From NCBI RefSeq assembly GCF_015350795.1, contig NZ_JADKSH010000001.1:124461-188460 (forward strand): DNA of 64,000 bases, in the 5' to 3' direction. Both the position numbers and the translations under genes were made by a program. Below are positions 1-64,000 of this stretch, piece by piece. The DNA comes from Microbacterium sp. VKM Ac-2870 (GTDB lineage Bacteria > Actinomycetota > Actinomycetes > Actinomycetales > Microbacteriaceae). Under the pieces are notes generated by a model, which saw nothing but the letters and a program-made list of their open reading frames with translations, had not been told where the DNA came from and did not search any database. Each line of letters opens with the position of its first letter. Within the stretch, counting starts at the first letter, position 1.

Positions 1-2
1 TG

Positions 3-842
3 CGTGCCAACGTGCGTCTCGATCAAACGGATGCCGCGGCACAGACCATGGGCCCGTCGATCGGCGGCGGCCTCGTCGGGCTCCTCGGCGCACCGATCGC
101 ACTCATCGTCGACGCGGTGAGCTACCTCGTCGATGCCGCACTCAACGCGACCCTGCGCGTCGATGAGGAGCGTCAGGGCGAGCGACCCCGCGGAGTGGGC
201 GCCGAGATCCGCGAGGGCTTGGCATGGACCTACCGGCACCCCACGCTGGGTCCGCTGACCCTCTCGACACACGTCTGGTTCATCGCGAACGGCGCGGCGA
301 TGACGGTGTTGTCTCTTCTCGCGCTGAGGGAGCTGGGATTCTCCCCATTCACCTTCGGGCTTCTGCTGACGGTCTTCGGCGTGGCGAGCTTGATCGGCGC
401 CTCCTGTGCGGCCGTGATCACGACGCGAGTGGGCGCGGGGCGCGCCATCATCGGCGCCCGTGCGATGTACCCGGTGGCGTGGCTCCTCGTTGCGGTCGCC
501 CCGGCGGCGCCCGGCGGCACCGTCGCTCTGTTCGTGGCGCTCATGCTGCAGGGGCTCGCGATGGGGACGGAGAACTCGCCCGAGCAGATGCTGTGGCAGA
601 CGCTCACCCCCGACCGATTGCTGGGGAGGACGAACGCGACGCGCCGCGCCGGCAACCGCACACTCGCGGCGTGCGGGGCGCTTGTCGCCGGCGGCGCCGC
701 TGGACTGGTGGGGGAGCGCCCCGCGCTGGTCGGCATCGCGGTCATCTTCGCCGTTGCCGCGGCGATAGCGGCATTCTCGCCGCTGCGGGTCAGTGAGAAC
801 CGATCCCCAGGGCCGGAAGAAGAACGTCGTCCACCAGGGTGA
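3..842 (+). CDS. MFS exporter, 3' part (MFS_3 / EntS-like)
   Basis: This is the C-terminal part of a major facilitator transporter; the reading frame is open to the window edge, so the true start lies upstream. About 280 residues are seen, with repeated hydrophobic helices. Near the beginning, QTMGPSIGGGLV followed by DAVSYLV resembles the mid-protein signature of the MFS_3 family (EntS-like siderophore or drug exporters). The substrate cannot be told from sequence. Its last 53 bases overlap the 3' end of the convergent TetR gene, so the charged, Pro/Gly-rich C-terminal tail is encoded opposite that gene. The internal GTG at 12 is not thought to be the start, because conserved sequence continues before it. 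Confidence 0.8.
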   Translation, partial: RANVRLDQTDAAAQTMGPSIGGGLVGLLGAPIALIVDAVSYLVDAALNATLRVDEERQGERPRGVGAEIREGLAWTYRHPTLGPLTLSTHVWFIANGAAMTVLSLLALRELGFSPFTFGLLLTVFGVASLIGASCAAVITTRVGAGRAIIGARAMYPVAWLLVAVAPAAPGGTVALFVALMLQGLAMGTENSPEQMLWQTLTPDRLLGRTNATRRAGNRTLAACGALVAGGAAGLVGERPALVGIAVIFAVAAAIAAFSPLRVSENRSPGPEEERRPPG

Positions 843-1416
843 TGACGTAGTCGCGGTCGACGGTGTGACCGAGCATGAGCGACTTGTAGGCCGTCATCGA
901 AGGGATGACCTGCGCGAGCAGGTGGACGTCGACATCGGTAGATACCTCGCCCCGCTCGATCGCCCGCTGGATGAGAGTGCGGATGGCAGCGGCACGCGGC
1001 TCGACGATCACGGCGCGCGCCGCATCAGCGAACTCGGGAGAGGCCGACATCAGGGAGACCATGCCGGCCATGATGCGGAGCTTCCGCTCGCCGTCCTTCA
1101 CGGCCGGCGTCTTGATGTTCGCGACCAGATCGCCACGAAGGGATCCGGTGTCGGGCAGGTCTGTCGGGTGGCTGCTCTTCATGCAGGCGACCGCGTCGAT
1201 GACCAACTCGGCCTTCGACGGCCAGCGTCGATACACGGTCGCTTTGCCCGCCCGCGCGCGGGTGGCGACCATGTCGACCGTCATCCCCTCGTAGCCCTTC
1301 TCCGCGAGCACATCGAGCGTCGCCGAGAGGATCTCCGGATCGCGGGAATGGTCGCGCTTGCGGCCGAGCTTGGGGGTGGAGTCGACGTCCTCCGCGCTGA
1401 GGGTTGTGTCTGCCAT
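790..1416 (-). CDS. TetR-family transcriptional regulator
   Basis: A 208-residue repressor-type protein. The N-terminal helix-turn-helix lies at about residues 47-65 (VATRARAGKATVYRRWPSK), the standard TetR arrangement, followed by an all-helical ligand domain. It is divergent from the MFS exporter at 1498, with three evenly spaced operator-like repeats between them, so it very probably represses that exporter and itself. A TATACT hexamer (1423-1428, minus strand) ends 6 nt before the ATG, suggesting a leaderless mRNA. Its 3' end overlaps the upstream MFS gene by 53 bp in convergent orientation. The inducer is unknown. Confidence 0.85.
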   Translation of the reverse strand: MADTTLSAEDVDSTPKLGRKRDHSRDPEILSATLDVLAEKGYEGMTVDMVATRARAGKATVYRRWPSKAELVIDAVACMKSSHPTDLPDTGSLRGDLVANIKTPAVKDGERKLRIMAGMVSLMSASPEFADAARAVIVEPRAAAIRTLIQRAIERGEVSTDVDVHLLAQVIPSMTAYKSLMLGHTVDRDYVITLVDDVLLPALGIGSH

Positions 1417-1428
1417 GGGAACAGTATA

Positions 1429-1470
1429 GTTCAGGAACTCGCACGTTCAGGAACCAGTTGGTTTCGGAAC
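1429..1470. promoter_or_regulatory. Triple operator-like repeat between tetR and MFS gene
   Basis: GTTCAGGAAC occurs at 1429-1438 and again at 1445-1454, and GTTTCGGAAC at 1461-1470. The three copies start exactly 16 bp apart. Each core is a small palindrome (GTTC-NN-GAAC, degenerate in copy 3). The array sits between the two divergent start sites and abuts the minus-strand -10 (1423-1428), while the plus-strand TATAGT is at 1485-1490. This is the natural binding site for the TetR protein. Binding itself is inferred. Confidence 0.65.
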
Positions 1471-1497
1471 TGGCTGGTGTCGTATATAGTCTCCCGC

Positions 1498-3009
1498 ATG
1501 ACCTCACCTTCACCCGCTGCCGCCGCCTCGGCGCACTCGTCACGGCGATGGCTGACGCTCGCCGTCGTCGGCCTGGCTCAACTCATGGTCGTGCTCGACG
1601 CGACCGTCGTGAACATCGCCCTCCCGGCCGCGCAGGCCGACCTGCAGTTCTCCAACGGAGACCGCCAGTGGATCATCACGGCGTACTCCCTGGCGTTCGG
1701 TTCGTTGTTGCTGCTGGGCGGACGCCTGTCGGACCTCATCGGACGCAAGCGCGCCTTCATCATCGGGCTCATCGGCTTCGCGCTCGCCTCCGCCTTGGGC
1801 GGAATGGCGGGCTCCTTCGGCATGCTCGTGTTCGCCCGTGCCCTGCAAGGCGCGTTCGGCGCCCTCCTCGCCCCGACCGCGCTGGCCGTGCTGACGACGA
1901 CCTTCACCGACCCGAAGGAGCGCGGCCGCGCGTTCGGTGTCTTCGGTGCGATCGCGGGTGCCGGCGGAGCCATCGGCCTCTTGCTCGGCGGCATCCTCAC
2001 CGAAGACCTGAGCTGGCGCTGGAACCTCTACATCAACGACGTCATCGCGGTCGTCGCGATCGTCGGTGCGATCTTCTTCGTCCACACCGTCGCTCGCACC
2101 GGCCCCCGGCCCAAGCTCGACGTTCCTGGAACGCTGCTGGTCTCGGGCGCGCTCTTCGCGCTCGTCTACGGCTTCTCGCACGCAGAGACCGACGGCTGGG
2201 GTGCGCCTCTCACCTGGGGGATGCTCGCGGCATCGGGCGTGCTGCTCGTTGCGTTCGTCCTCTGGCAGCGTCGCGCCTCGCATCCGCTGCTGCCGTTGCG
2301 AATCGTCCTCGACCGCAACCGGGCGGCGGCCTACAGCTCGATCCTGATCGCGGGCGCGGGCATGTTCGGCATCTTCCTCTTCGTCACCTATTACCTGGAG
2401 ACGACGCTGGGCTACTCGCCCATCCAGACGGGGCTGTCCTTCCTGCCGATGATCATCATGCTCGTGCTGAGCGCGCAGCTGTCGACCAACATCTTCCTGC
2501 CGCGGTTCGGGCCCAAGGTGATGGTGCCGATCGGCATGCTGCTGGCGATGTCGGGCATGGTGCTGCTGACGCAGCTCGACGCCGCGAGCCGATACGCGGT
2601 CAGCGTGCTGCCTCCGCTCATGCTGCTCGGTCTGGGGATGGGTTCGATCATGCCGCCCTCCATCCAGACCGCGACGCTCGGGGTCGATCGAGAGTTCGCC
2701 GGCGTCGCGTCCGCGATGGTCAACACCTCTCAGCAGGTCGGGGGCTCGATCGGCACGGCACTTCTGAACACCCTGGCAGCCACCGCCGCGACGGACTTCG
2801 TGACGGCGCACGCGCCGGCCACGCCACAGGTGCTCGCGGACGCCGCCATCCACAGCTATGCCACGGCCTACGCCTGGGGTGCGGGAGCGTTCGCGCTCGG
2901 CGCTGTCGTCGCTGCGGTGACGTTCCGTCGAAAGGGACGGCCGTCGACGAACCGGACGGGGGTCGATGGCGCGGTCGAAGCCGCGGGGGAGCCGGTACTC
3001 GCTCACTGA
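1498..3009 (+). CDS. MFS drug exporter, DHA2 (EmrB/QacA) family
   Basis: A 503-residue, 14-helix-type proton antiporter. LDATVVNIALP in the first helix is the DHA2 motif D1, and GGRLSDLIGRKRAF is motif A in loop 2-3. The frame is open far upstream, but ATG 1498 starts right before the conserved first helix and lies 7 nt after TATAGT (1485-1490), which fits a leaderless transcript; the upstream extension runs antisense to tetR and is rejected. Divergent to tetR, which presumably controls it. Likely exports a hydrophobic or cationic toxic compound; the substrate is unknown. Confidence 0.9.
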   Translation: MTSPSPAAAASAHSSRRWLTLAVVGLAQLMVVLDATVVNIALPAAQADLQFSNGDRQWIITAYSLAFGSLLLLGGRLSDLIGRKRAFIIGLIGFALASALGGMAGSFGMLVFARALQGAFGALLAPTALAVLTTTFTDPKERGRAFGVFGAIAGAGGAIGLLLGGILTEDLSWRWNLYINDVIAVVAIVGAIFFVHTVARTGPRPKLDVPGTLLVSGALFALVYGFSHAETDGWGAPLTWGMLAASGVLLVAFVLWQRRASHPLLPLRIVLDRNRAAAYSSILIAGAGMFGIFLFVTYYLETTLGYSPIQTGLSFLPMIIMLVLSAQLSTNIFLPRFGPKVMVPIGMLLAMSGMVLLTQLDAASRYAVSVLPPLMLLGLGMGSIMPPSIQTATLGVDREFAGVASAMVNTSQQVGGSIGTALLNTLAATAATDFVTAHAPATPQVLADAAIHSYATAYAWGAGAFALGAVVAAVTFRRKGRPSTNRTGVDGAVEAAGEPVLAH

Positions 3010-3019
3010 TCCTCGGCCA

Positions 3020-3059
3020 GAGGCCGTCGTTCGTCCTTTGGATGGCGGACGACGGCCTC
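3020..3059. terminator. Hairpin after MFS gene
   Basis: GAGGCCGTCGTTCGTCC (3020-3036) can pair with GGCGGACGACGGCCTC (3044-3059) with one bulged or mismatched base, enclosing a 7-nt loop. It sits 10 bp after the MFS stop codon. No T-run follows, so its efficiency as an intrinsic terminator is uncertain. Confidence 0.5.
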
Positions 3060-3083
3060 GCCGCGTGCGGCTAGTGTCGGCCT

Positions 3084-3524
3084 ATGGTGACCATCACAGC
3101 CCTCACCGCCGCCGACCGAGATGACTGGACGCCCCTCTGGCAGGGCTATCTGACCTTCTACGAGAGCGCGGTGTCAGACGAGGTCACCGACGACGTCTAT
3201 CGACGCCTGGTCGACGCCGACGTGTTGCACGGCGCCCTGGCGCGCGACGACGAGGGCCGCGCCGTCGGCATCGTGCATTGGCTCTATCACCCCGCGACAT
3301 GGGCGATCGGTCCCTCCTGCTACCTGGAGGACCTCTTCGTCTCGCCCGACGTGCGCGGCGGCGGGGTCGGAGGGGCGTTGATCGCGCATGTCCGCGCGCA
3401 CGCGGTCGAGGCGGGCGCGACGAAGGTGTACTGGCTCACCCAGCGGGACAACACCACGGCCCGGGCGCTCTACGACCGCGTCGCCACAGAGTCGGGCTTC
3501 GTGCACTACCAGATCGGACTCTGA
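3084..3524 (+). CDS. GNAT N-acetyltransferase
   Basis: A single-domain, 146-residue acetyltransferase of the GCN5 superfamily. The acetyl-CoA pyrophosphate loop is visible as VRGGGVGGALI, preceded by the beta-4 strand YLEDLFVSPD, and the C-terminal motif B region contains the typical NTTARALYDRV helix. The start follows TAGTGT (3072-3077) by 6 nt, another leaderless arrangement. The acceptor substrate cannot be inferred; neighbours give no clear link. Confidence 0.85.
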   Translation: MVTITALTAADRDDWTPLWQGYLTFYESAVSDEVTDDVYRRLVDADVLHGALARDDEGRAVGIVHWLYHPATWAIGPSCYLEDLFVSPDVRGGGVGGALIAHVRAHAVEAGATKVYWLTQRDNTTARALYDRVATESGFVHYQIGL

Positions 3525-3545
3525 CCGACCGCTGCCGAACTCGTC

Positions 3546-3800
3546 TCAGCGCTTGAGGCGCTTGGCGAGCAGCTTCTCTTCATCGCCGCGGAGGGGCGAG
3601 TCGGTGGCGATGAGTCGTCCGCGCGAAGCGCGGTAGGTGTCGACGATGGTGCCGATCGACAAGGCCAGCGTGATGCCCCAGCTCAACCACGCCAGTGCTT
3701 GGCGCCACGTGAAGGGCACGTCGCCGCGGAGCCCTCGCAACAATGCGACACCGCTGGTCACGGCGGAGATGATCCCGGTCCCGAACAGGTACTTGCGCAT
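3546..3800 (-). CDS. Small two-helix membrane protein, unknown
   Basis: An 84-residue protein not recognised by family. Two hydrophobic stretches are visible (about residues 5-23 and 34-52), separated by a short basic loop, with a charged C-terminal tail ending KRLKR, so it is probably an inner-membrane protein with a cytoplasmic tail. The ATG lies 6 nt after TAACGT on the minus strand (3807-3812), consistent with a leaderless mRNA. It is divergent from otsA and their -10 boxes overlap. Confidence 0.6.
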   Translation of the reverse strand: MRKYLFGTGIISAVTSGVALLRGLRGDVPFTWRQALAWLSWGITLALSIGTIVDTYRASRGRLIATDSPLRGDEEKLLAKRLKR

Positions 3801-3806
3801 GCGACC

Positions 3807-3816
3807 ACGTTAGCCT
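3807..3816. promoter_or_regulatory. Face-to-face -10 boxes sharing one TA
   Basis: The ten bases ACGTTAGCCT contain TAACGT read leftwards (3812-3807, for the small membrane gene) and TAGCCT read rightwards (3811-3816, toward otsA). The two hexamers share the central TA. The same geometry recurs at 38441-38450 and 54421-54430 between other divergent genes. Confidence 0.55.
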
Positions 3817-3843
3817 GGAAGAAGACCTGCCGAGAGGAGCCGC

Positions 3844-5265
3844 GTGAGCGACCCGAAAACCGAGGCCGATGTCATCGTCGTGTCGAACCGTCTGCCCGTC
3901 GATCACGACGAGAACGCGGAAGGGGGCTGGCGGCGCTCGCCCGGAGGCCTCGTGTCGGCACTCGAACCGGTGCTGCAGAAGACCGGCGGCGCCTGGGTGG
4001 GCTGGCCGGGAACGGCGGGCCTCGAGCTCGACCCCTTCGAGTTCGATGGCATGGCGCTCGTTCCCGTCACGCTGAGCGCCGACGACGTCGAGCTGTACTA
4101 CGAGGGCTTCTCGAACGACACGATCTGGCCGCTGTACCACGACGTCATCTCGCCACCCGCCTACCACCGGGAATGGTGGGAGGCCTACGTCCGCGTCAAC
4201 GAGCGGTTCGCGCGGGCCGCGGCATCCGTTGCGGCGCCCGGCGCCCTCGTCTGGGTGCAGGACTATCAGCTGCAGCTCGTTCCGCGGATGCTGCGCGAGT
4301 TGCGTCCTGACGTGGTCATCGGGTACTTCCACCACATTCCCTTCCCGGCATACGGCTTGTACGCTCAGCTGCCGTGGCGCAAGCAAGTGCTGGCCGGACT
4401 TCTCGGAGCGGATGTGATCGGCTTCCAGCGGGTTCAGGATGCCGGCAACTTCACCAACGCGGTGCGACGTCAGTTGGGGCTCGAGACGAAGGCCGGCGCG
4501 ATCCGGGTCACCGCAGAGGATGGCTCGGTGCGGACGGCGGTAGCGAGGGCCTACCCGATCTCTATCGACACCGAGGCCTACGACGAACTCGCCCGTCGCC
4601 CAGAGGTGCAGGCGCGGGCGAAGGAGATCAGAGAGAGCTTGGGCGATCCGCAGACCGTGCTGTTCGGTGTGGACCGCCTCGACTACACCAAAGGGATCGG
4701 TCACCGTCTGAAGGCCTACGGCGAGCTCTTGGAAGAGAACCGCCTCGAGGTCGAGGACGTGACTCTCGTGCAGGTCGCCAGCCCCAGCCGCGAGCGCGTG
4801 GCCGCGTACATGCAACTGCGCGACGAGATCGAGTTGACGGTGGGTCGTATCAACGGCGACTACGACACCGTGGGACACACCGCCATCCGCTACCTCCATC
4901 ATTCGTATCCGCGGGAGGAGATGGTGGCTCTCTATTTGGCGGCGGACGTCATGCTCGTCACGGCGTTACGCGACGGCATGAACCTCGTCGCCAAAGAGTA
5001 TGTCGCGAGCCGCGTCGATAGCCGTGGCGTGCTCGTGCTCAGCGAGTTCACCGGCGCGGCCGACGAGCTCTCGCAGGCCGTCAAGGTCAACCCGCACGAC
5101 ATCGATGGCCTGAAGGACGCGATCATGACCGCGATCGACATGCAGCCCGCTGAGCAGGCGCGCCGCATGCGTGCGCTCCGTCGTCGGGTTCGCGAGCGCG
5201 ACGTGGCCGACTGGTCGCGCCGCTTCCTCGCTGACCTCCATGCCGTTCGCGGTGACGACGCATGA
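3844..5265 (+). CDS. otsA: Trehalose-6-phosphate synthase
   Basis: Glycosyltransferase family 20 enzyme (473 residues) that makes trehalose 6-phosphate from a nucleotide-glucose and glucose 6-phosphate in the cytosol. Recognisable motifs are SNRLPVDHD at the N terminus, [43 protein letters not shown] and [15 protein letters not shown], in the family order. The GTG start has GAGAGGAG just upstream. The stop overlaps the otsB start by 4 bp (ATGA), so the two are translationally coupled; together they form the OtsAB stress/osmolyte pathway. Confidence 0.95.
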
Positions 5266-7754
5266 GCGCGCCCGACCCGATCACCGCGCTGGCGCGCACC
5301 GACCGGCTGCTGATCGCCCTCGATTTCGACGGCACGCTCGCGCCCCTCGTCGACGAACCGATGCAGGCGCGCATGAGCCCCGCCGCGCGCGCCGCCGTCG
5401 ACGCGTTGGCCACGGCGCCCGCCACCACCGTGGCGCTCGTGTCGGGACGCACGCTGCGCGACCTGCGGGTGATCGCCGAGCACGATGACGCATCACCGAT
5501 CCTCCTCGCCGCTTCGCACGGGGCCGAGCAGTGGCCGCCGCGCGATGGCCAGGAAGCGGACGTGGATGCCGACGACGTCGCTCTTCGCGACCGCTTGCGT
5601 TCTCAGGCGGAGGACATCGCCGGAGCCATCGAGGGTGCGTGGATCGAACCGAAGGAGTTCGGGTTTGCGCTCCACACGCGCCTCGTCCACGACGACGCGC
5701 GCAAGAGCCAGGTGCACGACGATGTCGCGACGATGATGACTGTCGCGGCGCCGCACTGGCGCCGCCGCGACGGCCACGACATCCTCGAATACGCGTTCCG
5801 CTCCGAAGGCAAGGACGGCGCGATCGAGCGTCTACGCGTCCAGACCGGAGCGACCGCCGTGCTGTTCGCCGGGGACGACGTCACCGACGAGGATGCGCTG
5901 CGGAGCCTCGGTCCTGATGACCTTGGTGTGAAAGTGGGCCCGGGAAAGACGGCCGCAACGGTGCGCGTTGACGGAATCGCCGAGCTCGCGGAGCTCCTGG
6001 TGCGGGTGGCGCGCGAGCGCGTCACCACGCGGGAATACAATGCGAGGATGCCTGGCAGCGACCCCACCATCGATATCAAGCCCCGCAGTCGTGTCGTCAC
6101 CGACGGTATCGAGGCAACCACCTCCCGCGGCATGCTGCGCGCCGTCGGGATGGGCGACGAGGATTGGGACAAGCCCCAGATCGGCATCGCCTCGAGCTGG
6201 AACGAGATCACGCCCTGCAACCTGAGCCTGGACCGGCTTGCGCAGGGCGCGAAGGAGGGCGTGCACGCCGGCGGGGGCTACCCGCTGCAGTTCGGCACGA
6301 TCTCCGTTTCGGACGGCATCTCGATGGGCCACGAGGGCATGCACTTCTCGCTCGTCTCCCGTGAGGTCATCGCCGATTCCGTCGAGACCGTCGTCATGGC
6401 CGAGCGTCTCGACGGCACGGTGTTGCTCGCCGGTTGCGACAAGTCGATCCCGGGCATGCTGATGGCCTCCGCGCGTCTCGATCTGTCGAGCGTCTTCCTC
6501 TACGCCGGTTCGATCGCGCCGGGATGGGTCAAGCTGTCGGACGGCACCGAGAAGGACGTGACGATCATCGACTCGTTCGAGGCCGTCGGTGCCTGCCTGG
6601 CCGGAAAGATGAGCGAAGCCGACCTCAAGCGCATCGAGTGCGCCATCGCGCCGGGCGAGGGCGCCTGCGGCGGCATGTACACCGCCAACACCATGGCGTC
6701 CGTCGCCGAGGCGCTCGGACTCAGCCTGCCCGGCTCGGCCGCCCCGCCGTCGGCAGACCGCCGGCGCGACTACTTCGCACACCGCTCGGGGGAAGCCGTC
6801 GTCAACCTGCTGCGCCTGGGCATCACGACGCGTGACATCCTCACGAAGGAGGCGTTCGAGAACGCCATCGCGCTCGCGATGGCCCTCGGCGGCTCGACGA
6901 ACGTGGTGCTGCACCTGCTGGCGATCGCGCGCGAAGCCGAGGTCGAGCTCAGCCTGCACGACTTCAACCGCATCGGCGACAAGGTGCCGCACGTCGCGGA
7001 CATGAAGCCCTTCGGCGCGTACGTGATGAACGACGTCGACCGGCACGGCGGCATCCCCGTGATCATGAAGGCCATGCTCGATGAGGGCCTGCTGCACGGC
7101 GATGCGCTCACGGTCACGGGCAAGACGCTCGCCGAGAACCTCGCCGACCTCGACCCCGACCCCGTTGATGGCACCGTCATCCACACGTTCGACAACCCCA
7201 TCCACGCCACCGGCGGAATCACGATCCTGCATGGCTCGCTCGCCCCGGAGGGCGCGGTCGTCAAGACCGCCGGCTTCGATGCCTCGGTGTTCGAGGGGCC
7301 TGCACGCGTGTTCGAGCGCGAGCGCGCCGCGATGGACGCGCTGGAGGCGGGGGAGATCGCTGCGGGCAGCGTGATCGTCATCCGCTACGAGGGTCCGAAG
7401 GGCGGCCCGGGCATGCGCGAGATGCTCGCCATCACCGCGGCCATCAAGGGCGCCGGGCTCGGAAAAGATGTACTACTCTTGACAGACGGCAGATTCTCAG
7501 GCGGCACAACCGGCCTGTGCATCGGCCACATAGCACCCGAAGCGGTGGACGCAGGTCCCATCGCCTTCGTGCGCGATGGTGATCTGATACGGGTCGATAT
7601 CGCGGCTCGCACTCTCGACCTACTCGTCGACGACGCAGAGCTGAACTCCCGCCGTGACGGCTGGGAGCCGCTTCCCCCTCGCTACACCCGTGGCGTTCTG
7701 GCCAAGTACTCGAAACTCGTGCGCTCCGCAGCGGAGGGCGCGACGACAGGCTGA
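5262..7754 (+). CDS. otsB: OtsB-IlvD continuous reading frame (trehalose-phosphatase joined to dihydroxy-acid dehydratase)
   Basis: One uninterrupted 830-codon frame. Residues 1 to about 253 are a trehalose-6-phosphate phosphatase of the HAD superfamily: nucleophile motif DFDGTLAP at 21-28, VSGRT motif, and [10 protein letters not shown] as the Mg-binding motif. The end of OtsB ([14 protein letters not shown]) runs without any stop codon through VTTREYNAR into a full-length IlvD from residue 263. Since the first in-frame stop is at 7752, ribosomes starting at otsB must make the fusion unless the assembled sequence has an error here. The two enzymes belong to unrelated pathways. An independent IlvD start at 6048 is described separately. 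otsB overlaps otsA by 4 bp. Confidence 0.8.
6036..6041 (+). promoter_or_regulatory. Internal -10 box for leaderless ilvD
   Basis: TACAAT lies inside the 3' end of the otsB coding part, 6 nt before ATG 6048. This spacing matches about twenty other -10/start pairs in the window and suggests ilvD is also transcribed on its own as a leaderless mRNA. No good -35 is visible at the standard distance. Confidence 0.5.
6048..7754 (+). CDS. ilvD: Dihydroxy-acid dehydratase (own start inside the otsB frame)
   Basis: Fe-S dehydratase of valine and isoleucine synthesis (2,3-dihydroxy-isovalerate to 2-ketoisovalerate, and the methylvalerate equivalent); 568 residues, the normal family length from this ATG. 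Cluster cysteines are in [15 protein letters not shown] and [23 protein letters not shown] and [11 protein letters not shown] are also family signatures. The start follows TACAAT by 6 nt. It is in frame with otsB upstream with no intervening stop. Codons 472-530 or so use an unusual run of AT-rich synonymous codons. It precedes ilvBNC and presumably works with them. Confidence 0.93.
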
Positions 7755-7816
7755 GGCCCCCGACTCCGACGGCGGGAAGCCGCCCTCACACGCATCCGAA
7801 CACCCGAGGTATCACC

Positions 7817-9619
7817 ATGTCTCTCGACACCGCGGCCGTGCCGCGACCACCCGCCCGAGGAACTTCCACCGCTCCCATGATGACGGGCGCCCAAGCCGTC
7901 GTCCGCTCCCTCGACATGCTCGGGGTGACCGACGTGTTCGGTCTTCCGGGTGGCGCGATCATGCCGGTCTACGACCCGCTCATGGACGACGACGCGGTGC
8001 GCCATATCCTCGTGCGTCACGAGCAGGGCGCGGGTCACGCCGCGGAGGGGTACGCCGCGGCATCCGGTCGTACCGGCGTCGCGATCGCGACCTCGGGCCC
8101 CGGAGCGACGAACCTGGTGACGGCCATCGCCGACGCCTATATGGACTCGGTGCCGATCGTCTGCATCACCGGCCAGGTGTTCAGCCACCTCATGGGAACC
8201 GACGCGTTCCAGGAGGCCGACATCGTCGGCATCACGATGCCGATCACCAAGCACTCGTTCCTCGTCAAGAGCGCCGAGGAGATCCCCGGCGCGATCGCCG
8301 CCGCGTTCGAGGTCGCCTCGACCGGCCGTCCCGGACCCGTGCTCGTCGACATCACAAAGGATGCGCAGCAGGCATCCGCTCCCTTCGTGTGGCCGCCGAA
8401 GATCGACCTGCCCGGATACCGGCCGGTGACGAAGGCGCACGGCAAGCAGATCCAGGCGGCGGCGCAGTTGATCGCGCAGGCCAAGAAGCCCGTGCTCTAC
8501 GTAGGCGGCGGCGTGGTGCGCGCGCGTGCGGCGGCCGAGCTGCGCGTGTTCGCAGAGGCGACCGGTGCGCCCGTCGTGACGACGCTGATGGCGCGCGGGG
8601 CCTTCCCCGATTCGCACGCGCAGAATCTCGGCATGCCCGGTATGCACGGCACCGTTCCCGCGGTGCTCGCGTTGCAGGAGTCCGACCTCATCGTGGCCCT
8701 CGGTGCGCGATTCGACGACCGGGTCACCGGCAAGGCCGACGAGTTCGCTCCGAACGCGCAGGTCGTGCACGTCGACATCGACCCCGCGGAGATCTCGAAG
8801 ATTCGGACCGCCGACGTTCCGATCGTGGGCGACCTCAAGGAGGTGCTCGTCGACCTGGATGCGGCCTTCCAGAGCGCCCGCGCCGACCACGCCCCGGATA
8901 TCGCCGAGTGGTGGTCGTACCTCGACGGGCTGCGCGCCGAGTTCCCCCTGGGGTACTCCGAGCCCGAGGACGGACTTCTCGCGCCGCAGTACGTGATCAA
9001 GCGCATCGGCGAGCTCACCGGACCCGAGGCCGTCTACGCCGCGGGCGTGGGTCAGCACCAGATGTGGGCTGCTCAGTTCATCCAATACGAGCGTCCCAAC
9101 GCGTGGCTGAACTCCGGTGGCGCCGGCACGATGGGCTACTCGGTGCCTGCCGCCATGGGCGCGAAGGTCGCCGAGCCCGACCGCGTCGTGTGGGCCATCG
9201 ACGGCGACGGCTGCTTCCAGATGACGAACCAGGAACTCGCCACGTGCGTCCTGAACGACATCCCGATCAAAGTCGCGATCATCAACAACTCGAGCCTCGG
9301 CATGGTGCGCCAGTGGCAGACGCTCTTCTTCTCCGGACGGCACTCCCACACCGACCTGAACACCGGTCACGGCACGGTGCGGGTTCCCGATTTCGTGAAG
9401 CTCGCCGAAGCGTATGGCTGCCTCGGCATCCGCGTCGAGAAGGCGGAAGAGGTGGATGCCGCCATCACGCTGGCCCTCGAGACGAACGATCGTCCGGTCG
9501 TCATCGACTTCGTCGTGTCGGCCGACGCGATGGTGTGGCCGATGGTGCCGCAGGGCGTGAGCAACAGCTTCGTGCAGTACGCACGACAGCATGCGCCCAC
9601 CTTCGACGGGGAGGACTGA
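7817..9619 (+). CDS. ilvB: Acetolactate synthase, large (catalytic) subunit
   Basis: Thiamine-diphosphate enzyme (600 residues) condensing two pyruvates to acetolactate or pyruvate with 2-ketobutyrate. The catalytic glutamate is in [14 protein letters not shown] near residue 70, ThDP/Mg binding is shown by [15 protein letters not shown] followed by [12 protein letters not shown], and the central FAD-associated domain has [16 protein letters not shown] stands 6 nt before the ATG. ilvN follows 1 bp after the stop, then ilvC, giving the usual ilvBNC order. The 62-bp gap after ilvD holds only a short GC-rich hairpin and no leader peptide that I can see. Confidence 0.97.
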
Positions 9620-9620
9620 G

Positions 9621-10130
9621 ATGAGCCGTCATGTGCTGAGCCTGCTGGTCGAGAACAAGCCGGGCCTGCTCACCCGGGTCGCCGGGCTTTTCGCCCGCCG
9701 CGGCTTCAACATCGAGTCGCTCGCCGTGGGCGTCACCGAGGTTCCGGGACTGTCGCGCATCACGGTCGTCGTCGATGTCGAGGAGCTGCCCCTGGAGCAG
9801 GTGACCAAGCAGCTCAACAAGCTGATCAACGTCATCAAGATCGTGGAGCTGGAGCCCGCGGCATCCGTGCAGCGCGAGCACATGCTGATCAAGGTTCGCG
9901 CCGACAATCAGACCCGATCGAACGTGATCGAAGTCGTGAACCTCTTCCGCGCCTCGGTCGTCGACTACGCCACCGATGCGCTCGTCGTGGAAGTCACCGG
10001 CGATCGCGGCAAGATCGAGGCGATCCTCCGCGCCCTCGAGCCCTTCGGGATCAAGGAGCTCGCCCAGTCGGGGCTTCTGGCCATCGGCCGAGGCGGCAAA
10101 TCCATCACCGAGCGCGTCCTGCGCGGCTGA
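9621..10130 (+). CDS. ilvN: Acetolactate synthase, small (regulatory) subunit
   Basis: A 169-residue regulatory partner of IlvB. The N-terminal ACT domain is evident (SLLVENKPGLLTRVAGLFAR, then GFNIESLAVG), which binds valine for feedback inhibition in this family, followed by the C-terminal ALS_ss domain. ATG 9621 is chosen over a GTG at 9591 because the ACT domain begins at once and the gene then sits 1 bp after ilvB. Confidence 0.96.
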   Translation: MSRHVLSLLVENKPGLLTRVAGLFARRGFNIESLAVGVTEVPGLSRITVVVDVEELPLEQVTKQLNKLINVIKIVELEPAASVQREHMLIKVRADNQTRSNVIEVVNLFRASVVDYATDALVVEVTGDRGKIEAILRALEPFGIKELAQSGLLAIGRGGKSITERVLRG

Positions 10131-10145
10131 CCTTCGAACCACTAG

Positions 10146-11189
<1,044 letters not shown>

Positions 11190-11238
11190 CCCACAGACTC
11201 TCGGCAGACCCGCCGAGCCGGCTTGCGAAAGCCATACG

Positions 11239-11278
11239 GGCCCGGCCTCCTCACAAGGGGGCCGGGCCTTCGGCTTTT
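11239..11278 (+). terminator. Intrinsic terminator after ilvC
   Basis: GGCCCGGCC (11239-11247) and GGCCGGGCC (11260-11268) form a 9-bp GC stem, extendable through flanking C:G pairs, followed by TTCGGCTTTT. Placement 50 bp after ilvC closes the ilv operon. Confidence 0.8.
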
Positions 11279-11292
11279 GCTAGCGTGACGGG

Positions 11293-12018
11293 ATGAGCGT
11301 GTCCCTCGAAATCGCCGTCCAGGATGCCGCCGGAGCCCGCGCCGCGATCGCGGCGGGCGCCGACCGGCTGGAGCTGTGTCAGGCGCTCGGGGTGGGAGGA
11401 CTCACGCCGTCGGTCGGACTGATCGAAGCCGTCGTCGACGCCGTCGGCGGCGACCGGGTCAACGTTCTCGTGCGACCGCGCGGCGGCGGATTCGTCTACG
11501 ACGCCGACGAGGTCGCCCTCGTCGCGGCCGATATCGCCGCGGCGGCACGGGCGGGAGCCGGCGGGGTCGTCATCGGCGCGCTGACCGCCGATCGCCGTGT
11601 CGACGTCGAGGCGGTGCGTCGGTGGCGCGAGGCAGCCGGCGGGCTCACGGTCGTCTTCCACCGGGCCGTGGATGCCGCGGCAGACCCTCTCGCGATCGTC
11701 ACCGAGCTCGCCGGGCTCGGCGTCGACCGCGTGCTCACCTCCGGCGCTGCCCGACGCTCCATCGACGGCCTGCCCGTGCTCCGTCAACTGGTCGACGCCC
11801 GGCTCGGTGTGCAGATCATGGCGGGCGGCGGCATCCGCGTGGAGGACATCTCGGCGATCGTGGCGACGGGCGTCGACGCGGTGCATCTGTCGGCACGGGC
11901 CGTCGCAGGCCTCGATGCCCCCGCGGGCCCGGGCGGAGGTGCAAGCGGGTACGACGTGACCGACGCCGCGCAGGTCGCGGCGGCCGCGGCCGCGGTCGGC
12001 AGTACGCTGGCGGAGTGA
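11293..12018 (+). CDS. cutC: CutC-family protein
   Basis: A 241-residue TIM-barrel protein of the CutC family, historically linked to copper homeostasis, although the biochemical role remains unsettled. Family signatures are GADRLELCQAL near the N terminus, VLVRPRGGGFVY, VFHRAVD and IMAGGGI. The ATG follows TAGCGT (11281-11286) by 6 nt, directly after the ilvC terminator, so it has its own leaderless promoter. Its stop overlaps the next gene's GTG. Confidence 0.88.
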   Translation: MSVSLEIAVQDAAGARAAIAAGADRLELCQALGVGGLTPSVGLIEAVVDAVGGDRVNVLVRPRGGGFVYDADEVALVAADIAAAARAGAGGVVIGALTADRRVDVEAVRRWREAAGGLTVVFHRAVDAAADPLAIVTELAGLGVDRVLTSGAARRSIDGLPVLRQLVDARLGVQIMAGGGIRVEDISAIVATGVDAVHLSARAVAGLDAPAGPGGGASGYDVTDAAQVAAAAAAVGSTLAE

Positions 12019-12545
12019 GCACCCCACGCGATGACGACGCCCTCAGTTGGGGCGGCGACGACGACCCGACGCTCGACGTCGGACGGCCCCGCAACACTGC
12101 CGTGCGGCCGGGTGACGAGGATGTCTCCGTCGACGCGCCCGCGGCACCTCCTGCTCTTCCCGATGGCTACACGGCCGTCGGCAAGGGCAGCGCTGAGGTC
12201 GGGCATATCGACGCCGACGGCACGGTCGCCCTTCCTGAGGAACCGGTGCAGATGTCGAACACGGTGCTGGTCACTCTCGGCATCCTGGCCGGCGCCTACC
12301 TGCTGTTCACGATCGGCTGGGTCATCGGTGGGCTGCGACTGCAGGGCACCGCGGAGTTCCTGGTCAGCCCGGTCGGCTACACGGTCGCCTTCTGGCTCGC
12401 TGTCGCCGCGCCCGCCGTATGGTTCTTGACGGTGTTCGTGCTCACTCGGACGTCGAGAGCATGGATCCGGGTGTTGCTCTTGATCGGCGGGCTGGCGTTG
12501 CTCGTGCCGTGGCCCTTCATCCTCATCGGGGCGGTGGGACGATGA
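12015..12545 (+). CDS. Membrane protein of unknown function (three helices)
   Basis: 176 residues. A hydrophilic acidic N-terminal half of about 85 residues precedes three predicted membrane helices (about 88-108, 121-142 and 152-172). I do not recognise the family. The GTG start overlaps the cutC stop (GTGA), and its own stop overlaps the following membrane-protein gene (ATGA), so the three are co-translated. The adjoining pair of small membrane proteins suggests they act together. Confidence 0.65.
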   Translation: MSTPRDDDALSWGGDDDPTLDVGRPRNTAVRPGDEDVSVDAPAAPPALPDGYTAVGKGSAEVGHIDADGTVALPEEPVQMSNTVLVTLGILAGAYLLFTIGWVIGGLRLQGTAEFLVSPVGYTVAFWLAVAAPAVWFLTVFVLTRTSRAWIRVLLLIGGLALLVPWPFILIGAVGR

Positions 12546-12895
12546 CCGAATCGACGAGCGGCGTGAGGAAGACCCGCGCGCTACCGACGTGGCTGATCGT
12601 CACGATCTCGGTGATCTTCGGGTTGTTCTACGCCTACTTCGTGTGGAACGCGGTCGGCTTCCTTGCGCAGGCGGCCGGCGGTGCCCAGCAGCTCAACGGT
12701 TACGGGTGGTTCGTGCTCCTGCTGGCGGTGGTGTTCCCGCTCATCGCTTTCGGTGTCGCTTTCGCCGCCGGATGGCGACGGACCTGGTGGCAGTTCGCCC
12801 TGGTGCTGCTGACCGGATTGTGCGTCTCGGCGCTGTTCTGGCTCAACATCCTGACGTATGCCGTGGGACCGTCAGGTGTCGCGCTCTTGAGCTGA
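12542..12895 (+). CDS. Small membrane protein of unknown function
   Basis: 117 residues with three clear hydrophobic helices (about 16-38, 55-76 and 86-108) and a short basic N terminus. Family not recognised. The ATG overlaps the upstream stop by 4 bp, so translation is coupled to the other membrane protein. Transcription probably ends before the serA promoter. Confidence 0.65.
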   Translation: MTESTSGVRKTRALPTWLIVTISVIFGLFYAYFVWNAVGFLAQAAGGAQQLNGYGWFVLLLAVVFPLIAFGVAFAAGWRRTWWQFALVLLTGLCVSALFWLNILTYAVGPSGVALLS

Positions 12896-12948
12896 CGAGC
12901 GGGATTTCTCCGGCCGTCACACGGTCCAGAGCGGGGGAGTGTGACCGG

Positions 12949-12954
12949 TAGGCT
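12949..12954 (+). promoter_or_regulatory. Probable -10 box for serA
   Basis: TAGGCT stands 46 nt before the chosen serA GTG. It resembles the -10 hexamers used elsewhere in the window, but here a 5' leader with a Shine-Dalgarno (AAAGG, 12986-12990) would be made. Confidence 0.4.
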
Positions 12955-13000
12955 GGCATCCTTCCACCCGATCCCGCTCCTTCGCAAAGGTCCTGCCGCT

Positions 13001-14605
13001 GTGTCCAAGCCTGTCGTCCTCATCGCCGAAGAACTCTCCCCCGCAACGATCGACGCCCTCGGGCCGGACTTCGAAGTCCGCTACGTCGACGGCGCCGATC
13101 GCGCCGCTCTCCTGCCCGCGATCGCCGATGCGCACGCCATCCTCATCCGATCGGCCACCAAGGTGGATGCCGAGGCCATCGCCGCAGCACCCGTGCTGAA
13201 GGTCGTGGCGCGCGCCGGAGTCGGACTCGACAACGTCGACATCAAGGCGGCTACCGCCGCCGGCGTGATGGTCGTGAACGCGCCCACGTCGAACATCATC
13301 TCGGCGGCGGAGCTGACGGTCGGTCACATCCTCAGCCTCGCTCGTCACATCCCGGCCGCGCACGCCTCGCTGGCCGCCGGCGCCTGGAAGCGCAGCTCTT
13401 TCACCGGAACCGAACTCTTCGAGAAGACGGTGGGCATCATCGGTCTCGGCCGCATCGGCGCGCTCATCGCCGCCCGCCTGCAGGCCTTCGGTGTCACCGT
13501 CGTCGCGTACGACCCGTACGTCACGCCCGCCCGCGCTCAGCAGTTGGGCGTCACCCTGCTGAGCCTGGACGACCTGCTCGTGCAGAGCGACTTCATCACG
13601 ATCCACATGCCCAAGACGCCCGAGACGACCGGCATGATCGGCGCCGAGCAGTTCGCCCGCATGAAGCCGACCGCCTATGTGGTCAATGTCGCGCGCGGCG
13701 GCCTCATCGACGAAGCGGCGCTTCACACGGCACTGACCACCGGGGAGATCGCCGGGGCCGGTCTCGACGTCTTCACGAGCGAGCCGCCCAAGCCCGAGGG
13801 CACCGCCTTCCCGCTGCTGTCGCTGCCGAACGTCGTCGTGACCCCTCACCTCGGCGCATCGACCGACGAGGCGCAGGAGAAGGCGGGCATCTCGGTGGCG
13901 CGTTCGGTCAAGCTCGCTCTCGAGGGTGACCTCGTTCCCGATGCGGTCAACGTCGCCGGCGGTGTCATCGACCCGTTCGTGCGTCCCGGCATCGCTCTCG
14001 TCGAGAAGCTCGGCCAGGTGTTCTCCGGCCTCGCGACGAGCGCCCTCACGAGTCTCGACATCGAGGTGCGCGGGGAGCTGGCCGCCTACGACGTCAGCGT
14101 GTACCGCCTCGCGGCGCTCAAGGGCATCTTCACCAAGATCGTCAGCGAGAACGTCTCTTACGTCAACGCGCCGTTGTTCGCGGAGCAGCGCGGCATCGAA
14201 ACGCGCCTGATCGTGGAGGCTGACAGCCCGCTGTACCGCAACATCACGATCCTGCGCGGCACCCTGTCGGACGGATCGGTGCTGACCGTCGCCGGAACGC
14301 TCGCCGGAACGCGGATGGTGCCGAAGATCGTCGCCATCAACGGCTACGAGATCGAGGTGCCCATCGAGCAGCACCACCTCGTCATGCGCTACGCCGATCG
14401 TCCGGGCATCGTCGCGATCTACGGCAAGAAGCTCGGCGACGCCGGCATCAACATCGCGGGCCTCTTCGTCGCACAACCCGACGCATCGGGCCGGGCGCTG
14501 TCGGTGCTGACCGTCGACCAGCCGGTGGCCGACGACATCCTCGACGACACACGTGACGCGATCGGCGCCGACCTGTTCCGCCAGCTCGAGGTCACCGAGG
14601 CCTGA
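13001..14605 (+). CDS. serA: D-3-phosphoglycerate dehydrogenase
   Basis: First enzyme of serine synthesis (534 residues), NAD-dependent. The nucleotide fold has [13 protein letters not shown], the active-site region shows [10 protein letters not shown] (Arg) and [12 protein letters not shown] (His), and the long C terminus comprises the intervening ASB domain plus a final ACT domain ([20 protein letters not shown]), the long actinobacterial type regulated by serine. GTG 13001 is chosen because it follows AAAGG at a sensible distance and immediately precedes the conserved [10 protein letters not shown]; an upstream GTG at 12941 would add 20 unconserved residues. Confidence 0.95.
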
Positions 14606-14676
14606 CACGCGGCTCGGGGGACCGCTTCCGGTCGTTGAGCGGGGACCGCAGCGACGATTCGAAACGCCCTCGGCGG

Positions 14677-15219
14677 TCAGCGGACGGCGCGCTCGACCAG
14701 GTCGACCAGCGCGTCGAGCGCGGCTCCGCGGGGCACGGGACCGGGGATCGAACCGCCCGACAGTGCGTTGTTGAAGTACAGGCCGTCGCCGACCAGCATG
14801 ACCAGGTCGAGCGCGGCACCGTCGGGCGCGTAGGGGCGCAGAGCGTCGGCCCACTTGACGCGTACCTCACGCAGAGCCTCGGATGCATGGACATTGCCGC
14901 CCTGGGCGAGACGCGAGGTCGCGAGGATGACACGATCGATCGGCTCATTTTCCATCACGGACGAGCGCAGGTAGTAGGAGATCGGCCCGTCGGCGGCACT
15001 CGACATCGCCACGACGTCCGCGTCGACCAGCGTTTGCAGACGCTCGATGAGGCCCGCCTCCAAGATCTCCTTGGAGGCGAAGTGGTACAGCAGGCCGCCC
15101 TTGGAGACTCCGGCGGCGCGCGCCGTGGCATCCATCGTCGCCGCACGCTCGCCCTCGTCGACGAGGATCGCCTCGAACGCGTCGAGCACCTTCTCGCGGG
15201 CCAGGGGAGGGCGACTCAT
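14677..15219 (-). CDS. TetR-family transcriptional regulator
   Basis: 180 residues. The helix-turn-helix is at about residues 28-47 (TMDATARAAGVSKGGLLYHF), with the SKGGLLYHF recognition helix typical of TetR proteins. Divergent from the MFS gene at 15287, with an inverted repeat between them, so it probably represses that exporter. The ATG lies 7 nt after TAGCAT (minus strand, 15227-15232), a leaderless arrangement. Confidence 0.87.
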   Translation of the reverse strand: MSRPPLAREKVLDAFEAILVDEGERAATMDATARAAGVSKGGLLYHFASKEILEAGLIERLQTLVDADVVAMSSAADGPISYYLRSSVMENEPIDRVILATSRLAQGGNVHASEALREVRVKWADALRPYAPDGAALDLVMLVGDGLYFNNALSGGSIPGPVPRGAALDALVDLVERAVR

Positions 15220-15257
15220 GATCTCGATGCTATCCAGCGCGTCTCAGCCATGCCTGT

Positions 15258-15283
15258 TACTATACCGGCTGGACGGTGTACTA
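15258..15283. promoter_or_regulatory. Operator-like inverted repeat before the MFS gene
   Basis: TACTATACCG (15258-15267) and CGGTGTACTA (15274-15283) form an imperfect 10-bp inverted repeat with a 6-bp centre. It overlaps a plus-strand -10-like TGTACT (15277-15282) close to the ATG and lies between tetR and its divergent partner, the usual place for a TetR operator. Confidence 0.55.
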
Positions 15284-15286
15284 AAA

Positions 15287-16834
15287 ATGACTCTGACGGA
15301 AGAAATCAATCTCGCCGAGGCGAACGGCACGCGCGTCGGCTGGCGCGGCTGGCTCGCACTCATCGCCCTGATGCTGCCGGTGCTGCTGGTGTCGGTAGAC
15401 AACACGGTGCTGAGTTTTGCGCTGCCCGACATCGCGCTCAGCCTGAACCCCTCCAGCGCCCAGCAGCTCTGGATCATCGACGCCTACCCCCTGGTGCTCG
15501 CCGGCCTGCTCGTGACGATGGGCACCCTCGGTGACCGCTTCGGCCGCCGCCGGATGCTGCTGATCGGCGCGACCGGGTTTGCGGCCGTGTCGGTGCTGGC
15601 CGCCTTCGCCCCCAGCGCCGCCTGGCTCATCGCCGCCCGCGCGGGGATGGGCGTGTTCGGTGCCATGCTCATGCCCTCGACCCTCTCGCTGCTGCGCAGC
15701 ATCTTCACCGACCGCGATCAGCGCCGCCTGGCCATCGCCGTCTGGGCCTCGATGTTCTCGGCCGGTGCGGCACTCGGGCCGATCGTGGGCGGCATCCTGC
15801 TCGAGCACTTCGCCTGGGGTTCGGTCTTCCTGATGTCGGTGCCGGTGCTCATCCCGCTGCTCGTGCTCGCCCCCGTTCTCGTGCCCGAGAGCCGCGATCC
15901 GCACCCCGGTCGCATCGACCCGGCGAGCATCGCCTTGTCGATGCTGACGATGGTGCCGATCGTCTACGCCATCAAGGAGGTCGCCGTCCACGGATTCGGG
16001 GTGCTTCCGGTCGTGCTGACGGTGGCGGGGGTCGGCTTCGGCATCGCGTTCGTCCGTCGTCAACTCGCGGCGGAGCGCCCCATGCTCGACATGCGGCTGT
16101 TCTCTCGCGGCAGTTTCAGTGGCGCGCTGCTGGTGAACCTGCTGAGCGTGGTCTCCCTCGTCGGCTTCCTCTACTTCGTCGCCCAGCACCTGCAGCTGAT
16201 CGTGGGTCTCACGCCCATGGAAGCCGGATTCGCACTGGTGCCGGGCATGCTGGGAATGATCGTGGCCGGTCTGCTCGTCGTTCCCGTCGCCCGGCGGGTG
16301 TCTGCGCGGGTCGTGGTGCCGGTCGCGTTGAGTTTCTCGGTCGTCGCGTACTTGATCGTTCCCGGGGCCGTTGGCGACGGCGCCCTGCCTCTGCTCATCG
16401 CGGCCTTCGTGCTGCTCGGCGTCGGAATCGGAGCGGCCGAAACCGTGTCGAACGAGCTGATCCTGGCCAGCGCCCCGCCTGCCAAAGCCGGGGCCGCGAG
16501 CGCGGTGTCGGAGACGGCGTACGAGCTCGGGGCGGTGCTCGGCACGGCGGTGCTCGGCGGCATCCTCACTGCCGCGTACCGCACCGGCATCGTGTTGCCG
16601 ACGGGTGTCGAGGGCGCTGCCGCGGATGCTGCGCGGGAGACGCTCGCGGGAGCGATGTCCGTTGCCGGCTCGCTCGATGCCGCGACAGCCGATGCTCTGC
16701 GCGCGGCCGCGGCACACGCTTTCGACGCGGGAGTGGGAACGACGGCGGTCATCGGTGCGGTGCTTGTCGCCATCGCGGCGGTCATCGCGGCCACTACGCT
16801 GAAGGGGTCCCGTAGCGCGCCCGCCGAGCACTGA
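15287..16834 (+). CDS. MFS drug exporter, DHA2 family
   Basis: A 515-residue, 14-helix-type transporter. VSVDNTVLSFALP in helix 1 is motif D1 and MGTLGDRFGRRRML is motif A; the C-terminal loop before the last helix is long and Ala-rich. The ATG at 15287 directly precedes the conserved first helix; longer upstream frames run antisense to tetR. Together with the divergent TetR gene it forms a regulator-exporter module. Substrate unknown. Confidence 0.88.
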   Translation: MTLTEEINLAEANGTRVGWRGWLALIALMLPVLLVSVDNTVLSFALPDIALSLNPSSAQQLWIIDAYPLVLAGLLVTMGTLGDRFGRRRMLLIGATGFAAVSVLAAFAPSAAWLIAARAGMGVFGAMLMPSTLSLLRSIFTDRDQRRLAIAVWASMFSAGAALGPIVGGILLEHFAWGSVFLMSVPVLIPLLVLAPVLVPESRDPHPGRIDPASIALSMLTMVPIVYAIKEVAVHGFGVLPVVLTVAGVGFGIAFVRRQLAAERPMLDMRLFSRGSFSGALLVNLLSVVSLVGFLYFVAQHLQLIVGLTPMEAGFALVPGMLGMIVAGLLVVPVARRVSARVVVPVALSFSVVAYLIVPGAVGDGALPLLIAAFVLLGVGIGAAETVSNELILASAPPAKAGAASAVSETAYELGAVLGTAVLGGILTAAYRTGIVLPTGVEGAAADAARETLAGAMSVAGSLDAATADALRAAAAHAFDAGVGTTAVIGAVLVAIAAVIAATTLKGSRSAPAEH

Positions 16835-16895
16835 GATCGTCCGACCCGGATGACGACGCCGACGGTGCGGGCTGTCCGTGAGTCGGAGGAGATCC

Positions 16896-17948
16896 ATGTC
16901 GCGTGTCATCAAGCTGGCCGTCATCCCGGGTGACGGCATCGGCCCGGAGGTCGTCGGCGAGGCGGTGAAGGTGCTCGACGCCGTGACCGCGGCATCCGAC
17001 GTCACCTTCGAGAAGACACCCTTCTCGCTCGGCGCCGCTCGTTATCTCGAGACCGGCGACACGCTCACCGACGCCGATCTCGCGGCGATCGCCGCGCACG
17101 ACGTCGTCTTGCTGGGTGCCGTGGGCGGGGTACCGGGCGACCCGCGCCTCAAGGACGCGAACATCGAGCGCGGCCTGCTCCTGAAGCTGCGGTTCTCGCT
17201 CGATCACTACGTGAACCTCCGACCCTCCAAGCTCTACCCTGGCGCGCCGGGGCCGCTCGCTGAGCCCGGGGAGATCGACTTCGTCGTCGTGCGCGAAGGC
17301 ACCGAGGGCCCGTACGTCGGCAACGGCGGGTCGATCCGCACCGGGACGCCGCACGAGGTCGCCAATGAGACGTCGGTGAACACCGCCTTCGGTATCGAAC
17401 GGGTCGTGCGGTATGCGTTCGCTCAGGCCGAGCGCCGTCGCAAGAAGGTCACGCTCGTGCACAAGACCAACGTGCTCGTGCACGCCGGTGGAATGTGGAA
17501 GCGGATCGTGGATGCCGTGGCATCCGAGCACCCGGGCGTCGCCGTAGACTACGTGCACATCGACGCGGCCACCATCTATCTGGTCACGAACCCGGGCCGC
17601 TTCGACGTGATCGTCACCGACAACCTCTTCGGCGACATCCTCACCGACTTGGCCGGCGCCGTCACCGGAGGCATCGGTCTCGCCGCTTCGGGAAACATCA
17701 ATCCCGACGGCGCGTTCCCCTCGATGTTCGAGCCCGTGCACGGCTCGGCGCCGGACATCGCGGGCCAGCAGAAGGCCGATCCCACGGCCGCGATCCTCTC
17801 CGTCGCGCTCATGCTCGATCACCTCGGGCTCGCCGACGAAGCCGCGCGCGTCACCCGCGCCGTCGAGGCGGACATCGCACAGCGTGGCGCGGAGCCCCGC
17901 ACCACCACTCAGGTCGGCGACGCGATCGCCGCAGCAGTCCGGGCGTAG
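16896..17948 (+). CDS. leuB: 3-isopropylmalate dehydrogenase
   Basis: NAD-dependent oxidative decarboxylase of leucine synthesis (350 residues). The N terminus [11 protein letters not shown], the substrate loop [24 protein letters not shown] and the metal-site region [14 protein letters not shown] identify it. GGAGGAG stands 5 nt before ATG 16896, which decides against GTG 16878. It begins a run with ilvE, the FAH-type hydrolase and an MFS gene. leuCD are 30 kb away and leuA is outside the window. Confidence 0.95.
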
Positions 17949-17999
17949 CCTGGAACCGCCGCACCGCCCACCGCACCGCACACACCCTCAGGACACGAC

Positions 18000-19130
18000 A
18001 TGAGCCTCACCTACGAACCCGACGCCGGACTCGCCCCCCTGGAGTTCGCCGTCACCCGAAACCTCGCCGCCAAGTCGGCGGCGGAGCGCGAGCAGCTGCT
18101 GGTCGACCCCGCTTTCGGTACCACCTTCACCGACCACATGGTCGATGTCTGCTGGTCGGTGCGCGGTGGCTGGCACCGCCCGCGCGTGCAGCCCTACGGC
18201 CCCCTCTCGCTCGACCCCGCGGCATCGGTGCTGCACTACGGTCAGGAGATCTTCGAGGGGATCAAGGCATACCGCCACGCCGACGGCTCAGTGTGGACCT
18301 TCCGGCCCGACCAGAACGGCCGTCGCCTGCAGCGCAGCGCACGACGCCTGGCCTTGCCCGAACTGCCCGTCGAGTACTTCATCGAGTCGCTGAAGGCATT
18401 GGTCGCCGTCGACGGCGCGTGGGTGCCGTCGGGCGCCGACCAGAGCCTGTACCTGCGGCCGTTCATGTTCGCGAAGGAGGCGTTCCTGGGGGTGCGACCG
18501 GCGAACAAGGTCGGCTACTACGTGATCGCCTCGCCGGTCGGTGCCTACTTCAAGGGCGGTGCGAAGCCCGTGTCGATCTGGTTGAGCGAGGACTACTCGC
18601 GCGCCGGCAAGGGCGGCACGGGTGCGGCGAAGACCGGCGGCAACTACGCGGCCAGCCTGCTGCCCCAGGCGGAGGCATACGAGCAGGGCTGCGACCAGGT
18701 CGTCTTCCTCGATCAAGACCGCAACGTCGAGGAGCTCGGCGGCATGAACATCGTCTTCGTCTACAAGGACGGCACGATCGTCACCCCGCAGTCCGACTCG
18801 ATCCTCGAGGGCATCACGCGCGACTCGATCCTCCAGCTCGCCGCCGACCGCGGCCACAAGATCGAGGGTCGCGCGGTGTCTATCGACGAATGGCGTTCGG
18901 GGGTCGCCTCGGGCGACATCGTCGAGGTATTCGCGTGCGGCACGGCCGCCGTCGTCGCACCCATCGGTGTGCTGAAGGGGCGCGACTTCGTCGACGAACA
19001 GCCTCTCGGGCCACTCGCGCAGTCGCTGCGCGAAGAGCTGACCGACATCCAGTACGGTCGCCGCGAAGACACCCACGGCTGGCTGCTGCGCCTCGACGAG
19101 CCTTCGAGCGGTGGGGAGTCCGCCTCGTGA
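18000..19130 (+). CDS. ilvE: Branched-chain amino acid aminotransferase
   Basis: PLP-dependent class IV aminotransferase (376 residues) making Val, Ile and Leu from their keto acids. The PLP lysine is in KTGGNYAASLLPQAEA, preceded by SLYLRPFMFAKE, and the phosphate-binding region includes EELGGMNIVFV. 51 bp after leuB, so likely co-transcribed. Its stop overlaps the start of the FAH-family gene (GTGA). Confidence 0.96.
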   Translation: MSLTYEPDAGLAPLEFAVTRNLAAKSAAEREQLLVDPAFGTTFTDHMVDVCWSVRGGWHRPRVQPYGPLSLDPAASVLHYGQEIFEGIKAYRHADGSVWTFRPDQNGRRLQRSARRLALPELPVEYFIESLKALVAVDGAWVPSGADQSLYLRPFMFAKEAFLGVRPANKVGYYVIASPVGAYFKGGAKPVSIWLSEDYSRAGKGGTGAAKTGGNYAASLLPQAEAYEQGCDQVVFLDQDRNVEELGGMNIVFVYKDGTIVTPQSDSILEGITRDSILQLAADRGHKIEGRAVSIDEWRSGVASGDIVEVFACGTAAVVAPIGVLKGRDFVDEQPLGPLAQSLREELTDIQYGRREDTHGWLLRLDEPSSGGESAS

Positions 19131-19894
19131 GGATCGTCCGCTTCAGTCATCACGAGTCGATCCGCTTCGGCATCGTCGACGGCACCGACCTCGTCGTGCT
19201 GGCGGGAGATCCGCTGTTCGCCGGCTTCGACACGACGGGGGAGCGTGTGCCGCTCGCCGAGGTCGCCCTGCTCGCGCCGGTCATCCCGCGTTCGAAGGTC
19301 GTCTGCGTCGGCAAGAACTACCGCGACCACGCCGCCGAGATGGGCGGCGAGGCGCCGGCCGCGCCGCTGCTCTTCCTCAAGCCGAACACCGCCGTGATCG
19401 GTCCCGGCGACGCGATCGTGCGCCCGCCGCAGTCGCAGCGCACAGACTTCGAGGGCGAACTCGCCGTCGTGATCGGACGCGTCGCGAAGAACATCGCCGC
19501 ATCCGACGCCCTCGACTACGTGTTCGGGTACACGATCGGCAACGACGTCACCGCGCGCGATCTGCAGCAGGCCGACGGCCAGTGGGCCCGCGCCAAGGGC
19601 TTCGACACGTTCTGCCCCCTCGGGCCCGCCATCGAGACGGAGTTCTCGCTCGACGGCGGCGCGCGCATCGTCACGCGCGTCGACGGCCAGGTGCGCCAGG
19701 ACGGCCCCATCTCCGACATGGTGCACTCGGTTCCCGACATCATCGCGTATGCCTCGGCGGCCTTCACGCTGCTGCCCGGAGACGTGATCCTCACCGGAAC
19801 CCCGGCCGGCATCGGTCCCTTCGAGGCCGGGCAGAGCGTCGAGGTCGAGATCACCGGACTGGGAACGCTGCGTAACACCGCCCGCATCGCGTGA
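19127..19894 (+). CDS. Fumarylacetoacetate hydrolase-family protein
   Basis: 255 residues with the FAH C-terminal catalytic fold: VGKNYRDHAAEMG, the metal-binding DFEGELAVVIG, and GNDVTARDLQ and LTGTPAGIG signatures. Members hydrolyse or decarboxylate 2-oxo acids such as acylpyruvates and oxaloacetate; the actual substrate is not evident. GTG 19127 overlaps the ilvE stop and its own stop overlaps the next GTG, so it is tightly coupled to amino acid biosynthesis genes, hinting at keto-acid clean-up. Confidence 0.88.
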   Translation: MRIVRFSHHESIRFGIVDGTDLVVLAGDPLFAGFDTTGERVPLAEVALLAPVIPRSKVVCVGKNYRDHAAEMGGEAPAAPLLFLKPNTAVIGPGDAIVRPPQSQRTDFEGELAVVIGRVAKNIAASDALDYVFGYTIGNDVTARDLQQADGQWARAKGFDTFCPLGPAIETEFSLDGGARIVTRVDGQVRQDGPISDMVHSVPDIIAYASAAFTLLPGDVILTGTPAGIGPFEAGQSVEVEITGLGTLRNTARIA

Positions 19895-21123
19895 GCGCTG
19901 AGGCAGGACTGGATGCCGCGGCCATCGGCCGTGTGCGGAAGCGCACGGTCGGGGTTCTCGCTGCGGGCCAGGTACTCGGCGGCATCGCCTTCGGCGCGAC
20001 GGTCTCGCTCGGTGCGCTGCTCGCGGCCGACCTGTCCGGTCAGGAGGCGCTGTCGGGGCTCGCGACGGCATCCGTCACTCTCGGCGCCTCGTTCTGCGCG
20101 ATCCCGCTGGCGCGTCTGGCGGCGCGCCGAGGACGTCGTATCGCGCTGACGCTCGGCAACCTGTTCGCCCTGGTCGGTATCGCCATCGTGATCACGGCGG
20201 CCGCGGCGCGGAGCTTCCCCCTGCTGATCGTGGGAGTCATCTTCATCGGCGCGGGCAACGCCGGCAACCTGCAGTCGCGTTTCGCCGCGACGGACCTCGC
20301 TCCCGCTGCGCGGCGGGGACGTGACCTGGGCACGGTGGTGTGGGCCACGACCGTGGGAGGCGTGATCGGTCCGCTCCTGCTGACACCCGGCGAGGCGATC
20401 GGCGCGGTCATCGGCATGCCCCCGCTGACCGGGTCATACGCGTTCTCGATCGTCGCCCAGCTGGCGGCCTTCGCGCTGTATGTCGTCGCTCTGCGCCCCG
20501 ATCCTCTCGTGCTCGCGCAGCGCCTGGCCCGCAGCGGCGAGGCCCGTCGAGAGCACATCGTCGAGGAGGACCGTCCGGTCGCTGCCCGCTACGCGATTTT
20601 CGCGGTCGCCGGATCGCACGTCGTCATGGCGTCTGTGATGGCGATGACGCCGATCCACCTCGCGCACCTGGCGCCCGATCAAGTGACGATTGTGGTCGGC
20701 ACCACGATCGCCCTGCATGTGTTCGGTATGTACGGTCTCTCACCGCTGTTCGGAATGCTCGCAGATCGGTGGGGTCGCATCTCAACGGTTCTGCTGGGGC
20801 AGGTGCTGCTCGCCGCGTCCCTCGTGATCGCAGCGGTAGCGCCGGATTCGCAGTGGGCCGTGCTGGTCGCGCTGTTCCTGCTGGGAGCGGGGTGGAGCGC
20901 CGCGACGGTGTCGGGGGCGGCGCTGTTGACCGAGAGCTCCCTGACGGCCCTGCGGCCGCGGCGGCAGGGCCTCAGCGACACGATCATGACCTTCAGTGCA
21001 GCGGTCGGCGCCGTCCTCGCGGGTGTGGTGCTGAGCCAGATCGGGTATGGCGGGTTGGCGCTCGTCGCGCTGATCGTCGTCGCCGCCGTCACCGTGTTGT
21101 CTCCTTACGCGCGTCCGCGCTGA
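19891..21123 (+). CDS. MFS transporter, 12-helix type
   Basis: 410 residues. Hydrophobic helices alternate regularly, with LARLAARRGRR as a motif-A-like loop in the N half and FGMLADRWGR in the C half. GTG 19891 overlaps the preceding stop (GTGA), so it is the last gene of the leuB-ilvE unit by position. Substrate unknown; the context would fit export of an amino acid or keto acid, but that is only inference. Confidence 0.8.
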   Translation: MSAEAGLDAAAIGRVRKRTVGVLAAGQVLGGIAFGATVSLGALLAADLSGQEALSGLATASVTLGASFCAIPLARLAARRGRRIALTLGNLFALVGIAIVITAAAARSFPLLIVGVIFIGAGNAGNLQSRFAATDLAPAARRGRDLGTVVWATTVGGVIGPLLLTPGEAIGAVIGMPPLTGSYAFSIVAQLAAFALYVVALRPDPLVLAQRLARSGEARREHIVEEDRPVAARYAIFAVAGSHVVMASVMAMTPIHLAHLAPDQVTIVVGTTIALHVFGMYGLSPLFGMLADRWGRISTVLLGQVLLAASLVIAAVAPDSQWAVLVALFLLGAGWSAATVSGAALLTESSLTALRPRRQGLSDTIMTFSAAVGAVLAGVVLSQIGYGGLALVALIVVAAVTVLSPYARPR

Positions 21124-21150
21124 CGCGCGTACGTCGGGGCGGCGGCTGCC

Positions 21151-22203
21151 TCAGCGTCGGAGAACAGCGACCGCGCGGTCGACGTCGGCGTCGTCGTTGA
21201 ACACATGGAAGGCGAGCCGCGCGCGACCGTTGCGACCGGAAGCGATGAGGCTGGCCGCGGTGAGCCGTGCGAGGTCAGCGCCGTCGGGGTCGAGCCACGT
21301 CACGATGGCGCTCGCGATGTCGGGCTGATCGATTCCGAGCGCGCGGCGGAATCGCGCGGCGAGCCCGGTCGCGTGGGCGTGGAGCTCTGCCATGTCAGCC
21401 TCGGCGAAGGCGCGCAGTGCGGGTTCGGCGCCGACGAATGCCTGCCACGCGGGCGAGACGTCGAAACGGCGTGCACTGGTAGCGAGCTCCGCTCCGCCGC
21501 CGTAGCAGGATGACCACGGATCGTCGCCGGCGTACCAACCGGCCTGGACGGGCGTGAGCGTTCGGGCGTAGTCCTCGCTCAGGGCGAGGAACGAGACGCC
21601 GCGCGGGCAGCACAGCCACTTGTAGGTGTGGCAGAGCAGGGCATCGAAGCGGACAGCGTCGACCGGCATCCATCCCACGGCCTGCGTCGCGTCACACACC
21701 GTACGTGCTCCGACAACGGCAGCGGCCGCGCAGATCGCGTCGATGTCGGCCACATGTCCGCAGGCGGACTGAACCGCGGAGAAGGCCACCAGAGCGGTTG
21801 TCGGCGTGATCGCCGCCGCGAGCTGGGACAGCGGTGCGGTGCGCACCCGGATGCCTCGGCCCGCGTGCACGAACGGCATCACGAGCGACGAGAACTCGTG
21901 CTCGGGAACGAGCACCTCGGCGCCATCGGGGAGGGATGCCGCCAGGAGCGAGACCTGCACGGACGTCTGCGACCCGATGGCGATGCGGTCAGACGCGACG
22001 CTGACCAGCCTCGCGAAGTGAGCACGCGAGGCCTCGACGGCGCGGTTGTACCGTGCGACATCCGGTGCGGTGGCGAGATCGCTGAGGATCGCGTCACGGG
22101 TCGAGGCCATGGGCAGCCCGACGGTGCAGGCGGCGAAGTACCCGGTCGAGCTCGGGAACTGTGCCCGAAGCGCGGAAAGGGCGTCGACCTCCACGATGTT
22201 CAT
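21151..22203 (-). CDS. Class V aminotransferase / cysteine desulfurase-like PLP enzyme
   Basis: 350 residues with the fold type I PLP enzyme pattern: SQTSVQVSLLAASLPDGAEV, then CDATQAVGWMPVD (Asp that contacts the cofactor pyridine N) and the lysine in CHTYKWLCCPRG. This arrangement is class V (selenocysteine lyase, kynureninase or isopenicillin epimerase-like). The ATG at 22203 is chosen because the divergent LysR gene and intergenic operator lie beyond it; the longer frame to 23139 is antisense to lysR. The LysR regulator probably controls it. Reaction unknown. Confidence 0.85.
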   Translation of the reverse strand: MNIVEVDALSALRAQFPSSTGYFAACTVGLPMASTRDAILSDLATAPDVARYNRAVEASRAHFARLVSVASDRIAIGSQTSVQVSLLAASLPDGAEVLVPEHEFSSLVMPFVHAGRGIRVRTAPLSQLAAAITPTTALVAFSAVQSACGHVADIDAICAAAAVVGARTVCDATQAVGWMPVDAVRFDALLCHTYKWLCCPRGVSFLALSEDYARTLTPVQAGWYAGDDPWSSCYGGGAELATSARRFDVSPAWQAFVGAEPALRAFAEADMAELHAHATGLAARFRRALGIDQPDIASAIVTWLDPDGADLARLTAASLIASGRNGRARLAFHVFNDDADVDRAVAVLRR

Positions 22204-22249
22204 GTGACCAGCCTCGCCTCGGCAGTCGCATGCGTCTATGGCAGGTATT

Positions 22250-22264
22250 GCATGAAAAACATGC
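22250..22264. promoter_or_regulatory. LysR-type binding site candidate
   Basis: GCATGAAAAACATGC is a perfect 5-bp inverted repeat around AAAAA, lying midway between the two divergent start codons. It has the dyad symmetry expected of a LysR box and is AT-rich compared with its surroundings. Confidence 0.6.
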
Positions 22265-22281
22265 CATGAGATTATGGATGC

Positions 22282-23259
22282 ATGGCCGAGGATATCCCCG
22301 AGTTCGACGTGCAGAGCCTCCGCACCGTGCGCGCCATCGCCGACACGGGCTCCATCACGGGAGCGGCCGCGGCGCTCGGCTACAGCCAGCCGGCGATCAG
22401 TCAGCACCTCAGACGGCTGGAGCGTCGACTGGGCGTGGCGCTCGTGGAGCGGGTCGGCCGCGGGGTGCGTCTGACCGAAGCCGGCCGCGTTCTCGCGCGG
22501 CACGCGCCCGCCGTCGCCCACGCCTTCGATGCCGCCGCCGAGGAACTGGCCCAATTGCGGGGCCTTCGCACCGGCATCGTCCGGCTCGTAGCGTTTCCGT
22601 CGGCGTCTCCCGTGTTGGTTCCGCGGCTCATCGCCGCGCTCGCGGCATCCCATCCCGGTCTGACCCTGACCTACGTCGAGGCGGAGCCGCCGGAGGCCGT
22701 CGAGGCGATCCGCGAGGACCGCGCCGACATCGCGCTGACCTTCAGCTATCCCGGCGATCGTGATGATCCGCACGGCACGAGTGCGCGCGGACTGTCGGTG
22801 CGCAGCGCCGGGCGCGATGACCTGCTGCTCGTGCTGCCTGCGGGACACCCCGCCGACCCGGCGGAACGCTCCGGTGAGCCCGCCGATGTCGCAGCACTGT
22901 CGGGCGAGACATGGATCGGCGGCTGTCCTCGGTGTCGCGGGCATCTTCTCGAGCTGTGCGGGCGGGCGGGATTCGAACCCCGCATCGGGTTCGAGACCGA
23001 CAACGCTGTCGCGGTCGAGGGACTGGTAGCGCAGGGCATCGGTGTCGCAGCGCTGCCCCGGATGGCCGTCGAGTCCTTCCCGCTGCTGCCCGGCGTCGTC
23101 ACGGCGCCGTTGGCCGCCTCCGAGGCTCGAGGCCTGCACATCGTCACCGCGCGCGACGCTGCCCGCGTGCCATCGGTGAGCGCCGTGCTCGGCGTGCTGG
23201 AGCGCGAACTCAGCACGATCGGACGCTCACGGGCGACGCTGAGCCCAGCGCGGCCGTGA
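22282..23259 (+). CDS. LysR-family transcriptional regulator
   Basis: 325 residues. The N-terminal winged helix-turn-helix spans about residues 10-68 (TGSITGAAAALGYSQPAIS, then HLRRLERRLGVALVER), followed by the periplasmic-binding-like effector domain. Divergent from the class V PLP enzyme, its probable target, with a symmetrical site between them. Confidence 0.9.
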   Translation: MAEDIPEFDVQSLRTVRAIADTGSITGAAAALGYSQPAISQHLRRLERRLGVALVERVGRGVRLTEAGRVLARHAPAVAHAFDAAAEELAQLRGLRTGIVRLVAFPSASPVLVPRLIAALAASHPGLTLTYVEAEPPEAVEAIREDRADIALTFSYPGDRDDPHGTSARGLSVRSAGRDDLLLVLPAGHPADPAERSGEPADVAALSGETWIGGCPRCRGHLLELCGRAGFEPRIGFETDNAVAVEGLVAQGIGVAALPRMAVESFPLLPGVVTAPLAASEARGLHIVTARDAARVPSVSAVLGVLERELSTIGRSRATLSPARP

Positions 23260-23292
23260 AGCGTGGCAGACCCGACACCTAGACTGGAGGGG

Positions 23293-24807
23293 ATGTCTGC
23301 CGCGATCCATCCCCGAACCACTGCCGCCACCGGAACCGACGTTCGCGTGCGGTTCTGCCCCTCGCCGACGGGTCTGCCGCACGTCGGCATGATCCGCACC
23401 GCGCTCTACAACTGGGCCTATGCGCGGCACACCGGCGGCAAGCTGATCTTCCGCGTCGAAGACACCGACGCCGCCCGTGACAGCGAGGAGAGCTACCGGC
23501 AGCTCGTCGATGCGCTGACGTGGTTGCGCATCGACTGGGACGAGGGTGTGGAGAAGGGCGGACCGCACGCTCCATACCGTCAGTCGCAGCGCCGCGAGAT
23601 CTACGCCGAGGTACTCGATACGCTCATCGCCGCAGGGGCGGTGTACGAGTCGTACTCGACGGCCGAAGAGATCGATGCGCGCAACGACGCGGCGGGCCGG
23701 GCGCGCCAGCTCGGCTACGACAACTACGACCGCACGCTGACCGACGAGCAGAAGGCCGTTTTCCGGGCAGAGGGGCGCGAGCCCGCGTGGCGGCTGCGCG
23801 TGCCCGACGTCGACCTCACCTACGTCGACCTCATCCGCGGCGAGGTCACCTTCCCGGCCGGCTCGTTCCCCGACTTCGTCGTGGTGCGCGCGGGCGGTCA
23901 GGCGCTCTACACCTTCACCAACCCGGTGGACGACGCCCTCATGGGCATCACCCACGTGATCCGCGGCGAAGACCTCATGCCCTCGACGGCCCGTCAGCTC
24001 GCTCTCTACGGTGCGCTCATGGACGCCGGCGTCACCGACTTCATGCCGCGCTTCGGGCACATGCCGCTCGTGCTCGGTGAGACCGGCAACAAGAAGCTGT
24101 CCAAGCGCGACCCGCAGGCCGATCTGTTCCTGCATCGCGAGCGTGGGTTCATCCACGAGGGCTTGCTCAACTACCTCGCTCTTCTGGGATGGTCGATCGC
24201 CGCTGACCGCGACGTGTTCTCGCTCGAGGAGTTCACCGCCGCGTTCGACATCGCCGATGTCAACCCCAACCCGGCGCGCTTCGACCAGAAGAAGGCCGAG
24301 TCGATCAACGGCGACCACATCCGCATGCTCGATGCGGCCGATTTCGCCGGGCGTCTGGTTCCCTACCTCCACGCCGCGGGCCTTGTCGAGAACCCCCCGA
24401 CGGCCGCACAGCAGGAGATCCTGGATGCTGCGGCGCCCCTCGTGCAGGAGCGCATGCAGCTCCTGGGCGAAGCGCCCGGACTGCTGGGCTTCCTCTTCCG
24501 CGAAGACGTCGTCTACGACGACGACGCGCTGGGTGGGCTGCCCGCGAACGCGGGGGAAGTGCTGGTGGCATCCGTCGGGGCTCTGGAGCTCGTCCCGGAG
24601 TCGTCGTTCACGGCCGCGGCCATCCAGGAGGCGCTGTCTGCGGCGTTGATCGATGGCCTCGGATTGAAGCCTCGCATCGCGTACGGTCCTCTCCGCGTGG
24701 CGGTGAGCGGACGACGCGTGTCGCCGCCGCTCTTCGAGTCGATGGAGCTGCTCGGCAAGCCCGAGTCGGTTCGCCGGCTCGATGCCCTGGTGCAGCGCAT
24801 CGGCTGA
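23293..24807 (+). CDS. gltX: Glutamyl-tRNA synthetase
   Basis: Class I aminoacyl-tRNA synthetase (504 residues) charging tRNA-Glu. The HIGH-type motif is in [20 protein letters not shown] and the KMSKS-type motif is [12 protein letters not shown] 23293 lies 7 nt after TAGACT (23280-23285); the intervening GGAGGGG could also act as a Shine-Dalgarno. The upstream GTG at 23263 is less likely. Actinobacteria usually use this enzyme for both tRNA-Glu and tRNA-Gln, with GatCAB amidation. Both tRNA genes occur further on in this window. Confidence 0.95.
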
Positions 24808-24840
24808 TCACCTGCCGCGGCGATCAACGACGCGACGTGG

Positions 24841-26904
24841 TCAGCCGCCGCACGAATACAGTCCCGAAACGGGCGAACCCGTGACCTCGGTGCAGGTGGC
24901 CAGCACCCAGGTACGGATCTGACCGGCGGCGGTGGTCACGGCATCCGTGCCGGTGAGTCCCCCTCCGGAGGCGCCGAACCCGCCGGCGCCGTTTCCGGCG
25001 AGCACGTAGCGGAGGTCGCCATCGGCCACCAGCTGCTGGAAGGCGGCCAGAGTCGGCGCGGGGTCGCGTTCGTCGAAGCCACCGATCGGCAGGAACGAGC
25101 CCCCGTCGGACGCGAGGATCAGCGTGGCTGCGCTCTGGGCGCCGAAGGTCGCCGCGAGATAGGTGGTGCCCTGTTGATGCTCCGTGAGCCAGGCCACTGT
25201 CGAGGCGGATGCCGCACTGTCGCCGCGCCCGGGGCCACCCGCGCCGCCCATGCCGCCCGCGCCGAAGGGCCCGGGCCCACCGGCGTCGCCGCGCGAAGGT
25301 GCCGCGTCAGCGGATCCCGACCTGCTGAGGCCGCCGTCGCCGCGGTGAGCAAACGCGCCGCTGCCGCCCGTGCCGTTGGTCGCGCCGCCGGGTGTGGAGG
25401 AGCCGGGCGTGGACCAGCCTGGTGCGCCACCTCGCGCCAGTCCGCCGAAGCCGGACATGCTGGCGACCCCGGCCGCCGTCGGATTGATGGAGTTCGGCGA
25501 CCACACGGTGACCACCGACCAGGCCGCGGGCGTGAGGAGCATCGCCACCACGCTCACCGCGGCAGTGAGCCTCCGTGGCGCACCGCGGCGGTGCTCGAGA
25601 AGCAAGAGCACGACCGCCACGCCTGCGACCACCAGCTGGGCGATCGACACGGGTAGTGAGAACCCGGCATCGCGCTCGGATGCCACCGAGAGGCTGATCG
25701 CGAGCGCCGTGACAGCTGCGGTGAGGGGCAGCGCAAGCTGTGGCCAGAGCATCCGTCGGCGTCGGGCGCGGGCGAACGCGGCTCCGATCAGGAGCGCCAT
25801 GGGGATGGCCAGCGACGCCGTGTAGAACTGATGCATGCCGGCGACGAGCGAGAACATCGCGGCGAAGGTGAGGAACCACACGGCTCCGAAGACCAGCAGA
25901 GGTCTGCGCAGACGCAGCACGATCAACAGCACGATCGCGACGATGGCTACGGGAATCGGCCATCCGATCTGGTCGGCCAGCGACGCGTTCAGCAGGCGCA
26001 CGAGCGACGGATCGCCGGAGAACATCGGCGTGAACGAGCGGTATGCCCCGGTGTCGGCGGTGCTCGACCCGAAACGACCGAGCCCGTTGTAGCCGAAGAC
26101 CATCTCCCACGGGTTGTTCGACAGGGTGCTGCCGACGTAGGGGCGGGAGGATGCCGGAACCAGCGAGACCGCGATGACCCACGCGAGCGAGGCGCCGAGG
26201 CTCACCACTCCTGCGACACCGAGGTGCCACACGCGGCGTGCCCAGGGCAGGCGGGTGCAGAGGTACGCGGCGGCAAGGGCCGGCCAGACGGCCCACGCCT
26301 CGAGCATGTAGGTCTGGAACCCGGCGGCGATGAACAAGCCCGCCAGAATCAGCCACCCCAGGCTCGCGCGGCGCAGTGCATGGGTCGCCGCCCACGCGGT
26401 GAGCGAGAGTGCGAGAACGAAGAACGTCTCGGGCTGGTTCGACCGGGCGACGGCGACGAGGATCGGCGTCGTGGCGACGACGATGCCAGCCACGATGCCG
26501 GCTGCCTTTCCCGCCCAGCGGCGTGCAGTGACGGCGGTCACGACGGCCGCCGCGGCCGCGGCCAGCGCGTTCGGGATGATCACGGTGGCGGGGGAGTACC
26601 CGAAGATGCGCACAGCCAGCGCCGGGATCCAGAACGAGCCGGGAATCTTGTCGAGGGTGACCGTTCCGGCCGGATCGAATGACCCGAAGAAGAAGTTGGG
26701 CCAGCTGCGGCTCATCGACAGGGCGATGGACGCGTAGTACTCCGACATCGAGCCGCCCACGCCCCACGCGGTGAGCAGCAGAGCAACGACAGCGATCGTG
26801 AACAACGACCAATGCCACCGGGGGTCACGTCGGCGTCGTGTCGCGGCGCGTACCCGCGTGGACGAGAAGGATGCGGGCGAAGCCGAGGCGGAAAGTGCGG
26901 TCAC
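24841..26904 (-). CDS. Membrane glycosyltransferase, ArnT/PMT-like (YkcB type)
   Basis: 687 residues. A multi-helix GT-C-type membrane domain occupies the first 470 or so residues, with the acidic first loop YYASIALSMSRSWPNFFFG followed by DPAGTVTLDKIPGSFW. Then comes an approximately 85-residue Gly/Ser/Pro-rich linker and a C-terminal soluble domain beginning TVAWLTEHQQG, the architecture of YkcA/YkcB-like glycosyltransferases that use polyprenyl-phosphate sugars. The GTG at 26904 is preferred: TAGCGT (26912-26917) precedes it by 7 nt, whereas the GTG at 26913 overlaps the -10. The start region is nearly identical to that of its paralogue at 30994. Confidence 0.82.
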   Translation of the reverse strand: MTALSASASPASFSSTRVRAATRRRRDPRWHWSLFTIAVVALLLTAWGVGGSMSEYYASIALSMSRSWPNFFFGSFDPAGTVTLDKIPGSFWIPALAVRIFGYSPATVIIPNALAAAAAAVVTAVTARRWAGKAAGIVAGIVVATTPILVAVARSNQPETFFVLALSLTAWAATHALRRASLGWLILAGLFIAAGFQTYMLEAWAVWPALAAAYLCTRLPWARRVWHLGVAGVVSLGASLAWVIAVSLVPASSRPYVGSTLSNNPWEMVFGYNGLGRFGSSTADTGAYRSFTPMFSGDPSLVRLLNASLADQIGWPIPVAIVAIVLLIVLRLRRPLLVFGAVWFLTFAAMFSLVAGMHQFYTASLAIPMALLIGAAFARARRRRMLWPQLALPLTAAVTALAISLSVASERDAGFSLPVSIAQLVVAGVAVVLLLLEHRRGAPRRLTAAVSVVAMLLTPAAWSVVTVWSPNSINPTAAGVASMSGFGGLARGGAPGWSTPGSSTPGGATNGTGGSGAFAHRGDGGLSRSGSADAAPSRGDAGGPGPFGAGGMGGAGGPGRGDSAASASTVAWLTEHQQGTTYLAATFGAQSAATLILASDGGSFLPIGGFDERDPAPTLAAFQQLVADGDLRYVLAGNGAGGFGASGGGLTGTDAVTTAAGQIRTWVLATCTEVTGSPVSGLYSCGG

Positions 26905-26975
26905 GATCGTCACGCTAGGACCGCCGCTCGAAGACTGACGAGGTGCGAGCTATGAAATGGCTACGACGGGAGCGA

Positions 26976-27152
26976 TCAGTCCGATGCCCACCTCGCCCAG
27001 ACGACCGTCTGCCCGTCGACCTCTTGAGGACCGGCGCCGCTGTCGGACGCCGCCGGGGTCGCCCCGTCTGTGGTGGTCGGTGCGGCAGCCGCGCATCCGC
27101 TGAGCAGCAGCAGTGTCGCCACAAAGACGCGGGAGTATCGGGGGGCTTTCAC
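26976..27152 (-). CDS. Possible small lipoprotein
   Basis: A 58-codon frame beginning GTG: a short basic N terminus, a hydrophobic stretch and the lipobox LLSGC with Cys at 20, followed by a Thr/Ala/Ser-rich segment and a short end. This is the shape of a secreted lipoprotein, but the mature part is only about 39 residues. The gap around it (26905-27205) holds nothing else that I recognise. Could be a remnant of a larger lipoprotein. Confidence 0.45.
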   Translation of the reverse strand: MKAPRYSRVFVATLLLLSGCAAAAPTTTDGATPAASDSGAGPQEVDGQTVVWARWASD

Positions 27153-27205
27153 GGCTTCAGTCTCGGCTGGCGCGCCGTGGGGACACAATGCGTGTTCCGG
27201 CTGGT

Positions 27206-27234
27206 TTGGACACGGTGTCGGTGTGGGCTAAGCT
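27206..27234 (+). promoter_or_regulatory. Promoter of tRNA-Gln
   Basis: TTGGAC (27206-27211), a 17-bp spacer, then TAAGCT (27229-27234), about 32 nt before the mature tRNA. Confidence 0.6.
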
Positions 27235-27266
27235 AGACCCTCGGTACGACTTCGGTCGTCACCCCC

Positions 27267-27338
27267 TGGGGTATGGTGTAATTGGCAACACGGCGGTTTC
27301 TGGTTCCGTTGTTCTTGGTTCGAGTCCAGGTACCCCAG
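27267..27338 (+). tRNA. tRNA-Gln (CTG anticodon)
   Basis: A 72-nt cloverleaf. The acceptor stem TGGGGTA (27267-27273) pairs with TACCCCA (27331-27337), with discriminator G. The D arm is TGGTGTAATTGGCA, the anticodon loop TTCTGGT carries CTG, and the T arm CTTGGTTCGAGTCCAGG is standard. Position 31-39 of the anticodon stem is a T-T mismatch. CCA is not encoded. It follows the membrane glycosyltransferase region and has its own promoter and terminator. Confidence 0.92.
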
Positions 27339-27348
27339 CAACACAGAT

Positions 27349-27396
27349 AGCCTCGGAATTCCGCTGAAAAGCGGATGACCGGGGCTCTTTCTTTTC
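27349..27396 (+). terminator. Terminator after tRNA-Gln
   Basis: An outer stem AGCCTCGG (27349-27356) with CCGGGGCT (27379-27386) encloses an inner hairpin CCGCTGAAAAGCGG (27361-27374). The pyrimidine tail CTTTCTTTTC follows. Confidence 0.75.
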
Positions 27397-27459
27397 TCCG
27401 ATCGGTCGGTTCCCGCTCGCGGGAGGCGTCTCCGGCGTGACGTGGTTTGGCGTGCGCCC

Positions 27460-27488
27460 TTGACGCGGGAATAGTATGTGCGCATACT
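27460..27488 (+). promoter_or_regulatory. Promoter with overlapping operator for SRPBCC-MarR operon
   Basis: TTGACG (27460-27465), 17 bp, then CATACT (27483-27488), which ends 7 nt before the ATG. The inverted repeat AGTATGTG/CGCATACT (27473-27488; seven of eight positions pair) covers the spacer and the whole -10, so a bound protein would block RNA polymerase. The MarR protein encoded by the third gene is the obvious candidate. Confidence 0.65.
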
Positions 27489-27495
27489 AATTAAC

Positions 27496-27915
27496 ATGAT
27501 TCAGTTGGCATCCGCGTCCCGATACTCCACCGCCGCACCGAGAGCGTTTTTCGCGAAGTGGGTCGATCACAGCTCGTGGGCGCAGTGGTCGCCGGATACG
27601 GAGTGGGTGAAGCTCGACGGGGAGGTGCGTGAGGGTGCGAAGGGCGTGCTCAAACCGGTGGCTGGCCCGAAGGTGAAGTTCACGATCGCGGAGTGCATCC
27701 CCGACCGCGTGTACACCGATGTGAGCTCGTTCCCAGGCGCGCGGCTCAGCTTTCGGCACACGGTAGAGCCGGTCGACGCGGGTTCGGCTCTGACGGCATC
27801 CGTGTGGATGGAAGGCCCGCTCTCCGCGTTCTGGGCGAAGGTCATGGGCACCGGCTTCGCGACATCGGTTCCCGCCGATCTGGACCGACTCATCCGGGTC
27901 GTGGAGGCACAGTGA
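27496..27915 (+). CDS. SRPBCC-superfamily (polyketide cyclase-like) protein
   Basis: 139 residues with the Bet-v1/START-like pattern: short N-terminal strand, WVDHSSWAQWSPDTEWV, a central beta-sheet and a C-terminal amphipathic helix (DLDRLIRVVEAQ). Such proteins bind hydrophobic ligands; no catalytic role can be assigned. ATG 27496 is 7 nt after the -10 and is preferred to GTG 27478, which lies inside the operator. The stop overlaps the EVE-remnant start (GTGA). Confidence 0.75.
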   Translation: MIQLASASRYSTAAPRAFFAKWVDHSSWAQWSPDTEWVKLDGEVREGAKGVLKPVAGPKVKFTIAECIPDRVYTDVSSFPGARLSFRHTVEPVDAGSALTASVWMEGPLSAFWAKVMGTGFATSVPADLDRLIRVVEAQ

Positions 27916-28106
27916 CCGCCTGGCTCGGAGTCGTGTCTGCCGAACACGTCGCGCGGGGCGTCAGTCTCGGCATCGCACAGTTGCGACAGTTCACGGCAGT
28001 CGGACGCGTCAGTGGTGACGACATCTGGCAGGGGGACGAAGGCTCCTTTCATCCGTTTCGTCGCGCCGTCGACTACCTGGCCTCTCGGCCGATGATGGCC
28101 TCATGA
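27912..28106 (+). pseudogene. EVE-domain protein with internal and C-terminal deletion
   Basis: A 64-codon frame. Its first 23 residues (MTAWLGVVSAEHVARGVSLG and on) look like the start of an EVE domain, and LRQFTAVGRV...FHPFRRAVDY matches the later strands, but the 30 or so residues usually between them (HGK...RM..GD...YYSP) are missing, and the frame ends soon after. EVE domains are normally about 140 residues and read modified bases in nucleic acids. The junction carries two ACAGTT copies (27977-27982 and 27986-27991). It is still in frame and coupled to its neighbours by 4-bp overlaps on both sides, so it may be kept as a translational bridge. Confidence 0.6.
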
Positions 28107-28555
28107 CATCTCGCCTCCAGACGCGATACGAGTCTTCTGATGCAAGTCCGGGATTTTTGCTGTGGCGGGTCACTAACCAGTGGCAGGCGCTTATGCGCCG
28201 CACGCTCGCGCCGTTCGACCTCACCCATGTGCAGTTTGTCCTCCTCGCCGTCCTCACCTATGCCGGCGACCCGAAGGGCCTCACCCAGGCGCAGCTCGCC
28301 CACCGGGCGCGCGCCGACCCGATGATGGTCTCGCAGGTTCTTCGCGCTCTGGAGCAGAAGGGCTTTGCCGAGCGTCATCCCGACCCCGATGACGGGCGAG
28401 CGCGACGCGTCACCGTAACGGACGACGGGATTGCCGCCGCCCGAGCAGCAAATCGGGCCGTCGAGTCCGCGGACGAAACCTTCTTCGGCGGGAGCGCCAA
28501 CCGGTCGCTCCCGCTCATCGCGCACCTTCAGCACCTGGACCAGAGCGACGAGTGA
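28103..28555 (+). CDS. MarR-family transcriptional regulator
   Basis: 150 residues. The winged helix-turn-helix runs from about residue 58 to 105: LTQAQLAHRARADPMMVSQV, then LRALEQKGFAERHPDPDDGR, with the DDGR(A)R wing tip characteristic of MarR. It overlaps the preceding remnant gene by 4 bp (ATGA). Probably autoregulates through the palindrome at 27473-27488. Confidence 0.88.
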   Translation: MTSRLQTRYESSDASPGFLLWRVTNQWQALMRRTLAPFDLTHVQFVLLAVLTYAGDPKGLTQAQLAHRARADPMMVSQVLRALEQKGFAERHPDPDDGRARRVTVTDDGIAAARAANRAVESADETFFGGSANRSLPLIAHLQHLDQSDE

Positions 28556-28567
28556 GCCCTCACCGGC

Positions 28568-28590
28568 GGTGTTATCGTTTGATAACCACC
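28568..28590. promoter_or_regulatory. Operator-like palindrome before TetR gene
   Basis: GGTGTTATC / GATAACCACC form an inverted repeat over 28568-28590 around GTTT, with nine of ten arm positions pairing. It overlaps a -10-like TATCGT and lies just upstream of the TetR gene, suggesting autoregulation. Confidence 0.55.
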
Positions 28591-28609
28591 TGCTCGAAAG
28601 GACTCGCGG

Positions 28610-29203
28610 ATGCCGTCTGCTCGTCGCCCCCCGGCGCGCAACGACGAACTCCTCGCTGCTTCTGAGCGTGCCTTCGCCGCTCGCGGCTATTTCGGCACTT
28701 CGACAGCGCAGGTCGCGGCGGCGATGGGGGTATCGCAGCCCTACGTTATCCGCACCTTCGGCTCGAAGCGAGAGCTCTTCCTACGCACCCACGCACATGC
28801 GGGAGCGGCGATCGTCTCGGCGTTCCGCGCAGCGGCGAGCTCTTCTGAGGGCGCCTTCGACCCGAAACATGTCGGCGCCGCGTATCGCGCCCTGGTGCTC
28901 TCACAGCCGGCATCCGTTCTCGTCTGGGCGCACGCCTTCTCCGCCGCCACAGCCGAGCCGGCGATCGGGCTGGAATCGCGGCGGATGTTCGACGAGGTCT
29001 ACCGGGCACTCCGCGACGCCGGCGCATCTGCTCTCGAAATGTGGGACTTCATGGGCCGCGGGATGCTCATGAACACCCTCCTGCTCATGGAAGCCCCCCG
29101 GTACGCCGACGAGTACGACTTCGCGCCGATCGTCGATCTCGTCTTCGGTCCTCCTTTTTCATCCGCACGCACTGCCGTCGCCGACGGCCACCGTCCCGAG
29201 TAA
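28610..29203 (+). CDS. TetR-family transcriptional regulator
   Basis: 197 residues. The helix-turn-helix is at about residues 31-50 (STAQVAAAMGVSQPYVIRTF), followed by SKRELF and an all-helical C-terminal domain. GAAAGGA precedes the ATG. The palindrome directly upstream suggests self-repression. The following zinc-ribbon gene starts 10 bp after its stop and may be its target. Confidence 0.85.
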   Translation: MPSARRPPARNDELLAASERAFAARGYFGTSTAQVAAAMGVSQPYVIRTFGSKRELFLRTHAHAGAAIVSAFRAAASSSEGAFDPKHVGAAYRALVLSQPASVLVWAHAFSAATAEPAIGLESRRMFDEVYRALRDAGASALEMWDFMGRGMLMNTLLLMEAPRYADEYDFAPIVDLVFGPPFSSARTAVADGHRPE

Positions 29204-29213
29204 GGAATGACGT

Positions 29214-29855
29214 ATGAGTGACCTCGTCCCCTTCACCGACAACGTCAGCGACCTGTCGAACGCCGACGGGTACCAGTTCGAGTTCCGCTGCGAACGGTGC
29301 GGCAACGGGTACCGCTCCGCCTTCCGTCGCGATCCGCGCGCGGCGGGTCAGAAACTCGCGCGCGGGCTCGGCAACCTCTTCGGCGGATCGCTGTCGGAGA
29401 TCACGTCCATGGCCGACCGGCTGCTCGATCGCGGAACCAACTCGCCGGCGAAGGACGAGGCGCTGCGTGCTGCGACCGCGGAGATCGGCCCGATGTTCCA
29501 CCAGTGCCGCGGGTGCAGTGACTGGGTCTGCGACGACGTGTGCTGGAACGACACGATCGGCCAGTGCGTGCGGTGCTCGCCGATCGCCACCGAAGAACTC
29601 GCCCAACTGCAGGCCGAGGCGCGTCGTCGACAGGTGCAGGAGCGGCTGGAGACGGTCGACCTCGTGGGCGGCGTAGACCTCAAGACTCAGGCCCGACCAC
29701 GCTGCGGATCGTGCGGCGCCCAGTCGAGCGGCGGCAGGTTCTGCGGGGAGTGCGGATCGCCGCTCGCCGTCGTCATCGCCTGCTCCGGATGCGGCGCAGA
29801 CAACCCCGCCGGCGCCCGATTCTGCTCGAGCTGCGGAACAGGTCTGGCGGCCTGA
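29214..29855 (+). CDS. Zinc-ribbon protein of unknown function
   Basis: 213 residues with cysteine pairs in three blocks: CERCGNGY near residue 24, CRGCSDWVC...CVRCSP near 100-121, and a C-terminal double zinc ribbon (CGSCGAQ...CGECGSP and CSGCGADN...CSSCGTG). No enzyme domain is seen. Probably a structural or nucleic acid/protein-binding Zn protein. It follows the TetR gene by 10 bp with AGGA as ribosome site, so the two likely form one operon. Confidence 0.7.
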   Translation: MSDLVPFTDNVSDLSNADGYQFEFRCERCGNGYRSAFRRDPRAAGQKLARGLGNLFGGSLSEITSMADRLLDRGTNSPAKDEALRAATAEIGPMFHQCRGCSDWVCDDVCWNDTIGQCVRCSPIATEELAQLQAEARRRQVQERLETVDLVGGVDLKTQARPRCGSCGAQSSGGRFCGECGSPLAVVIACSGCGADNPAGARFCSSCGTGLAA

Positions 29856-29899
29856 CTCCTGCCCGATGGGGCGGTGGCTGCCTCGATAGGCTTGTGAGC

Positions 29900-30913
29900 A
29901 TGCCGGAAGAGACCTTCGTACTGCCCGCACGTCCGCTCGGTCGAACGGGTCGCACGGTGTCGGCCATCGGTCTCGGCACGTGGCAGCTGGGAGCTGACTG
30001 GGGCGACGTGAGCGAAGCCGACGCGGCGGCGGTGCTGTCGGCATCCGTCGACGCGGGGGTCACGCTGTTCGATACCGCTGACGTCTACGGCGACGGCCGC
30101 TCAGAGCAGCTCATCGGTCGCTTCCTGGCGTCTCGGCCGGGCCATGGCGTCACCGTGGCGACCAAGATGGGCCGCCGCGTGGACCAGGATGCGGCGAACT
30201 ACACGCTCGACAACTTCCGGGCGTGGGCCGACCGGTCACGCAGCAACCTCGGTGTCGAGAGCCTCGACCTCGTTCAGCTGCACTGCCCGCCCACGGCGGT
30301 GCTCGAGGATGACCGTACGTTCGATGCCCTGGACACGCTGGTCGACGACGGCGTCATCGCCGCCTACGGCGCTTCCGTCGAGACGGTGGCGCAAGCATTG
30401 GCGGTCGTCGGCCGTCCCGGCCTGACGAACGTGCAGATCATCGTCAACCCCTTCCGCCTCAAACCGCTCGACGAGTTCTTGCCGGCCGCTGCGGACGCTG
30501 GAGTCGCCGTCTTCGCGCGTGTACCGCTCGCGAGCGGACTCCTCTCCGGTCGCTACACGGCCGAGACGACCTTCCCGGCGGACGACCACCGCGCCTACAA
30601 CCGCGAGGGCGCCGCGTTCGATCGCGGTGAGACCTTCTCGGGCGTCGATTTGGAGATCGGACTCGCCGCCGCTCATGAGCTGGCTGCCGCGCTGCCGCCG
30701 CACATCAGTCTTCCCGCCGCCACCCTCGCATGGATCGCCTCACGCCCCGGCATCACGAGCGTCATCCCCGGCGCGCGCACGCCGAGCCAGGCGGCCGCGA
30801 ACGCTGGCGCCGCGGCACTGATCGACCGCGAGTTCGACCTCGAACGATTCGACCAGGCGGTGACAGACGTCTACGACCGGCGACTCCGAGCGGCGATCCA
30901 CCCACAGTGGTGA
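29900..30913 (+). CDS. Aldo/keto reductase
   Basis: 337 residues, a (beta/alpha)8 NADPH-dependent oxidoreductase. The catalytic Asp and Tyr are in LFDTADVYGDGRSEQLIG, the Lys in VATKMGRR, and the His position in LVQLHCPP; the cofactor end includes IPGARTPSQAAAN. ATG 29900 lies 7 nt after TAGGCT (29887-29892), another leaderless arrangement, and replaces the longer upstream frame, which runs through the zinc-ribbon gene. Substrate unknown. Confidence 0.9.
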   Translation: MPEETFVLPARPLGRTGRTVSAIGLGTWQLGADWGDVSEADAAAVLSASVDAGVTLFDTADVYGDGRSEQLIGRFLASRPGHGVTVATKMGRRVDQDAANYTLDNFRAWADRSRSNLGVESLDLVQLHCPPTAVLEDDRTFDALDTLVDDGVIAAYGASVETVAQALAVVGRPGLTNVQIIVNPFRLKPLDEFLPAAADAGVAVFARVPLASGLLSGRYTAETTFPADDHRAYNREGAAFDRGETFSGVDLEIGLAAAHELAAALPPHISLPAATLAWIASRPGITSVIPGARTPSQAAANAGAAALIDREFDLERFDQAVTDVYDRRLRAAIHPQW

Positions 30914-30993
30914 GCCTGACGCATCCCGCATTCATACCGCGCCCATAGCGGCCGGCGAGCTTCGGTCGAGCCGACGGGGTTAGCGTCACGATC

Positions 30994-32964
30994 GTGCTGG
31001 ACACGCCCGCCCTTTCCCGATGGTGGCGAGAGCCCTGGGGGGCGCGCATCACCCTTGCTCTCATCCTCGTCGCCTCTGCGGTTCTCACTGTGTGGAATCT
31101 CGCGCGCGGCGGTGACTTCGCGTTCTACGAGGCGTCGGCGCGATCGATGTCACAGTCGTGGCGGGCGCTCCTGTTCGGCGCGTTCGACCCTGCGGCCACC
31201 GTCACCCTCGACAAGTTGAGCGGCTTCGCCGTTCCGCAGGCGCTCAGCGTGCGGCTGTTCGGTATGTCGACCTCCGCTCTCGCGTTGCCGCAGGTGGTCG
31301 AAGGCCTCGTCACCGTCTGGGCGTGTGCGCTCATCGGGCTGCGTTGGCTGGGGAGAACCGGTGGGCTCGTGGCGGCGGCGGCCGCGGCATCCACGCCGAT
31401 CTTCGTGTCGATGTTCGCCCACCCGATGGAAGACGGCCTGCTCACCATGGCCCTCGCGGTCGCGGTGCTCTGGTGGCAGCGAGCGATGCTCACGGCCAGG
31501 TGGTGGCCGCTGCTGGTGGCCGGAGCGTTCGTCGGCGTCGGATTCCAAGCCAAGATGCTGCAGGCGTGGTTCGTCCTTCCCGCACTCTTGGTCGGCACGT
31601 TCGTTGCGGCAGGCGGATCGTGGGCGCGACGCGCCGGGAGGGCAGCGATCCTGCTGGCGAGCTCCGTCGCGGCATCGCTGTCGTGGATGCTGGCGATGCA
31701 ACTCGTTCCCGCGGCGTCCCGCCCCTTCGTCGACGGATCGACCGACAACGACGTGTTCGCCATGGTGTTCGGCTACAACGGTATCGACCGGCTGTTCCCG
31801 AACGCGGTCGCCGGTGCGGTGCACAGCGGCGGGGGAGGAACGTCCTCCGGCGGGTCCTCGGATGCCGCCCTCAAACTTCTCGATCCGATGTACCTGACCC
31901 AGATCGGTTGGCTCTATCCCGCGGCTCTCTTCGCGATCGGGCTCGGCCTCTGGCGCTGGTGGCGGCCGGCGGCTCAGCGGGATACCGATGCCCAGGGCGC
32001 CGCGTCAACGGGCGCACACCGTGCCATGTTCTCCGTGGCAGTCATCTGGTTGATCACCGGGGCCGGGGTGCTCTCTGCGGCCCGCATGCCCCACACGGCA
32101 TATCTATCGGCGATCGGGGTGCAGCTCGCGCTGCTCTCGGCTCTGGCGGCCAGTGAGGCTGTCCGCCTGCGGGCGTCCGAGCGGGCTGTCGAGCGAGCAG
32201 TGCTTCCGGTGCTCGTGATCGCGCAGGGCGGGTGGGCACTGGCGCTGGCGTGGTGGGGTCATTTGCCGCTGCCGCTCGCACTTCCTCTCGCGGTCGTAAT
32301 TCTCATCGGTGTGGTGGCCGCGCTGTGGGGCTCCCGCGCTCGGACCATGCGGGGCGGTCGCACCGGCGTGCGCGCCGCACTCGTGGCGGCCGGCGTCGTG
32401 GCGATCGTCGCCGGCCCGGCGCTGTTCAGCGCTCAGGTACTGGACTCTTCGAGAGACGGCAGCGGCGGCGACGCGTATGTGGGTATCAAGCCGGTGGCGG
32501 GCGCACCCTCCGCCACCCGTGCGCTTTCGGTGTCGGCGCCGCAGGTGTGGGGCGGATCGCCCGGAATCACGCCCCCACTGATCGAACTCCTCGGCGCGGT
32601 GCGCGCCGCCGGAGGCGGAGCCGACGGCCGTCCCCTGTTCTTGACGGACGCCTGGAGCGTCGCGGCGCCCATCATCAACTCGACCGGTCAAGAAGTGCTG
32701 ACCGACGGGGGCTATTCCGGGCAAGCGGCGGTCTTCACCGCAGACCAGGCTCGGACCGAGATCGCCGACGGAGTGCATCTCGTGGTCGTGAAGGATCATG
32801 CCCCCAAGACCGACCCCGTATGGATCGCGGTGCGCGCGAGCACCTGCTCGACTCTACGATCGTGGCCCTCGACCACCGGCGGTGCGTCATCGAGCTCGTC
32901 GTCCCATACGCATGACGCGGCATCCGGATCGGCGGTCGGCTTCACGCTGTATTCCTGCTCCTGA
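30994..32964 (+). CDS. Membrane glycosyltransferase, ArnT/PMT-like
   Basis: 656 residues, paralogue of the gene at 24841-26904. The first external loop FYEASARSMSQSWRALLFGA followed by DPAATVTLDKLSGF matches it, then about ten membrane helices and a C-terminal soluble domain ending STCSTLRSW and a Ser-rich tail. Shorter linker than its paralogue. The GTG start follows TAGCGT (30981-30986) by 7 nt, and the 16-nt box TAGCGT-CACGATC-GTG differs from the paralogue's at one base. Likely transfers a sugar from a lipid carrier to a cell-envelope acceptor. Confidence 0.8.
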   Translation: MLDTPALSRWWREPWGARITLALILVASAVLTVWNLARGGDFAFYEASARSMSQSWRALLFGAFDPAATVTLDKLSGFAVPQALSVRLFGMSTSALALPQVVEGLVTVWACALIGLRWLGRTGGLVAAAAAASTPIFVSMFAHPMEDGLLTMALAVAVLWWQRAMLTARWWPLLVAGAFVGVGFQAKMLQAWFVLPALLVGTFVAAGGSWARRAGRAAILLASSVAASLSWMLAMQLVPAASRPFVDGSTDNDVFAMVFGYNGIDRLFPNAVAGAVHSGGGGTSSGGSSDAALKLLDPMYLTQIGWLYPAALFAIGLGLWRWWRPAAQRDTDAQGAASTGAHRAMFSVAVIWLITGAGVLSAARMPHTAYLSAIGVQLALLSALAASEAVRLRASERAVERAVLPVLVIAQGGWALALAWWGHLPLPLALPLAVVILIGVVAALWGSRARTMRGGRTGVRAALVAAGVVAIVAGPALFSAQVLDSSRDGSGGDAYVGIKPVAGAPSATRALSVSAPQVWGGSPGITPPLIELLGAVRAAGGGADGRPLFLTDAWSVAAPIINSTGQEVLTDGGYSGQAAVFTADQARTEIADGVHLVVVKDHAPKTDPVWIAVRASTCSTLRSWPSTTGGASSSSSSHTHDAASGSAVGFTLYSCS

Positions 32965-32973
32965 GTGGCGCCC

Positions 32974-33660
32974 TCACTCCAACGCGGCCAGCCGCTTCTT
33001 CCGGCGGTTCTCCCGCACGACCCAGGCGATGTCCGGGTCGTCCGTGTCGAGGGCGCGAAACGCTGTCAGGCCTGGCGCTGGGTCGGCAGCGACCGCCACA
33101 CTCCACGCGTAACCGAGCGCCTGGCGCAGTGTGCGGGCATCCGGTTGAGATCGACGCGCCGGTGCGAGGCCTACGAGGTGCGCGCTGGCGCGCTGGCACA
33201 CCGTGATCGCCGTCGCTGCGGCGTCGGCGGTGCGCAACAGACGCGGCTCGCACACGGCGGCCACCGCCGCGCGCTGCACCAGCGGATCGGCGTCGTCCAC
33301 CCATGTGGTGACGATCATGCGGAAGGTCGAAGGGAAACCGTCCGCGCACAGCTGTAACCCGATGGCGACACCCTCGCGCACCCGCCATCGTTCATCGGCG
33401 GCGAGAACGCGGGCGCGATCAGCGTGTTCGGGGTCGTCAGCGCCCCGGCCAAGTGCGGCCGCGGCGCACATCACTGGGTATTCGCCACCGTCGGTGAGGA
33501 GCGCGTCGATAGCCTCGCCCGTTGCCGACCGTGCGACCGCCTCCACGAGGGCCAGGTTCGCGCGGGGTCCGGGCAGGCCGGAGTGCTCCGTGACGAAGTT
33601 CGGCCAGAGCTCAGGTCGGAGTGTCGCGAGTTGGGCGCTCCACGCGGATGTCGTCGACAT
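32974..33660 (-). CDS. HEAT-repeat-like protein
   Basis: 228 residues, almost entirely alpha-helical by pattern, with repeated helix pairs such as VMCAAAALGRGADD, RWRVREGVAIGLQL and VQRAAVAAVCEPRLL, resembling HEAT or DNA-alkylation-repair-type solenoids. No catalytic motif is visible. The ATG follows TACCGT (minus strand, 33667-33672) by 6 nt. It lies downstream of the DyP gene on the same strand. Exact function unknown; probably a protein-protein or nucleic-acid scaffold. Confidence 0.7.
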   Translation of the reverse strand: MSTTSAWSAQLATLRPELWPNFVTEHSGLPGPRANLALVEAVARSATGEAIDALLTDGGEYPVMCAAAALGRGADDPEHADRARVLAADERWRVREGVAIGLQLCADGFPSTFRMIVTTWVDDADPLVQRAAVAAVCEPRLLRTADAAATAITVCQRASAHLVGLAPARRSQPDARTLRQALGYAWSVAVAADPAPGLTAFRALDTDDPDIAWVVRENRRKKRLAALE

Positions 33661-33710
33661 TCGTCGACGGTATCGCTGGAGCTCTCACTCCAGAGGACGC
33701 GTCGCCCGTG

Positions 33711-34691
33711 TCAATTCGCTGCGGTCGCCGACGGTGCGGCATCCGCGATCGCGGCGAGCAGGCTGACGGAGGGAGCGAAGAACGTCGCGCCGGTCTGCAC
33801 CGCCGAGAAGTCGAGCAGGCGGTCGTGCAGACCGGGTGGGTCTCCGACGAACATGCGCTCCAGCATCCGCTCGATCACCCAGAGATGGCGCGTGTAGCCG
33901 ATGAAGTAGGTGCCGTAGATGCCCTGGCCGGGGCTGGCGAAGGGCATGTTGTCTCGCAGGATGTCGTGCTCGCCGAGGTCATCGACGATGGTGCTGAGCG
34001 TCTTGTGCGATTTCTGACCGCTCACCGCGTCGTCGAGTTCGATGTTGTCGAGCTTGCGGCGTCCGATCACGGCTTCTTGCTGTTCGGTCGTCAGTTGCTG
34101 CCACATCGCCAGCGGGTGCGTGTACTTCTGCACCACCACGTAGCTGCCGCCTGCGTAGTTGGGGTCTTCGTCGCCGACCAGCGTCGCTTCGGGCAAGTCT
34201 GGACCGACCGGGTTGGCGGTCCCGTCGACGAATCCGAGGAGGTCGCGGGTGTCGAAGTAGCGGAAGCCCTGGGTTTCGTCTGCGACGGTGACGCTCTCGC
34301 CGAAGGCCTGCAGGATCTGCTTCTCCAACTCGATGCAGAGGTCGGCGCGTTCGGAGCGGATGTGGAAGAGGACGTCGCCCGGGGTCGCGACGGCGGTGTG
34401 CCGCGCGCCGACGACCTCGCGGAAGGGGTGCAGTTCTGCGGGCAGCGCGCGTCCGGTCAGTTGCTGCCACACGCGCGCGCCGATGCCGACCGTGCACGAC
34501 AGGTGCCCGGTCAGGTCACGGATCGCAACGTTCTTCACGAGATCGTCGATGCCGGACACCACGTCGCGGACCGTGTCCATCGCTCCGTCTGCGTCGGAGA
34601 CGACGAGCACCAGAAAGATCGCCATGCGCGTCAGCGGGGCGTCCACCTGCTGCGGTGCAATCGGTACGCGAAGGTTCGTCTCGTCGCTCAT
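33711..34691 (-). CDS. DyP-type heme peroxidase
   Basis: 326 residues. The hallmark GFVDGTANP (GxxDG, with the distal Asp) sits near residue 155, and the C-terminal half contains YFIGYTRHLWVIERML, the proximal heme-pocket region. No Tat signal is seen, so it is cytosolic, as for YfeX-like B-type enzymes. The C-terminal tail (ADAAPSATAAN) shows no encapsulin-targeting peptide and no encapsulin gene is nearby. GAGGTGG precedes the ATG. Oxidises peroxide-dependent substrates such as dyes or porphyrinogens; the natural substrate is unknown. Confidence 0.92.
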   Translation of the reverse strand: MSDETNLRVPIAPQQVDAPLTRMAIFLVLVVSDADGAMDTVRDVVSGIDDLVKNVAIRDLTGHLSCTVGIGARVWQQLTGRALPAELHPFREVVGARHTAVATPGDVLFHIRSERADLCIELEKQILQAFGESVTVADETQGFRYFDTRDLLGFVDGTANPVGPDLPEATLVGDEDPNYAGGSYVVVQKYTHPLAMWQQLTTEQQEAVIGRRKLDNIELDDAVSGQKSHKTLSTIVDDLGEHDILRDNMPFASPGQGIYGTYFIGYTRHLWVIERMLERMFVGDPPGLHDRLLDFSAVQTGATFFAPSVSLLAAIADAAPSATAAN

Positions 34692-34769
34692 GATGCCACC
34701 TCGTTCTCGCCCGGCGTATTGAGGTCAGTGTTGCGCATCAGGCGTGGGTGCTGCGTGTCCTCCTCGGGG

Positions 34770-36338
34770 TCACCGTCGGCGCGAGCCCGCAGGGACGATC
34801 ACCGTGAGCGCGCGCGGCAGGACGCGAGCCGTCAGATGGTCGACCTCCTCACCGAGCTCGCCGTCACGGGCGATGCGATATGGGCCCTCAGGCAGTTCGA
34901 GCTGGAACTCGGCATCCGAGTACTGCTGATAGCGGCGATTGCGCGAGATGCGCCCGGTAAACAGATCGACCACCACGCGGGCGCGCGAACCGCGGCGCGA
35001 TACCCCCAGCACTCGCAGGTCGAGTCGGGCATCATCCAGAGTGGCCCGGTGCACCGGCGCGAAGCCACGCGGCTCGTAGCGCCCGTTGCCGAGGAAGAGC
35101 AGGCTGAAACGGGCATCGATCGTCTCGCCGTCGAGGTCCTTGACGCGCACGTGCACCGCACGGGCCTGTCGGAGCGTACGGGCCGCGGCGACCACAGCGG
35201 CCAGCGGCTTGCCGATGCGATGCTCGTAGTGCTCACGGATCGCGACGAAGTCCGTGTACGCACCGACGCTGGCGGTGTTCACGAAGATCTTGCCGTTGAT
35301 CTCGCCGAGGTCGACCGTGGCCACCGTCCCCGCACGGATCGCATCGATCGCGGTCGCCAGCGGGAACATCCCCAGATCCTTTGCGAAGTGGTTGAACGTT
35401 CCCGCAGGCAGGACCGCCAGCGGGATGCCGTTCTCGCGTGCGGCGCTGGCGGCCTGCTGAACAGTGCCGTCGCCGCCGGCGACGGCGAGCACCTCGCAGG
35501 ACGAGGCCGCGTCTCGGATTGTGCCGGCGTGGTCATCATCGTCGCCGAGGGCAACGATGCGCATCCGCGGGAGCGCGCGACGCACGTCGGGGAGGATGCG
35601 GCCGGCGCGACCCGACCCGGAGCGAGGATTGATGATGAGGGTGATGCCCTCACCGTGCGGCCTCGGCGTTCCCGCGTGCACGGCGAGAGCATCCTGCAGC
35701 GGGTTGACGCGCTCCACAGGAACCAGCCGCGTCGTCAACCACGCGATCATCTCGCCGAGGGCGAACCCGGCTGCCACGTCGGTGGGGTAGTGCGCACCGG
35801 TGGCGACACGGGAGAACCCCACGAGGCCCGCAAGCGCGCGAAGCGGCACAGTCAGGGCCGGCAGCTCCGCAGATGCCGCGGCTGCGAAGGCCACGGCGCT
35901 GGCCGAGTGTCCGCTGGGAAAGGACGTCGACGTCGGAATGCGGTGGGCCAGGCGCTGAACGGGGACCTGGGTCAGCGACGGCCGGGGGCGGCGATGAACG
36001 CGCTTGGACACCTGGTTGGCGATGAGGCTCGTCACCGCGATCGCGGCCAGTCCTCGTCCGGCCGCGCGGCGCGCGCGTGGCCGTCCTGACAAGGCCAGCA
36101 GACCCGCGATCGAGATCCACAGCACCGAACGGTCGGCGGCCCGCGTCAACGGCGGCATGGTCGCATCGAGGAGCGGGCTGCGCGTGCGGGCGATGGCCGT
36201 GAAGGTCGCCACGTCGAGGTCGTCGAGCTGGCGCCGCGCTCCGCGCCGCTGGCGCTGGCGCTGCGATGAGGTTTCGGCGGGCTCGGCGGAGCGGCGAGAG
36301 GGACGCGGTCGGCGACGTGACACGGGGGATCCGATCAT
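34770..36338 (-). CDS. PAP2 phosphatase-diacylglycerol kinase fusion
   Basis: 522 residues with two domains. The N half is a PAP2 lipid phosphatase: KRVHRRPRP, PSGHSAS (141-147) and SRVATGAHYPTD (176-187). The C half is a DAGK_cat/LCB5-type lipid kinase: INPRSGSG (236-243) and GGDGTVQQ (288-295), then the LPAGTFNHFAKDLG loop. Phosphatase-kinase fusions of this type are common in actinobacteria and may turn over undecaprenyl or diacylglycerol phosphates at the membrane. The ATG overlaps the stop of the GmrSD-like gene by 4 bp, so the two are co-expressed. Confidence 0.9.
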   Translation of the reverse strand: MIGSPVSRRRPRPSRRSAEPAETSSQRQRQRRGARRQLDDLDVATFTAIARTRSPLLDATMPPLTRAADRSVLWISIAGLLALSGRPRARRAAGRGLAAIAVTSLIANQVSKRVHRRPRPSLTQVPVQRLAHRIPTSTSFPSGHSASAVAFAAAASAELPALTVPLRALAGLVGFSRVATGAHYPTDVAAGFALGEMIAWLTTRLVPVERVNPLQDALAVHAGTPRPHGEGITLIINPRSGSGRAGRILPDVRRALPRMRIVALGDDDDHAGTIRDAASSCEVLAVAGGDGTVQQAASAARENGIPLAVLPAGTFNHFAKDLGMFPLATAIDAIRAGTVATVDLGEINGKIFVNTASVGAYTDFVAIREHYEHRIGKPLAAVVAAARTLRQARAVHVRVKDLDGETIDARFSLLFLGNGRYEPRGFAPVHRATLDDARLDLRVLGVSRRGSRARVVVDLFTGRISRNRRYQQYSDAEFQLELPEGPYRIARDGELGEEVDHLTARVLPRALTVIVPAGSRRR

Positions 36339-38434
36339 TTCATCGCATTGCCGATGTACGAGTACTTGACGAACACCTCGGAGGCCCAACCGGCCTCGTC
36401 GAGCACGCCTTGCACCGCTGTCAGCATGTACTTGGAGTCCCAGCCCATGTAGAGGTACTGGCCGTCGCCGAGCTCGTCCCAGTGTCCGTTCCACGCCGTG
36501 GCGGGATAGACCGGTCCGCCGCGTCGCGCACTGAAGTCGATCACACTCTGACGCGAGTCGGCCCACAGACGGTGGAAGATGCGATTGAACAGGTAGCGGA
36601 TGTCCGGTACCTCCCAGTGCTCGCCGCGGAACTCGACGTAGTCGAACTCGCGCTGCCAGCCGCGCGGCCATCCGCGCCGCGCGATGGCGTCGAGGATCGG
36701 GGTGAGGTTGTCGTCGTCGATGCTGACCACGGCGGGACGCTTCCACACGGAGAGGAAGAGCGTGCTCAGATGCTGCGTCCGGGCGGTGATCGCCGCCGTG
36801 CTCCACCCGTCCAGGTCGGCAAGCGTCTGGGTGAGCTCGATATCGCTCGAGCGGTAGACCGCCTTCTTTTGCGCGAAGGACGCGTCGAAGGCGCGATCGA
36901 AGAGAGTCTGCTCCAGGAGCGTGAGATTGCCGAGCGTGGGGGCGAGGGCGCGGAAGCTGTTCTGCTCGTCCTCCGACAGTTCGCTCCAGCGCCGTACGCC
37001 GTCAGGAGACCATTCGTCGGATGGCGCCATCGGCACGATGTGCTCCACATCGAACGTCGCGGCGTCGACGTCGCCCGCCAGACGCGCGAGAACATACGGC
37101 GCGTGGGGGAGCGGGCTGTATTTGAGTCCGACGCGCGTCCGCTCGTCCGACGGCGTGATCCGGGCGATGGCACGCACGAGCGCATCGCGCGAGATCGCGG
37201 CGGCGCGGCACAGGCGCGCGACGAGCCGGTCGGTGCTGACTCCCACGACGGTGCGGCGCAGCAACAGCGACTGCAGCTTCTCGAGCGCGTCGATCAGCTC
37301 CGGCGTCGACAGTGCCGCGTCGCGATGCTCGCGCACCAGTCGCATGGTCAGGGGGTACATGCCGCGACCGAATGTGTTCAGGTAGCCGAGTTGCCGGCCG
37401 ACCGCATCCTCGGTCGCGCGCGAAGGATCCAGCAATGTGCGGTAGATCTCGGAGTGCGACCGCCACTGCGCGGCGCGTTGCCTGAGCGTGGCCAGGTCGA
37501 GGCGCGGAAACTCCGTGCGGAACGTGTCGTAGACGCCGCGTTCGCCGACGACGGTGACCTCGCGGCCGGTCAGCATCACGAGGTAGTGCCGCCAGAAGTC
37601 GCCGATCTGCTCACCGGTGTTCTGTTCGATCGGTACCCAGTACTCGTCCTCGATCTCGATCTGCTCGGAGTGCGACAGACCCATCAAGACGTAGTTGTGG
37701 ATCAGTTCGTGGTCGCGCAGTGGCTCGCCCGTGGAGTTGAGGCTCTCAAACGTCTGCTGCGCGTTCGCGTCAGGTCCCAGAGTGATCGCGACGTGTTCGA
37801 GGCGCTCCAGTCCACGCCAGATGTGGGCCGCCTCGGCCGGGCGGATCTGGCTGCGAAAGAACGCATAGTTGTCGTCGAAGCGCGACTCGCGTGTCTCGTC
37901 GCCGGGAGCGCGACGGTCGAGGACGACGCTCTCGAACACGTCTGCCCACGCGCGGTGCGGGCGCAGTTTGGTGCGCGCCGGATCGTTGGTGCGCACCAGC
38001 ACACGCTCGAGCTCGGTCGCCAGCGCCGGGTCGTCCTCCCGCAGTGTGTGGTGCAGCGCGGCAACCAGAAGCATGAGCGTGGTGATGCGCTGCTGGCCAT
38101 CGATCAGCACGAGATGCGCGTCGGAGTCCTCTGCCGATGCCGTGGAGAGGATCGAACCGATGAAGTGCGTCTGCCCGTCTGGGGCATCCGCGACCGCGCG
38201 TACGTCGCTGAGGAGTTGTTCGCATCCACCGATGTCCCAGCGGTATTGGCGCTGATAGACCGGCACGACGATGGGGGTGTCGGATGCCGAGAGCCACGCG
38301 ATCGTCGCCACGGCGGTGGCTGACACATGCGTCGCGGAGACGGACGAGGCGAAATTCGTGCCGCTGCTCATAGTGTCCGTGTCGCCTCCGGGCTCGCTGT
38401 CGATGACCGCCGTCGAGTCTAATCGCGTTCTCAT
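36335..38434 (-). CDS. GmrSD-type protein (DUF262 + DUF1524 + C-terminal domain)
   Basis: 699 residues. The N-terminal DUF262 (GmrS-like, ParB/sulfiredoxin fold) has VPVYQRQYRW (57-66) and IDGQQRITTL (111-120), then TFESLNSTGEPLRDHELI (228-245). The DUF1524 HNH-nuclease domain (GmrD-like) has VEHIVP with His465, LGNLTLLE with Asn503, and a following Lys-rich segment. A further 130-residue C-terminal domain, rich in Trp and Tyr, is not recognised. GmrSD proteins are type IV restriction enzymes that cut modified phage DNA, so this is a probable solitary defence gene. The start at 38434 follows TACAGA by 6 nt; ATG 38371 is an alternative. Confidence 0.85.
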   Translation of the reverse strand: MRTRLDSTAVIDSEPGGDTDTMSSGTNFASSVSATHVSATAVATIAWLSASDTPIVVPVYQRQYRWDIGGCEQLLSDVRAVADAPDGQTHFIGSILSTASAEDSDAHLVLIDGQQRITTLMLLVAALHHTLREDDPALATELERVLVRTNDPARTKLRPHRAWADVFESVVLDRRAPGDETRESRFDDNYAFFRSQIRPAEAAHIWRGLERLEHVAITLGPDANAQQTFESLNSTGEPLRDHELIHNYVLMGLSHSEQIEIEDEYWVPIEQNTGEQIGDFWRHYLVMLTGREVTVVGERGVYDTFRTEFPRLDLATLRQRAAQWRSHSEIYRTLLDPSRATEDAVGRQLGYLNTFGRGMYPLTMRLVREHRDAALSTPELIDALEKLQSLLLRRTVVGVSTDRLVARLCRAAAISRDALVRAIARITPSDERTRVGLKYSPLPHAPYVLARLAGDVDAATFDVEHIVPMAPSDEWSPDGVRRWSELSEDEQNSFRALAPTLGNLTLLEQTLFDRAFDASFAQKKAVYRSSDIELTQTLADLDGWSTAAITARTQHLSTLFLSVWKRPAVVSIDDDNLTPILDAIARRGWPRGWQREFDYVEFRGEHWEVPDIRYLFNRIFHRLWADSRQSVIDFSARRGGPVYPATAWNGHWDELGDGQYLYMGWDSKYMLTAVQGVLDEAGWASEVFVKYSYIGNAMK

Positions 38435-38440
38435 CGGGCC

Positions 38441-38450
38441 TCTGTAGGCT
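38441..38450. promoter_or_regulatory. Face-to-face -10 boxes sharing one TA
   Basis: TCTGTAGGCT contains TACAGA leftwards (38446-38441, toward the GmrSD-like gene, 6 nt before its ATG) and TAGGCT rightwards (38445-38450, toward the dioxygenase gene). The left box is a weaker match. Geometry is identical to 3807-3816 and 54421-54430. Confidence 0.45.
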
Positions 38451-38505
38451 GACCTAAGTCGGGCCTGTAAAAACTTCGCTTGTCCGGCAGAAAGGTTGAT
38501 CCGTC

Positions 38506-39279
38506 ATGGGTTACATCAAGAGCGCGGCTCTCGAGGAGACCGGTTACGTCGTCCTCGACCGCTACAACAAGGTGATCGATCCGAAGGAGTGGCTCGACGT
38601 CGAATACGTCGACTGGAAGTCCTCGGGCGACACCCGCTTCGCCCCTCTTGCCTCGGCGAAGGGTGAAGTCGAGTGCAACGGCTTCTGGAACCACAAGCCG
38701 CCGCGCACCGACAAGGACGGTGTCTGGATCGACTCCCAGACCGCCATCGCCCCGACCCTCACCGCGCGCGCCATGGAGCCGGGCGCGAACGTCGGCCGCT
38801 GCCGCATCATCGAGCTGCAGCCCAACACCTACGCCGACTGTCTGTACAACCTGCACCAGGATGACAACAACCGTCTGAACCCTGACGGCACCGGCTGGGT
38901 TGTGCGCGGCTTCTTCAACCTCACCGACGACGCCACGAGCTACTTCGTCCTGCGCGAAAACCGCACCGACCCCAGCGAGGAAACGCGCATCGCCCTTCCC
39001 GCCGGCGCGCAGCTCATCGTCGACACGCAGCGCCTCTGGCACGCGGCCACTCACCCCGGCGACGAGCCGCGGTACTGCCTCATCACGTCGTGGGAGTCCG
39101 GGCCTGAGCTCGACGCCTACATCGCAAAGTACAACGGCGTGAACAAGGTGGACAGCTACCCGGTCGATCAGGAGATCCTCGACGCTGGTCAGATCGAGCA
39201 GGAGCGTCGCATCGCCGCGCGTGCCGCCGCCCTCGCCGCTCGCGGCCAGCAGGAGGTCACGGTGATGAGCGAGGCCTAA
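38506..39279 (+). CDS. Putative Fe(II)/2-oxoglutarate-dependent dioxygenase
   Basis: 257 residues, not matched to a named family by me. The pattern fits the double-stranded beta-helix oxygenase site: H117-x-D119 in NLHQDDNN, a distal H179 in RLWHAATH and R189 ten residues later in DEPRYCLITSW, with GWVVRGFFNL between. This is a phytanoyl-CoA dioxygenase-like or related layout. A charged helix (QIEQERRIAARAAALAAR) ends the protein. AGAAAGG precedes the ATG. It is divergent from the GmrSD-like gene, with overlapping promoters, and ends with a strong terminator. Substrate unknown. Confidence 0.6.
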   Translation: MGYIKSAALEETGYVVLDRYNKVIDPKEWLDVEYVDWKSSGDTRFAPLASAKGEVECNGFWNHKPPRTDKDGVWIDSQTAIAPTLTARAMEPGANVGRCRIIELQPNTYADCLYNLHQDDNNRLNPDGTGWVVRGFFNLTDDATSYFVLRENRTDPSEETRIALPAGAQLIVDTQRLWHAATHPGDEPRYCLITSWESGPELDAYIAKYNGVNKVDSYPVDQEILDAGQIEQERRIAARAAALAARGQQEVTVMSEA

Positions 39280-39316
39280 GCCTCGGCATCCCCGGCGGGT
39301 GCTCACGCCCGCCCAC

Positions 39317-39368
39317 GGAACGGCCCCGATCTTCGGATCGGGGCCGTTCCGTTCGTCGTGTTGTTTTT
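39317..39368 (+). terminator. Strong intrinsic terminator
   Basis: A perfect 15-bp stem (39317-39331 with 39336-39350) closed by the stable TTCG tetraloop, followed by a T-rich tail ending GTTGTTTTT (39360-39368). It ends the dioxygenase transcript and insulates the fru operon. Confidence 0.9.
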
Positions 39369-39384
39369 CACGGTTTTGGGTGTT

Positions 39385-39409
39385 GTTACATCTGTGTTTG
39401 TGTTGTAAC
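39385..39409. promoter_or_regulatory. Operator candidate for FruR
   Basis: GTTACA (39385-39390) and TGTAAC (39404-39409) form an inverted repeat. The segment also carries TGTTGTTACA and TGTTGTAACT as direct repeats two helical turns apart. The block 39360-39420 is strikingly T/G-rich in a 70% GC genome, consistent with a promoter-operator for the DeoR-type regulator encoded next. Confidence 0.6.
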
Positions 39410-39432
39410 TTGTGGGTATTCAAGGAGGAACC

Positions 39433-40215
39433 GTGTACGCGACGGAGCGCCAGCAACTCATCGAGCAGCTGATCACCACAGACGGACGGGTCGTCGTCGT
39501 CGACCTGGCCCGCCGCTTCGGTGTCACCACCGAGACGGTGCGCCGCGACCTGGATCACCTCGAAGCCGCAGGTCTGGTGCGACGCGTGCACGGGGGAGCG
39601 GTGGCCCGCACTCGCGTGAGCACGATCGAAACCTCTCTCGCCGAGCGCGCCCAGCGCCGCAGCGACGCGAAACTCGCGATCGCCGCGCGCGCCCTGGAAG
39701 CGATCGGCGCCGACGGTGACGGCTCCGTCTACATCGATGCCGGAACCACGACCGCAGCTCTCGCCACACTCCTGGCTCAGCGGCCCGCCGCCGGTCGCCC
39801 GCTCGAGGTGGTCACGCACTCGATGACGGTCGCACACGTGCTCGCCGGCGCTCCCGGACTCAATCTCACGGCGATCGGCGGGCGGGTCCGCGGTCTCACT
39901 GCCGCCGCCGTCGGCGCGCAGACGGTCGACGCGATCTCGCGCCTGCGCCCCGACCTCGCCTTCATCGGCACCAACGGACTTTCCGCCGCCTTCGGCCTCA
40001 GCACCCCCGATCCCGACGAGGCCGCCGTCAAGCGCGCCATCATCTCTTCCGCACGGCGCATCGTGGTCGTGGCCGACGCGGAGAAGTTCGATGGCGAGCT
40101 CCTTGTCTCGTTCGGCCGCCTCGCCGACCTCGACATCCTCGTCACCGACTGCGAGCCTCCCACCGACCTCGTCGCCGCGCTGGCGGATGCCGATGTGGAG
40201 GTGTGGCTCGCATGA
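39433..40215 (+). CDS. fruR: DeoR-family regulator of the fructose operon
   Basis: 260 residues. The N-terminal DeoR helix-turn-helix (VVDLARRFGVTTETVRRDLD, about residues 22-41) precedes the sugar-phosphate-binding DeoRC domain (IDAGTTTAALATLL, VTHSMTVAHVL, FIGTNGLS). GTG 39433 has AAGGAGG 5 nt upstream, which decides the start against 39412. First gene of fruR-fruK-fruA-ptsH, overlapping fruK by 4 bp; expected to be relieved by fructose 1-phosphate. Confidence 0.9.
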   Translation: MYATERQQLIEQLITTDGRVVVVDLARRFGVTTETVRRDLDHLEAAGLVRRVHGGAVARTRVSTIETSLAERAQRRSDAKLAIAARALEAIGADGDGSVYIDAGTTTAALATLLAQRPAAGRPLEVVTHSMTVAHVLAGAPGLNLTAIGGRVRGLTAAAVGAQTVDAISRLRPDLAFIGTNGLSAAFGLSTPDPDEAAVKRAIISSARRIVVVADAEKFDGELLVSFGRLADLDILVTDCEPPTDLVAALADADVEVWLA

Positions 40216-41159
40216 TCGTGACACTCACGGCCAACCCTTCGCTGGACCGCACGGTCACGCTGTCTGAGGCGCTGCGCATCGGCGAGGTGCAGGCCGCCAC
40301 CGCTGTCCGCGAAGACGCCGGCGGAAAGGGCATCAACGTCACACGGGTGCTCGCCGGCTCCGACGTGCCCAGCCGTGCGGTGCTCCCGCTCGACGCGGAC
40401 GACCCATTCGCCGCTGTCTTGCGTGCCGCTCGCGTGCCGGTTCTCGCGGTTCCGCTTTCCGGCGCGGCTCGAGCGAACCTCACTCTCACCGACCACGACG
40501 GCATCACCACGAAGATCAACCTTCCCGGTGTGACCCGTAGCGCGTCCGATGCCGCTGCCCTCATCGAGGCCGCGGTGCAGGCGTCGCGCGGAGCCCAGTG
40601 GCTCGTGCTGGCGGGCTCGCTCCCTCCAGGGCTGGCGGACGACTTCTACGTGCAGGTCATCACTGCGGTCCGATCCGCCGGGGGCGACGTGCCCCGGATC
40701 GCCGTCGACACGTCGGGGGCAGCTCTTCGTGCCGTTGTCGAGCGCGGCGCTCCCGATCTGATCAAGCCCAACGACGAAGAGCTCGTCGAGCTCGCCGGCA
40801 TCGCCCTCGATCCCGCGCACCCTCTCGAAGAGGCCGTGGTCACCGTCGCGGCCCGCCTCGTTCCTGCACGCGTGGGCTCTGCCTTCGTCACGCTCGGCGG
40901 CGACGGCGCCGTGCTGGTGACACCGGACGGCGCGTGGTTCGGTACCCCCCCGCCCACGCGCGTGCGCAGCACCGTGGGTGCCGGCGACAGCTCGCTCGCC
41001 GGATACCTGCTCGCGGATGTGGCCGGCGCCGCACCGGCAGATCGGGTGCGCAGCGGCATCCGGTACGGATCGGCCGCAGCCGCGCTACCCGGCACTCAGG
41101 CACCCACGCCCGCAGATCTCCTCCCCGGCGACGTGCCGGTGAGGTCGCTCACCCTCTGA
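40212..41159 (+). CDS. fruK: 1-phosphofructokinase
   Basis: PfkB-family kinase (315 residues) converting fructose 1-phosphate to fructose 1,6-bisphosphate with ATP. Signatures are TLTANPSLDRTV at the N terminus, GGKGINVTRVL, LAGSLPPGL, KPNDEELVEL and the C-terminal anion-hole motif VGAGDSSLAGYL. In many PfkB members the catalytic motif is GAGDSF; here it reads GAGDSS. The ATG overlaps the fruR stop, and fruA follows after 38 bp. Confidence 0.95.
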   Translation: MIVTLTANPSLDRTVTLSEALRIGEVQAATAVREDAGGKGINVTRVLAGSDVPSRAVLPLDADDPFAAVLRAARVPVLAVPLSGAARANLTLTDHDGITTKINLPGVTRSASDAAALIEAAVQASRGAQWLVLAGSLPPGLADDFYVQVITAVRSAGGDVPRIAVDTSGAALRAVVERGAPDLIKPNDEELVELAGIALDPAHPLEEAVVTVAARLVPARVGSAFVTLGGDGAVLVTPDGAWFGTPPPTRVRSTVGAGDSSLAGYLLADVAGAAPADRVRSGIRYGSAAAALPGTQAPTPADLLPGDVPVRSLTL

Positions 41160-41197
41160 AATCCCATCCTGAACCCACCCGACCACTGGAGGTCACC

Positions 41198-43234
41198 GTG
41201 TCAGAGATCATCACGTCGGCGCTCGTCAGTCTTGACGAGTCGCTCGGCACCGACAAGCGCGCCGTCATCGACGCCCTGGCCGCGCGTGTCGCGGCGACCG
41301 GGCGCGCGAGCGACGCCGCGGCCCTGGCCGCCGACGCGTGGAAGCGCGAACAGACCGACGAAACCGGGCTTCCCGGCGGCATCGCGATTCCGCACGCCAA
41401 GAGCGCAGCGGTGCGCGAGGCGACGCTGGCCTTTGCGCGCCTGAAGCCGGGAATCGACTTCGGCGCCGACGACGGCCCCGCCGACCTCGTGTTCCTCATC
41501 GCCGCGCCCGACACGGCCGCCGAAGAGCACCTCGCGGTGCTGTCGCAGTTGGCGCGTAGCTTCATGCGCGATGACTTCACCGCGGGTCTGCGCTCCGCCG
41601 CGACCCCCGAGGACGTCGTCGCCCTGGTCACGGCCGCGGTGTCGGGCACCGGTGCTCCCGCTGCGGCCGCTCCGGCGGCCACCGCCGCCGCCGACAGCGC
41701 GCACCTGATCGATGGTCGTCCGGCCCGCATCGTGGCCGTCACCGCCTGCGCCACCGGCATCGCGCACACCTTCATGGCCGCCGATGCCCTCACCGCTCAG
41801 GGCACCAAAGACGGCGTCGACCTGATCGTCGAACCGCAGGGATCGAGCGGATACAAGGCTCTCGACCCGAAGATCATCGAGAATGCGGATGCTGTGATTT
41901 TCGCCGTGGACGTCGACGTTCGCGAGCCGCAGCGCTTCGCGGGCAAGCCCGTCGTGCGTGCCAGTGTCAAGCGGGGCATCGAGGCGCCGGCGCAGTTGGT
42001 CGCCGAGGCGATCGCGGCCGCAAAGAACCCGAACGCGACGCGTGTCAGCGGTTCGGCAGCTGCGGCATCCACCGCCACGTCGGGCGCAGGGGAGTCGTAC
42101 GGCGCCAGCATCAAGCGTGCGCTGCTCACCGGCGTCAGCTACATGATCCCCTTCGTCGCCGGTGGCGGTCTGCTCATCGCCCTCGGCTTCCTGCTCGGCG
42201 GGTACGAGATCGCGTTCAACGCCGACAAGATCCTCGGCGCCTCCACGCTGTGGAACCTCGGCGACACGTCCCTCATCGTCTATCTGGGCGCCGTGCTGTT
42301 CAAGATCGGTGCACTCTCGTTCGGCTTCCTGGTCCCGGCTCTGGCGGGCTACATCGCCTACGGCATGGCGGATCGCCCCGGCATCGCGCCGGGCTTCGTC
42401 GCCGGTGCCGTGGCGGGCTTCATGGGCGCGGGCTTCCTCGGCGGCATCGTCGGTGGTCTGCTCGCCGGTGTCGCGGCGCGTTGGCTGAACGGCCTCGACG
42501 TTCCGCGGTGGTTGCGCGGCCTCATGCCCGTCGTGATCATCCCGCTGCTCGGCTCCATCTTCGCCTCCGGCCTCATGCTCCTGGTGCTCGGCGGCCCGAT
42601 CGCCTGGCTCACCAAGTCCCTCAACGACTGGCTGTCGGGCCTCACCGGTGCCGGCGTCATTCTTCTTGGCGTCATTCTCGGTCTCATGATGTGCTTCGAC
42701 CTCGGCGGCCCGATCAACAAGGTCGCCTACGCCTTCGCCACGGGTAACCTCGCCGCCGGCATCGCCGGTGACGAGCGCTACCTTCAGATCATGGCTGCGG
42801 TCATGGCCGCGGGCATGGTTCCGCCGCTCGCGATGGCCCTGGCATCCACGGTCATCGACCGCAAGCTCTTCACCGAGCCCGAGCGTGAGAACGGCAAGGC
42901 CGCCTGGCTGCTCGGTCTCGCGTTCATCTCCGAAGGTGCGATCCCGTTCGCTGCGGCCGATGTCTTCCGGGTGATTCCGGCGATGATGCTCGGTGGCGCG
43001 GTCACCGGTGCGCTGTCGATGGCCTTCGCCGTCACCAGCAAGGCGCCCCACGGCGGCATCTTCGTCTTCTTCGCCATCGACAACTTCTGGCTGTGGCTGC
43101 TGTCCATCGCCGTCGGCACCGTCGTGTCTGCGTTCACGGTGGTCGCGCTCAAGCGGTTCGTTCGCCGCGGGCCGTCCGTCGACGAGGGTATTTCCGGCGC
43201 ATCCTCGGTTTCTCGCGAGACCGCAAACGCCTAG
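41198..43234 (+). CDS. fruA: Fructose PTS enzyme IIABC
   Basis: 678-residue membrane permease importing fructose as fructose 1-phosphate. EIIA domain: residues 1-150 with phospho-His66 in IPHAKSA. EIIB: about 175-275 with Cys184 in VTACATGIAHTF. EIIC: from about 300, with GVSYMIPFVAGGGLLIALG and eight or more helices. All three domains are joined by Ala-rich linkers. GTG 41198 has TGGAGGTC upstream. It receives phosphate from the HPr protein encoded next. Confidence 0.95.
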   Translation: MSEIITSALVSLDESLGTDKRAVIDALAARVAATGRASDAAALAADAWKREQTDETGLPGGIAIPHAKSAAVREATLAFARLKPGIDFGADDGPADLVFLIAAPDTAAEEHLAVLSQLARSFMRDDFTAGLRSAATPEDVVALVTAAVSGTGAPAAAAPAATAAADSAHLIDGRPARIVAVTACATGIAHTFMAADALTAQGTKDGVDLIVEPQGSSGYKALDPKIIENADAVIFAVDVDVREPQRFAGKPVVRASVKRGIEAPAQLVAEAIAAAKNPNATRVSGSAAAASTATSGAGESYGASIKRALLTGVSYMIPFVAGGGLLIALGFLLGGYEIAFNADKILGASTLWNLGDTSLIVYLGAVLFKIGALSFGFLVPALAGYIAYGMADRPGIAPGFVAGAVAGFMGAGFLGGIVGGLLAGVAARWLNGLDVPRWLRGLMPVVIIPLLGSIFASGLMLLVLGGPIAWLTKSLNDWLSGLTGAGVILLGVILGLMMCFDLGGPINKVAYAFATGNLAAGIAGDERYLQIMAAVMAAGMVPPLAMALASTVIDRKLFTEPERENGKAAWLLGLAFISEGAIPFAAADVFRVIPAMMLGGAVTGALSMAFAVTSKAPHGGIFVFFAIDNFWLWLLSIAVGTVVSAFTVVALKRFVRRGPSVDEGISGASSVSRETANA

Positions 43235-43276
43235 TCTCGATAGGCAACGATCCCTACACGATCCAAGGAGGATCTC

Positions 43277-43549
43277 ATGGCAGAACGCCAGGCCACCGTC
43301 GCCAGCAGCTCGGGTCTGCACGCGCGCCCCGCGAAGCTCTTCGTGCAGGCTGTGCAGCAGACCGGCATCCCCGTGACCATCGCGGTCGAGGGCGGCCCGG
43401 ACCTCAACGCCGGCAGCATCCTCACCCTCATGGGACTCGGCGCCACGCAGGGCACGGTCGTGACGCTCAAGGCGGATGGCGAGGGTGCCGATGCGGCGCT
43501 GGACTCGCTCGTCACCTTCCTGGAGACGGACCACGACGCCGAGGCGTGA
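43277..43549 (+). CDS. ptsH: Phosphocarrier protein HPr
   Basis: 90 residues. Phospho-His15 is in GLHARPA and Ser47 occupies the regulatory serine position in NAGSILTLMGLGA. AAGGAGG precedes the ATG. Shuttles phosphate from enzyme I (not in the window) to FruA. Last gene of the fru operon, followed by a long two-way terminator. Confidence 0.95.
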   Translation: MAERQATVASSSGLHARPAKLFVQAVQQTGIPVTIAVEGGPDLNAGSILTLMGLGATQGTVVTLKADGEGADAALDSLVTFLETDHDAEA

Positions 43550-43562
43550 TCGTCGGATGACA

Positions 43563-43611
43563 GACGGATGCCGCGGCCCCCTCCACCGGGGACCGCGGCA
43601 TCCGTCGTTTT
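43563..43611. terminator. Bidirectional terminator between ptsH and the hydrolase
   Basis: GACGGATGCCGCGG (43563-43576) pairs perfectly with CCGCGGCATCCGTC (43593-43606), extended inward by CCCC/GGGG. GTTTT follows on the plus strand. It separates the convergent ptsH and metallo-hydrolase genes. Its arms contain the frequent word GGATGCC/GGCATCC. Confidence 0.85.
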
Positions 43612-43621
43612 CGGCCGAGGC

Positions 43622-44260
43622 TCAGAGATCGATGGACTCGCCCGGCTCGAGGGCGGTGAATTGACCCCCGTGCTGCTGCGTCGCCCACTGCAGACGCGAG
43701 CGGTGCATGTCGAGGCCGATGCGGGAGAGCGTCATGTCGTGGGTCGCGAACGCGTGGGCGGGCTTGACGGCGAGGACGAAGTCCATGGCGTCGCCGATCT
43801 TGAGCCAGGGAGCTCCCACCGGGGCGGCGAGAAGCCGCACGTCGACCCCATCCGGCAGGCTGTATGCGTCACCGGGGTAGTACACCGCGTCGTCGACGAG
43901 GACACCGACATTGTCGATGGTCGGGATCGATTCGTGGATGACCGCATGGCGACCGCCGAAGAAGCGGAGAGCGAACGGACCCGCGGTCGCCGTGTCACCG
44001 TGGGCGACAGTGATGACGTCGAACTCAGCCGCCGCAGCGGCGACGCCCGCGGGACCGTAGATGGGGATGCCGGGCGCGTGCTCCCGAATACGTCGCAGGT
44101 GTTCGGGGGTCCAGTGGTCGGGATGCTCATGAGTAAGCACCACGCCCACCGTGCCCGCGAGGTTCTGCAGCGGCAGTGTGAACGTGCCGGGATCGATGAT
44201 CAGCTGCTCGCCCTCGCGCTCGAGGCGGAGGCAGGCATGTTCGTGTTTCGTAACGCGCAT
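43622..44260 (-). CDS. Metallo-beta-lactamase-fold hydrolase
   Basis: 212 residues. The metal motif is THEHPDHW near residue 43, with other expected ligands in HESIP, YPGDAY and FATHDM. The pattern is that of UlaG/YtnP-like MBL-fold hydrolases of about 200-220 residues. No signal peptide. It stands alone on the minus strand between the fru operon and tRNA-Glu; substrate unknown. Confidence 0.85.
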   Translation of the reverse strand: MRVTKHEHACLRLEREGEQLIIDPGTFTLPLQNLAGTVGVVLTHEHPDHWTPEHLRRIREHAPGIPIYGPAGVAAAAAEFDVITVAHGDTATAGPFALRFFGGRHAVIHESIPTIDNVGVLVDDAVYYPGDAYSLPDGVDVRLLAAPVGAPWLKIGDAMDFVLAVKPAHAFATHDMTLSRIGLDMHRSRLQWATQQHGGQFTALEPGESIDL

Positions 44261-44321
44261 GTCGTTCAGTCAACGCCTCCCGGGGCGCCCGAGCAAGCAG
44301 CGGACGCGTGCGTGCCTCGAT

Positions 44322-44351
44322 TTGGTGGGGAGTGCGCAGGCATGGCATAAT
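44322..44351 (+). promoter_or_regulatory. Promoter of tRNA-Glu
   Basis: TTGGTG (44322-44327), an 18-bp spacer and CATAAT (44346-44351), about 29 nt before the mature tRNA. Confidence 0.6.
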
Positions 44352-44380
44352 CGAACGGTTGCTTACGCAGCAGAAAGTAC

Positions 44381-44453
44381 GGCCCCATCGTATAGCGGCC
44401 TAGTACGCCGCCCTCTCACGGCGGTAACGCGGGTTCGAATCCCGCTGGGGTCA
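44381..44453 (+). tRNA. tRNA-Glu (CTC anticodon)
   Basis: 73 nt. The acceptor arms GGCCCCA (44381-44387) and TGGGGTC (44446-44452) pair with one G-T, and the discriminator is A. Anticodon stem CCGCC/GGCGG closes the loop CTCTCAC with anticodon CTC. T arm GCGGGTTCGAATCCCGC is canonical. CCA is not encoded. Charged by the GltX encoded at 23.3 kb. Confidence 0.95.
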
Positions 44454-44460
44454 CTCACAA

Positions 44461-44501
44461 CGACAGAAGCCCGGTCCACACGGACCGGGCTTCTGTCGTT
44501 T
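44461..44501. terminator. Perfect 17-bp terminator hairpin after tRNA-Glu
   Basis: Positions 44461-44477 and 44482-44498 are perfect reverse complements around ACAC, followed by TTT. It lies between the tRNA and the convergent DUF4349 gene and so can stop transcripts from both sides. Confidence 0.88.
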
Positions 44502-44509
44502 GTGCGCGT

Positions 44510-45625
44510 CTAGTCGTCGACGGGCGCCTTTGCGCGCTGTGTCCGACGCCGCAGCATCCGTCGCACGAGCCACACCACGACTGTCGCGACCAGCACGACC
44601 GCGACCCACGGCAAGAGGAACCCGATCGCTACGACGAGACCGTTCAGCGTGGCGACGAGGCCGTTCCACCCGGCGCCGATGCCGTCGCCGAAGCCCGCCG
44701 GGTTCGCGGCGACGGTGGGGGCCGGCTCGACGAGCGAGACGCTCAGCGTCGACATCTGCACCTGCGACTGCGTCCACGACAGCTGCTGACGAAGTGATTC
44801 GAGCTCCGACTGCCGCTGCGACAAGGCCGACTCCGCGGAGATGAGATCGGCCGTCGACGTGGACTGGCCCATCAGCTCGGTCAGTCGGGCGACGGATGCC
44901 TCCAGCGCCGACACGCGCGCTTGCAGGTCGAGGGTCTCGGTCGTCACGTCGTGGCGGTCGACCTGCGAGGAGGTGACAGTTCCGTACTGGGAGAGGCCGG
45001 CGATCGCGTCGGCGAGGCGGTCTGCGGGCACGCGCACGGTCACCCAGGCGCCCGGCGTCTGCGCAACGACCACGCGGCTGTCGGTCATCGGTTCGACGGG
45101 CGTCCCGGAAGCACCGCCGGTGCTCTGCGACTCGACGTACCCGCCGGCAGCGACAGCCGCGGCGCCCACCGCCTGTGCCGCAGCCGCGGTGTCGTCCACC
45201 TGGACGGTCGCCGATGCTGTCGTCGCGACCTGGCGCTGGGCGCCGGAGCCCGCCGCACTGTCCGCTGCGCCGCTGCCCGACATGCTGGCGCTCTTGCCGT
45301 CGGTCATTCCGAGATCCGCGGCGGGCCCGCCCTCGGCCCGCATCGCGGGCAGCTCAACGGATGCCGTGGTGGAGGCGCTGCGTGAACCCCCGGTCAGCTG
45401 CGGGGCGATCACCGCGGCCACGGCGATCAGCGCGGCGGCCGCGGCGCCACCCATCCAGAAGCGCCCCCGTCGCACCGCGCGCACCCGCGCGCGCTCGGCG
45501 GATTGCCAGTGGGCGGATTGGCGCTGCGCGGAGCGCTCCTCGGCGATACGGGCGAACAGGTTCTGTTCGATCTCGTCGATACGGTCCTGCCCCAGTTCGG
45601 GAAAGGTGGTGCGTTCGGTGTTCAT
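44510..45625 (-). CDS. DUF4349-type membrane protein, probable sigma-factor partner
   Basis: 371 residues. A cytoplasmic N terminus with Arg-rich helices, a membrane helix at about 57-76, a Ser/Gly/Ala-rich extracytoplasmic segment, the conserved DUF4349 core (VTVRVPADRLADAIAGLS and following), a coiled coil (LQARVSALEASVARLTELMG, then SALSQRQSELESLRQQL) and a final membrane helix with an Arg-rich tail. Its ATG overlaps the ECF sigma stop by 4 bp, so it probably acts as that sigma factor's membrane regulator, although no classic anti-sigma zinc motif is seen. Confidence 0.8.
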   Translation of the reverse strand: MNTERTTFPELGQDRIDEIEQNLFARIAEERSAQRQSAHWQSAERARVRAVRRGRFWMGGAAAAALIAVAAVIAPQLTGGSRSASTTASVELPAMRAEGGPAADLGMTDGKSASMSGSGAADSAAGSGAQRQVATTASATVQVDDTAAAAQAVGAAAVAAGGYVESQSTGGASGTPVEPMTDSRVVVAQTPGAWVTVRVPADRLADAIAGLSQYGTVTSSQVDRHDVTTETLDLQARVSALEASVARLTELMGQSTSTADLISAESALSQRQSELESLRQQLSWTQSQVQMSTLSVSLVEPAPTVAANPAGFGDGIGAGWNGLVATLNGLVVAIGFLLPWVAVVLVATVVVWLVRRMLRRRTQRAKAPVDD

Positions 45626-46185
45626 GACCCCTCCGGTGCAATGGTGGTGCGCAGCGCGCTGCGGATGCGGGAGAGACGATTGCGAACGACGCCGTGCGAT
45701 ACGCCGAGGTGTTCCGCGGCTTCCTGGTAGCCGTAGCCCTCGGTGGCGCACAGCCGGAAGATGCTCTGGTCGAGTTCGCTGAACGACGACAGCTCTGCCG
45801 CGATGCGCTCGGCCAGCTGCCCGTCGATCACCTGCCTCTCGACGTCCACCGCAGCCGGAACCGACTCGGCGACCGGTCCGCCGAGGTGGGCGCGATCGCG
45901 TTGCTGGCGGCGGATCCGATTCGCCGCCTGGAACCGGCAGATGGTCACGAGCCAAGGCAGCAGCGACGGGCTCTGCAGCTCCAGCTCCGGCAGCTTGCGC
46001 CAGGCCGCGAGGAAGGTCTCCTGAGTGACATCCTCCGCGTCGTGCGTCGTGGCGACGAGGTCGTGTGCGATCCAGTAGACGGGTCGCACATACGCGCGGT
46101 AGAGCGCGCGGAACGCGGTGTCGCTGCCCGCGGCGGCCGCCGCGACCATCTCCGCGTCCGTGCCGGTACCGGTGTGCTCGATCAT
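45622..46185 (-). CDS. ECF-family RNA polymerase sigma factor
   Basis: 187 residues. Region 2 is VYWIAHDLVATTHDAEDVTQ followed by ETFLAAWRKL (-10 recognition), and region 4 is GYGYQEAAEHLGVSHGVVRN with RLSRIRSALR (-35 recognition). The ATG has GAGGAG very close upstream; a GTG at 46206 is an alternative start. Translationally coupled to the DUF4349 gene. The stimulus is unknown. Confidence 0.88.
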   Translation of the reverse strand: MIEHTGTGTDAEMVAAAAAGSDTAFRALYRAYVRPVYWIAHDLVATTHDAEDVTQETFLAAWRKLPELELQSPSLLPWLVTICRFQAANRIRRQQRDRAHLGGPVAESVPAAVDVERQVIDGQLAERIAAELSSFSELDQSIFRLCATEGYGYQEAAEHLGVSHGVVRNRLSRIRSALRTTIAPEGS

Positions 46186-46256
46186 GGTCTCCTCATCGTC
46201 TCTCACCCGGTAAGTGTCCGCATCGGCCGGATCGTCTCGCCTGCGCCGAGACCCGG

Positions 46257-46262
46257 TATGGT
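46257..46262 (+). promoter_or_regulatory. -10 box of the terC leader
   Basis: TATGGT, placing the transcript start near 46269, exactly where the predicted riboswitch begins. Confidence 0.5.
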
Positions 46263-46269
46263 TGAGCCC

Positions 46270-46393
46270 GCGAGAGGGAGTATCCCAGTCTCGCGCGTCC
46301 GTCATCACGGGCCCCGTCGTCGAGGCCCCGGGCGCGCGCCGCAGCAACGCTGTCGGGGGAGAGACTTTCGACGTTTCGTCATCCCTCGAAAGG
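46270..46393 (+). ncRNA. Probable Mn2+ riboswitch (yybP-ykoY class) before terC
   Basis: GCGAGA (46270-46275) pairs with TCTCGC (46289-46294), enclosing GGGAGTATCCC (46276-46286), which matches the conserved L1 element of the yybP-ykoY class. The second conserved block appears as CGTCATCACGGGCC (46300-46313). At the end, CTTTCGA (46365-46371) pairs with TCGAAAG (46386-46392), hiding the GAAAGG ribosome site of terC, a plausible translational expression platform. TerC/UPF0016-type genes are classic partners of this Mn2+ sensor. Confidence 0.72.
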
Positions 46394-46398
46394 CCTCC

Positions 46399-47397
46399 AT
46401 GGACCTGCCCCTCTGGTTCGAGATCGGCTCGCTCGTCGTTCTGGTGCTCATCCTCGTCGCCGATCTGGCGTTGATCGTGAAGCGCCCGCACATCCCCTCG
46501 CCGCGGGAGTCGAGCCTCTGGGTCGGGTTCTACGTACTGCTGGCGCTGATCTTCGCGGGTCTGATGTGGTTCTTCGCGGGCGGGGAGTACGCCGGACAGT
46601 TCGTCGCCGGCTGGCTGACCGAGTACAGCCTCTCGATCGACAACCTCTTCGTCTTCGTGCTGATCATGGGTCAGTTCGCGGTACCACGTCGGTATCAGCA
46701 GAAGGTGCTGATGGTCGGCATCATCATCGCGTTGGTGCTTCGCGGTCTGTTCATCCTCGCCGGGGCGGCGATCATCGAGCAGTACAGCTGGGTCTTCTAC
46801 CTCTTCGGCGCCTTCTTGGTCTATACCGCCTGGAAGCAGGCGTTCCCCGCCGCCGATCACGAAGACGACGTCAAGAAGGAATCGTTCGTCGTGCGGCTGC
46901 TCCGGCGCACGGTCGACATCAGCGACGACTACGACGGACCGAAGGTGCGCACGGTGGTGGGTGGCAAGCGGATGTTCACGCCCATGATCATCGTGTTCGT
47001 GGCGATCGGAATGACCGACCTGCTGTTCGCCCTCGACTCGATTCCGGCGATCTTCGGAATCACCCAGAGCGCGTTCATCGTCTTCACCGCGAACATCTTC
47101 GCGCTGATGGGGCTCCGCCAGCTCTACTTCCTGCTCGGCGACCTGCTCGACCGCCTAAAGTACCTGCACTACGGGATCGCCTTCATCCTCGCGTTCATCG
47201 GTGTGAAGCTGATCGCCCACGCGATGCACGAGAACGAACTGCCGTTCATCAACGGCGGACAGCACATCGAGTGGGCGCCCGACATCTCGACGTTGATGTC
47301 GCTCGCGGTGATCGTCGTTTCGATGGTCGTCGCCACGGGCGCCAGCCTGATCTCGGCGCGCAGGGAGCGGCGAGTGGGCTCCGGGACCGGGCTCTGA
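46399..47397 (+). CDS. TerC-family membrane protein, probable Mn2+ exporter
   Basis: 332 residues with about nine membrane helices. The TerC signatures are LTEYSLSIDNLFVFVLI and MTDLLFALDSIPAIFGIT, each carrying acidic residues in the membrane (SIDN and ALDSIP), thought to bind metal, with TANIFALMGLRQLYFLLG. ATG 46399 is chosen after GAAAGG; longer frames run through the riboswitch. Members of this family (MeeF/MeeY) export Mn2+ and help metalate secreted proteins, fitting the upstream riboswitch. Confidence 0.9.
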   Translation: MDLPLWFEIGSLVVLVLILVADLALIVKRPHIPSPRESSLWVGFYVLLALIFAGLMWFFAGGEYAGQFVAGWLTEYSLSIDNLFVFVLIMGQFAVPRRYQQKVLMVGIIIALVLRGLFILAGAAIIEQYSWVFYLFGAFLVYTAWKQAFPAADHEDDVKKESFVVRLLRRTVDISDDYDGPKVRTVVGGKRMFTPMIIVFVAIGMTDLLFALDSIPAIFGITQSAFIVFTANIFALMGLRQLYFLLGDLLDRLKYLHYGIAFILAFIGVKLIAHAMHENELPFINGGQHIEWAPDISTLMSLAVIVVSMVVATGASLISARRERRVGSGTGL

Positions 47398-47435
47398 CGA
47401 TCCGTCGGCGATCCGCGCGGTGCTATTCTGAGGCC

Positions 47436-47486
47436 GTGCGGATCGCTCGCCTTCTCCTTAGCGGCCGCGACGAGACCTCGTTCTGA
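47436..47486 (+). CDS. leuL: Leucine leader peptide (leuCD attenuator)
   Basis: A 16-codon frame, GTG to TGA, encoding [16 protein letters not shown] with three consecutive leucine codons (CTT CTC CTT, 47451-47459). TATTCT (47424-47429) ends 6 nt before the GTG, so the peptide is translated from a leaderless transcript. It precedes leuC by 61 nt and overlaps the attenuator hairpin. Length, leucine run and place are those of an attenuation leader peptide. Expression is inferred. Confidence 0.75.
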
Positions 47487-47543
47487 GCCCTCTCTCGTCG
47501 CGGAGTCCGTTGCGGGCTTGATCCTCTTATCTGGAGAACGAGA
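47465..47543 (+). promoter_or_regulatory. leuC attenuator with alternative pairings
   Basis: CCGCGACGAGA (47465-47475) and TCTCGTCGCGG (47493-47503) make a perfect 11-bp stem. The loop segment CTCGTTCT (47477-47484) is fully complementary to AGAACGAG (47535-47542), and TCTCGT (47493-47498) to ACGAGA (47538-47543). Both of these alternatives reach the leuC ribosome site (GGAG, 47533-47536). There is no clear T-run terminator, so translational control is more likely than termination. Confidence 0.65.
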
Positions 47544-47547
47544 CAGC

Positions 47548-48993
47548 ATGAGCACCACGATTTCCGACCGTCCGCGAACGCTGGCCGAGAAGGTCTGGGA
47601 CGACCATCTCGTCGTCAAGGGCGAGAACGGCGAGCCCGACCTGATCTACATCGATCTGCACCTCGTCCACGAGGTGACCAGCCCGCAGGCCTTCGACGGT
47701 CTCCGCGCCGAGGGCCGGCCCGTCCGGCGGCTCGATCTCACGATCGCCACGGAAGACCACAACACGCCGACGCTCGACATCGACAAGCCGATCGCCGATC
47801 TGACCAGCCGCACGCAGATCGAAACCCTCCGCCGCAACGCCGCCGAGTTCGACGTGCGACTGCACTCGCTCGGCGACAAAGAGCAGGGCATCGTGCACGT
47901 CGTCGGACCGCAGCTGGGGTTGACCATGCCGGGAATCACCGTGGTGTGCGGCGACAGCCACACCTCCACTCACGGTGCGTTCGGGGCGATGGCTTTCGGC
48001 ATCGGCACCAGCGAGGTCGAGCATGTGCTCGCGACGCAGACGTTGCCTCTGAAGCCGTTCAAGACCATGGCCATCACGGTCGAGGGCGAGCTGAAGCCCG
48101 GCGTGACCGCGAAGGACATCATCCTCGCGATCATCGCCAAGATCGGCGCCAACGGGGGCCAGGGCTACGTTCTGGAGTTCCGTGGCAGCGCGATCCGCTC
48201 GCTCTCCATGGAGGGCCGGATGACCATGTGCAACATGTCGATCGAGGCCGGCGCGCGCGCGGGCATGATCGCCCCGGACGAGACCACGTTCGCCTATGTC
48301 AAGGACAAGCCGCACGCGCCGCAGGGTCAAGACTGGGACGACGCGGTGGCCTACTGGCGCACGCTGCCGAGCGACGAAGGCGCCGTCTACGACGCCGAAG
48401 TCTTCCTCGACGCCGCCGAGCTCGAGCCGTTCGTGACCTGGGGCACGAACCCCGGTCAGGGCGTCTCGCTGTCGGATGTCGTCCCCGACCCGGCATCCTT
48501 CGCCGACCCGAACGAGCGCGCCGCCGCTGAGCGTGCACTCCAATACATGGACCTGCGCGCCGGCACCCCGCTCAAAGAGGTGCCGGTCGACGCCGTCTTC
48601 ATGGGGTCGTGCACCAACAGCCGTATCGAGGACCTGCGCGCCTTCGCGTCCGTCATCGAGGGCCGCCAGAAGGCGGACAACATCCGGGTCATGGTCGTCC
48701 CGGGCTCGGCTCGCGTGCGCCTGGAGGCGGAGGCGGAAGGGCTCGACAAGGTGTTCACCGCGTTCGGCGCCGAGTGGCGCTTCGCGGGCTGCTCGATGTG
48801 CCTGGGGATGAACCCCGATCAGCTCGCTCCGGGGGAGCGGTGCGCTTCAACGAGCAATCGCAACTTCGAGGGGCGCCAGGGCAAGGGCGGCCGCACCCAC
48901 CTCGTGTCGCCGCTGGTGGCTGCGGCGACCGCTGTGCTCGGGCGTCTCGCCAGCCCGTCCGATCTGCCCGCTGTCGAGAAGGTCGGAGCCTGA
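47548..48993 (+). CDS. leuC: 3-isopropylmalate dehydratase, large subunit
   Basis: Aconitase-family Fe-S isomerase subunit (481 residues) of leucine synthesis. Cluster cysteines are in [13 protein letters not shown] and [10 protein letters not shown], the substrate region in [17 protein letters not shown] 47548 follows GGAG by 11 nt and is preferred over ATG-less extension upstream in the leader. leuD begins 1 bp after the stop. Controlled by the leucine leader upstream. Confidence 0.97.
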
Positions 48994-48994
48994 C

Positions 48995-49591
48995 ATGGAG
49001 AAGTTCGCCACCCACACCGGCGTCGCCGCGGCGCTGAAGCGCTCAGCCGTCGACACCGACCAGATCATCCCCGCTGTCTACCTGAAGCGTGTCACCAAGA
49101 CCGGTTTCGAAGACGCGCTGTTCGCGAACTGGCGTCAGGACCCGGACTTCGTTCTCAACCAGCCCGCCTTCGCGGGGGCGTCGATCCTCGTCGCCGGGGC
49201 TGACTTCGGCACGGGCTCCAGTCGCGAGCATGCCGTCTGGGCCCTGCGTGACTTTGGTTTCCAGGTGGTTCTCAGCCCGAAGTTCGCCGACATCTTCCGG
49301 GGCAATGCGGGCAAGCAAGGGCTCGTGACCGGTGTGATCGGCGAAGACGACCTCGAGGCGATCTGGGCGGCCATCGACGCGCAACCGGGCATCGAGATGA
49401 CTGTCGATCTGCATGAGCGCACCGCCGTCCTCGGCGAACTCCGGGTCGCGTTCGACATCGACGATTACACTAGGTGGAGGCTCCTCGAAGGTCTCGATGA
49501 CATCGGGCTGACGCTGCGCAACGAGGACAAGATCGCGCAGTTCGAGGCGCGCCGCGAGGCGTGGCGCCCGCGGACGCTCCCCGTTCGCTAG
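48995..49591 (+). CDS. leuD: 3-isopropylmalate dehydratase, small subunit
   Basis: 198 residues, the swivelling domain partner of Leu[20 protein letters not shown] and the [17 protein letters not shown] signature identify it. It starts 1 bp after leuC and is the normal length. The next gene, murA, follows after 72 bp and may be read from the same transcript. Confidence 0.96.
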
Positions 49592-49663
49592 GACGGACCG
49601 CCCCACACGGGCGGTTCCCGTCTTCGATTTCCCGTCCTCGACACACACTGTGAGGTCCGATCC

Positions 49664-51022
49664 ATGAACACCCTCTTGAGCGCTTCGGCGTCGACACCGG
49701 CAGAAGGCGAGGGCTCGGTCCTCGAGATCCGCGGCGGACGACCGCTGAGCGGACGGGTCGAGGTGAAGGGTGCCAAGAACCTCGCGACGAAGGCGATGGT
49801 CGCGGCCCTCCTCGGTGAGACGGAGAGCGTTCTGCGGGATGTGCCCGATATCAGCGACGTGAAGGTCGTCCGTTCGCTCCTCGAAGTGCACGGCGTGACC
49901 GTGACAGACGACGGCGAAGGCGCTCTGCGGCTGGATCCTCGCGGTGCGGTCTCCGCTCACATGGAGGAGATCGACGCGCATGCCGGTGCGTCTCGCATCC
50001 CGATCCTCTTCTGCGGGCCTCTCCTGCATCTGCTCGGGCAGGCCTTCATCCCCGACCTCGGTGGATGCCGCATCGGCGACCGTCCGATCGACTTCCACCT
50101 CGACGCCCTCCGCGCCTTCGGTGCGACCGTCGACAAGCTCCCCAGCGGAATCCGTCTCTCGGCCCCTGACGGGTTGCGCGGAGCGAACATCGCTCTGCCG
50201 TACCCCAGCGTGGGTGCGACCGAGCAGGTCTTGCTGACGGCCGTTCGCGCCAAGGGCACCACGGAGCTGCGCAACGCCGCGATCGAGCCCGAGATCATGG
50301 ATCTGATCGCTGTGCTGCAGAAGATGGGCGCGATCATCTCCTACGAGCCGAACCGCGTCATCTTCATCGAGGGCGTCGACTCGCTGCGCGGGTACGACCA
50401 TCGCAGCATCTTCGACCGCAACGAGGCCGCGTCGTGGGCATGCGCCGCGCTCGCGACCGACGGTGACATCTACGTCGGCGGCGCGAAGCAGCAGGAGATG
50501 CTGACCTTCCTCAACGTGTTCCGCAAGGCCGGCGGCGACTTCGACATCTACGAGGACGGCATCCGGTTCCGCCGCGGCGGGGCGCTGCGTCCGGTCATGG
50601 TCGAAACCGATGTCCACCCCGGCTTCATGACCGACTGGCAGCAGCCGCTCATCGTCGCACTCACGCAGGCCGAAGGCGTGTCTACGGTGCACGAGACGGT
50701 GTACGAGAACCGACTGGGCTTCACGCAGGCTCTCAACAAGATGGGCGCGAACATCGTCGTGCACGCCGAGGGACTTGCCAGCCCCGACCGCCGTGTACCC
50801 CGGCGTGCTCTCGAGCAGGCCGCCGTCATCACCGGTCCGACGCCGCTGCATGGCGCCGAGGTGGTCGTGCCCGACCTTCGCGGCGGTTACAGCTACGTCA
50901 TCGCCGCGCTTGCCGCGGAGGGAACCTCGCGGGTCTCGGGCGTCGACATCATCCGGCGCGGATACGAGAAGTTCTTCGAGAAGCTCACCGCGCTCGGCGC
51001 CGACTTCGACGTCGTCGGATGA
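49664..51022 (+). CDS. murA: UDP-N-acetylglucosamine 1-carboxyvinyltransferase
   Basis: First committed enzyme of peptidoglycan synthesis (452 residues), transferring enolpyruvate from PEP. KGAKNLATKAMVAALLGET near the N terminus holds the Lys-Asn pair, and the fosfomycin-reactive Cys lies in LGGCRIGDRPIDFHL. Later PEP-site region YPSVGATEQVLL. The N terminus is about 25 residues longer than in enterobacterial MurA. It overlaps the plsC start by 4 bp. Confidence 0.95.
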   Translation: MNTLLSASASTPAEGEGSVLEIRGGRPLSGRVEVKGAKNLATKAMVAALLGETESVLRDVPDISDVKVVRSLLEVHGVTVTDDGEGALRLDPRGAVSAHMEEIDAHAGASRIPILFCGPLLHLLGQAFIPDLGGCRIGDRPIDFHLDALRAFGATVDKLPSGIRLSAPDGLRGANIALPYPSVGATEQVLLTAVRAKGTTELRNAAIEPEIMDLIAVLQKMGAIISYEPNRVIFIEGVDSLRGYDHRSIFDRNEAASWACAALATDGDIYVGGAKQQEMLTFLNVFRKAGGDFDIYEDGIRFRRGGALRPVMVETDVHPGFMTDWQQPLIVALTQAEGVSTVHETVYENRLGFTQALNKMGANIVVHAEGLASPDRRVPRRALEQAAVITGPTPLHGAEVVVPDLRGGYSYVIAALAAEGTSRVSGVDIIRRGYEKFFEKLTALGADFDVVG

Positions 51023-51804
51023 CCGACGTGGTCCCTCCTGCTCGCCGTCGCGCCTCGCCGGAGAAGACCCGGCCGACGGTGTTCTGGCCGCTCGCGGCGA
51101 TCATCGTCCCCGCCGTGGGCTGGTTTGCGAAGATCGAGGTCAGCGGGGCCGAGAACGTGCCCATCGAGGGTCCCTACGTCATCGCACCGAACCACTACAG
51201 CGAGTTCGACCCGCTGATCGTGGCGGTGGCGACGTGGCGCGTCGGTCGCGCCCCCCGCTTCATGGCCAAAGAGAGCCTGTTCCGGGTGCCGGTGCTGGGG
51301 GCTGCGCTGCGGGCGACGGGCATGGTTCCCGTGGCCCGCGCATCATCGTCCGCCTCGGCCAAACAGACGCTCCAGCAGTCCGAAGACCTGGTCACCCACG
51401 GTCGGGGCGTGATCGTCTATCCCGAAGGATCGCTCACGCGTGATCCGGAGATGTGGCCGATGCGCGGCAAAACGGGCGCTGTACGTCTCGCGCTGGCGTC
51501 CGGTGAGGCGATCCCGGTGATTCCGGCCGCCACGTGGGGCGTGCAGCAGATTCTGCCCCGCTACGGAAAGCTGCGCTTCTGGCCGCCGCGTCGTCGAGTG
51601 CGCGTGGTTTTCGGTCCGGCCACCGATCTGTCGGCCTATGCCGGCGCTGGCGCGAAGGGGTCGGCGAACCTCATCGCCGCCACGGACGCCGTGATGGCGG
51701 ATGTGGCGGCGCTGCTCGGAGACTTGCGCGGTGAACAGGCTCCCGCTGAGCGGTGGAATCCGGCAGCTCACGGGCAGAACGAGACGGGTCGCCTTGAGTC
51801 GTAG
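51019..51804 (+). CDS. plsC: 1-acyl-glycerol-3-phosphate acyltransferase (PlsC)
   Basis: 261 residues, membrane-associated acyltransferase of phosphatidate synthesis. The catalytic NHYSEFD (NHxxxxD) and the later YPEGSLT (EGS/T) blocks are in place, with one hydrophobic helix at about residues 21-38. ATG overlaps the murA stop. It precedes gpsA, which makes the glycerol 3-phosphate that this pathway acylates. Confidence 0.92.
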   Translation: MTDVVPPARRRASPEKTRPTVFWPLAAIIVPAVGWFAKIEVSGAENVPIEGPYVIAPNHYSEFDPLIVAVATWRVGRAPRFMAKESLFRVPVLGAALRATGMVPVARASSSASAKQTLQQSEDLVTHGRGVIVYPEGSLTRDPEMWPMRGKTGAVRLALASGEAIPVIPAATWGVQQILPRYGKLRFWPPRRRVRVVFGPATDLSAYAGAGAKGSANLIAATDAVMADVAALLGDLRGEQAPAERWNPAAHGQNETGRLES

Positions 51805-51817
51805 AGGCGAGACCGCG

Positions 51818-52930
51818 ATGCCTCGTGTCGCCGTGATCGGCGCGGGCAGCTGGGGAACGACGTTCGGCAAAGTGCTCGCCGACGGTGGGGCCCACGTGGT
51901 CATGTGGGCGCGCCGCGCGGAGCTGGCTCAGGAGATTCAGGAGGGGCACCGCAACAGCGAGTACCTCCCCGGAATCAACCTGCCCCGCACCATGTCGGCC
52001 ACTTCCCACCTGTCCGAGGCCCTCGACGGCGCCTCCCAGGTGTATCTGGCGATCTCGAGCCAGGCGCTGAGACAGAACCTCAAGGCCGTGCGCCCACTGA
52101 TCGCCGACAGCGATGCCGCCGTCGTGTCGCTGATGAAGGGCGTCGAAAAGCGCACCGGTCTGCGGATGAGTCAGGTGATCGAGCAGGAGTTGCGTTGCGA
52201 TCCTTCGCGCATCGCCGTCGCCTCCGGACCGAACCTCGCGCTCGAGATCGCACGTGAACAGCCGACGGCGGCCGTGATCTCGTCGACGAGCCGGGAGACG
52301 GCGGAGGCGGTCGCGCGGCGGGCGCGCAACGACTACTTCCGCACCTTCGTGAACACCGACGTCATCGGCACGGAGTTCGGCGGGGTGCTCAAGAACCTGA
52401 TTGCGGTAGCGATCGGGATCGTCGACGGTGTCGGGTACGGCGAGAACACGAAAGCGTCGATCATCACTCGCGGTCTCGTCGAGATGACGGATTTCGCCGT
52501 CGCGCAGGGTGCCCAGCCCGAGACGCTCCAGGGACTCGCAGGCCTCGGCGACCTCATCGCGACGTGTCAGTCGCCTCTCAGCCGCAACAACACCGCCGGA
52601 CGCTTGCTCGGCCAGGGATACAGCTTCCAAGACGTCGTGAAGCAGATGAATCAGACGGCCGAAGGCCTGGCATCCGTCGCCCCTGTCCTGCAGCTCGCGC
52701 GCGCATCAGGCGTGCAGATGCCCATCGTGGAGCAGGTCAAGATGGTGCTGGACGGAACGATGAACCCGCGCGACATCGCGCCCCACCTGACCACCGATGA
52801 CGACAAGCCCACCGGCGAGAGGACCCAGCATGGACAAAGCGGTAGTGGCGGTGCTCTTCGGCGGGCGTTCCAGCGAGCATTCGATCAGTTCCGCAACGGC
52901 GGGGGGAGTGCTGCGGGCGATCGACCGTGA
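51818..52930 (+). CDS. gpsA: Glycerol-3-phosphate dehydrogenase [NAD(P)+]
   Basis: 370 residues making sn-glycerol 3-phosphate from dihydroxyacetone phosphate. VIGAGSWGTTFGKVLADGG binds the nucleotide, LMKGVE and GPNLALEIA line the pocket, and KNLIAVAIGIVDG holds the catalytic Lys. ATG 51818 is 13 bp after the plsC stop (TTG 51794 is an alternative). The last 33 codons, a Ser/Gly/Arg-rich tail beyond the normal fold, overlap the ddl start by 101 bp in another frame, an unusually long overlap. Confidence 0.93.
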   Translation: MPRVAVIGAGSWGTTFGKVLADGGAHVVMWARRAELAQEIQEGHRNSEYLPGINLPRTMSATSHLSEALDGASQVYLAISSQALRQNLKAVRPLIADSDAAVVSLMKGVEKRTGLRMSQVIEQELRCDPSRIAVASGPNLALEIAREQPTAAVISSTSRETAEAVARRARNDYFRTFVNTDVIGTEFGGVLKNLIAVAIGIVDGVGYGENTKASIITRGLVEMTDFAVAQGAQPETLQGLAGLGDLIATCQSPLSRNNTAGRLLGQGYSFQDVVKQMNQTAEGLASVAPVLQLARASGVQMPIVEQVKMVLDGTMNPRDIAPHLTTDDDKPTGERTQHGQSGSGGALRRAFQRAFDQFRNGGGSAAGDRP

Positions 52931-53912
52931 GCGCTTCGACGTCGTGCCCATCGGCATCACGCGCGATGGCGCTTTCGTGCTCGAGGACGACGACCCCGAC
53001 AAGTTCGCGCTGAACCCGGAGCGACTGCCCGAGGTCGTCGACAACGGCACGCGCATCATCTGGCCCGACTCGGTGCGTTCCCGTGAGCTCATGGTGAGGG
53101 ATGCCGACGGCATCCGGTCGCTGGGCGATGTCGACGTCGTCTTCCCGATCCTGCACGGCCGTTTCGGCGAGGATGGCACGATCCAGGGGTTTCTCGAGCT
53201 GTTGGACCTGCCCTATGTCGGCGCCGGTCTGCTCATGTCGGCGATCGGCATGGACAAGCACACCACCAAGAGCGTCCTGAAGGCGGCGGGCGTTCCGGTG
53301 GTGCCCTGGGTCAGCGTGACCGAGCGTGCTCTCGACCGCGACAACGACCTGTGGCTGCGCCGTATCCGTTCGCTCGGTCTTCCCGCCTTCGTCAAGCCCG
53401 CGCGCGCGGGTTCGAGCGTCGGTGTGTCGAAGGTGTCGGACTGGGCGGAGCTGGACGCCGCGCTGACGACGGCGTTCGCCGAAGACGACACGGTGCTCGT
53501 CGAACAAGCGGTCGTCGGCCGTGAGGTTGAGTGCGGAGTGCTCGCCGGACGCGGCAACGATCCGGCGCGCGTCAGCGTCGCCGGCGAGATCGTGATCAGC
53601 GGACGCGAGTTCTACGACTTCGATGCGAAGTACCTCGACGCCCCCGGGATCGATCTGGTCTGCCCGGCCGACCTCCGGGAAGGCGAGCTGGCGGAAATGC
53701 AGCGCATCGCCTTGCGCGCCTTCGAAGCGGTCGGTGGCGAGGGGCTCGCTCGCGTGGACTTCTTCTTCACCGGCACGGAGTTCTTCGTGAACGAGGTGAA
53801 CACGATGCCCGGCTTCACACCGATCTCGATGTTCCCCACCTGCTGGATCGCGTCTGGCATGACCTACCAGGAACTGATCAGCGAGCTGATCGACCTCGCC
53901 CGCGTACACTGA
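52830..53912 (+). CDS. ddl: D-alanine-D-alanine ligase
   Basis: ATP-grasp enzyme (360 residues) making D-Ala-D-Ala for peptidoglycan. VLFGGRSSEHSISSATA at the N terminus, FVKPARAGSSVGVSKV in the ATP site and VNEVNTMPGFTPISMFP at the end identify it. The conserved N-terminal motif begins within eight residues, so the start cannot be moved downstream out of the gpsA overlap. AGAGGA lies upstream. Grouped with murA as a cell-wall cluster. Confidence 0.95.
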   Translation: MDKAVVAVLFGGRSSEHSISSATAGGVLRAIDRERFDVVPIGITRDGAFVLEDDDPDKFALNPERLPEVVDNGTRIIWPDSVRSRELMVRDADGIRSLGDVDVVFPILHGRFGEDGTIQGFLELLDLPYVGAGLLMSAIGMDKHTTKSVLKAAGVPVVPWVSVTERALDRDNDLWLRRIRSLGLPAFVKPARAGSSVGVSKVSDWAELDAALTTAFAEDDTVLVEQAVVGREVECGVLAGRGNDPARVSVAGEIVISGREFYDFDAKYLDAPGIDLVCPADLREGELAEMQRIALRAFEAVGGEGLARVDFFFTGTEFFVNEVNTMPGFTPISMFPTCWIASGMTYQELISELIDLARVH

Positions 53913-53934
53913 CGCGGGTGCGCAGATCAGCGCA

Positions 53935-54414
53935 TCACGAGGAGGGGCGATCGGTGCAGGAGCGTCCGTCGGTGGGGAGCTGCTGCACCGCCGACGAGAG
54001 CGCGCTGAGCACATCCCGGCCGCCGACCACATCGTAGTCGAGGTAGACCTGCACGGCGGGGGTGCGGCCGAAGCTCGTGAACCGGTACTTCGGCGCCTGC
54101 GTGTCATCCATGAGCCAGTCGATGCCGTCCACGGTCTGGCAGACGAGCGTCGACGGTCCCGGCGCGTCGAGTCCGCACGTCAGCAGCACGCTCGCCGGCG
54201 AGCCCCAGGCGCCCGTCGCCTGTGCATCGGTCCAGCGGCGCTGCTGGCCGTCGACGGTCGCGGGCAGCCGAGAGATGACCGCGGCACAGGCCGGATCGTT
54301 GGCGCCTTTCGCCGGCGTCATCGAGACCGTCGAGCTGCACCCTGCGGTGCCGAGGGCGATGCCCACCGCCATCGCCAGGGTCACGGGGACGGCGAACAGA
54401 CGTGAGCGGAACAC
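53935..54414 (-). CDS. DUF3515-type secreted lipoprotein
   Basis: 159 residues. A hydrophobic signal ends in LGTAGC with the lipid Cys at 26 (a non-classical lipobox), and the mature part has DPACAAVISRLPATV and paired cysteines typical of DUF3515. This family usually sits between ddl and thiL in Microbacteriaceae, as here. The second of two adjacent GTG codons is chosen because it lies 6 nt after TAGCCT (minus strand, 54421-54426). Function unknown. Confidence 0.78.
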   Translation of the reverse strand: MFRSRLFAVPVTLAMAVGIALGTAGCSSTVSMTPAKGANDPACAAVISRLPATVDGQQRRWTDAQATGAWGSPASVLLTCGLDAPGPSTLVCQTVDGIDWLMDDTQAPKYRFTSFGRTPAVQVYLDYDVVGGRDVLSALSSAVQQLPTDGRSCTDRPSS

Positions 54415-54420
54415 CACTCC

Positions 54421-54430
54421 AGGCTACCGT
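54421..54430. promoter_or_regulatory. Face-to-face -10 boxes sharing one TA
   Basis: AGGCTACCGT holds TAGCCT leftwards (54426-54421, for the DUF3515 gene) and TACCGT rightwards (54425-54430, for thiL). Each hexamer is 6 nt from its start codon, so both mRNAs are probably leaderless, and polymerases cannot occupy both at once. Confidence 0.6.
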
Positions 54431-54436
54431 GGAGCC

Positions 54437-55420
54437 ATGACCACCCCGCCCGCCCCGACTGTCCGCGACCTCGGCGAGCGAGAGCTTCTCGGTCGGATTC
54501 TGCGCGCACTCGACGGATCATCGCGCGCGCTTGTGGGGCCGGGTGACGACGCGGCCGTGCTGGCGGTGCCGGACGGCCGCGTCGTGGTGTCGACCGACAC
54601 TCTCGTGCACGGGCCGGACTTCCGGTTGGCCTGGTCCAGCGGCAGCGATCTGGGATGGAAGGCGGCCGCGGTCAATCTGGCCGATATCGCGGCGATGGGC
54701 GCCCGTCCCACGGCGTTGTTCGTCGCGCTGACGCTGCCGGATGAGACGCCTGTCTCTTTCGTGGAGCAGCTCGCGGGCGGACTCCGGGCGGCGTGCGACG
54801 AGCTCGCTCCGGGGTGCGCCGTGGAAGGCGGCGACCTCACGGCATCCGATACCTTGACGATCGCCGTGACGGTGCTGGGATCGCTGGACGGGATGGAACC
54901 GGTGCTGCGATCCGGGGCGCGCGCCGGCGACGTGATCGCCGTTGCGGGTGAACTCGGCGCGGCGGCGCGCGGACTCGCACTGTTGTTCGACCGTTTCCGC
55001 GACGCGGATGGTGCGCCGATTGCGGTGGATGCCGCCGCTCTCACGCCCGCGGAGCGCGACGATCTCGCCGCGCAGCTGCGCCCGAGCCCACCGATATTTC
55101 GAGGGGCCCAGGCCGCCCGTGCCGGCGCTACCGCGATGATGGACGTGTCGGACGGGCTGCTTCTCGACGGGGCCCGCATGGCCGAAGCGTCGGGGGTACG
55201 CCTCGACCTGGATCCGGGGCTCGACGACCTCGCGTTGCGCGGGGGCGAGGATCACGCGCTGCTCGCGTGCTTTCCGCCGACGACGGCGATCCCCGACGGG
55301 TTCCGCCGCGTCGGCACGGTCGAGGCCGATGCCATCGCCCGCGTCACCGTCGGAGGAGTGTCGCCGTCGGGACGAGGGGGATGGGATCCCCATCGGGATT
55401 GGGACGCGGGCCGCGGCTGA
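54437..55420 (+). CDS. thiL: Thiamine-monophosphate kinase
   Basis: 327 residues, ATP-dependent kinase making thiamine diphosphate, the cofactor needed by IlvB. Motifs: VGPGDDAAVL, STDTLVHGPDF, NLADIAAMGARP, GGDLTASD and MDVSDGLLLDGARMAE. ATG 54437 lies 6 nt after TACCGT, replacing the longer frame antisense to the DUF3515 gene. Confidence 0.93.
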   Translation: MTTPPAPTVRDLGERELLGRILRALDGSSRALVGPGDDAAVLAVPDGRVVVSTDTLVHGPDFRLAWSSGSDLGWKAAAVNLADIAAMGARPTALFVALTLPDETPVSFVEQLAGGLRAACDELAPGCAVEGGDLTASDTLTIAVTVLGSLDGMEPVLRSGARAGDVIAVAGELGAAARGLALLFDRFRDADGAPIAVDAAALTPAERDDLAAQLRPSPPIFRGAQAARAGATAMMDVSDGLLLDGARMAEASGVRLDLDPGLDDLALRGGEDHALLACFPPTTAIPDGFRRVGTVEADAIARVTVGGVSPSGRGGWDPHRDWDAGRG

Positions 55421-55464
55421 CGCTCACGCGGCCACCGCGGGCTCACGCCGGTCTCCGTTCCGGC

Positions 55465-56022
55465 TCACTCCGGTCGAACCCACCAGAGCGTCGTATCGCC
55501 GTAGGTGCGGCTGCGGTCGATGACCAGACCCGCCGGCAGCGTGGGCCGGGCCGACCGTGACGCCCGCTCGACGATGACCACGGCATCCGGTGACAAGCAG
55601 AGGGCGAGGGCGGCCAGCGTCGTGTGCAGTGCGTCGTCGTCGAGGTCGTACGGCGGGTCGACGAAGACGAGGTCGAACGGGCCGGAGGCTGATCGGAGGT
55701 AGGCATCCGCCGCGGCACGATGGACGCGCACCGGACGTCCGGGTACGGCCTTGGCGACGGCGCGGGCGTTGCGTTCGGCCACCGACGCGGCGCGCGGCGC
55801 CTTCTCGACGAGATCCGCGGACGCGGCTCCCCGGCTGATCGCCTCCAGTCCCAGCGCACCCGAGCCGGCGAACACGTCGAGGACGGCCGCGCCGTCGACG
55901 AGGCCGGCGGCGTCCAGAGCACCGAAGAGCGATTCGCGGACACGATCGCTCGTCGGGCGCGTCCCGGCATCCGGCACCGCGAGGGTGAGAGAGCCGGCCC
56001 GCCCGGAGATGATGCGCGTCAC
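55465..56022 (-). CDS. rsmD: 16S rRNA m2G966 methyltransferase
   Basis: 185 residues, SAM-dependent. RPTSDRVRESLF, the SAM loop LDVFAGSGALGLEA and the catalytic FVDPPYDL are diagnostic. The GTG follows TAGGGT (minus strand, 56029-56034) by 6 nt. It lies 19 bp after the acyltransferase-like gene on the same strand. Often found next to recG and coaD, as here. Confidence 0.93.
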   Translation of the reverse strand: MTRIISGRAGSLTLAVPDAGTRPTSDRVRESLFGALDAAGLVDGAAVLDVFAGSGALGLEAISRGAASADLVEKAPRAASVAERNARAVAKAVPGRPVRVHRAAADAYLRSASGPFDLVFVDPPYDLDDDALHTTLAALALCLSPDAVVIVERASRSARPTLPAGLVIDRSRTYGDTTLWWVRPE

Positions 56023-56041
56023 GGGAACACCCTACTGGGGC

Positions 56042-56620
56042 TCAGGCGGAGCCGTCGTCTTCGCTGCGCAGACGTGGTTCGGTGCGCCGCTGCGGACGAA
56101 ATCCCGCCTTGTCGGCGTAGAAGGCGCGGATGCGCGTCATGTCGTGTCCGACATCGCCGGTGAGCTCGAGGGTCGGGCCGAGGCCCGTCGTCATCGTGGT
56201 GCGGTCGACGTAGCCGAGCGTGAGCGGCATGCCGGTCTCGCGCGCGATGCGATAGAAGCCGCTCTTCCAGTACTCGTTGCCACCGCGCGTGCCATCGGGG
56301 GTCACGACGAGTCCGAACACCTCACCGCCCCGGATGCGCGCGACGATCTCGTCCACCACCGAGCCCGCATCCGACCGGTCGACAGGGATGCCGCCGAGCG
56401 CGCGCATCACGCGACCTCGCCACCCGGCGAACAGCGTGTCCTTGCCCAGCCAGTGGATGCGCATGCCCAGACGCCACGAGATGGCGAGCATGAAGACGAA
56501 GTCCCAGTTCGAGGTGTGCGGCGCACCCACGAGTACGGTGGGGCGCGCCGGCGCGGGGGTGGAGTGCAGACGCCAACGGCTGCACAGCCAGAACACGCGG
56601 GAGAGAACGCCTCGGATCAC
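56042..56620 (-). CDS. Acyltransferase-like protein (PlsC superfamily)
   Basis: 192 residues. The HxxxxD motif is HTSNWDF at about residue 35, followed by GKDTLFAG, RALGGIPVDRS and VTPDGTRGG in the place of the EGT block, the pattern of short PlsC-like proteins found beside recG. The GTG lies 6 nt after TAGAGT (minus strand, 56627-56632). Divergent from recG. Acceptor unknown. Confidence 0.82.
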   Translation of the reverse strand: MIRGVLSRVFWLCSRWRLHSTPAPARPTVLVGAPHTSNWDFVFMLAISWRLGMRIHWLGKDTLFAGWRGRVMRALGGIPVDRSDAGSVVDEIVARIRGGEVFGLVVTPDGTRGGNEYWKSGFYRIARETGMPLTLGYVDRTTMTTGLGPTLELTGDVGHDMTRIRAFYADKAGFRPQRRTEPRLRSEDDGSA

Positions 56621-56712
56621 CCGGAGACTCTACGGTCTGCTGCCTGGACATCCCATGCGCGCCGCTCGATCGCGGTGCGAGTGGTGTCTCCGGGCCTGAA
56701 TAGACTCGATAC

Positions 56713-58881
56713 ATGCCCGCGTTCACGCTCGACACGACGTTGGTCGACGCGCTCGGGGCGGCAACGGCGAAGCTGTTCGAGCGGGCCTTCGGCATGTCGA
56801 CCGTGGCCGATCTGCTGACCCACTACCCCCGTCGTTACGCGCGTCGCGGCGAGCTGACGCCGATCGACTCGCTGCCGCTGGGGGAGCAGGTGACGATCGT
56901 CGCGGAGGTGCGCTCGGTATCGTCCCGGCAGATGAGGCAACGCCGGGGCTCTCTTCTCGAAGTGGTGATCAGCGACGGCGCCGGAGCGCTGACGTTGACC
57001 TTCTTCAACCAGGCCTGGCGCGCGAACGACCTCCAGGTGGGCCGGCAGGGCATGTTCTCTGGCAAGGTCGGCCAGTTCCAGGGACACCAGCAGCTCGCCC
57101 ATCCCGACTACACGCTGTTCGAAGACGTCGATGCGGCGCGTCTGAATGCCGAAGCGCAGCAGCACACGCCCATTCCGATCTACCCGGCGACCAGCACTGT
57201 GGCGACCTGGCAGGTGCAGAAGGCCGTCGGCACGGTGCTCGCGGGCCTGGACGTCGTGGCGGATCCTCTGCCGGCCTCGTTGCGCGTGGAGCAGGGACTC
57301 CTCGACGCACGCACGGCGATCGCGCGCATCCACGCCCCGGAGAGCTTCGACGAGATCGACGCGGCGCGACACACCCTGCGGATGCACGAAGCCTTCGTGC
57401 TCCAGACGGCGCTCCTGCAACAGCGGCAGGCGGTACGCGCGATGGCGGCGACCGCCCGGCGTCCGGGTGCGCTGCTGGAGAGCTTCGATGCGGCGCTGCC
57501 GTTCGCGCGTACCTCAGACCAGATCGAGGTCGGCGACCGCATCACCGCGGACATCCAGGGCGCGTGGCCGATGAACCGCCTCGTCCAGGGCGAGGTCGGC
57601 TCCGGAAAGACCCTCGTGGCGCTGCGCGCGATGCTGCAGGTCGCCGAGTCCGGCGGCCAGTCCGCGCTCATCGCACCGACCGAGGTCCTGGCGGCGCAGC
57701 ATGTGCGCTCGATCGCGCGTATGCTCGGCCCGCGGCTCGCGCCGGAGCTCATGCCCACTCTGCTCACCGGTCAGCTCCCGGCTGCGGAGCGCCGCAAGGC
57801 GGCGCTGCGGGTGGCGTCGGGGCAGGCGCGGATCGTCGTCGGCACGCACGCGCTGCTGAGCGCGTCGACGACGTTCGCCGATCTAGGTCTGGTGGTCGTC
57901 GACGAACAACACCGCTTCGGCGTGGAGCAGCGCGAGACGCTCCGAGCCAAGGGCACGGCCCCGCACGTGCTCGTGCTCACCGCGACGCCGATTCCTCGCA
58001 CAGTCGCGATGACGGTCTTCGGAGACCTCGACGTCTCCACCATCCGCACCATGCCGGCCGGGCGCGCCGGCATCACGACGCACGTGGCTCCGCTCGCCGA
58101 GAAGCCCGGGTGGTTCAGGCGGATCTGGGAACGGGCGGCCGAAGAGGTCGCCGCGGGGCATCAGGTCTTCGTGGTGTGCGCGGCGATCGACGCTGAGGCG
58201 ACGGGGAAGGACGGGAAGGATGACACGCCTCCCGAGCCCGTGGAGGTGGAGGGTGAACAGCCGCGCACTCGTTGGGGCGTGGTCCAGGTGGGGGAGCTCC
58301 TCCGCGGCATCCCCGCCTTCGATGACCTGCGTGTCGAGATCTTGCACGGCCGCATGCCGGGCGAGCAGAAGGATGCCGTCATGCAGGCGTTCGCCCGCGG
58401 CGAGATCGATGTTCTGGTCGCGACGACCGTCGTCGAGGTGGGTGTCGATGTGCCGAACGCGTCGGCGATGATCATCCTCGAAGCCGACCGGTTCGGAGTG
58501 TCGCAGCTGCATCAGCTGCGCGGACGCGTCGGACGCGGCACCGTGCCCGGTCTGTGCCTGCTGGTCACCGAAGCCCCCGAAGGAACACCGGCCCGGTCGC
58601 GTGTGGACGCCGTGGCATCCACCATCGACGGGTTCGCCCTTGCGGAGGTCGACCTCGAGCTGCGCGGCGAGGGCGATGTGCTCGGCGACGCCCAATCGGG
58701 CGCGCGCAGCTCCTTGCGTCTGCTGCGGGTGGTCGCGGACGCCGACCTGATCGCGCTGGCTCGTGCGCGCGCCGAGGCGGTGCTGGAAGCCGACCCGCGG
58801 CTGACGGATCACGCGGGGCTGGTCGCCGCGATCGAACGTCGGGTAGGGCAGCAGGAGCGCGCGGCGCTGTCGAAGAGCTGA
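56713..58881 (+). CDS. recG: ATP-dependent DNA helicase RecG
   Basis: 722 residues, regresses stalled forks and branch-migrates junctions. The N-terminal wedge/OB domain includes [12 protein letters not shown], Walker A is [12 protein letters not shown], the DExH box is [11 protein letters not shown], and motif III is [11 protein letters not shown], with QLRGRVGRG as motif VI. ATG follows TAGACT (56701-56706) by 6 nt. Confidence 0.96.
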
Positions 58882-58951
58882 GGCACACGCGACTCGGCAT
58901 CCGCGTCATCCCACGTCCGAGACCGGAATGTGCGCCGCTAGGCTGGGCCGC

Positions 58952-59449
58952 ATGAACAACCGCATCGCGGTCGTCCCCGGCTCTTTCGATCCGCCGACCC
59001 TCGGGCATCTCGACGTCATCCGCCGAGCGGCCGCGCTCTACGATGAACTCCATGTGCTCGTCGTGCACAACCCCGGCAAAAAGGCGATGCTGCCGATCGC
59101 CCAGCGTCTGACCCTTCTCGAGCAGTCGATCGCAGAGGCAGACATCGCCGGTAGGGTGATCGTCGCGTCATGGAGCGTCGGGCTGCTCGTGGACTACGCA
59201 CAGGATGTCGACGCCGGAGTGCTCGTCAAGGGCATCCGTTCGCAGATCGACGTGGCGTACGAGACGCCGATGGCGATCGTGAACCGGCACCTCGCGGACA
59301 TCGAGACCGTCTTCCTGCTGCCCGATCCGTCCCACGCGCTGGTGTCGAGCTCGCTGGTGCGTCAGGTCGCCGGCCTCGGGGGCGACGTCTCGCCCTTCGT
59401 CCCCGCACCCGTGGCACGCTTCCTCGACACGGGCGTACGCGGCAACTGA
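58952..59449 (+). CDS. coaD: Phosphopantetheine adenylyltransferase
   Basis: 165 residues, penultimate enzyme of CoA synthesis. [15 protein letters not shown] contains the T/HxGH nucleotidyl-transfer motif and [13 protein letters not shown] the C-terminal ISSTxVR-type block. ATG 58952 follows TAGGCT (58939-58944) by 7 nt; the frame start at 58928 lies before that -10 and is rejected. Confidence 0.95.
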
Positions 59450-59483
59450 CGCCCTGGGCCTCCGAGCCCGTTACCATGGCGTA

Positions 59484-60047
59484 GTGGTCAGAAAGCATGT
59501 GAACGGTCCGTTCGTCTTTCCTGTTCGTGACATCGCTCACCGTGCGGGAGAGATGCGCGAGTTCGACGTCGACGTACCCGCTCCGGCGAAGTGGGGCGAA
59601 GGGTTGGTGGCCGTCGCTCAGGGCGAGCCCATCGACCTGCACGTGCGACTGGAGTCGGTGCACGAGGGGATTCTCGCCACCGCGGAGATCGACACGGAGT
59701 ATTCCGGCGTCTGCGGCCGTTGCCTGATCGACATCGTCGAGCCTGTCGAAGTCGAGTTTCAGGAGCTCTTCGGGTATCCTGGAGCAGAAGCGGTTGACTT
59801 CGAGGTTCAAGACGACCACGTGGATCTTGAAACTCTCGTCAGGGATGCGATCGTCCTCTCGCTTCCGTTCCAGCCGGTGTGCCAGCCGGATTGCCCGGGG
59901 CTCGACCCCGAAACGGGCGAGAGGTTGGCCGCAGGAACCGTGCCGGAGATTCCGATCGACGAGCGTTGGGCCGCGCTGAAGGCCCTCACCCCAGACCATG
60001 ACGACACGGCACCACGCCGCGTCGCCACCGATACAGAGAAGAGCTAG
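59484..60047 (+). CDS. YceD/DUF177 23S rRNA accumulation protein
   Basis: 187 residues, the gene almost always found immediately before rpm[21 protein letters not shown] and [14 protein letters not shown] carry the paired cysteines of the family. It is linked to 23S rRNA accumulation and ribosome assembly. The GTG lies 6 nt after TACCAT (59472-59477). rpmF starts 2 bp after its stop. Confidence 0.9.
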
Positions 60048-60049
60048 CC

Positions 60050-60259
60050 ATGGCAGGTAACCCCCCGAAGCGGAAGGTCTCCCGCTCCAACACTCGTTCG
60101 CGTCGCGCGCAGTGGAAGGCGGAAGCTCCCACCCTCGTCAAGACCGTCGAGAACGGCAAGGTCGTCTACAGCCGCCCGCACCAGGCGAAGGTCGTCACCG
60201 ACTCGCAGGGCACCGAGCTGTTCCTCGAATACAAGGGCCGCAAGGTCGCAGACATCTGA
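60050..60259 (+). CDS. rpmF: 50S ribosomal protein L32
   Basis: 69 residues, basic N-terminal half ([20 protein letters not shown]) typical of L32. There are no cysteines, so this is the zinc-free form. It lies in the yceD-rpmF-rnc-mutM-smc order. Confidence 0.95.
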
Positions 60260-60275
60260 TCGCGGCGGCCATCTG

Positions 60276-60968
60276 ATGGCGGATGCCGTGATCGAGCACC
60301 GTGTGCTCACCGACAAGCTCGGGGTCGACATCGACCCCGAGCTTCTGTCGGTTGCTCTGACGCATCGTTCCTACGCGTACGAGAACGGTGGACTACCCCA
60401 CAACGAGCGACTGGAATTCCTCGGCGACTCGATACTCGGCCAGGCGGTGACGGTGCATCTGTTCCGCACCCACCCCGACCTCGAAGAGGGGGCGCTCGCG
60501 AAGCGGCGTGCCAGTGTCGTCTCCACCGTCGCTCTGGCGGAGGTCGCACGGGGCATCGGTCTCGGCGGACACCTGAGACTCGGGCGCGGCGAGGACCAGA
60601 CGGGCGGACGGGACAAGGATTCGATCCTGGCCGACACGATGGAGGCGGTCATCGGTGCGACCTACCTCTCGACCGGTCCCGATGCGGCAACGGCATTGGT
60701 GTTGCGGCTCGTGCGCCCGCTGATGGCGGATCCCGCCCGCTACGGCGCGGCGATGGACCCCAAGACGAGCCTGCAGGAGCTTGCCGCGCGCCTCGATCTG
60801 GCCCCGCCCGTGTACACGATCACCGCCGAAGGCCCCGACCACAGCCGCGTCTTCACGGCGACGGTCACCGTCGGTGAGCACCCGGGAACCGGCGTCGGAA
60901 CGAGCAAGAAGCAGGCTGAGATGGCCGCGGCACTCGCGCTGTGGCAGCGGCTCAGCGACCGTGCCTGA
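60276..60968 (+). CDS. rnc: Ribonuclease III
   Basis: 230 residues, double-strand-specific RNase that processes rRNA precursors. NERLEFLGDSILG is the catalytic signature, DTMEAVIGATYL holds the second acidic pair, and the C-terminal dsRNA-binding domain ends GTSKKQAEMAAALAL. Overlaps mutM by 8 bp. Confidence 0.96.
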   Translation: MADAVIEHRVLTDKLGVDIDPELLSVALTHRSYAYENGGLPHNERLEFLGDSILGQAVTVHLFRTHPDLEEGALAKRRASVVSTVALAEVARGIGLGGHLRLGRGEDQTGGRDKDSILADTMEAVIGATYLSTGPDAATALVLRLVRPLMADPARYGAAMDPKTSLQELAARLDLAPPVYTITAEGPDHSRVFTATVTVGEHPGTGVGTSKKQAEMAAALALWQRLSDRA

Positions 60969-61869
60969 ACTGCCCGAGGTCGAGGTGGTCCGTGCGGGAC
61001 TCGCGCCTGCCGTCATCGGGGCGCGTGTCGTGGCCGTCGATGCTCGCGACCCGAGAGCGCTGACGCGCCACAGGGGAGACCGCGAGGCCTTCGAGAGCGC
61101 GCTGACCGGGCATGTCCTCACTGGCGCGGCCCGTCGGGGCAAGTTTCTGTGGCTGCCGCTGGCTGCGGCATCCACGATCGACTCATCCCGCGCCGTCATC
61201 GCGCACCTCGGCATGAGCGGACAGATGCTGCTGCGGGCGTCGGGAGCTCCCGTGGAGCGCCACGAGCGTGTCCGACTCGACATCCGCCACCCCGATCATG
61301 GCGACCTCGCGGTGGTGTTCGCCGATCAGCGCACCTTCGGTTCGCTGGCGATCGACGAACTCGTCCCCACCGGCGATGGGCTGCCGGGCGGATGGGGCAC
61401 CGACGCGGCCTCGGTTCCCTCGCAGGTGCGGCACATCGCGCGCGACCCGCTGGACGACGGCTTCGACGAGAGGGCCGTCATCTCACGCGTGCGTGGCAAG
61501 CGCTCCGCCATCAAGCGCGTGCTGCTCGACCAGACGGTGGTCAGCGGTATCGGCAACATCTATGCCGACGAAGCACTGTGGGCTGCGCGCGTGCATCCCG
61601 AGCACCCCGCTGACGCACTGACCCTCCCGGCCGCGCGTCGCGTCTTCGACGAGGCACGGGCGGTTCTGCTCAAGGCCCTCGCTGAGGGCGGAACGAGCTT
61701 CGACGCCCAGTACGTCAACGTGAACGGGCAAGCCGGCTACTTTGCGCACTCACTCAACGCGTACGCTCGCGCCGGCCAGCCCTGTCCGCGCTGCGGACGG
61801 CCCATCGTCCGGGCGTCGTTCATGAATCGCTCGAGCCACTACTGCCCGCACTGCCAGCGGCTGCGCTGA
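60961..61869 (+). CDS. mutM: Formamidopyrimidine-DNA glycosylase
   Basis: 302 residues, base-excision repair of 8-oxoguanine. PELPEVEVVR at the N terminus supplies catalytic Pro2 and Glu3, RGKFLWLPL the Lys, VSGIGNIYADEALWAA the H2TH region, and CPRCGRPIV...CPHCQ the C-terminal zinc finger. GTG 60961 overlaps the rnc stop by 8 bp and is required for the catalytic proline to be residue 2. Confidence 0.96.
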   Translation: MPELPEVEVVRAGLAPAVIGARVVAVDARDPRALTRHRGDREAFESALTGHVLTGAARRGKFLWLPLAAASTIDSSRAVIAHLGMSGQMLLRASGAPVERHERVRLDIRHPDHGDLAVVFADQRTFGSLAIDELVPTGDGLPGGWGTDAASVPSQVRHIARDPLDDGFDERAVISRVRGKRSAIKRVLLDQTVVSGIGNIYADEALWAARVHPEHPADALTLPAARRVFDEARAVLLKALAEGGTSFDAQYVNVNGQAGYFAHSLNAYARAGQPCPRCGRPIVRASFMNRSSHYCPHCQRLR

Positions 61870-61875
61870 CCTCGC

Positions 61876-62961
61876 TCACGTCAGCACCTTCTTCCACGCG
61901 CCGTTGTACGCGACCGGTACGAAGCCGATCGCCTCGTTGATATCCAGCATCGGGCGGTTCTCCTCCGCGTTGTACGTGATGACCTTGGGGGAGTCCGGCG
62001 CGATGTCTCGCCGCCAGGTGCGCAGTCCCGCGCACTTGACGAGCTGGCCCAGTTTGTGACCGCGGTGCTCTCGCAGCACCAGAGTGTCTTCCTGGTGGCT
62101 GGGTGCGCTGGGATCGGTGCCGAGAACGAGCTCGTTGAAGGCGACGAGGTCACCGGAGGCGATGTGCTGCGCCGCTGTGACGAGCTTGATGCGGCCCGAC
62201 TCGACGTACTTCGCATCGTGGCGGGCGAGACGCTCGGCATCCCACGCCTCCTCGTCGAATTCCAGCTCGGCGCTGGGTGCATCGGTCGACATACGCGACT
62301 TCATCCATGCGAAGCCCTCCGCGTACTCGGCCGGCGTCGGTGCCTGCCACTGCACGATGCGATAGCCGGCTGATGCGGCGACAGCCTCGTCCCAGAGGCG
62401 AGCGACGGTGTCATCGCACGTGGTCAGGTCGAGGGCGCTCTGCCGTTCGATCTGCTCGAGCGAGTACCCGTGCCGAAGGTAGAAGCGCGCGGCATGGTCT
62501 TTCGGGATCGATCCGAATCCGGTGGGAGCGTGCAGGCGCTCACCGTCGGCATCCGGATGCTGCGCCCACGACTGGAGGACGCTGCGGTCATGTTCGCGAG
62601 CCGCTTGTTCGATCAGGGCGTGGCCGGCCGAGCCGATGCCGCGTCCGTGGTGGGCAGCCATGAGCTCGATCAGACAGAACGCGTTGCGCGAGCCGTCCTC
62701 GAGAGGGAGGTCGATGCCGACACGCCCGATGAACGCGCCGTCGAGGACCACCGCCCACGCGAGTCGGATCTCGTCGGGATCGGGCTGGTAGTGGGGGAGC
62801 AGCTCTTCAGGCAGCATCGCGTCGTCGTCGTTGCCGGCGATCTCGCGATAGACGAGGTTACGAACCCGCGTGAACTCTCGGAAGTCAGCGGCGTCCTCGT
62901 CGGCCATCGACGAGGGAACGGTGAGACGCCGGAACTCGAGGCCGGGAAGGTGAGTGGTCAT
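61876..62961 (-). CDS. Tandem GNAT acetyltransferase
   Basis: 361 residues with two GNAT-like halves: the first shows MAAHHGRGIGSAGHALIEQA with the acetyl-CoA loop, the second VLREHRGHKLGQLVKCAGLR and a typical NAEENRPMLDINEAIGF end. The pattern resembles mycothiol-synthase-like double GNATs, but identity is not assured. GGAG lies 5 nt before the ATG chosen; the frame to 63054 crosses the terminator upstream and is rejected. Convergent with mutM. Confidence 0.82.
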   Translation of the reverse strand: MTTHLPGLEFRRLTVPSSMADEDAADFREFTRVRNLVYREIAGNDDDAMLPEELLPHYQPDPDEIRLAWAVVLDGAFIGRVGIDLPLEDGSRNAFCLIELMAAHHGRGIGSAGHALIEQAAREHDRSVLQSWAQHPDADGERLHAPTGFGSIPKDHAARFYLRHGYSLEQIERQSALDLTTCDDTVARLWDEAVAASAGYRIVQWQAPTPAEYAEGFAWMKSRMSTDAPSAELEFDEEAWDAERLARHDAKYVESGRIKLVTAAQHIASGDLVAFNELVLGTDPSAPSHQEDTLVLREHRGHKLGQLVKCAGLRTWRRDIAPDSPKVITYNAEENRPMLDINEAIGFVPVAYNGAWKKVLT

Positions 62962-62981
62962 GAGGTCTCCAAGGAGGTAGG

Positions 62982-63010
62982 CCGGGGGCGTCATACGTCG
63001 ACGCCCCCGG
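62982..63010 (-). terminator. Terminator of the 43-codon gene
   Basis: CCGGGGGCGTC (62982-62992) pairs with GACGCCCCCGG (63000-63010) around a 7-nt loop, just after the stop of the small minus-strand gene. On the minus strand it is followed by a pyrimidine-rich tail (CCTACCTCCTT). Confidence 0.7.
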
Positions 63011-63017
63011 AGTGGAA

Positions 63018-63149
63018 TCAGAGGAACGGGAGGATCTGCCTGCGGCGCTGCCATTCGAGCTCGCGCTGCTCGCGCTCGCGCTGGGCGAGACGGATGCGGC
63101 GGCGTTCGGGATCGCTGGCATGGACGGCAGACGCGATGAAGGGATGCAT
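63018..63149 (-). CDS. Very small protein, unknown (43 aa)
   Basis: 43 codons. The N terminus MHPFIASAVHASDPERRR is followed by an Arg/Glu/Gln-rich helix (RIRLAQREREQRELEWQRRR) and ends QILPFL. This amphipathic, strongly charged helix is not random GC-driven sequence. A terminator directly follows. I do not recognise a family. The frame could extend upstream to 63266, but no better start is seen. Confidence 0.5.
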   Translation of the reverse strand: MHPFIASAVHASDPERRRIRLAQREREQRELEWQRRRQILPFL

Positions 63150-63303
63150 CGTGCGCTTTCGTGAGTGGTCGAGCGCGAACGCGCTCAGGGCGAGGTGTGT
63201 GGCCGGGCTGCGGCGGAGTGCATGCTCATCACAGGGGACGAGTGCGGGTAGAGCGGACGCGAGCATTCGTGCCTGAACTCAGGCCGAACTCTGATCTCGC
63301 CGG

Positions 63304-63411
63304 TCAGCAGGTGCCGGTGAAGGCGTCGAAGGAGACGGTCCCCACGTGCTCACGGAACGAGATGGCGCGCATCGCGAATGCCGTGCTGCCGATGTTGTTC
63401 AAACGAATCAT
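63304..63411 (-). CDS. Small peptide gene with strong signals (35 aa)
   Basis: 35 codons on the minus strand, starting MIRLNNIGSTAFAMRAIS and ending FDAFTGTC with a C-terminal cysteine. GAAAGGAGGT lies about 7 nt before the ATG, a near-perfect Shine-Dalgarno, and TTGACG-18 bp-TATCGT stands upstream, the best sigma-70-type promoter in the window. Not matched to any family by me. No transmembrane helix or classical signal peptide. The short length and single Cys recall precursor or signalling peptides, but no modification enzyme is next to it. Confidence 0.6.
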   Translation of the reverse strand: MIRLNNIGSTAFAMRAISFREHVGTVSFDAFTGTC

Positions 63412-63450
63412 GTCAGGGACCTCCTTTCTCAACTTCTGACGCGATCTGTG

Positions 63451-63480
63451 ACGATAGCGGCTGTTCTCGGCGCGCGTCAA
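63451..63480 (-). promoter_or_regulatory. Strong promoter of the 35-aa peptide gene
   Basis: On the minus strand, TTGACG (63480-63475), an 18-bp spacer and TATCGT (63456-63451). Both hexamers are close to consensus, giving a leader of about 30 nt that carries GAAAGGAGGT. Confidence 0.7.
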
Positions 63481-63541
63481 GCCGGGGTTGGCGTGTCGGT
63501 CCGATAGCGTGGTTCGCACACCCACCCCGGAGGACGAGCGA

Positions 63542-64000
63542 ATGCACCTGAAGAGCCTGACGCTCAAGGGCTTCAAGTCGTTCGCACAGCCGACCACTTT
63601 CGCGCTCGAACCCGGCGTCACGTGCATCGTCGGGCCGAACGGATCGGGCAAGTCGAATGTTGTCGACGCCCTGGCCTGGGTCATGGGCGAACAGGGCGCG
63701 AAGACCCTCCGCGGCGGCAAGATGGAAGACGTCATCTTCGCGGGAACGTCCACTCGCGGCCCGCTCGGTCGCGCGGAAGTCCAGCTCACGATCGACAACG
63801 CCGACGGCGCGTTGCCGATCGACTACAGCGAAGTCACGATCAGTCGAACGCTGTTTCGCAACGGCACGAGCGAATACGCGATCAACGGTTCGAGCTGCCG
63901 CCTGCTCGACGTCCAGGAACTGCTCAGCGACTCCGGTCTCGGTCGAGAGATGCACGTCATCGTGGGCCAAGGGCGCCTCGACAGCGTGCTGCAGGCAAGC
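63542..64000 (+). CDS. smc: Chromosome segregation ATPase SMC, 5' part
   Basis: 153 codons to the window edge; the frame stays open. [19 protein letters not shown] is the classic SMC start, Walker A is [20 protein letters not shown], followed by the Q-loop region [19 protein letters not shown] at 63529-63533 is 8 nt upstream of the ATG. Functions with ScpAB in chromosome organisation; the mutM-to-smc order is conserved in actinobacteria. The ATPase signature and hinge lie beyond the window. Confidence 0.96.

What the first reader, a model, noticed from the sequence alone, without database searches (positions are those of the whole stretch)
36335..38434. GmrSD-like gene with an extra C-terminal domain, coupled to a lipid phosphatase-kinase
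DUF262 (IDGQQR) and DUF1524 (VEHIVP, LGNLTLLE) are joined in one protein as in single-chain GmrSD type IV restriction enzymes. A 130-residue Trp/Tyr-rich domain after the nuclease is unrecognised. The stop overlaps the start of a PAP2-DAGK gene, so a candidate defence nuclease is translated together with a membrane-lipid enzyme, with a DyP peroxidase and a HEAT-like protein further downstream on the same strand. There is no restriction cassette or mobile element around it.
Basis: partly seen in the sequence, partly recalled or inferred. Interest (0 to 1): 0.62.

Follow-up and report, generated by a model that had tools for sequence, protein, structure and literature searches.

The report
Dead restriction enzyme paired with hydroxylase
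In bacteria of the Microbacterium family, a protein that looks like a phage-cutting restriction enzyme has lost residues its cutting site needs and is instead inherited back-to-back with a probable iron-dependent hydroxylase whose gene is preceded by a conserved RNA hairpin, so it is probably a domesticated partner of that enzyme rather than an ordinary defence nuclease.

Summary
The DUF262-DUF1524 gene with a C-terminal extension is real. (1) The fixed partner is the divergent dioxygenase-like gene (38506-39279, +), not the lipid enzyme: in the family survey the same 37 of 249 genomes carry both; GmrSD lies divergently beside it in 76 of 80 named loci, PAP2-DAGK beside GmrSD in 8 of 80. (2) The nuclease site is degenerate. 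The metal-ligand Asn (GmrD N178, DndI N541) is absent in 104 of 104 distinct orthologues but present in 23 of 24 outside relatives (21 by script, two by eye). The general-base His is missing in 20 of 104, needing 10 changes on the tree, 8 forced by well-supported branches. The DUF262 NTPase motif and several aromatics of the "unrecognised" domain never vary. (3) That C-terminal domain is ancestral and, here, unusually constrained. (4) Ahead of the dioxygenase lie a conserved dyad and a covarying RNA hairpin without an Rfam match. Best reading: a domesticated pseudonuclease acting with a hydroxylase. Its biochemical role is inferred, not shown.

The parts
36335..38371 (-). GmrSD-like pseudonuclease, 678 aa: DUF262 (about residues 32-228), helical middle, DUF1524/HNH (437-536), C-terminal domain (about 544-678)
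   Evidence: Pfam; fold matches DndI, SspE, BrxU; active-site counts; start choice
38416..38421 (-). -10-like TAGACT of the GmrSD gene
   Evidence: 77 of 122 upstream regions carry the motif, shuffles mean 2.3, max 7
38445..38457 (+). conserved dyad TAGGCTnnCCTAA ahead of the dioxygenase; DtxR/IdeR-like and also -10-like (TAGGCT), both by recalled consensus
   Evidence: TAG[GC][CGA]TnnCCT[AT]A in 107 of 122 regions, shuffles at most 1; fixed 24-26 bases before the A-run of the hairpin loop; single exact TAGGYTNNCCTAA site in own genome
38458..38488 (+). conserved RNA hairpin in the presumed 5' UTR of the dioxygenase, loop U(U/A)AAAAC..G
   Evidence: 63 distinct sequences, 6 of 7 pairs with changes on both sides, 95.9% cells paired, 0 of 500 shuffles; fold; model R1
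38506..39279 (+). Fe(II)/2-oxoglutarate dioxygenase-like protein, 257 aa; H117-x-D119, H179, R189 invariant
   Evidence: weak Asp_Arg_Hydrox in relatives; fold matches of a low-confidence model
34770..36323 (-). PAP2-DAGK lipid phosphatase/kinase: neighbour in the window's clade only, not part of the conserved module
   Evidence: Pfam; 8 of 80 named loci; start

Best explanation
A domesticated, nuclease-degenerate GmrSD relative that works with a divergently transcribed Fe(II)/2-oxoglutarate-type hydroxylase. [quoted passage not shown] Inferred: the DUF262 part still binds NTP and DNA (or RNA), the C-terminal domain mediates the partner or ligand contact, and the protein acts as an NTP-driven sensor, regulator or substrate of the hydroxylase (of the prolyl/aspartyl hydroxylase type, possibly iron-controlled) rather than as a DNA-cutting restriction enzyme.
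For: Co-occurrence: same 37 of 249 family genomes; genus survey 40 of 59 GmrSD, 39 of 59 paired-type dioxygenase, the odd one (G023) cut by a contig end. Adjacency: 38 of 38 genus loci with both, 76 of 80 named loci, 34 of 37 family genomes within about 2 kb (read). One clade of paired dioxygenases: SH-aLRT 95. Active site: with PMC4437046 (H508A binds but does not cut), PMC4619093 (D113 and N178 metal, H114 general base, N169 structural, all predicted), PMC11662687 (DndI N541A: nuclease activity much reduced, protection lost). DUF262 intact: P37, V38, Q40, R41 and DGQQR in 104 of 104, Y39 in 103 of 104. Selection: whole-gene dN/dS 0.04-0.16 also in His-less clades; nuclease region highest of four regions in 6 of 8 groups, C-terminal domain lowest in 6 of 8. 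Domain identities reversed against 5 of 5 divergent outside pairs, once by one point only. Hairpin.
Against: No partner contact, enzyme activity or regulation was tested. The window's own protein keeps the HNH His, and an alternative metal ligand (invariant E487) cannot be excluded, so weak nuclease activity is possible. GmrSD and dioxygenase are about 590 kb apart in one genome (G577). In two of eight groups the nuclease region is not the fastest, and in two the C-terminal domain is not the slowest. Pairwise distances of the two proteins correlate only moderately (Pearson 0.68, n 103), and shared ancestry alone would give some correlation. The pair is patchy in the genus (19 of 59 genomes lack a GmrSD orthologue), as a defence gene might be. 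No species-tree comparison was made, so horizontal moves within the family are not excluded.
Confidence: 0.55

Rival explanations
1. Ordinary type IV-like defence effector: DUF262 senses NTP and modified DNA and the HNH domain, despite changes, nicks DNA; the dioxygenase is a chance or structural neighbour.
For: Fold and sequence kin are DndI, SspE, BrxU and PADLOC Orf5 (1e-74); three distant plasmid homologues lie beside DISARM drmD, a type ISP enzyme or type I genes; patchy presence; faster evolution than the dioxygenase.
Against: Metal-ligand Asn absent in 104 of 104; His missing in 20 of 104 with purifying selection continuing; same partner in 13 of 85 genera sampled; neighbours look like core metabolic genes, by appearance; phage records hold only 12 weak matches at 21-29% identity, and two IMG/VR scans gave none.
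Confidence: 0.2
2. Writer-reader system: the dioxygenase oxidises a base or another nucleic-acid group and the GmrSD-like protein reads that mark, as SspE and DndI read phosphorothioate made by associated genes.
For: SspE and DndI act with phosphorothioate-marking genes (PMC10952713 and PMC11662687 passages); strict co-occurrence; the equivalent of the PT-sensing Tyr (DndI Y25) is kept in 103 of 104.
Confidence: 0.12
3. The GmrSD-like protein is a DNA-binding transcriptional regulator of the divergent dioxygenase gene, binding the shared intergenic region.
For: Divergent regulator-target layout; Eco94GmrSD H508A still binds DNA; conserved dyad between the genes.
Against: A similar dyad also precedes several stand-alone dioxygenase genes without GmrSD beside them (rows L241, L244, L245, L247, L255), and in G577 the two genes are far apart though dyad and hairpin remain (rows L252 and L117).
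Confidence: 0.13

Closest known systems
DndI (PDB 9JFL), phosphorothioate-sensing DUF262-DUF1524 nickase
   Same: Best Foldseek match (E 6.5e-14), VIA Z 21.9 over 489 residues; DGQQR and the Tyr equivalent to Y25 kept
   Different: Equivalent of N541 is Ala/Thr/Phe/Ser/Gly in 104 of 104; no DndC match in own genome; extra C-terminal domain; partner is a dioxygenase
SspE (PDB 6JIV, 7DRS) and BrxU (PDB 7P9K/7P9M)
   Same: Same two-domain fold
   Different: Active HNH nickase or nuclease in those (PMC10952713 passages); BREX and Ssp genes were not searched for in this genome
Eco94GmrSD / E. coli CT596 GmrSD, type IV restriction
   Same: DUF262 + DUF1524, in Eco94GmrSD in one chain
   Different: Catalytic set incomplete; conserved divergent hydroxylase
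PADLOC Orf5 (PDLC02693) / HEC-06 models
   Same: Orf5 covers residues 56-564 at 1e-74
   Different: The match ends before the C-terminal domain; none of the four other neighbours scanned hit a PADLOC model
Asp_Arg_Hydrox (PF05118), proline 3-hydroxylase, PHD2 type Fe(II)/2OG hydroxylases
   Same: HxD...H...R pattern; weak Pfam matches in relatives (best 20.4 bits against cut-off 22.6); the 50 fold matches listed for a weak model are hydroxylases or dioxygenases, PHD2 mostly
   Different: Window protein itself gives no Pfam hit; substrate unknown; RNA hairpin ahead of the gene

Membership tests
GmrSD-type type IV restriction enzyme | DUF262 (GmrS) domain with (I/V)DGQQR | tested here: met
   Pfam; DGQQR in 104 of 104
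GmrSD-type type IV restriction enzyme | DUF1524 (GmrD) domain fold | tested here: met
   Pfam; fold
GmrSD-type type IV restriction enzyme | complete HNH catalytic set (D/E-H, Asn +9 metal ligand) | tested here: not met
   His kept in window and 84 of 104, Asn absent in 104 of 104; outside relatives keep it in 21 of 22 scored by script, plus two rows read by eye; L271 has no EHxxP
GmrSD-type type IV restriction enzyme | cleaves modified DNA, restricts phage | not testable with these tools
   bench assay needed
PT-sensing effector (DndI/SspE) | acts with dnd or ssp modification genes | tested here: inconclusive
   no DndC (TIGR03183) match in own genome, but the 14 control genomes have none over the cut-off either; ssp genes not searched
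PT-sensing effector (DndI/SspE) | PT-sensing Tyr in the DUF262 hydrophobic patch | tested here: met
   Y39 = DndI Y25 by the alignment; 103 of 104; the surrounding VYQR motif is also in the four outside relatives aligned
Fe(II)/2-oxoglutarate dioxygenase | HxD...H metal triad and 2OG-binding Arg | tested here: met
   H117, D119, H179, R189 invariant in A2, A5 and A8; the roles are assigned by pattern, from recall
Fe(II)/2-oxoglutarate dioxygenase | double-stranded beta-helix fold | tested here: inconclusive
   model pLDDT 45, yet the fold matches listed are of this class
Asp_Arg_Hydrox PF05118 | profile score above the curated cut-off | tested here: not met
   window protein no hit; best relative 20.4 of 22.6 bits
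DtxR/IdeR iron regulon | TTAGG...CCTAA type box bound by the repressor | tested here: inconclusive
   TAG[GC][CGA]TnnCCT[AT]A ahead of the gene in 107 of 122, but TAGGYTNNCCTAA is a single site in own genome; consensus recalled; binding not testable
known Rfam RNA family | match to one of 4227 models | tested here: not met
   window gave two tRNAs only at gathering threshold; no match at E up to 10 for 38380-38560

The most novel reading that the evidence does not exclude
A bacterial iron- or oxygen-sensing pair: the hydroxylase modifies a residue of the GmrSD-derived pseudonuclease (or of a target it presents), the DUF262 NTPase converts this into a signal on nucleic acid, and a new cis-acting RNA hairpin tunes hydroxylase synthesis; that is, a restriction enzyme recycled as a signalling protein.
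Probability: 0.2. Interest if true: 0.85.

Novelty: new variant of a known kind. Interest (0 to 1): 0.6.

Why it matters
DUF262-DUF1524 proteins are easily called defence nucleases on domain content alone. Here one bacterial family carries a version whose cutting site has decayed while its sensor and its 'unknown' C-terminal domain are the most conserved parts, in lockstep with a probable hydroxylase. That makes a testable case of a restriction enzyme turned into something else, warns that domain-based defence annotation can mislead, and yields a compact conserved RNA without an Rfam match. The hydroxylase's relatives beside translation genes (infC, rplT, pheS, pheT) offer an entry point to its substrate.

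Tried and rejected
Lipid-enzyme coupling: rejected as a general feature (8 of 80); the PAP2-DAGK, fruA and TerC queries were in a wrong frame, so counts for PAP2-DAGK are taken, where the frame was corrected and fruA and TerC were dropped.

Phage or plasmid carriage of the pair: no dioxygenase match in 50,697 phage or 72,556 plasmid records; IMG/VR scans with both alignments found no relative at that pattern-based sensitivity. Matches of the GmrSD query exist in 12 phage and 549 plasmid records, all under 60% identity.

Dioxygenase by sequence in the PDB: nothing meaningful. In VIA-align few rows reach it; by the tool's own note this says nothing about novelty.

Rows dropped: of 117 GmrSD sequences (38 genus loci, 78 named loci, window) only those of 600-730 aa entered the count of 111, of which 104 are distinct; L032 and L063 were lost to a start mis-parse (L032 is the contig of L071), L101 and L145 end at contig ends, L140 and L142 are interrupted. 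L070 (G023) had no dioxygenase on its contig and was not parsed; L326, L327, L341, L342 came later and are only read by eye. Of 142 distinct upstream rows, 122 paired-type ones entered. In one search the positions TAG..T were fixed by the anchor used, so only the dyad count with its shuffle control is used here; one search's motif count of 74 used a different pattern and is replaced. For A7, 60 of the 90 distinct hairpins were chosen for diversity and three rows that its loop pattern had missed were added; other missed rows (L044, L168, L237, L239, L248, which look like hairpin variants, and L174-L176, L243-L245, stand-alone Microbacterium-type genes without a visible hairpin) were left out, as was L246, which has the same gene as L176.

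Control for the HNH residues: 27 ORFs outside the family, several near-identical; one search listed 24 of them and scored 22 by script (21 with Asn; L258 missed through a wrong motif hit); L258 and L280 were read by eye as having it, L271 has no EHxxP; L274 is a fragment. Domain-identity control: seven outside pairs, two of them near-identical or the same gene and so uninformative.

Paper searches for prior description: DUF262+DUF1524+dioxygenase; DUF262+restriction+phosphorothioation; Microbacteriaceae+2-oxoglutarate+dioxygenase+riboswitch (3 of 4); GmrSD+inactive nuclease+DUF262 (2 of 3); dioxygenase+rplT+pheS; Microbacterium+DUF262; DUF1524+catalytically inactive: no listed title or abstract start describes this pair; some lists were capped. 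Passages only were seen of PMC4437046, PMC10952713, PMC11662687 and PMC4619093; all others only as listings.
Full report
Observation. The window is from a Microbacterium-type genome (nearest named relatives; the genome itself is unnamed). The frame 36335-38434 (-) encodes GmrSD_N and GmrSD_C domains with IDGQQR, VEHIVP and LGNLTLLE, and no library reported a family for the last 130 residues. The likely start is ATG 38371 (678 aa): aligned orthologues begin near there, and a -10-like TAGACT lies between the two candidate ATGs; it is present in 77 of 122 upstream regions against at most 7 in 200 shuffles. The ATGA overlap with the PAP2-DAGK gene is present as letters, but none of the 8 relatives that share that neighbour has it, and in L072 and L141 the next start lines up with window GTG 36323, 11 bases downstream of the stop.

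Who the partner is. In 59 Microbacterium genomes an orthologue including the C-terminal domain occurs in 40 (one cut by a contig end; a 41st genome has only a weak partial match), and the paired-type dioxygenase in 39; the one without it is that cut case. In 38 of 38 fetched genus loci that hold both, the dioxygenase lies divergently about 2.1-2.2 kb from the GmrSD stop. Of the 80 best loci of a scan of 84,980 species genomes (344 relatives found, 80 kept), 78 carry GmrSD and 76 have it divergently next door; two Herbiconiux loci have an extra stretch of about 2.6 kb between the genes, L117 lacks it within 8 kb and L150 begins at a contig edge. Many of these loci and the genus loci are the same genomes. 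In 249 family genomes from 85 genera the C-terminal domain is found in 37 genomes of 13 genera and the paired-type dioxygenase (at least 480 bits; the next match has 467) in exactly the same 37; 14 further genomes have only the stand-alone type. In 34 of the 37 the two lie within about 2 kb; G361 has an insert, G394 is split by a contig end, and in G577 they are about 590 kb apart on one contig. PAP2-DAGK is next to GmrSD in 8 of 80 loci. In the order sample (297 genomes, 94 genera) nothing else appears outside the genus except one diverged C-terminal domain, in G195, in a protein of the same architecture beside other nuclease-like genes (by appearance), with no dioxygenase match for that genome.

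Not a mobile defence cassette, as far as tested. Neighbours differ between clades: a DeoR regulator (Pfam) and fructose-type genes in the window's clade; in many other Microbacterium, genes that look like fatty-acid synthesis and pyruvate dehydrogenase (names from sequence appearance, not profile-checked). No viral contig gave either protein at the sensitivity used, and no plasmid or phage record the dioxygenase. By contrast, three distant GmrSD homologues on plasmids that were looked at sit near a type ISP enzyme, type I restriction genes or DISARM drmD.

The nuclease site. Eco94GmrSD loses cleavage in D507A, H508A and N522A, and H508A still binds DNA (PMC4437046, passages). Modelling of GmrD assigns D113 and N178 to metal, H114 as general base and N169 as structural (PMC4619093, passages); N178 is nine residues after N169. 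DndI N541A has much reduced nuclease activity and no phage protection (PMC11662687, passages); in the alignment, N541 is likewise nine residues after the LGN-type Asn and matches our position 491 (counted by hand; the same count puts DGQQR at 83-87 as in the paper). In 104 distinct orthologues the LGN Asn (482) is always present, but position 491 is Ala 84, Thr 7, Phe 6, Ser 4, Gly 3: never Asn. The deep-branching pair locus L326 also lacks it (by eye). Outside relatives keep it in 21 of 22 scored by script, plus two read by eye. The His (444) is missing in 20 of 104, replaced by eight different residues, with 10 changes on the tree, 8 forced by well-supported branches (parsimony cannot tell loss from gain, but outside relatives with a recognisable motif have His). 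The window copy keeps the His.

What is kept. DGQQR, W586, W603, Y641, W644, Y670 and Y672 are invariant in 104 of 104. dN/dS over the gene is 0.04-0.16 in eight groups, three of them His-less; the nuclease region has the highest ratio of four regions in 6 of 8 groups and the C-terminal domain the lowest in 6 of 8. Mean identity is 75.8% in the C-terminal domain and 59.3% in the nuclease; in the five divergent outside pairs the C-terminal domain is the less conserved of the two every time, once by one point only. So constraint seems to have moved from the nuclease to the NTPase and the C-terminal domain. That domain is ancestral: plasmid proteins of Rhizobium and Roseicitreum align through it at about 28% overall identity.

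The dioxygenase. H117, D119, H179 and R189 are invariant across the paired and stand-alone types aligned. The window protein has no Pfam hit; 9 of 17 alignment members touch Asp_Arg_Hydrox (best E 0.004), and of three relatives outside the family scanned one reaches 20.4 bits against a cut-off of 22.6, one is weaker and one has none. The model is poor (pLDDT 45), yet the 50 PDB matches listed are hydroxylases or dioxygenases, proline 3-hydroxylase and PHD2 first, with low TM-scores; this is supportive, not proof. In the class sample 43 of 394 genomes hold a relative, 33 of them in other orders. I fetched loci of 13 of those 33: in 10 the gene lies after infC, rplT or an RlmB/TsnR-like methyltransferase and before pheS or pheT, often with cysD and cysN between, and four have two copies in tandem; an eleventh has only the pheT side and two (L330, L338) lack the cluster (crude gene calls; names checked by NCBIfam for L340 only). 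No GmrSD match lies in these stretches. The paired type forms one supported clade, so pairing probably arose once, and a translation-linked, stand-alone hydroxylase is plausibly the older state (the root is not inferred).

Control region. Ahead of the dioxygenase, TAG[GC][CGA]TnnCCT[AT]A is found in 107 of 122 distinct paired-type regions (shuffles at most 1), at a fixed 24-26 bases from the A-run of the hairpin loop. It resembles a DtxR/IdeR box and its TAGGCT fits an actinobacterial -10 (both consensuses recalled, not from a call); the exact pattern TAGGYTNNCCTAA occurs once in the own genome, against two sites of the reversed control pattern, so membership in an iron regulon is open. Then follows a hairpin. 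On 63 distinct sequences including ten stand-alone types, 95.9% of cells pair, 6 of 7 pairs have changes on both sides, no shuffle of 500 reaches this on four measures (2 of 500 on pair types), and every slide of 1-3 columns falls to 57% or less. Single-sequence folding energy is mostly not unusual (z -0.35 to -2.8 over six sequences), so the case rests on covariation; seven rows of stand-alone genes, one gene listed twice, show no such hairpin. A covariance model, built partly from these same genomes, finds it in 39 of 59 Microbacterium genomes at E 1e-4 or better, once each and before the dioxygenase; two further matches near E 1 are treated as chance. No Rfam family matches.

Mechanism. The best-supported account is a GmrSD-derived protein that keeps an NTP-driven sensing domain and a partner- or ligand-binding C-terminal domain but no longer depends on DNA cleavage, working with a hydroxylase whose expression is set by the dyad and the RNA hairpin. 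Which way the action flows (regulator of, substrate of, or reader of the product of the hydroxylase) is not resolved by sequence. Defence by non-catalytic means, such as binding or blocking foreign DNA, remains possible and is covered by the phage test.

Noticed in passing
L328-L340 (unnamed actinobacterial genomes): Relatives of the dioxygenase sit near infC, rplT, a methyltransferase, often cysDN, and pheST in 10 of 13 loci fetched, four with tandem copies; a possible translation-linked hydroxylase.
   Followed up: partly
L236-L239 (genomes of 1.6-1.8 Mb): Small-genome Microbacteriaceae keep a stand-alone dioxygenase with the hairpin but without the dyad, convergent with a peroxidase-like gene (the gene name is by appearance).
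   Followed up: partly
L081 and L124: Contigs labelled Stenotrophomonas maltophilia P13 and Planococcus sp. APC 4015 carry the Microbacterium-type pair; the assemblies are probably contaminated or mislabelled.
   Followed up: no
L140, L142, L327: GmrSD copies broken into separate matching pieces beside a full-length dioxygenase; assembly error or decay cannot be told apart.
   Followed up: no
L102 5362-7896: In Herbiconiux sp. VKM Ac-1786 a putative TetR-type regulator and a membrane hydrolase-like gene lie between the two partners (names by appearance).
   Followed up: no
L343: Deinococcus sp. AJ005 plasmid p96k: a long DUF262-DUF1524 protein close to DISARM drmD.
   Followed up: no
window 38506-39279 and relatives: All 118 paired-type dioxygenase sequences parsed end in the same four residues MSEA, and several relatives end in SEA or PEA; role unknown.
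   Followed up: partly
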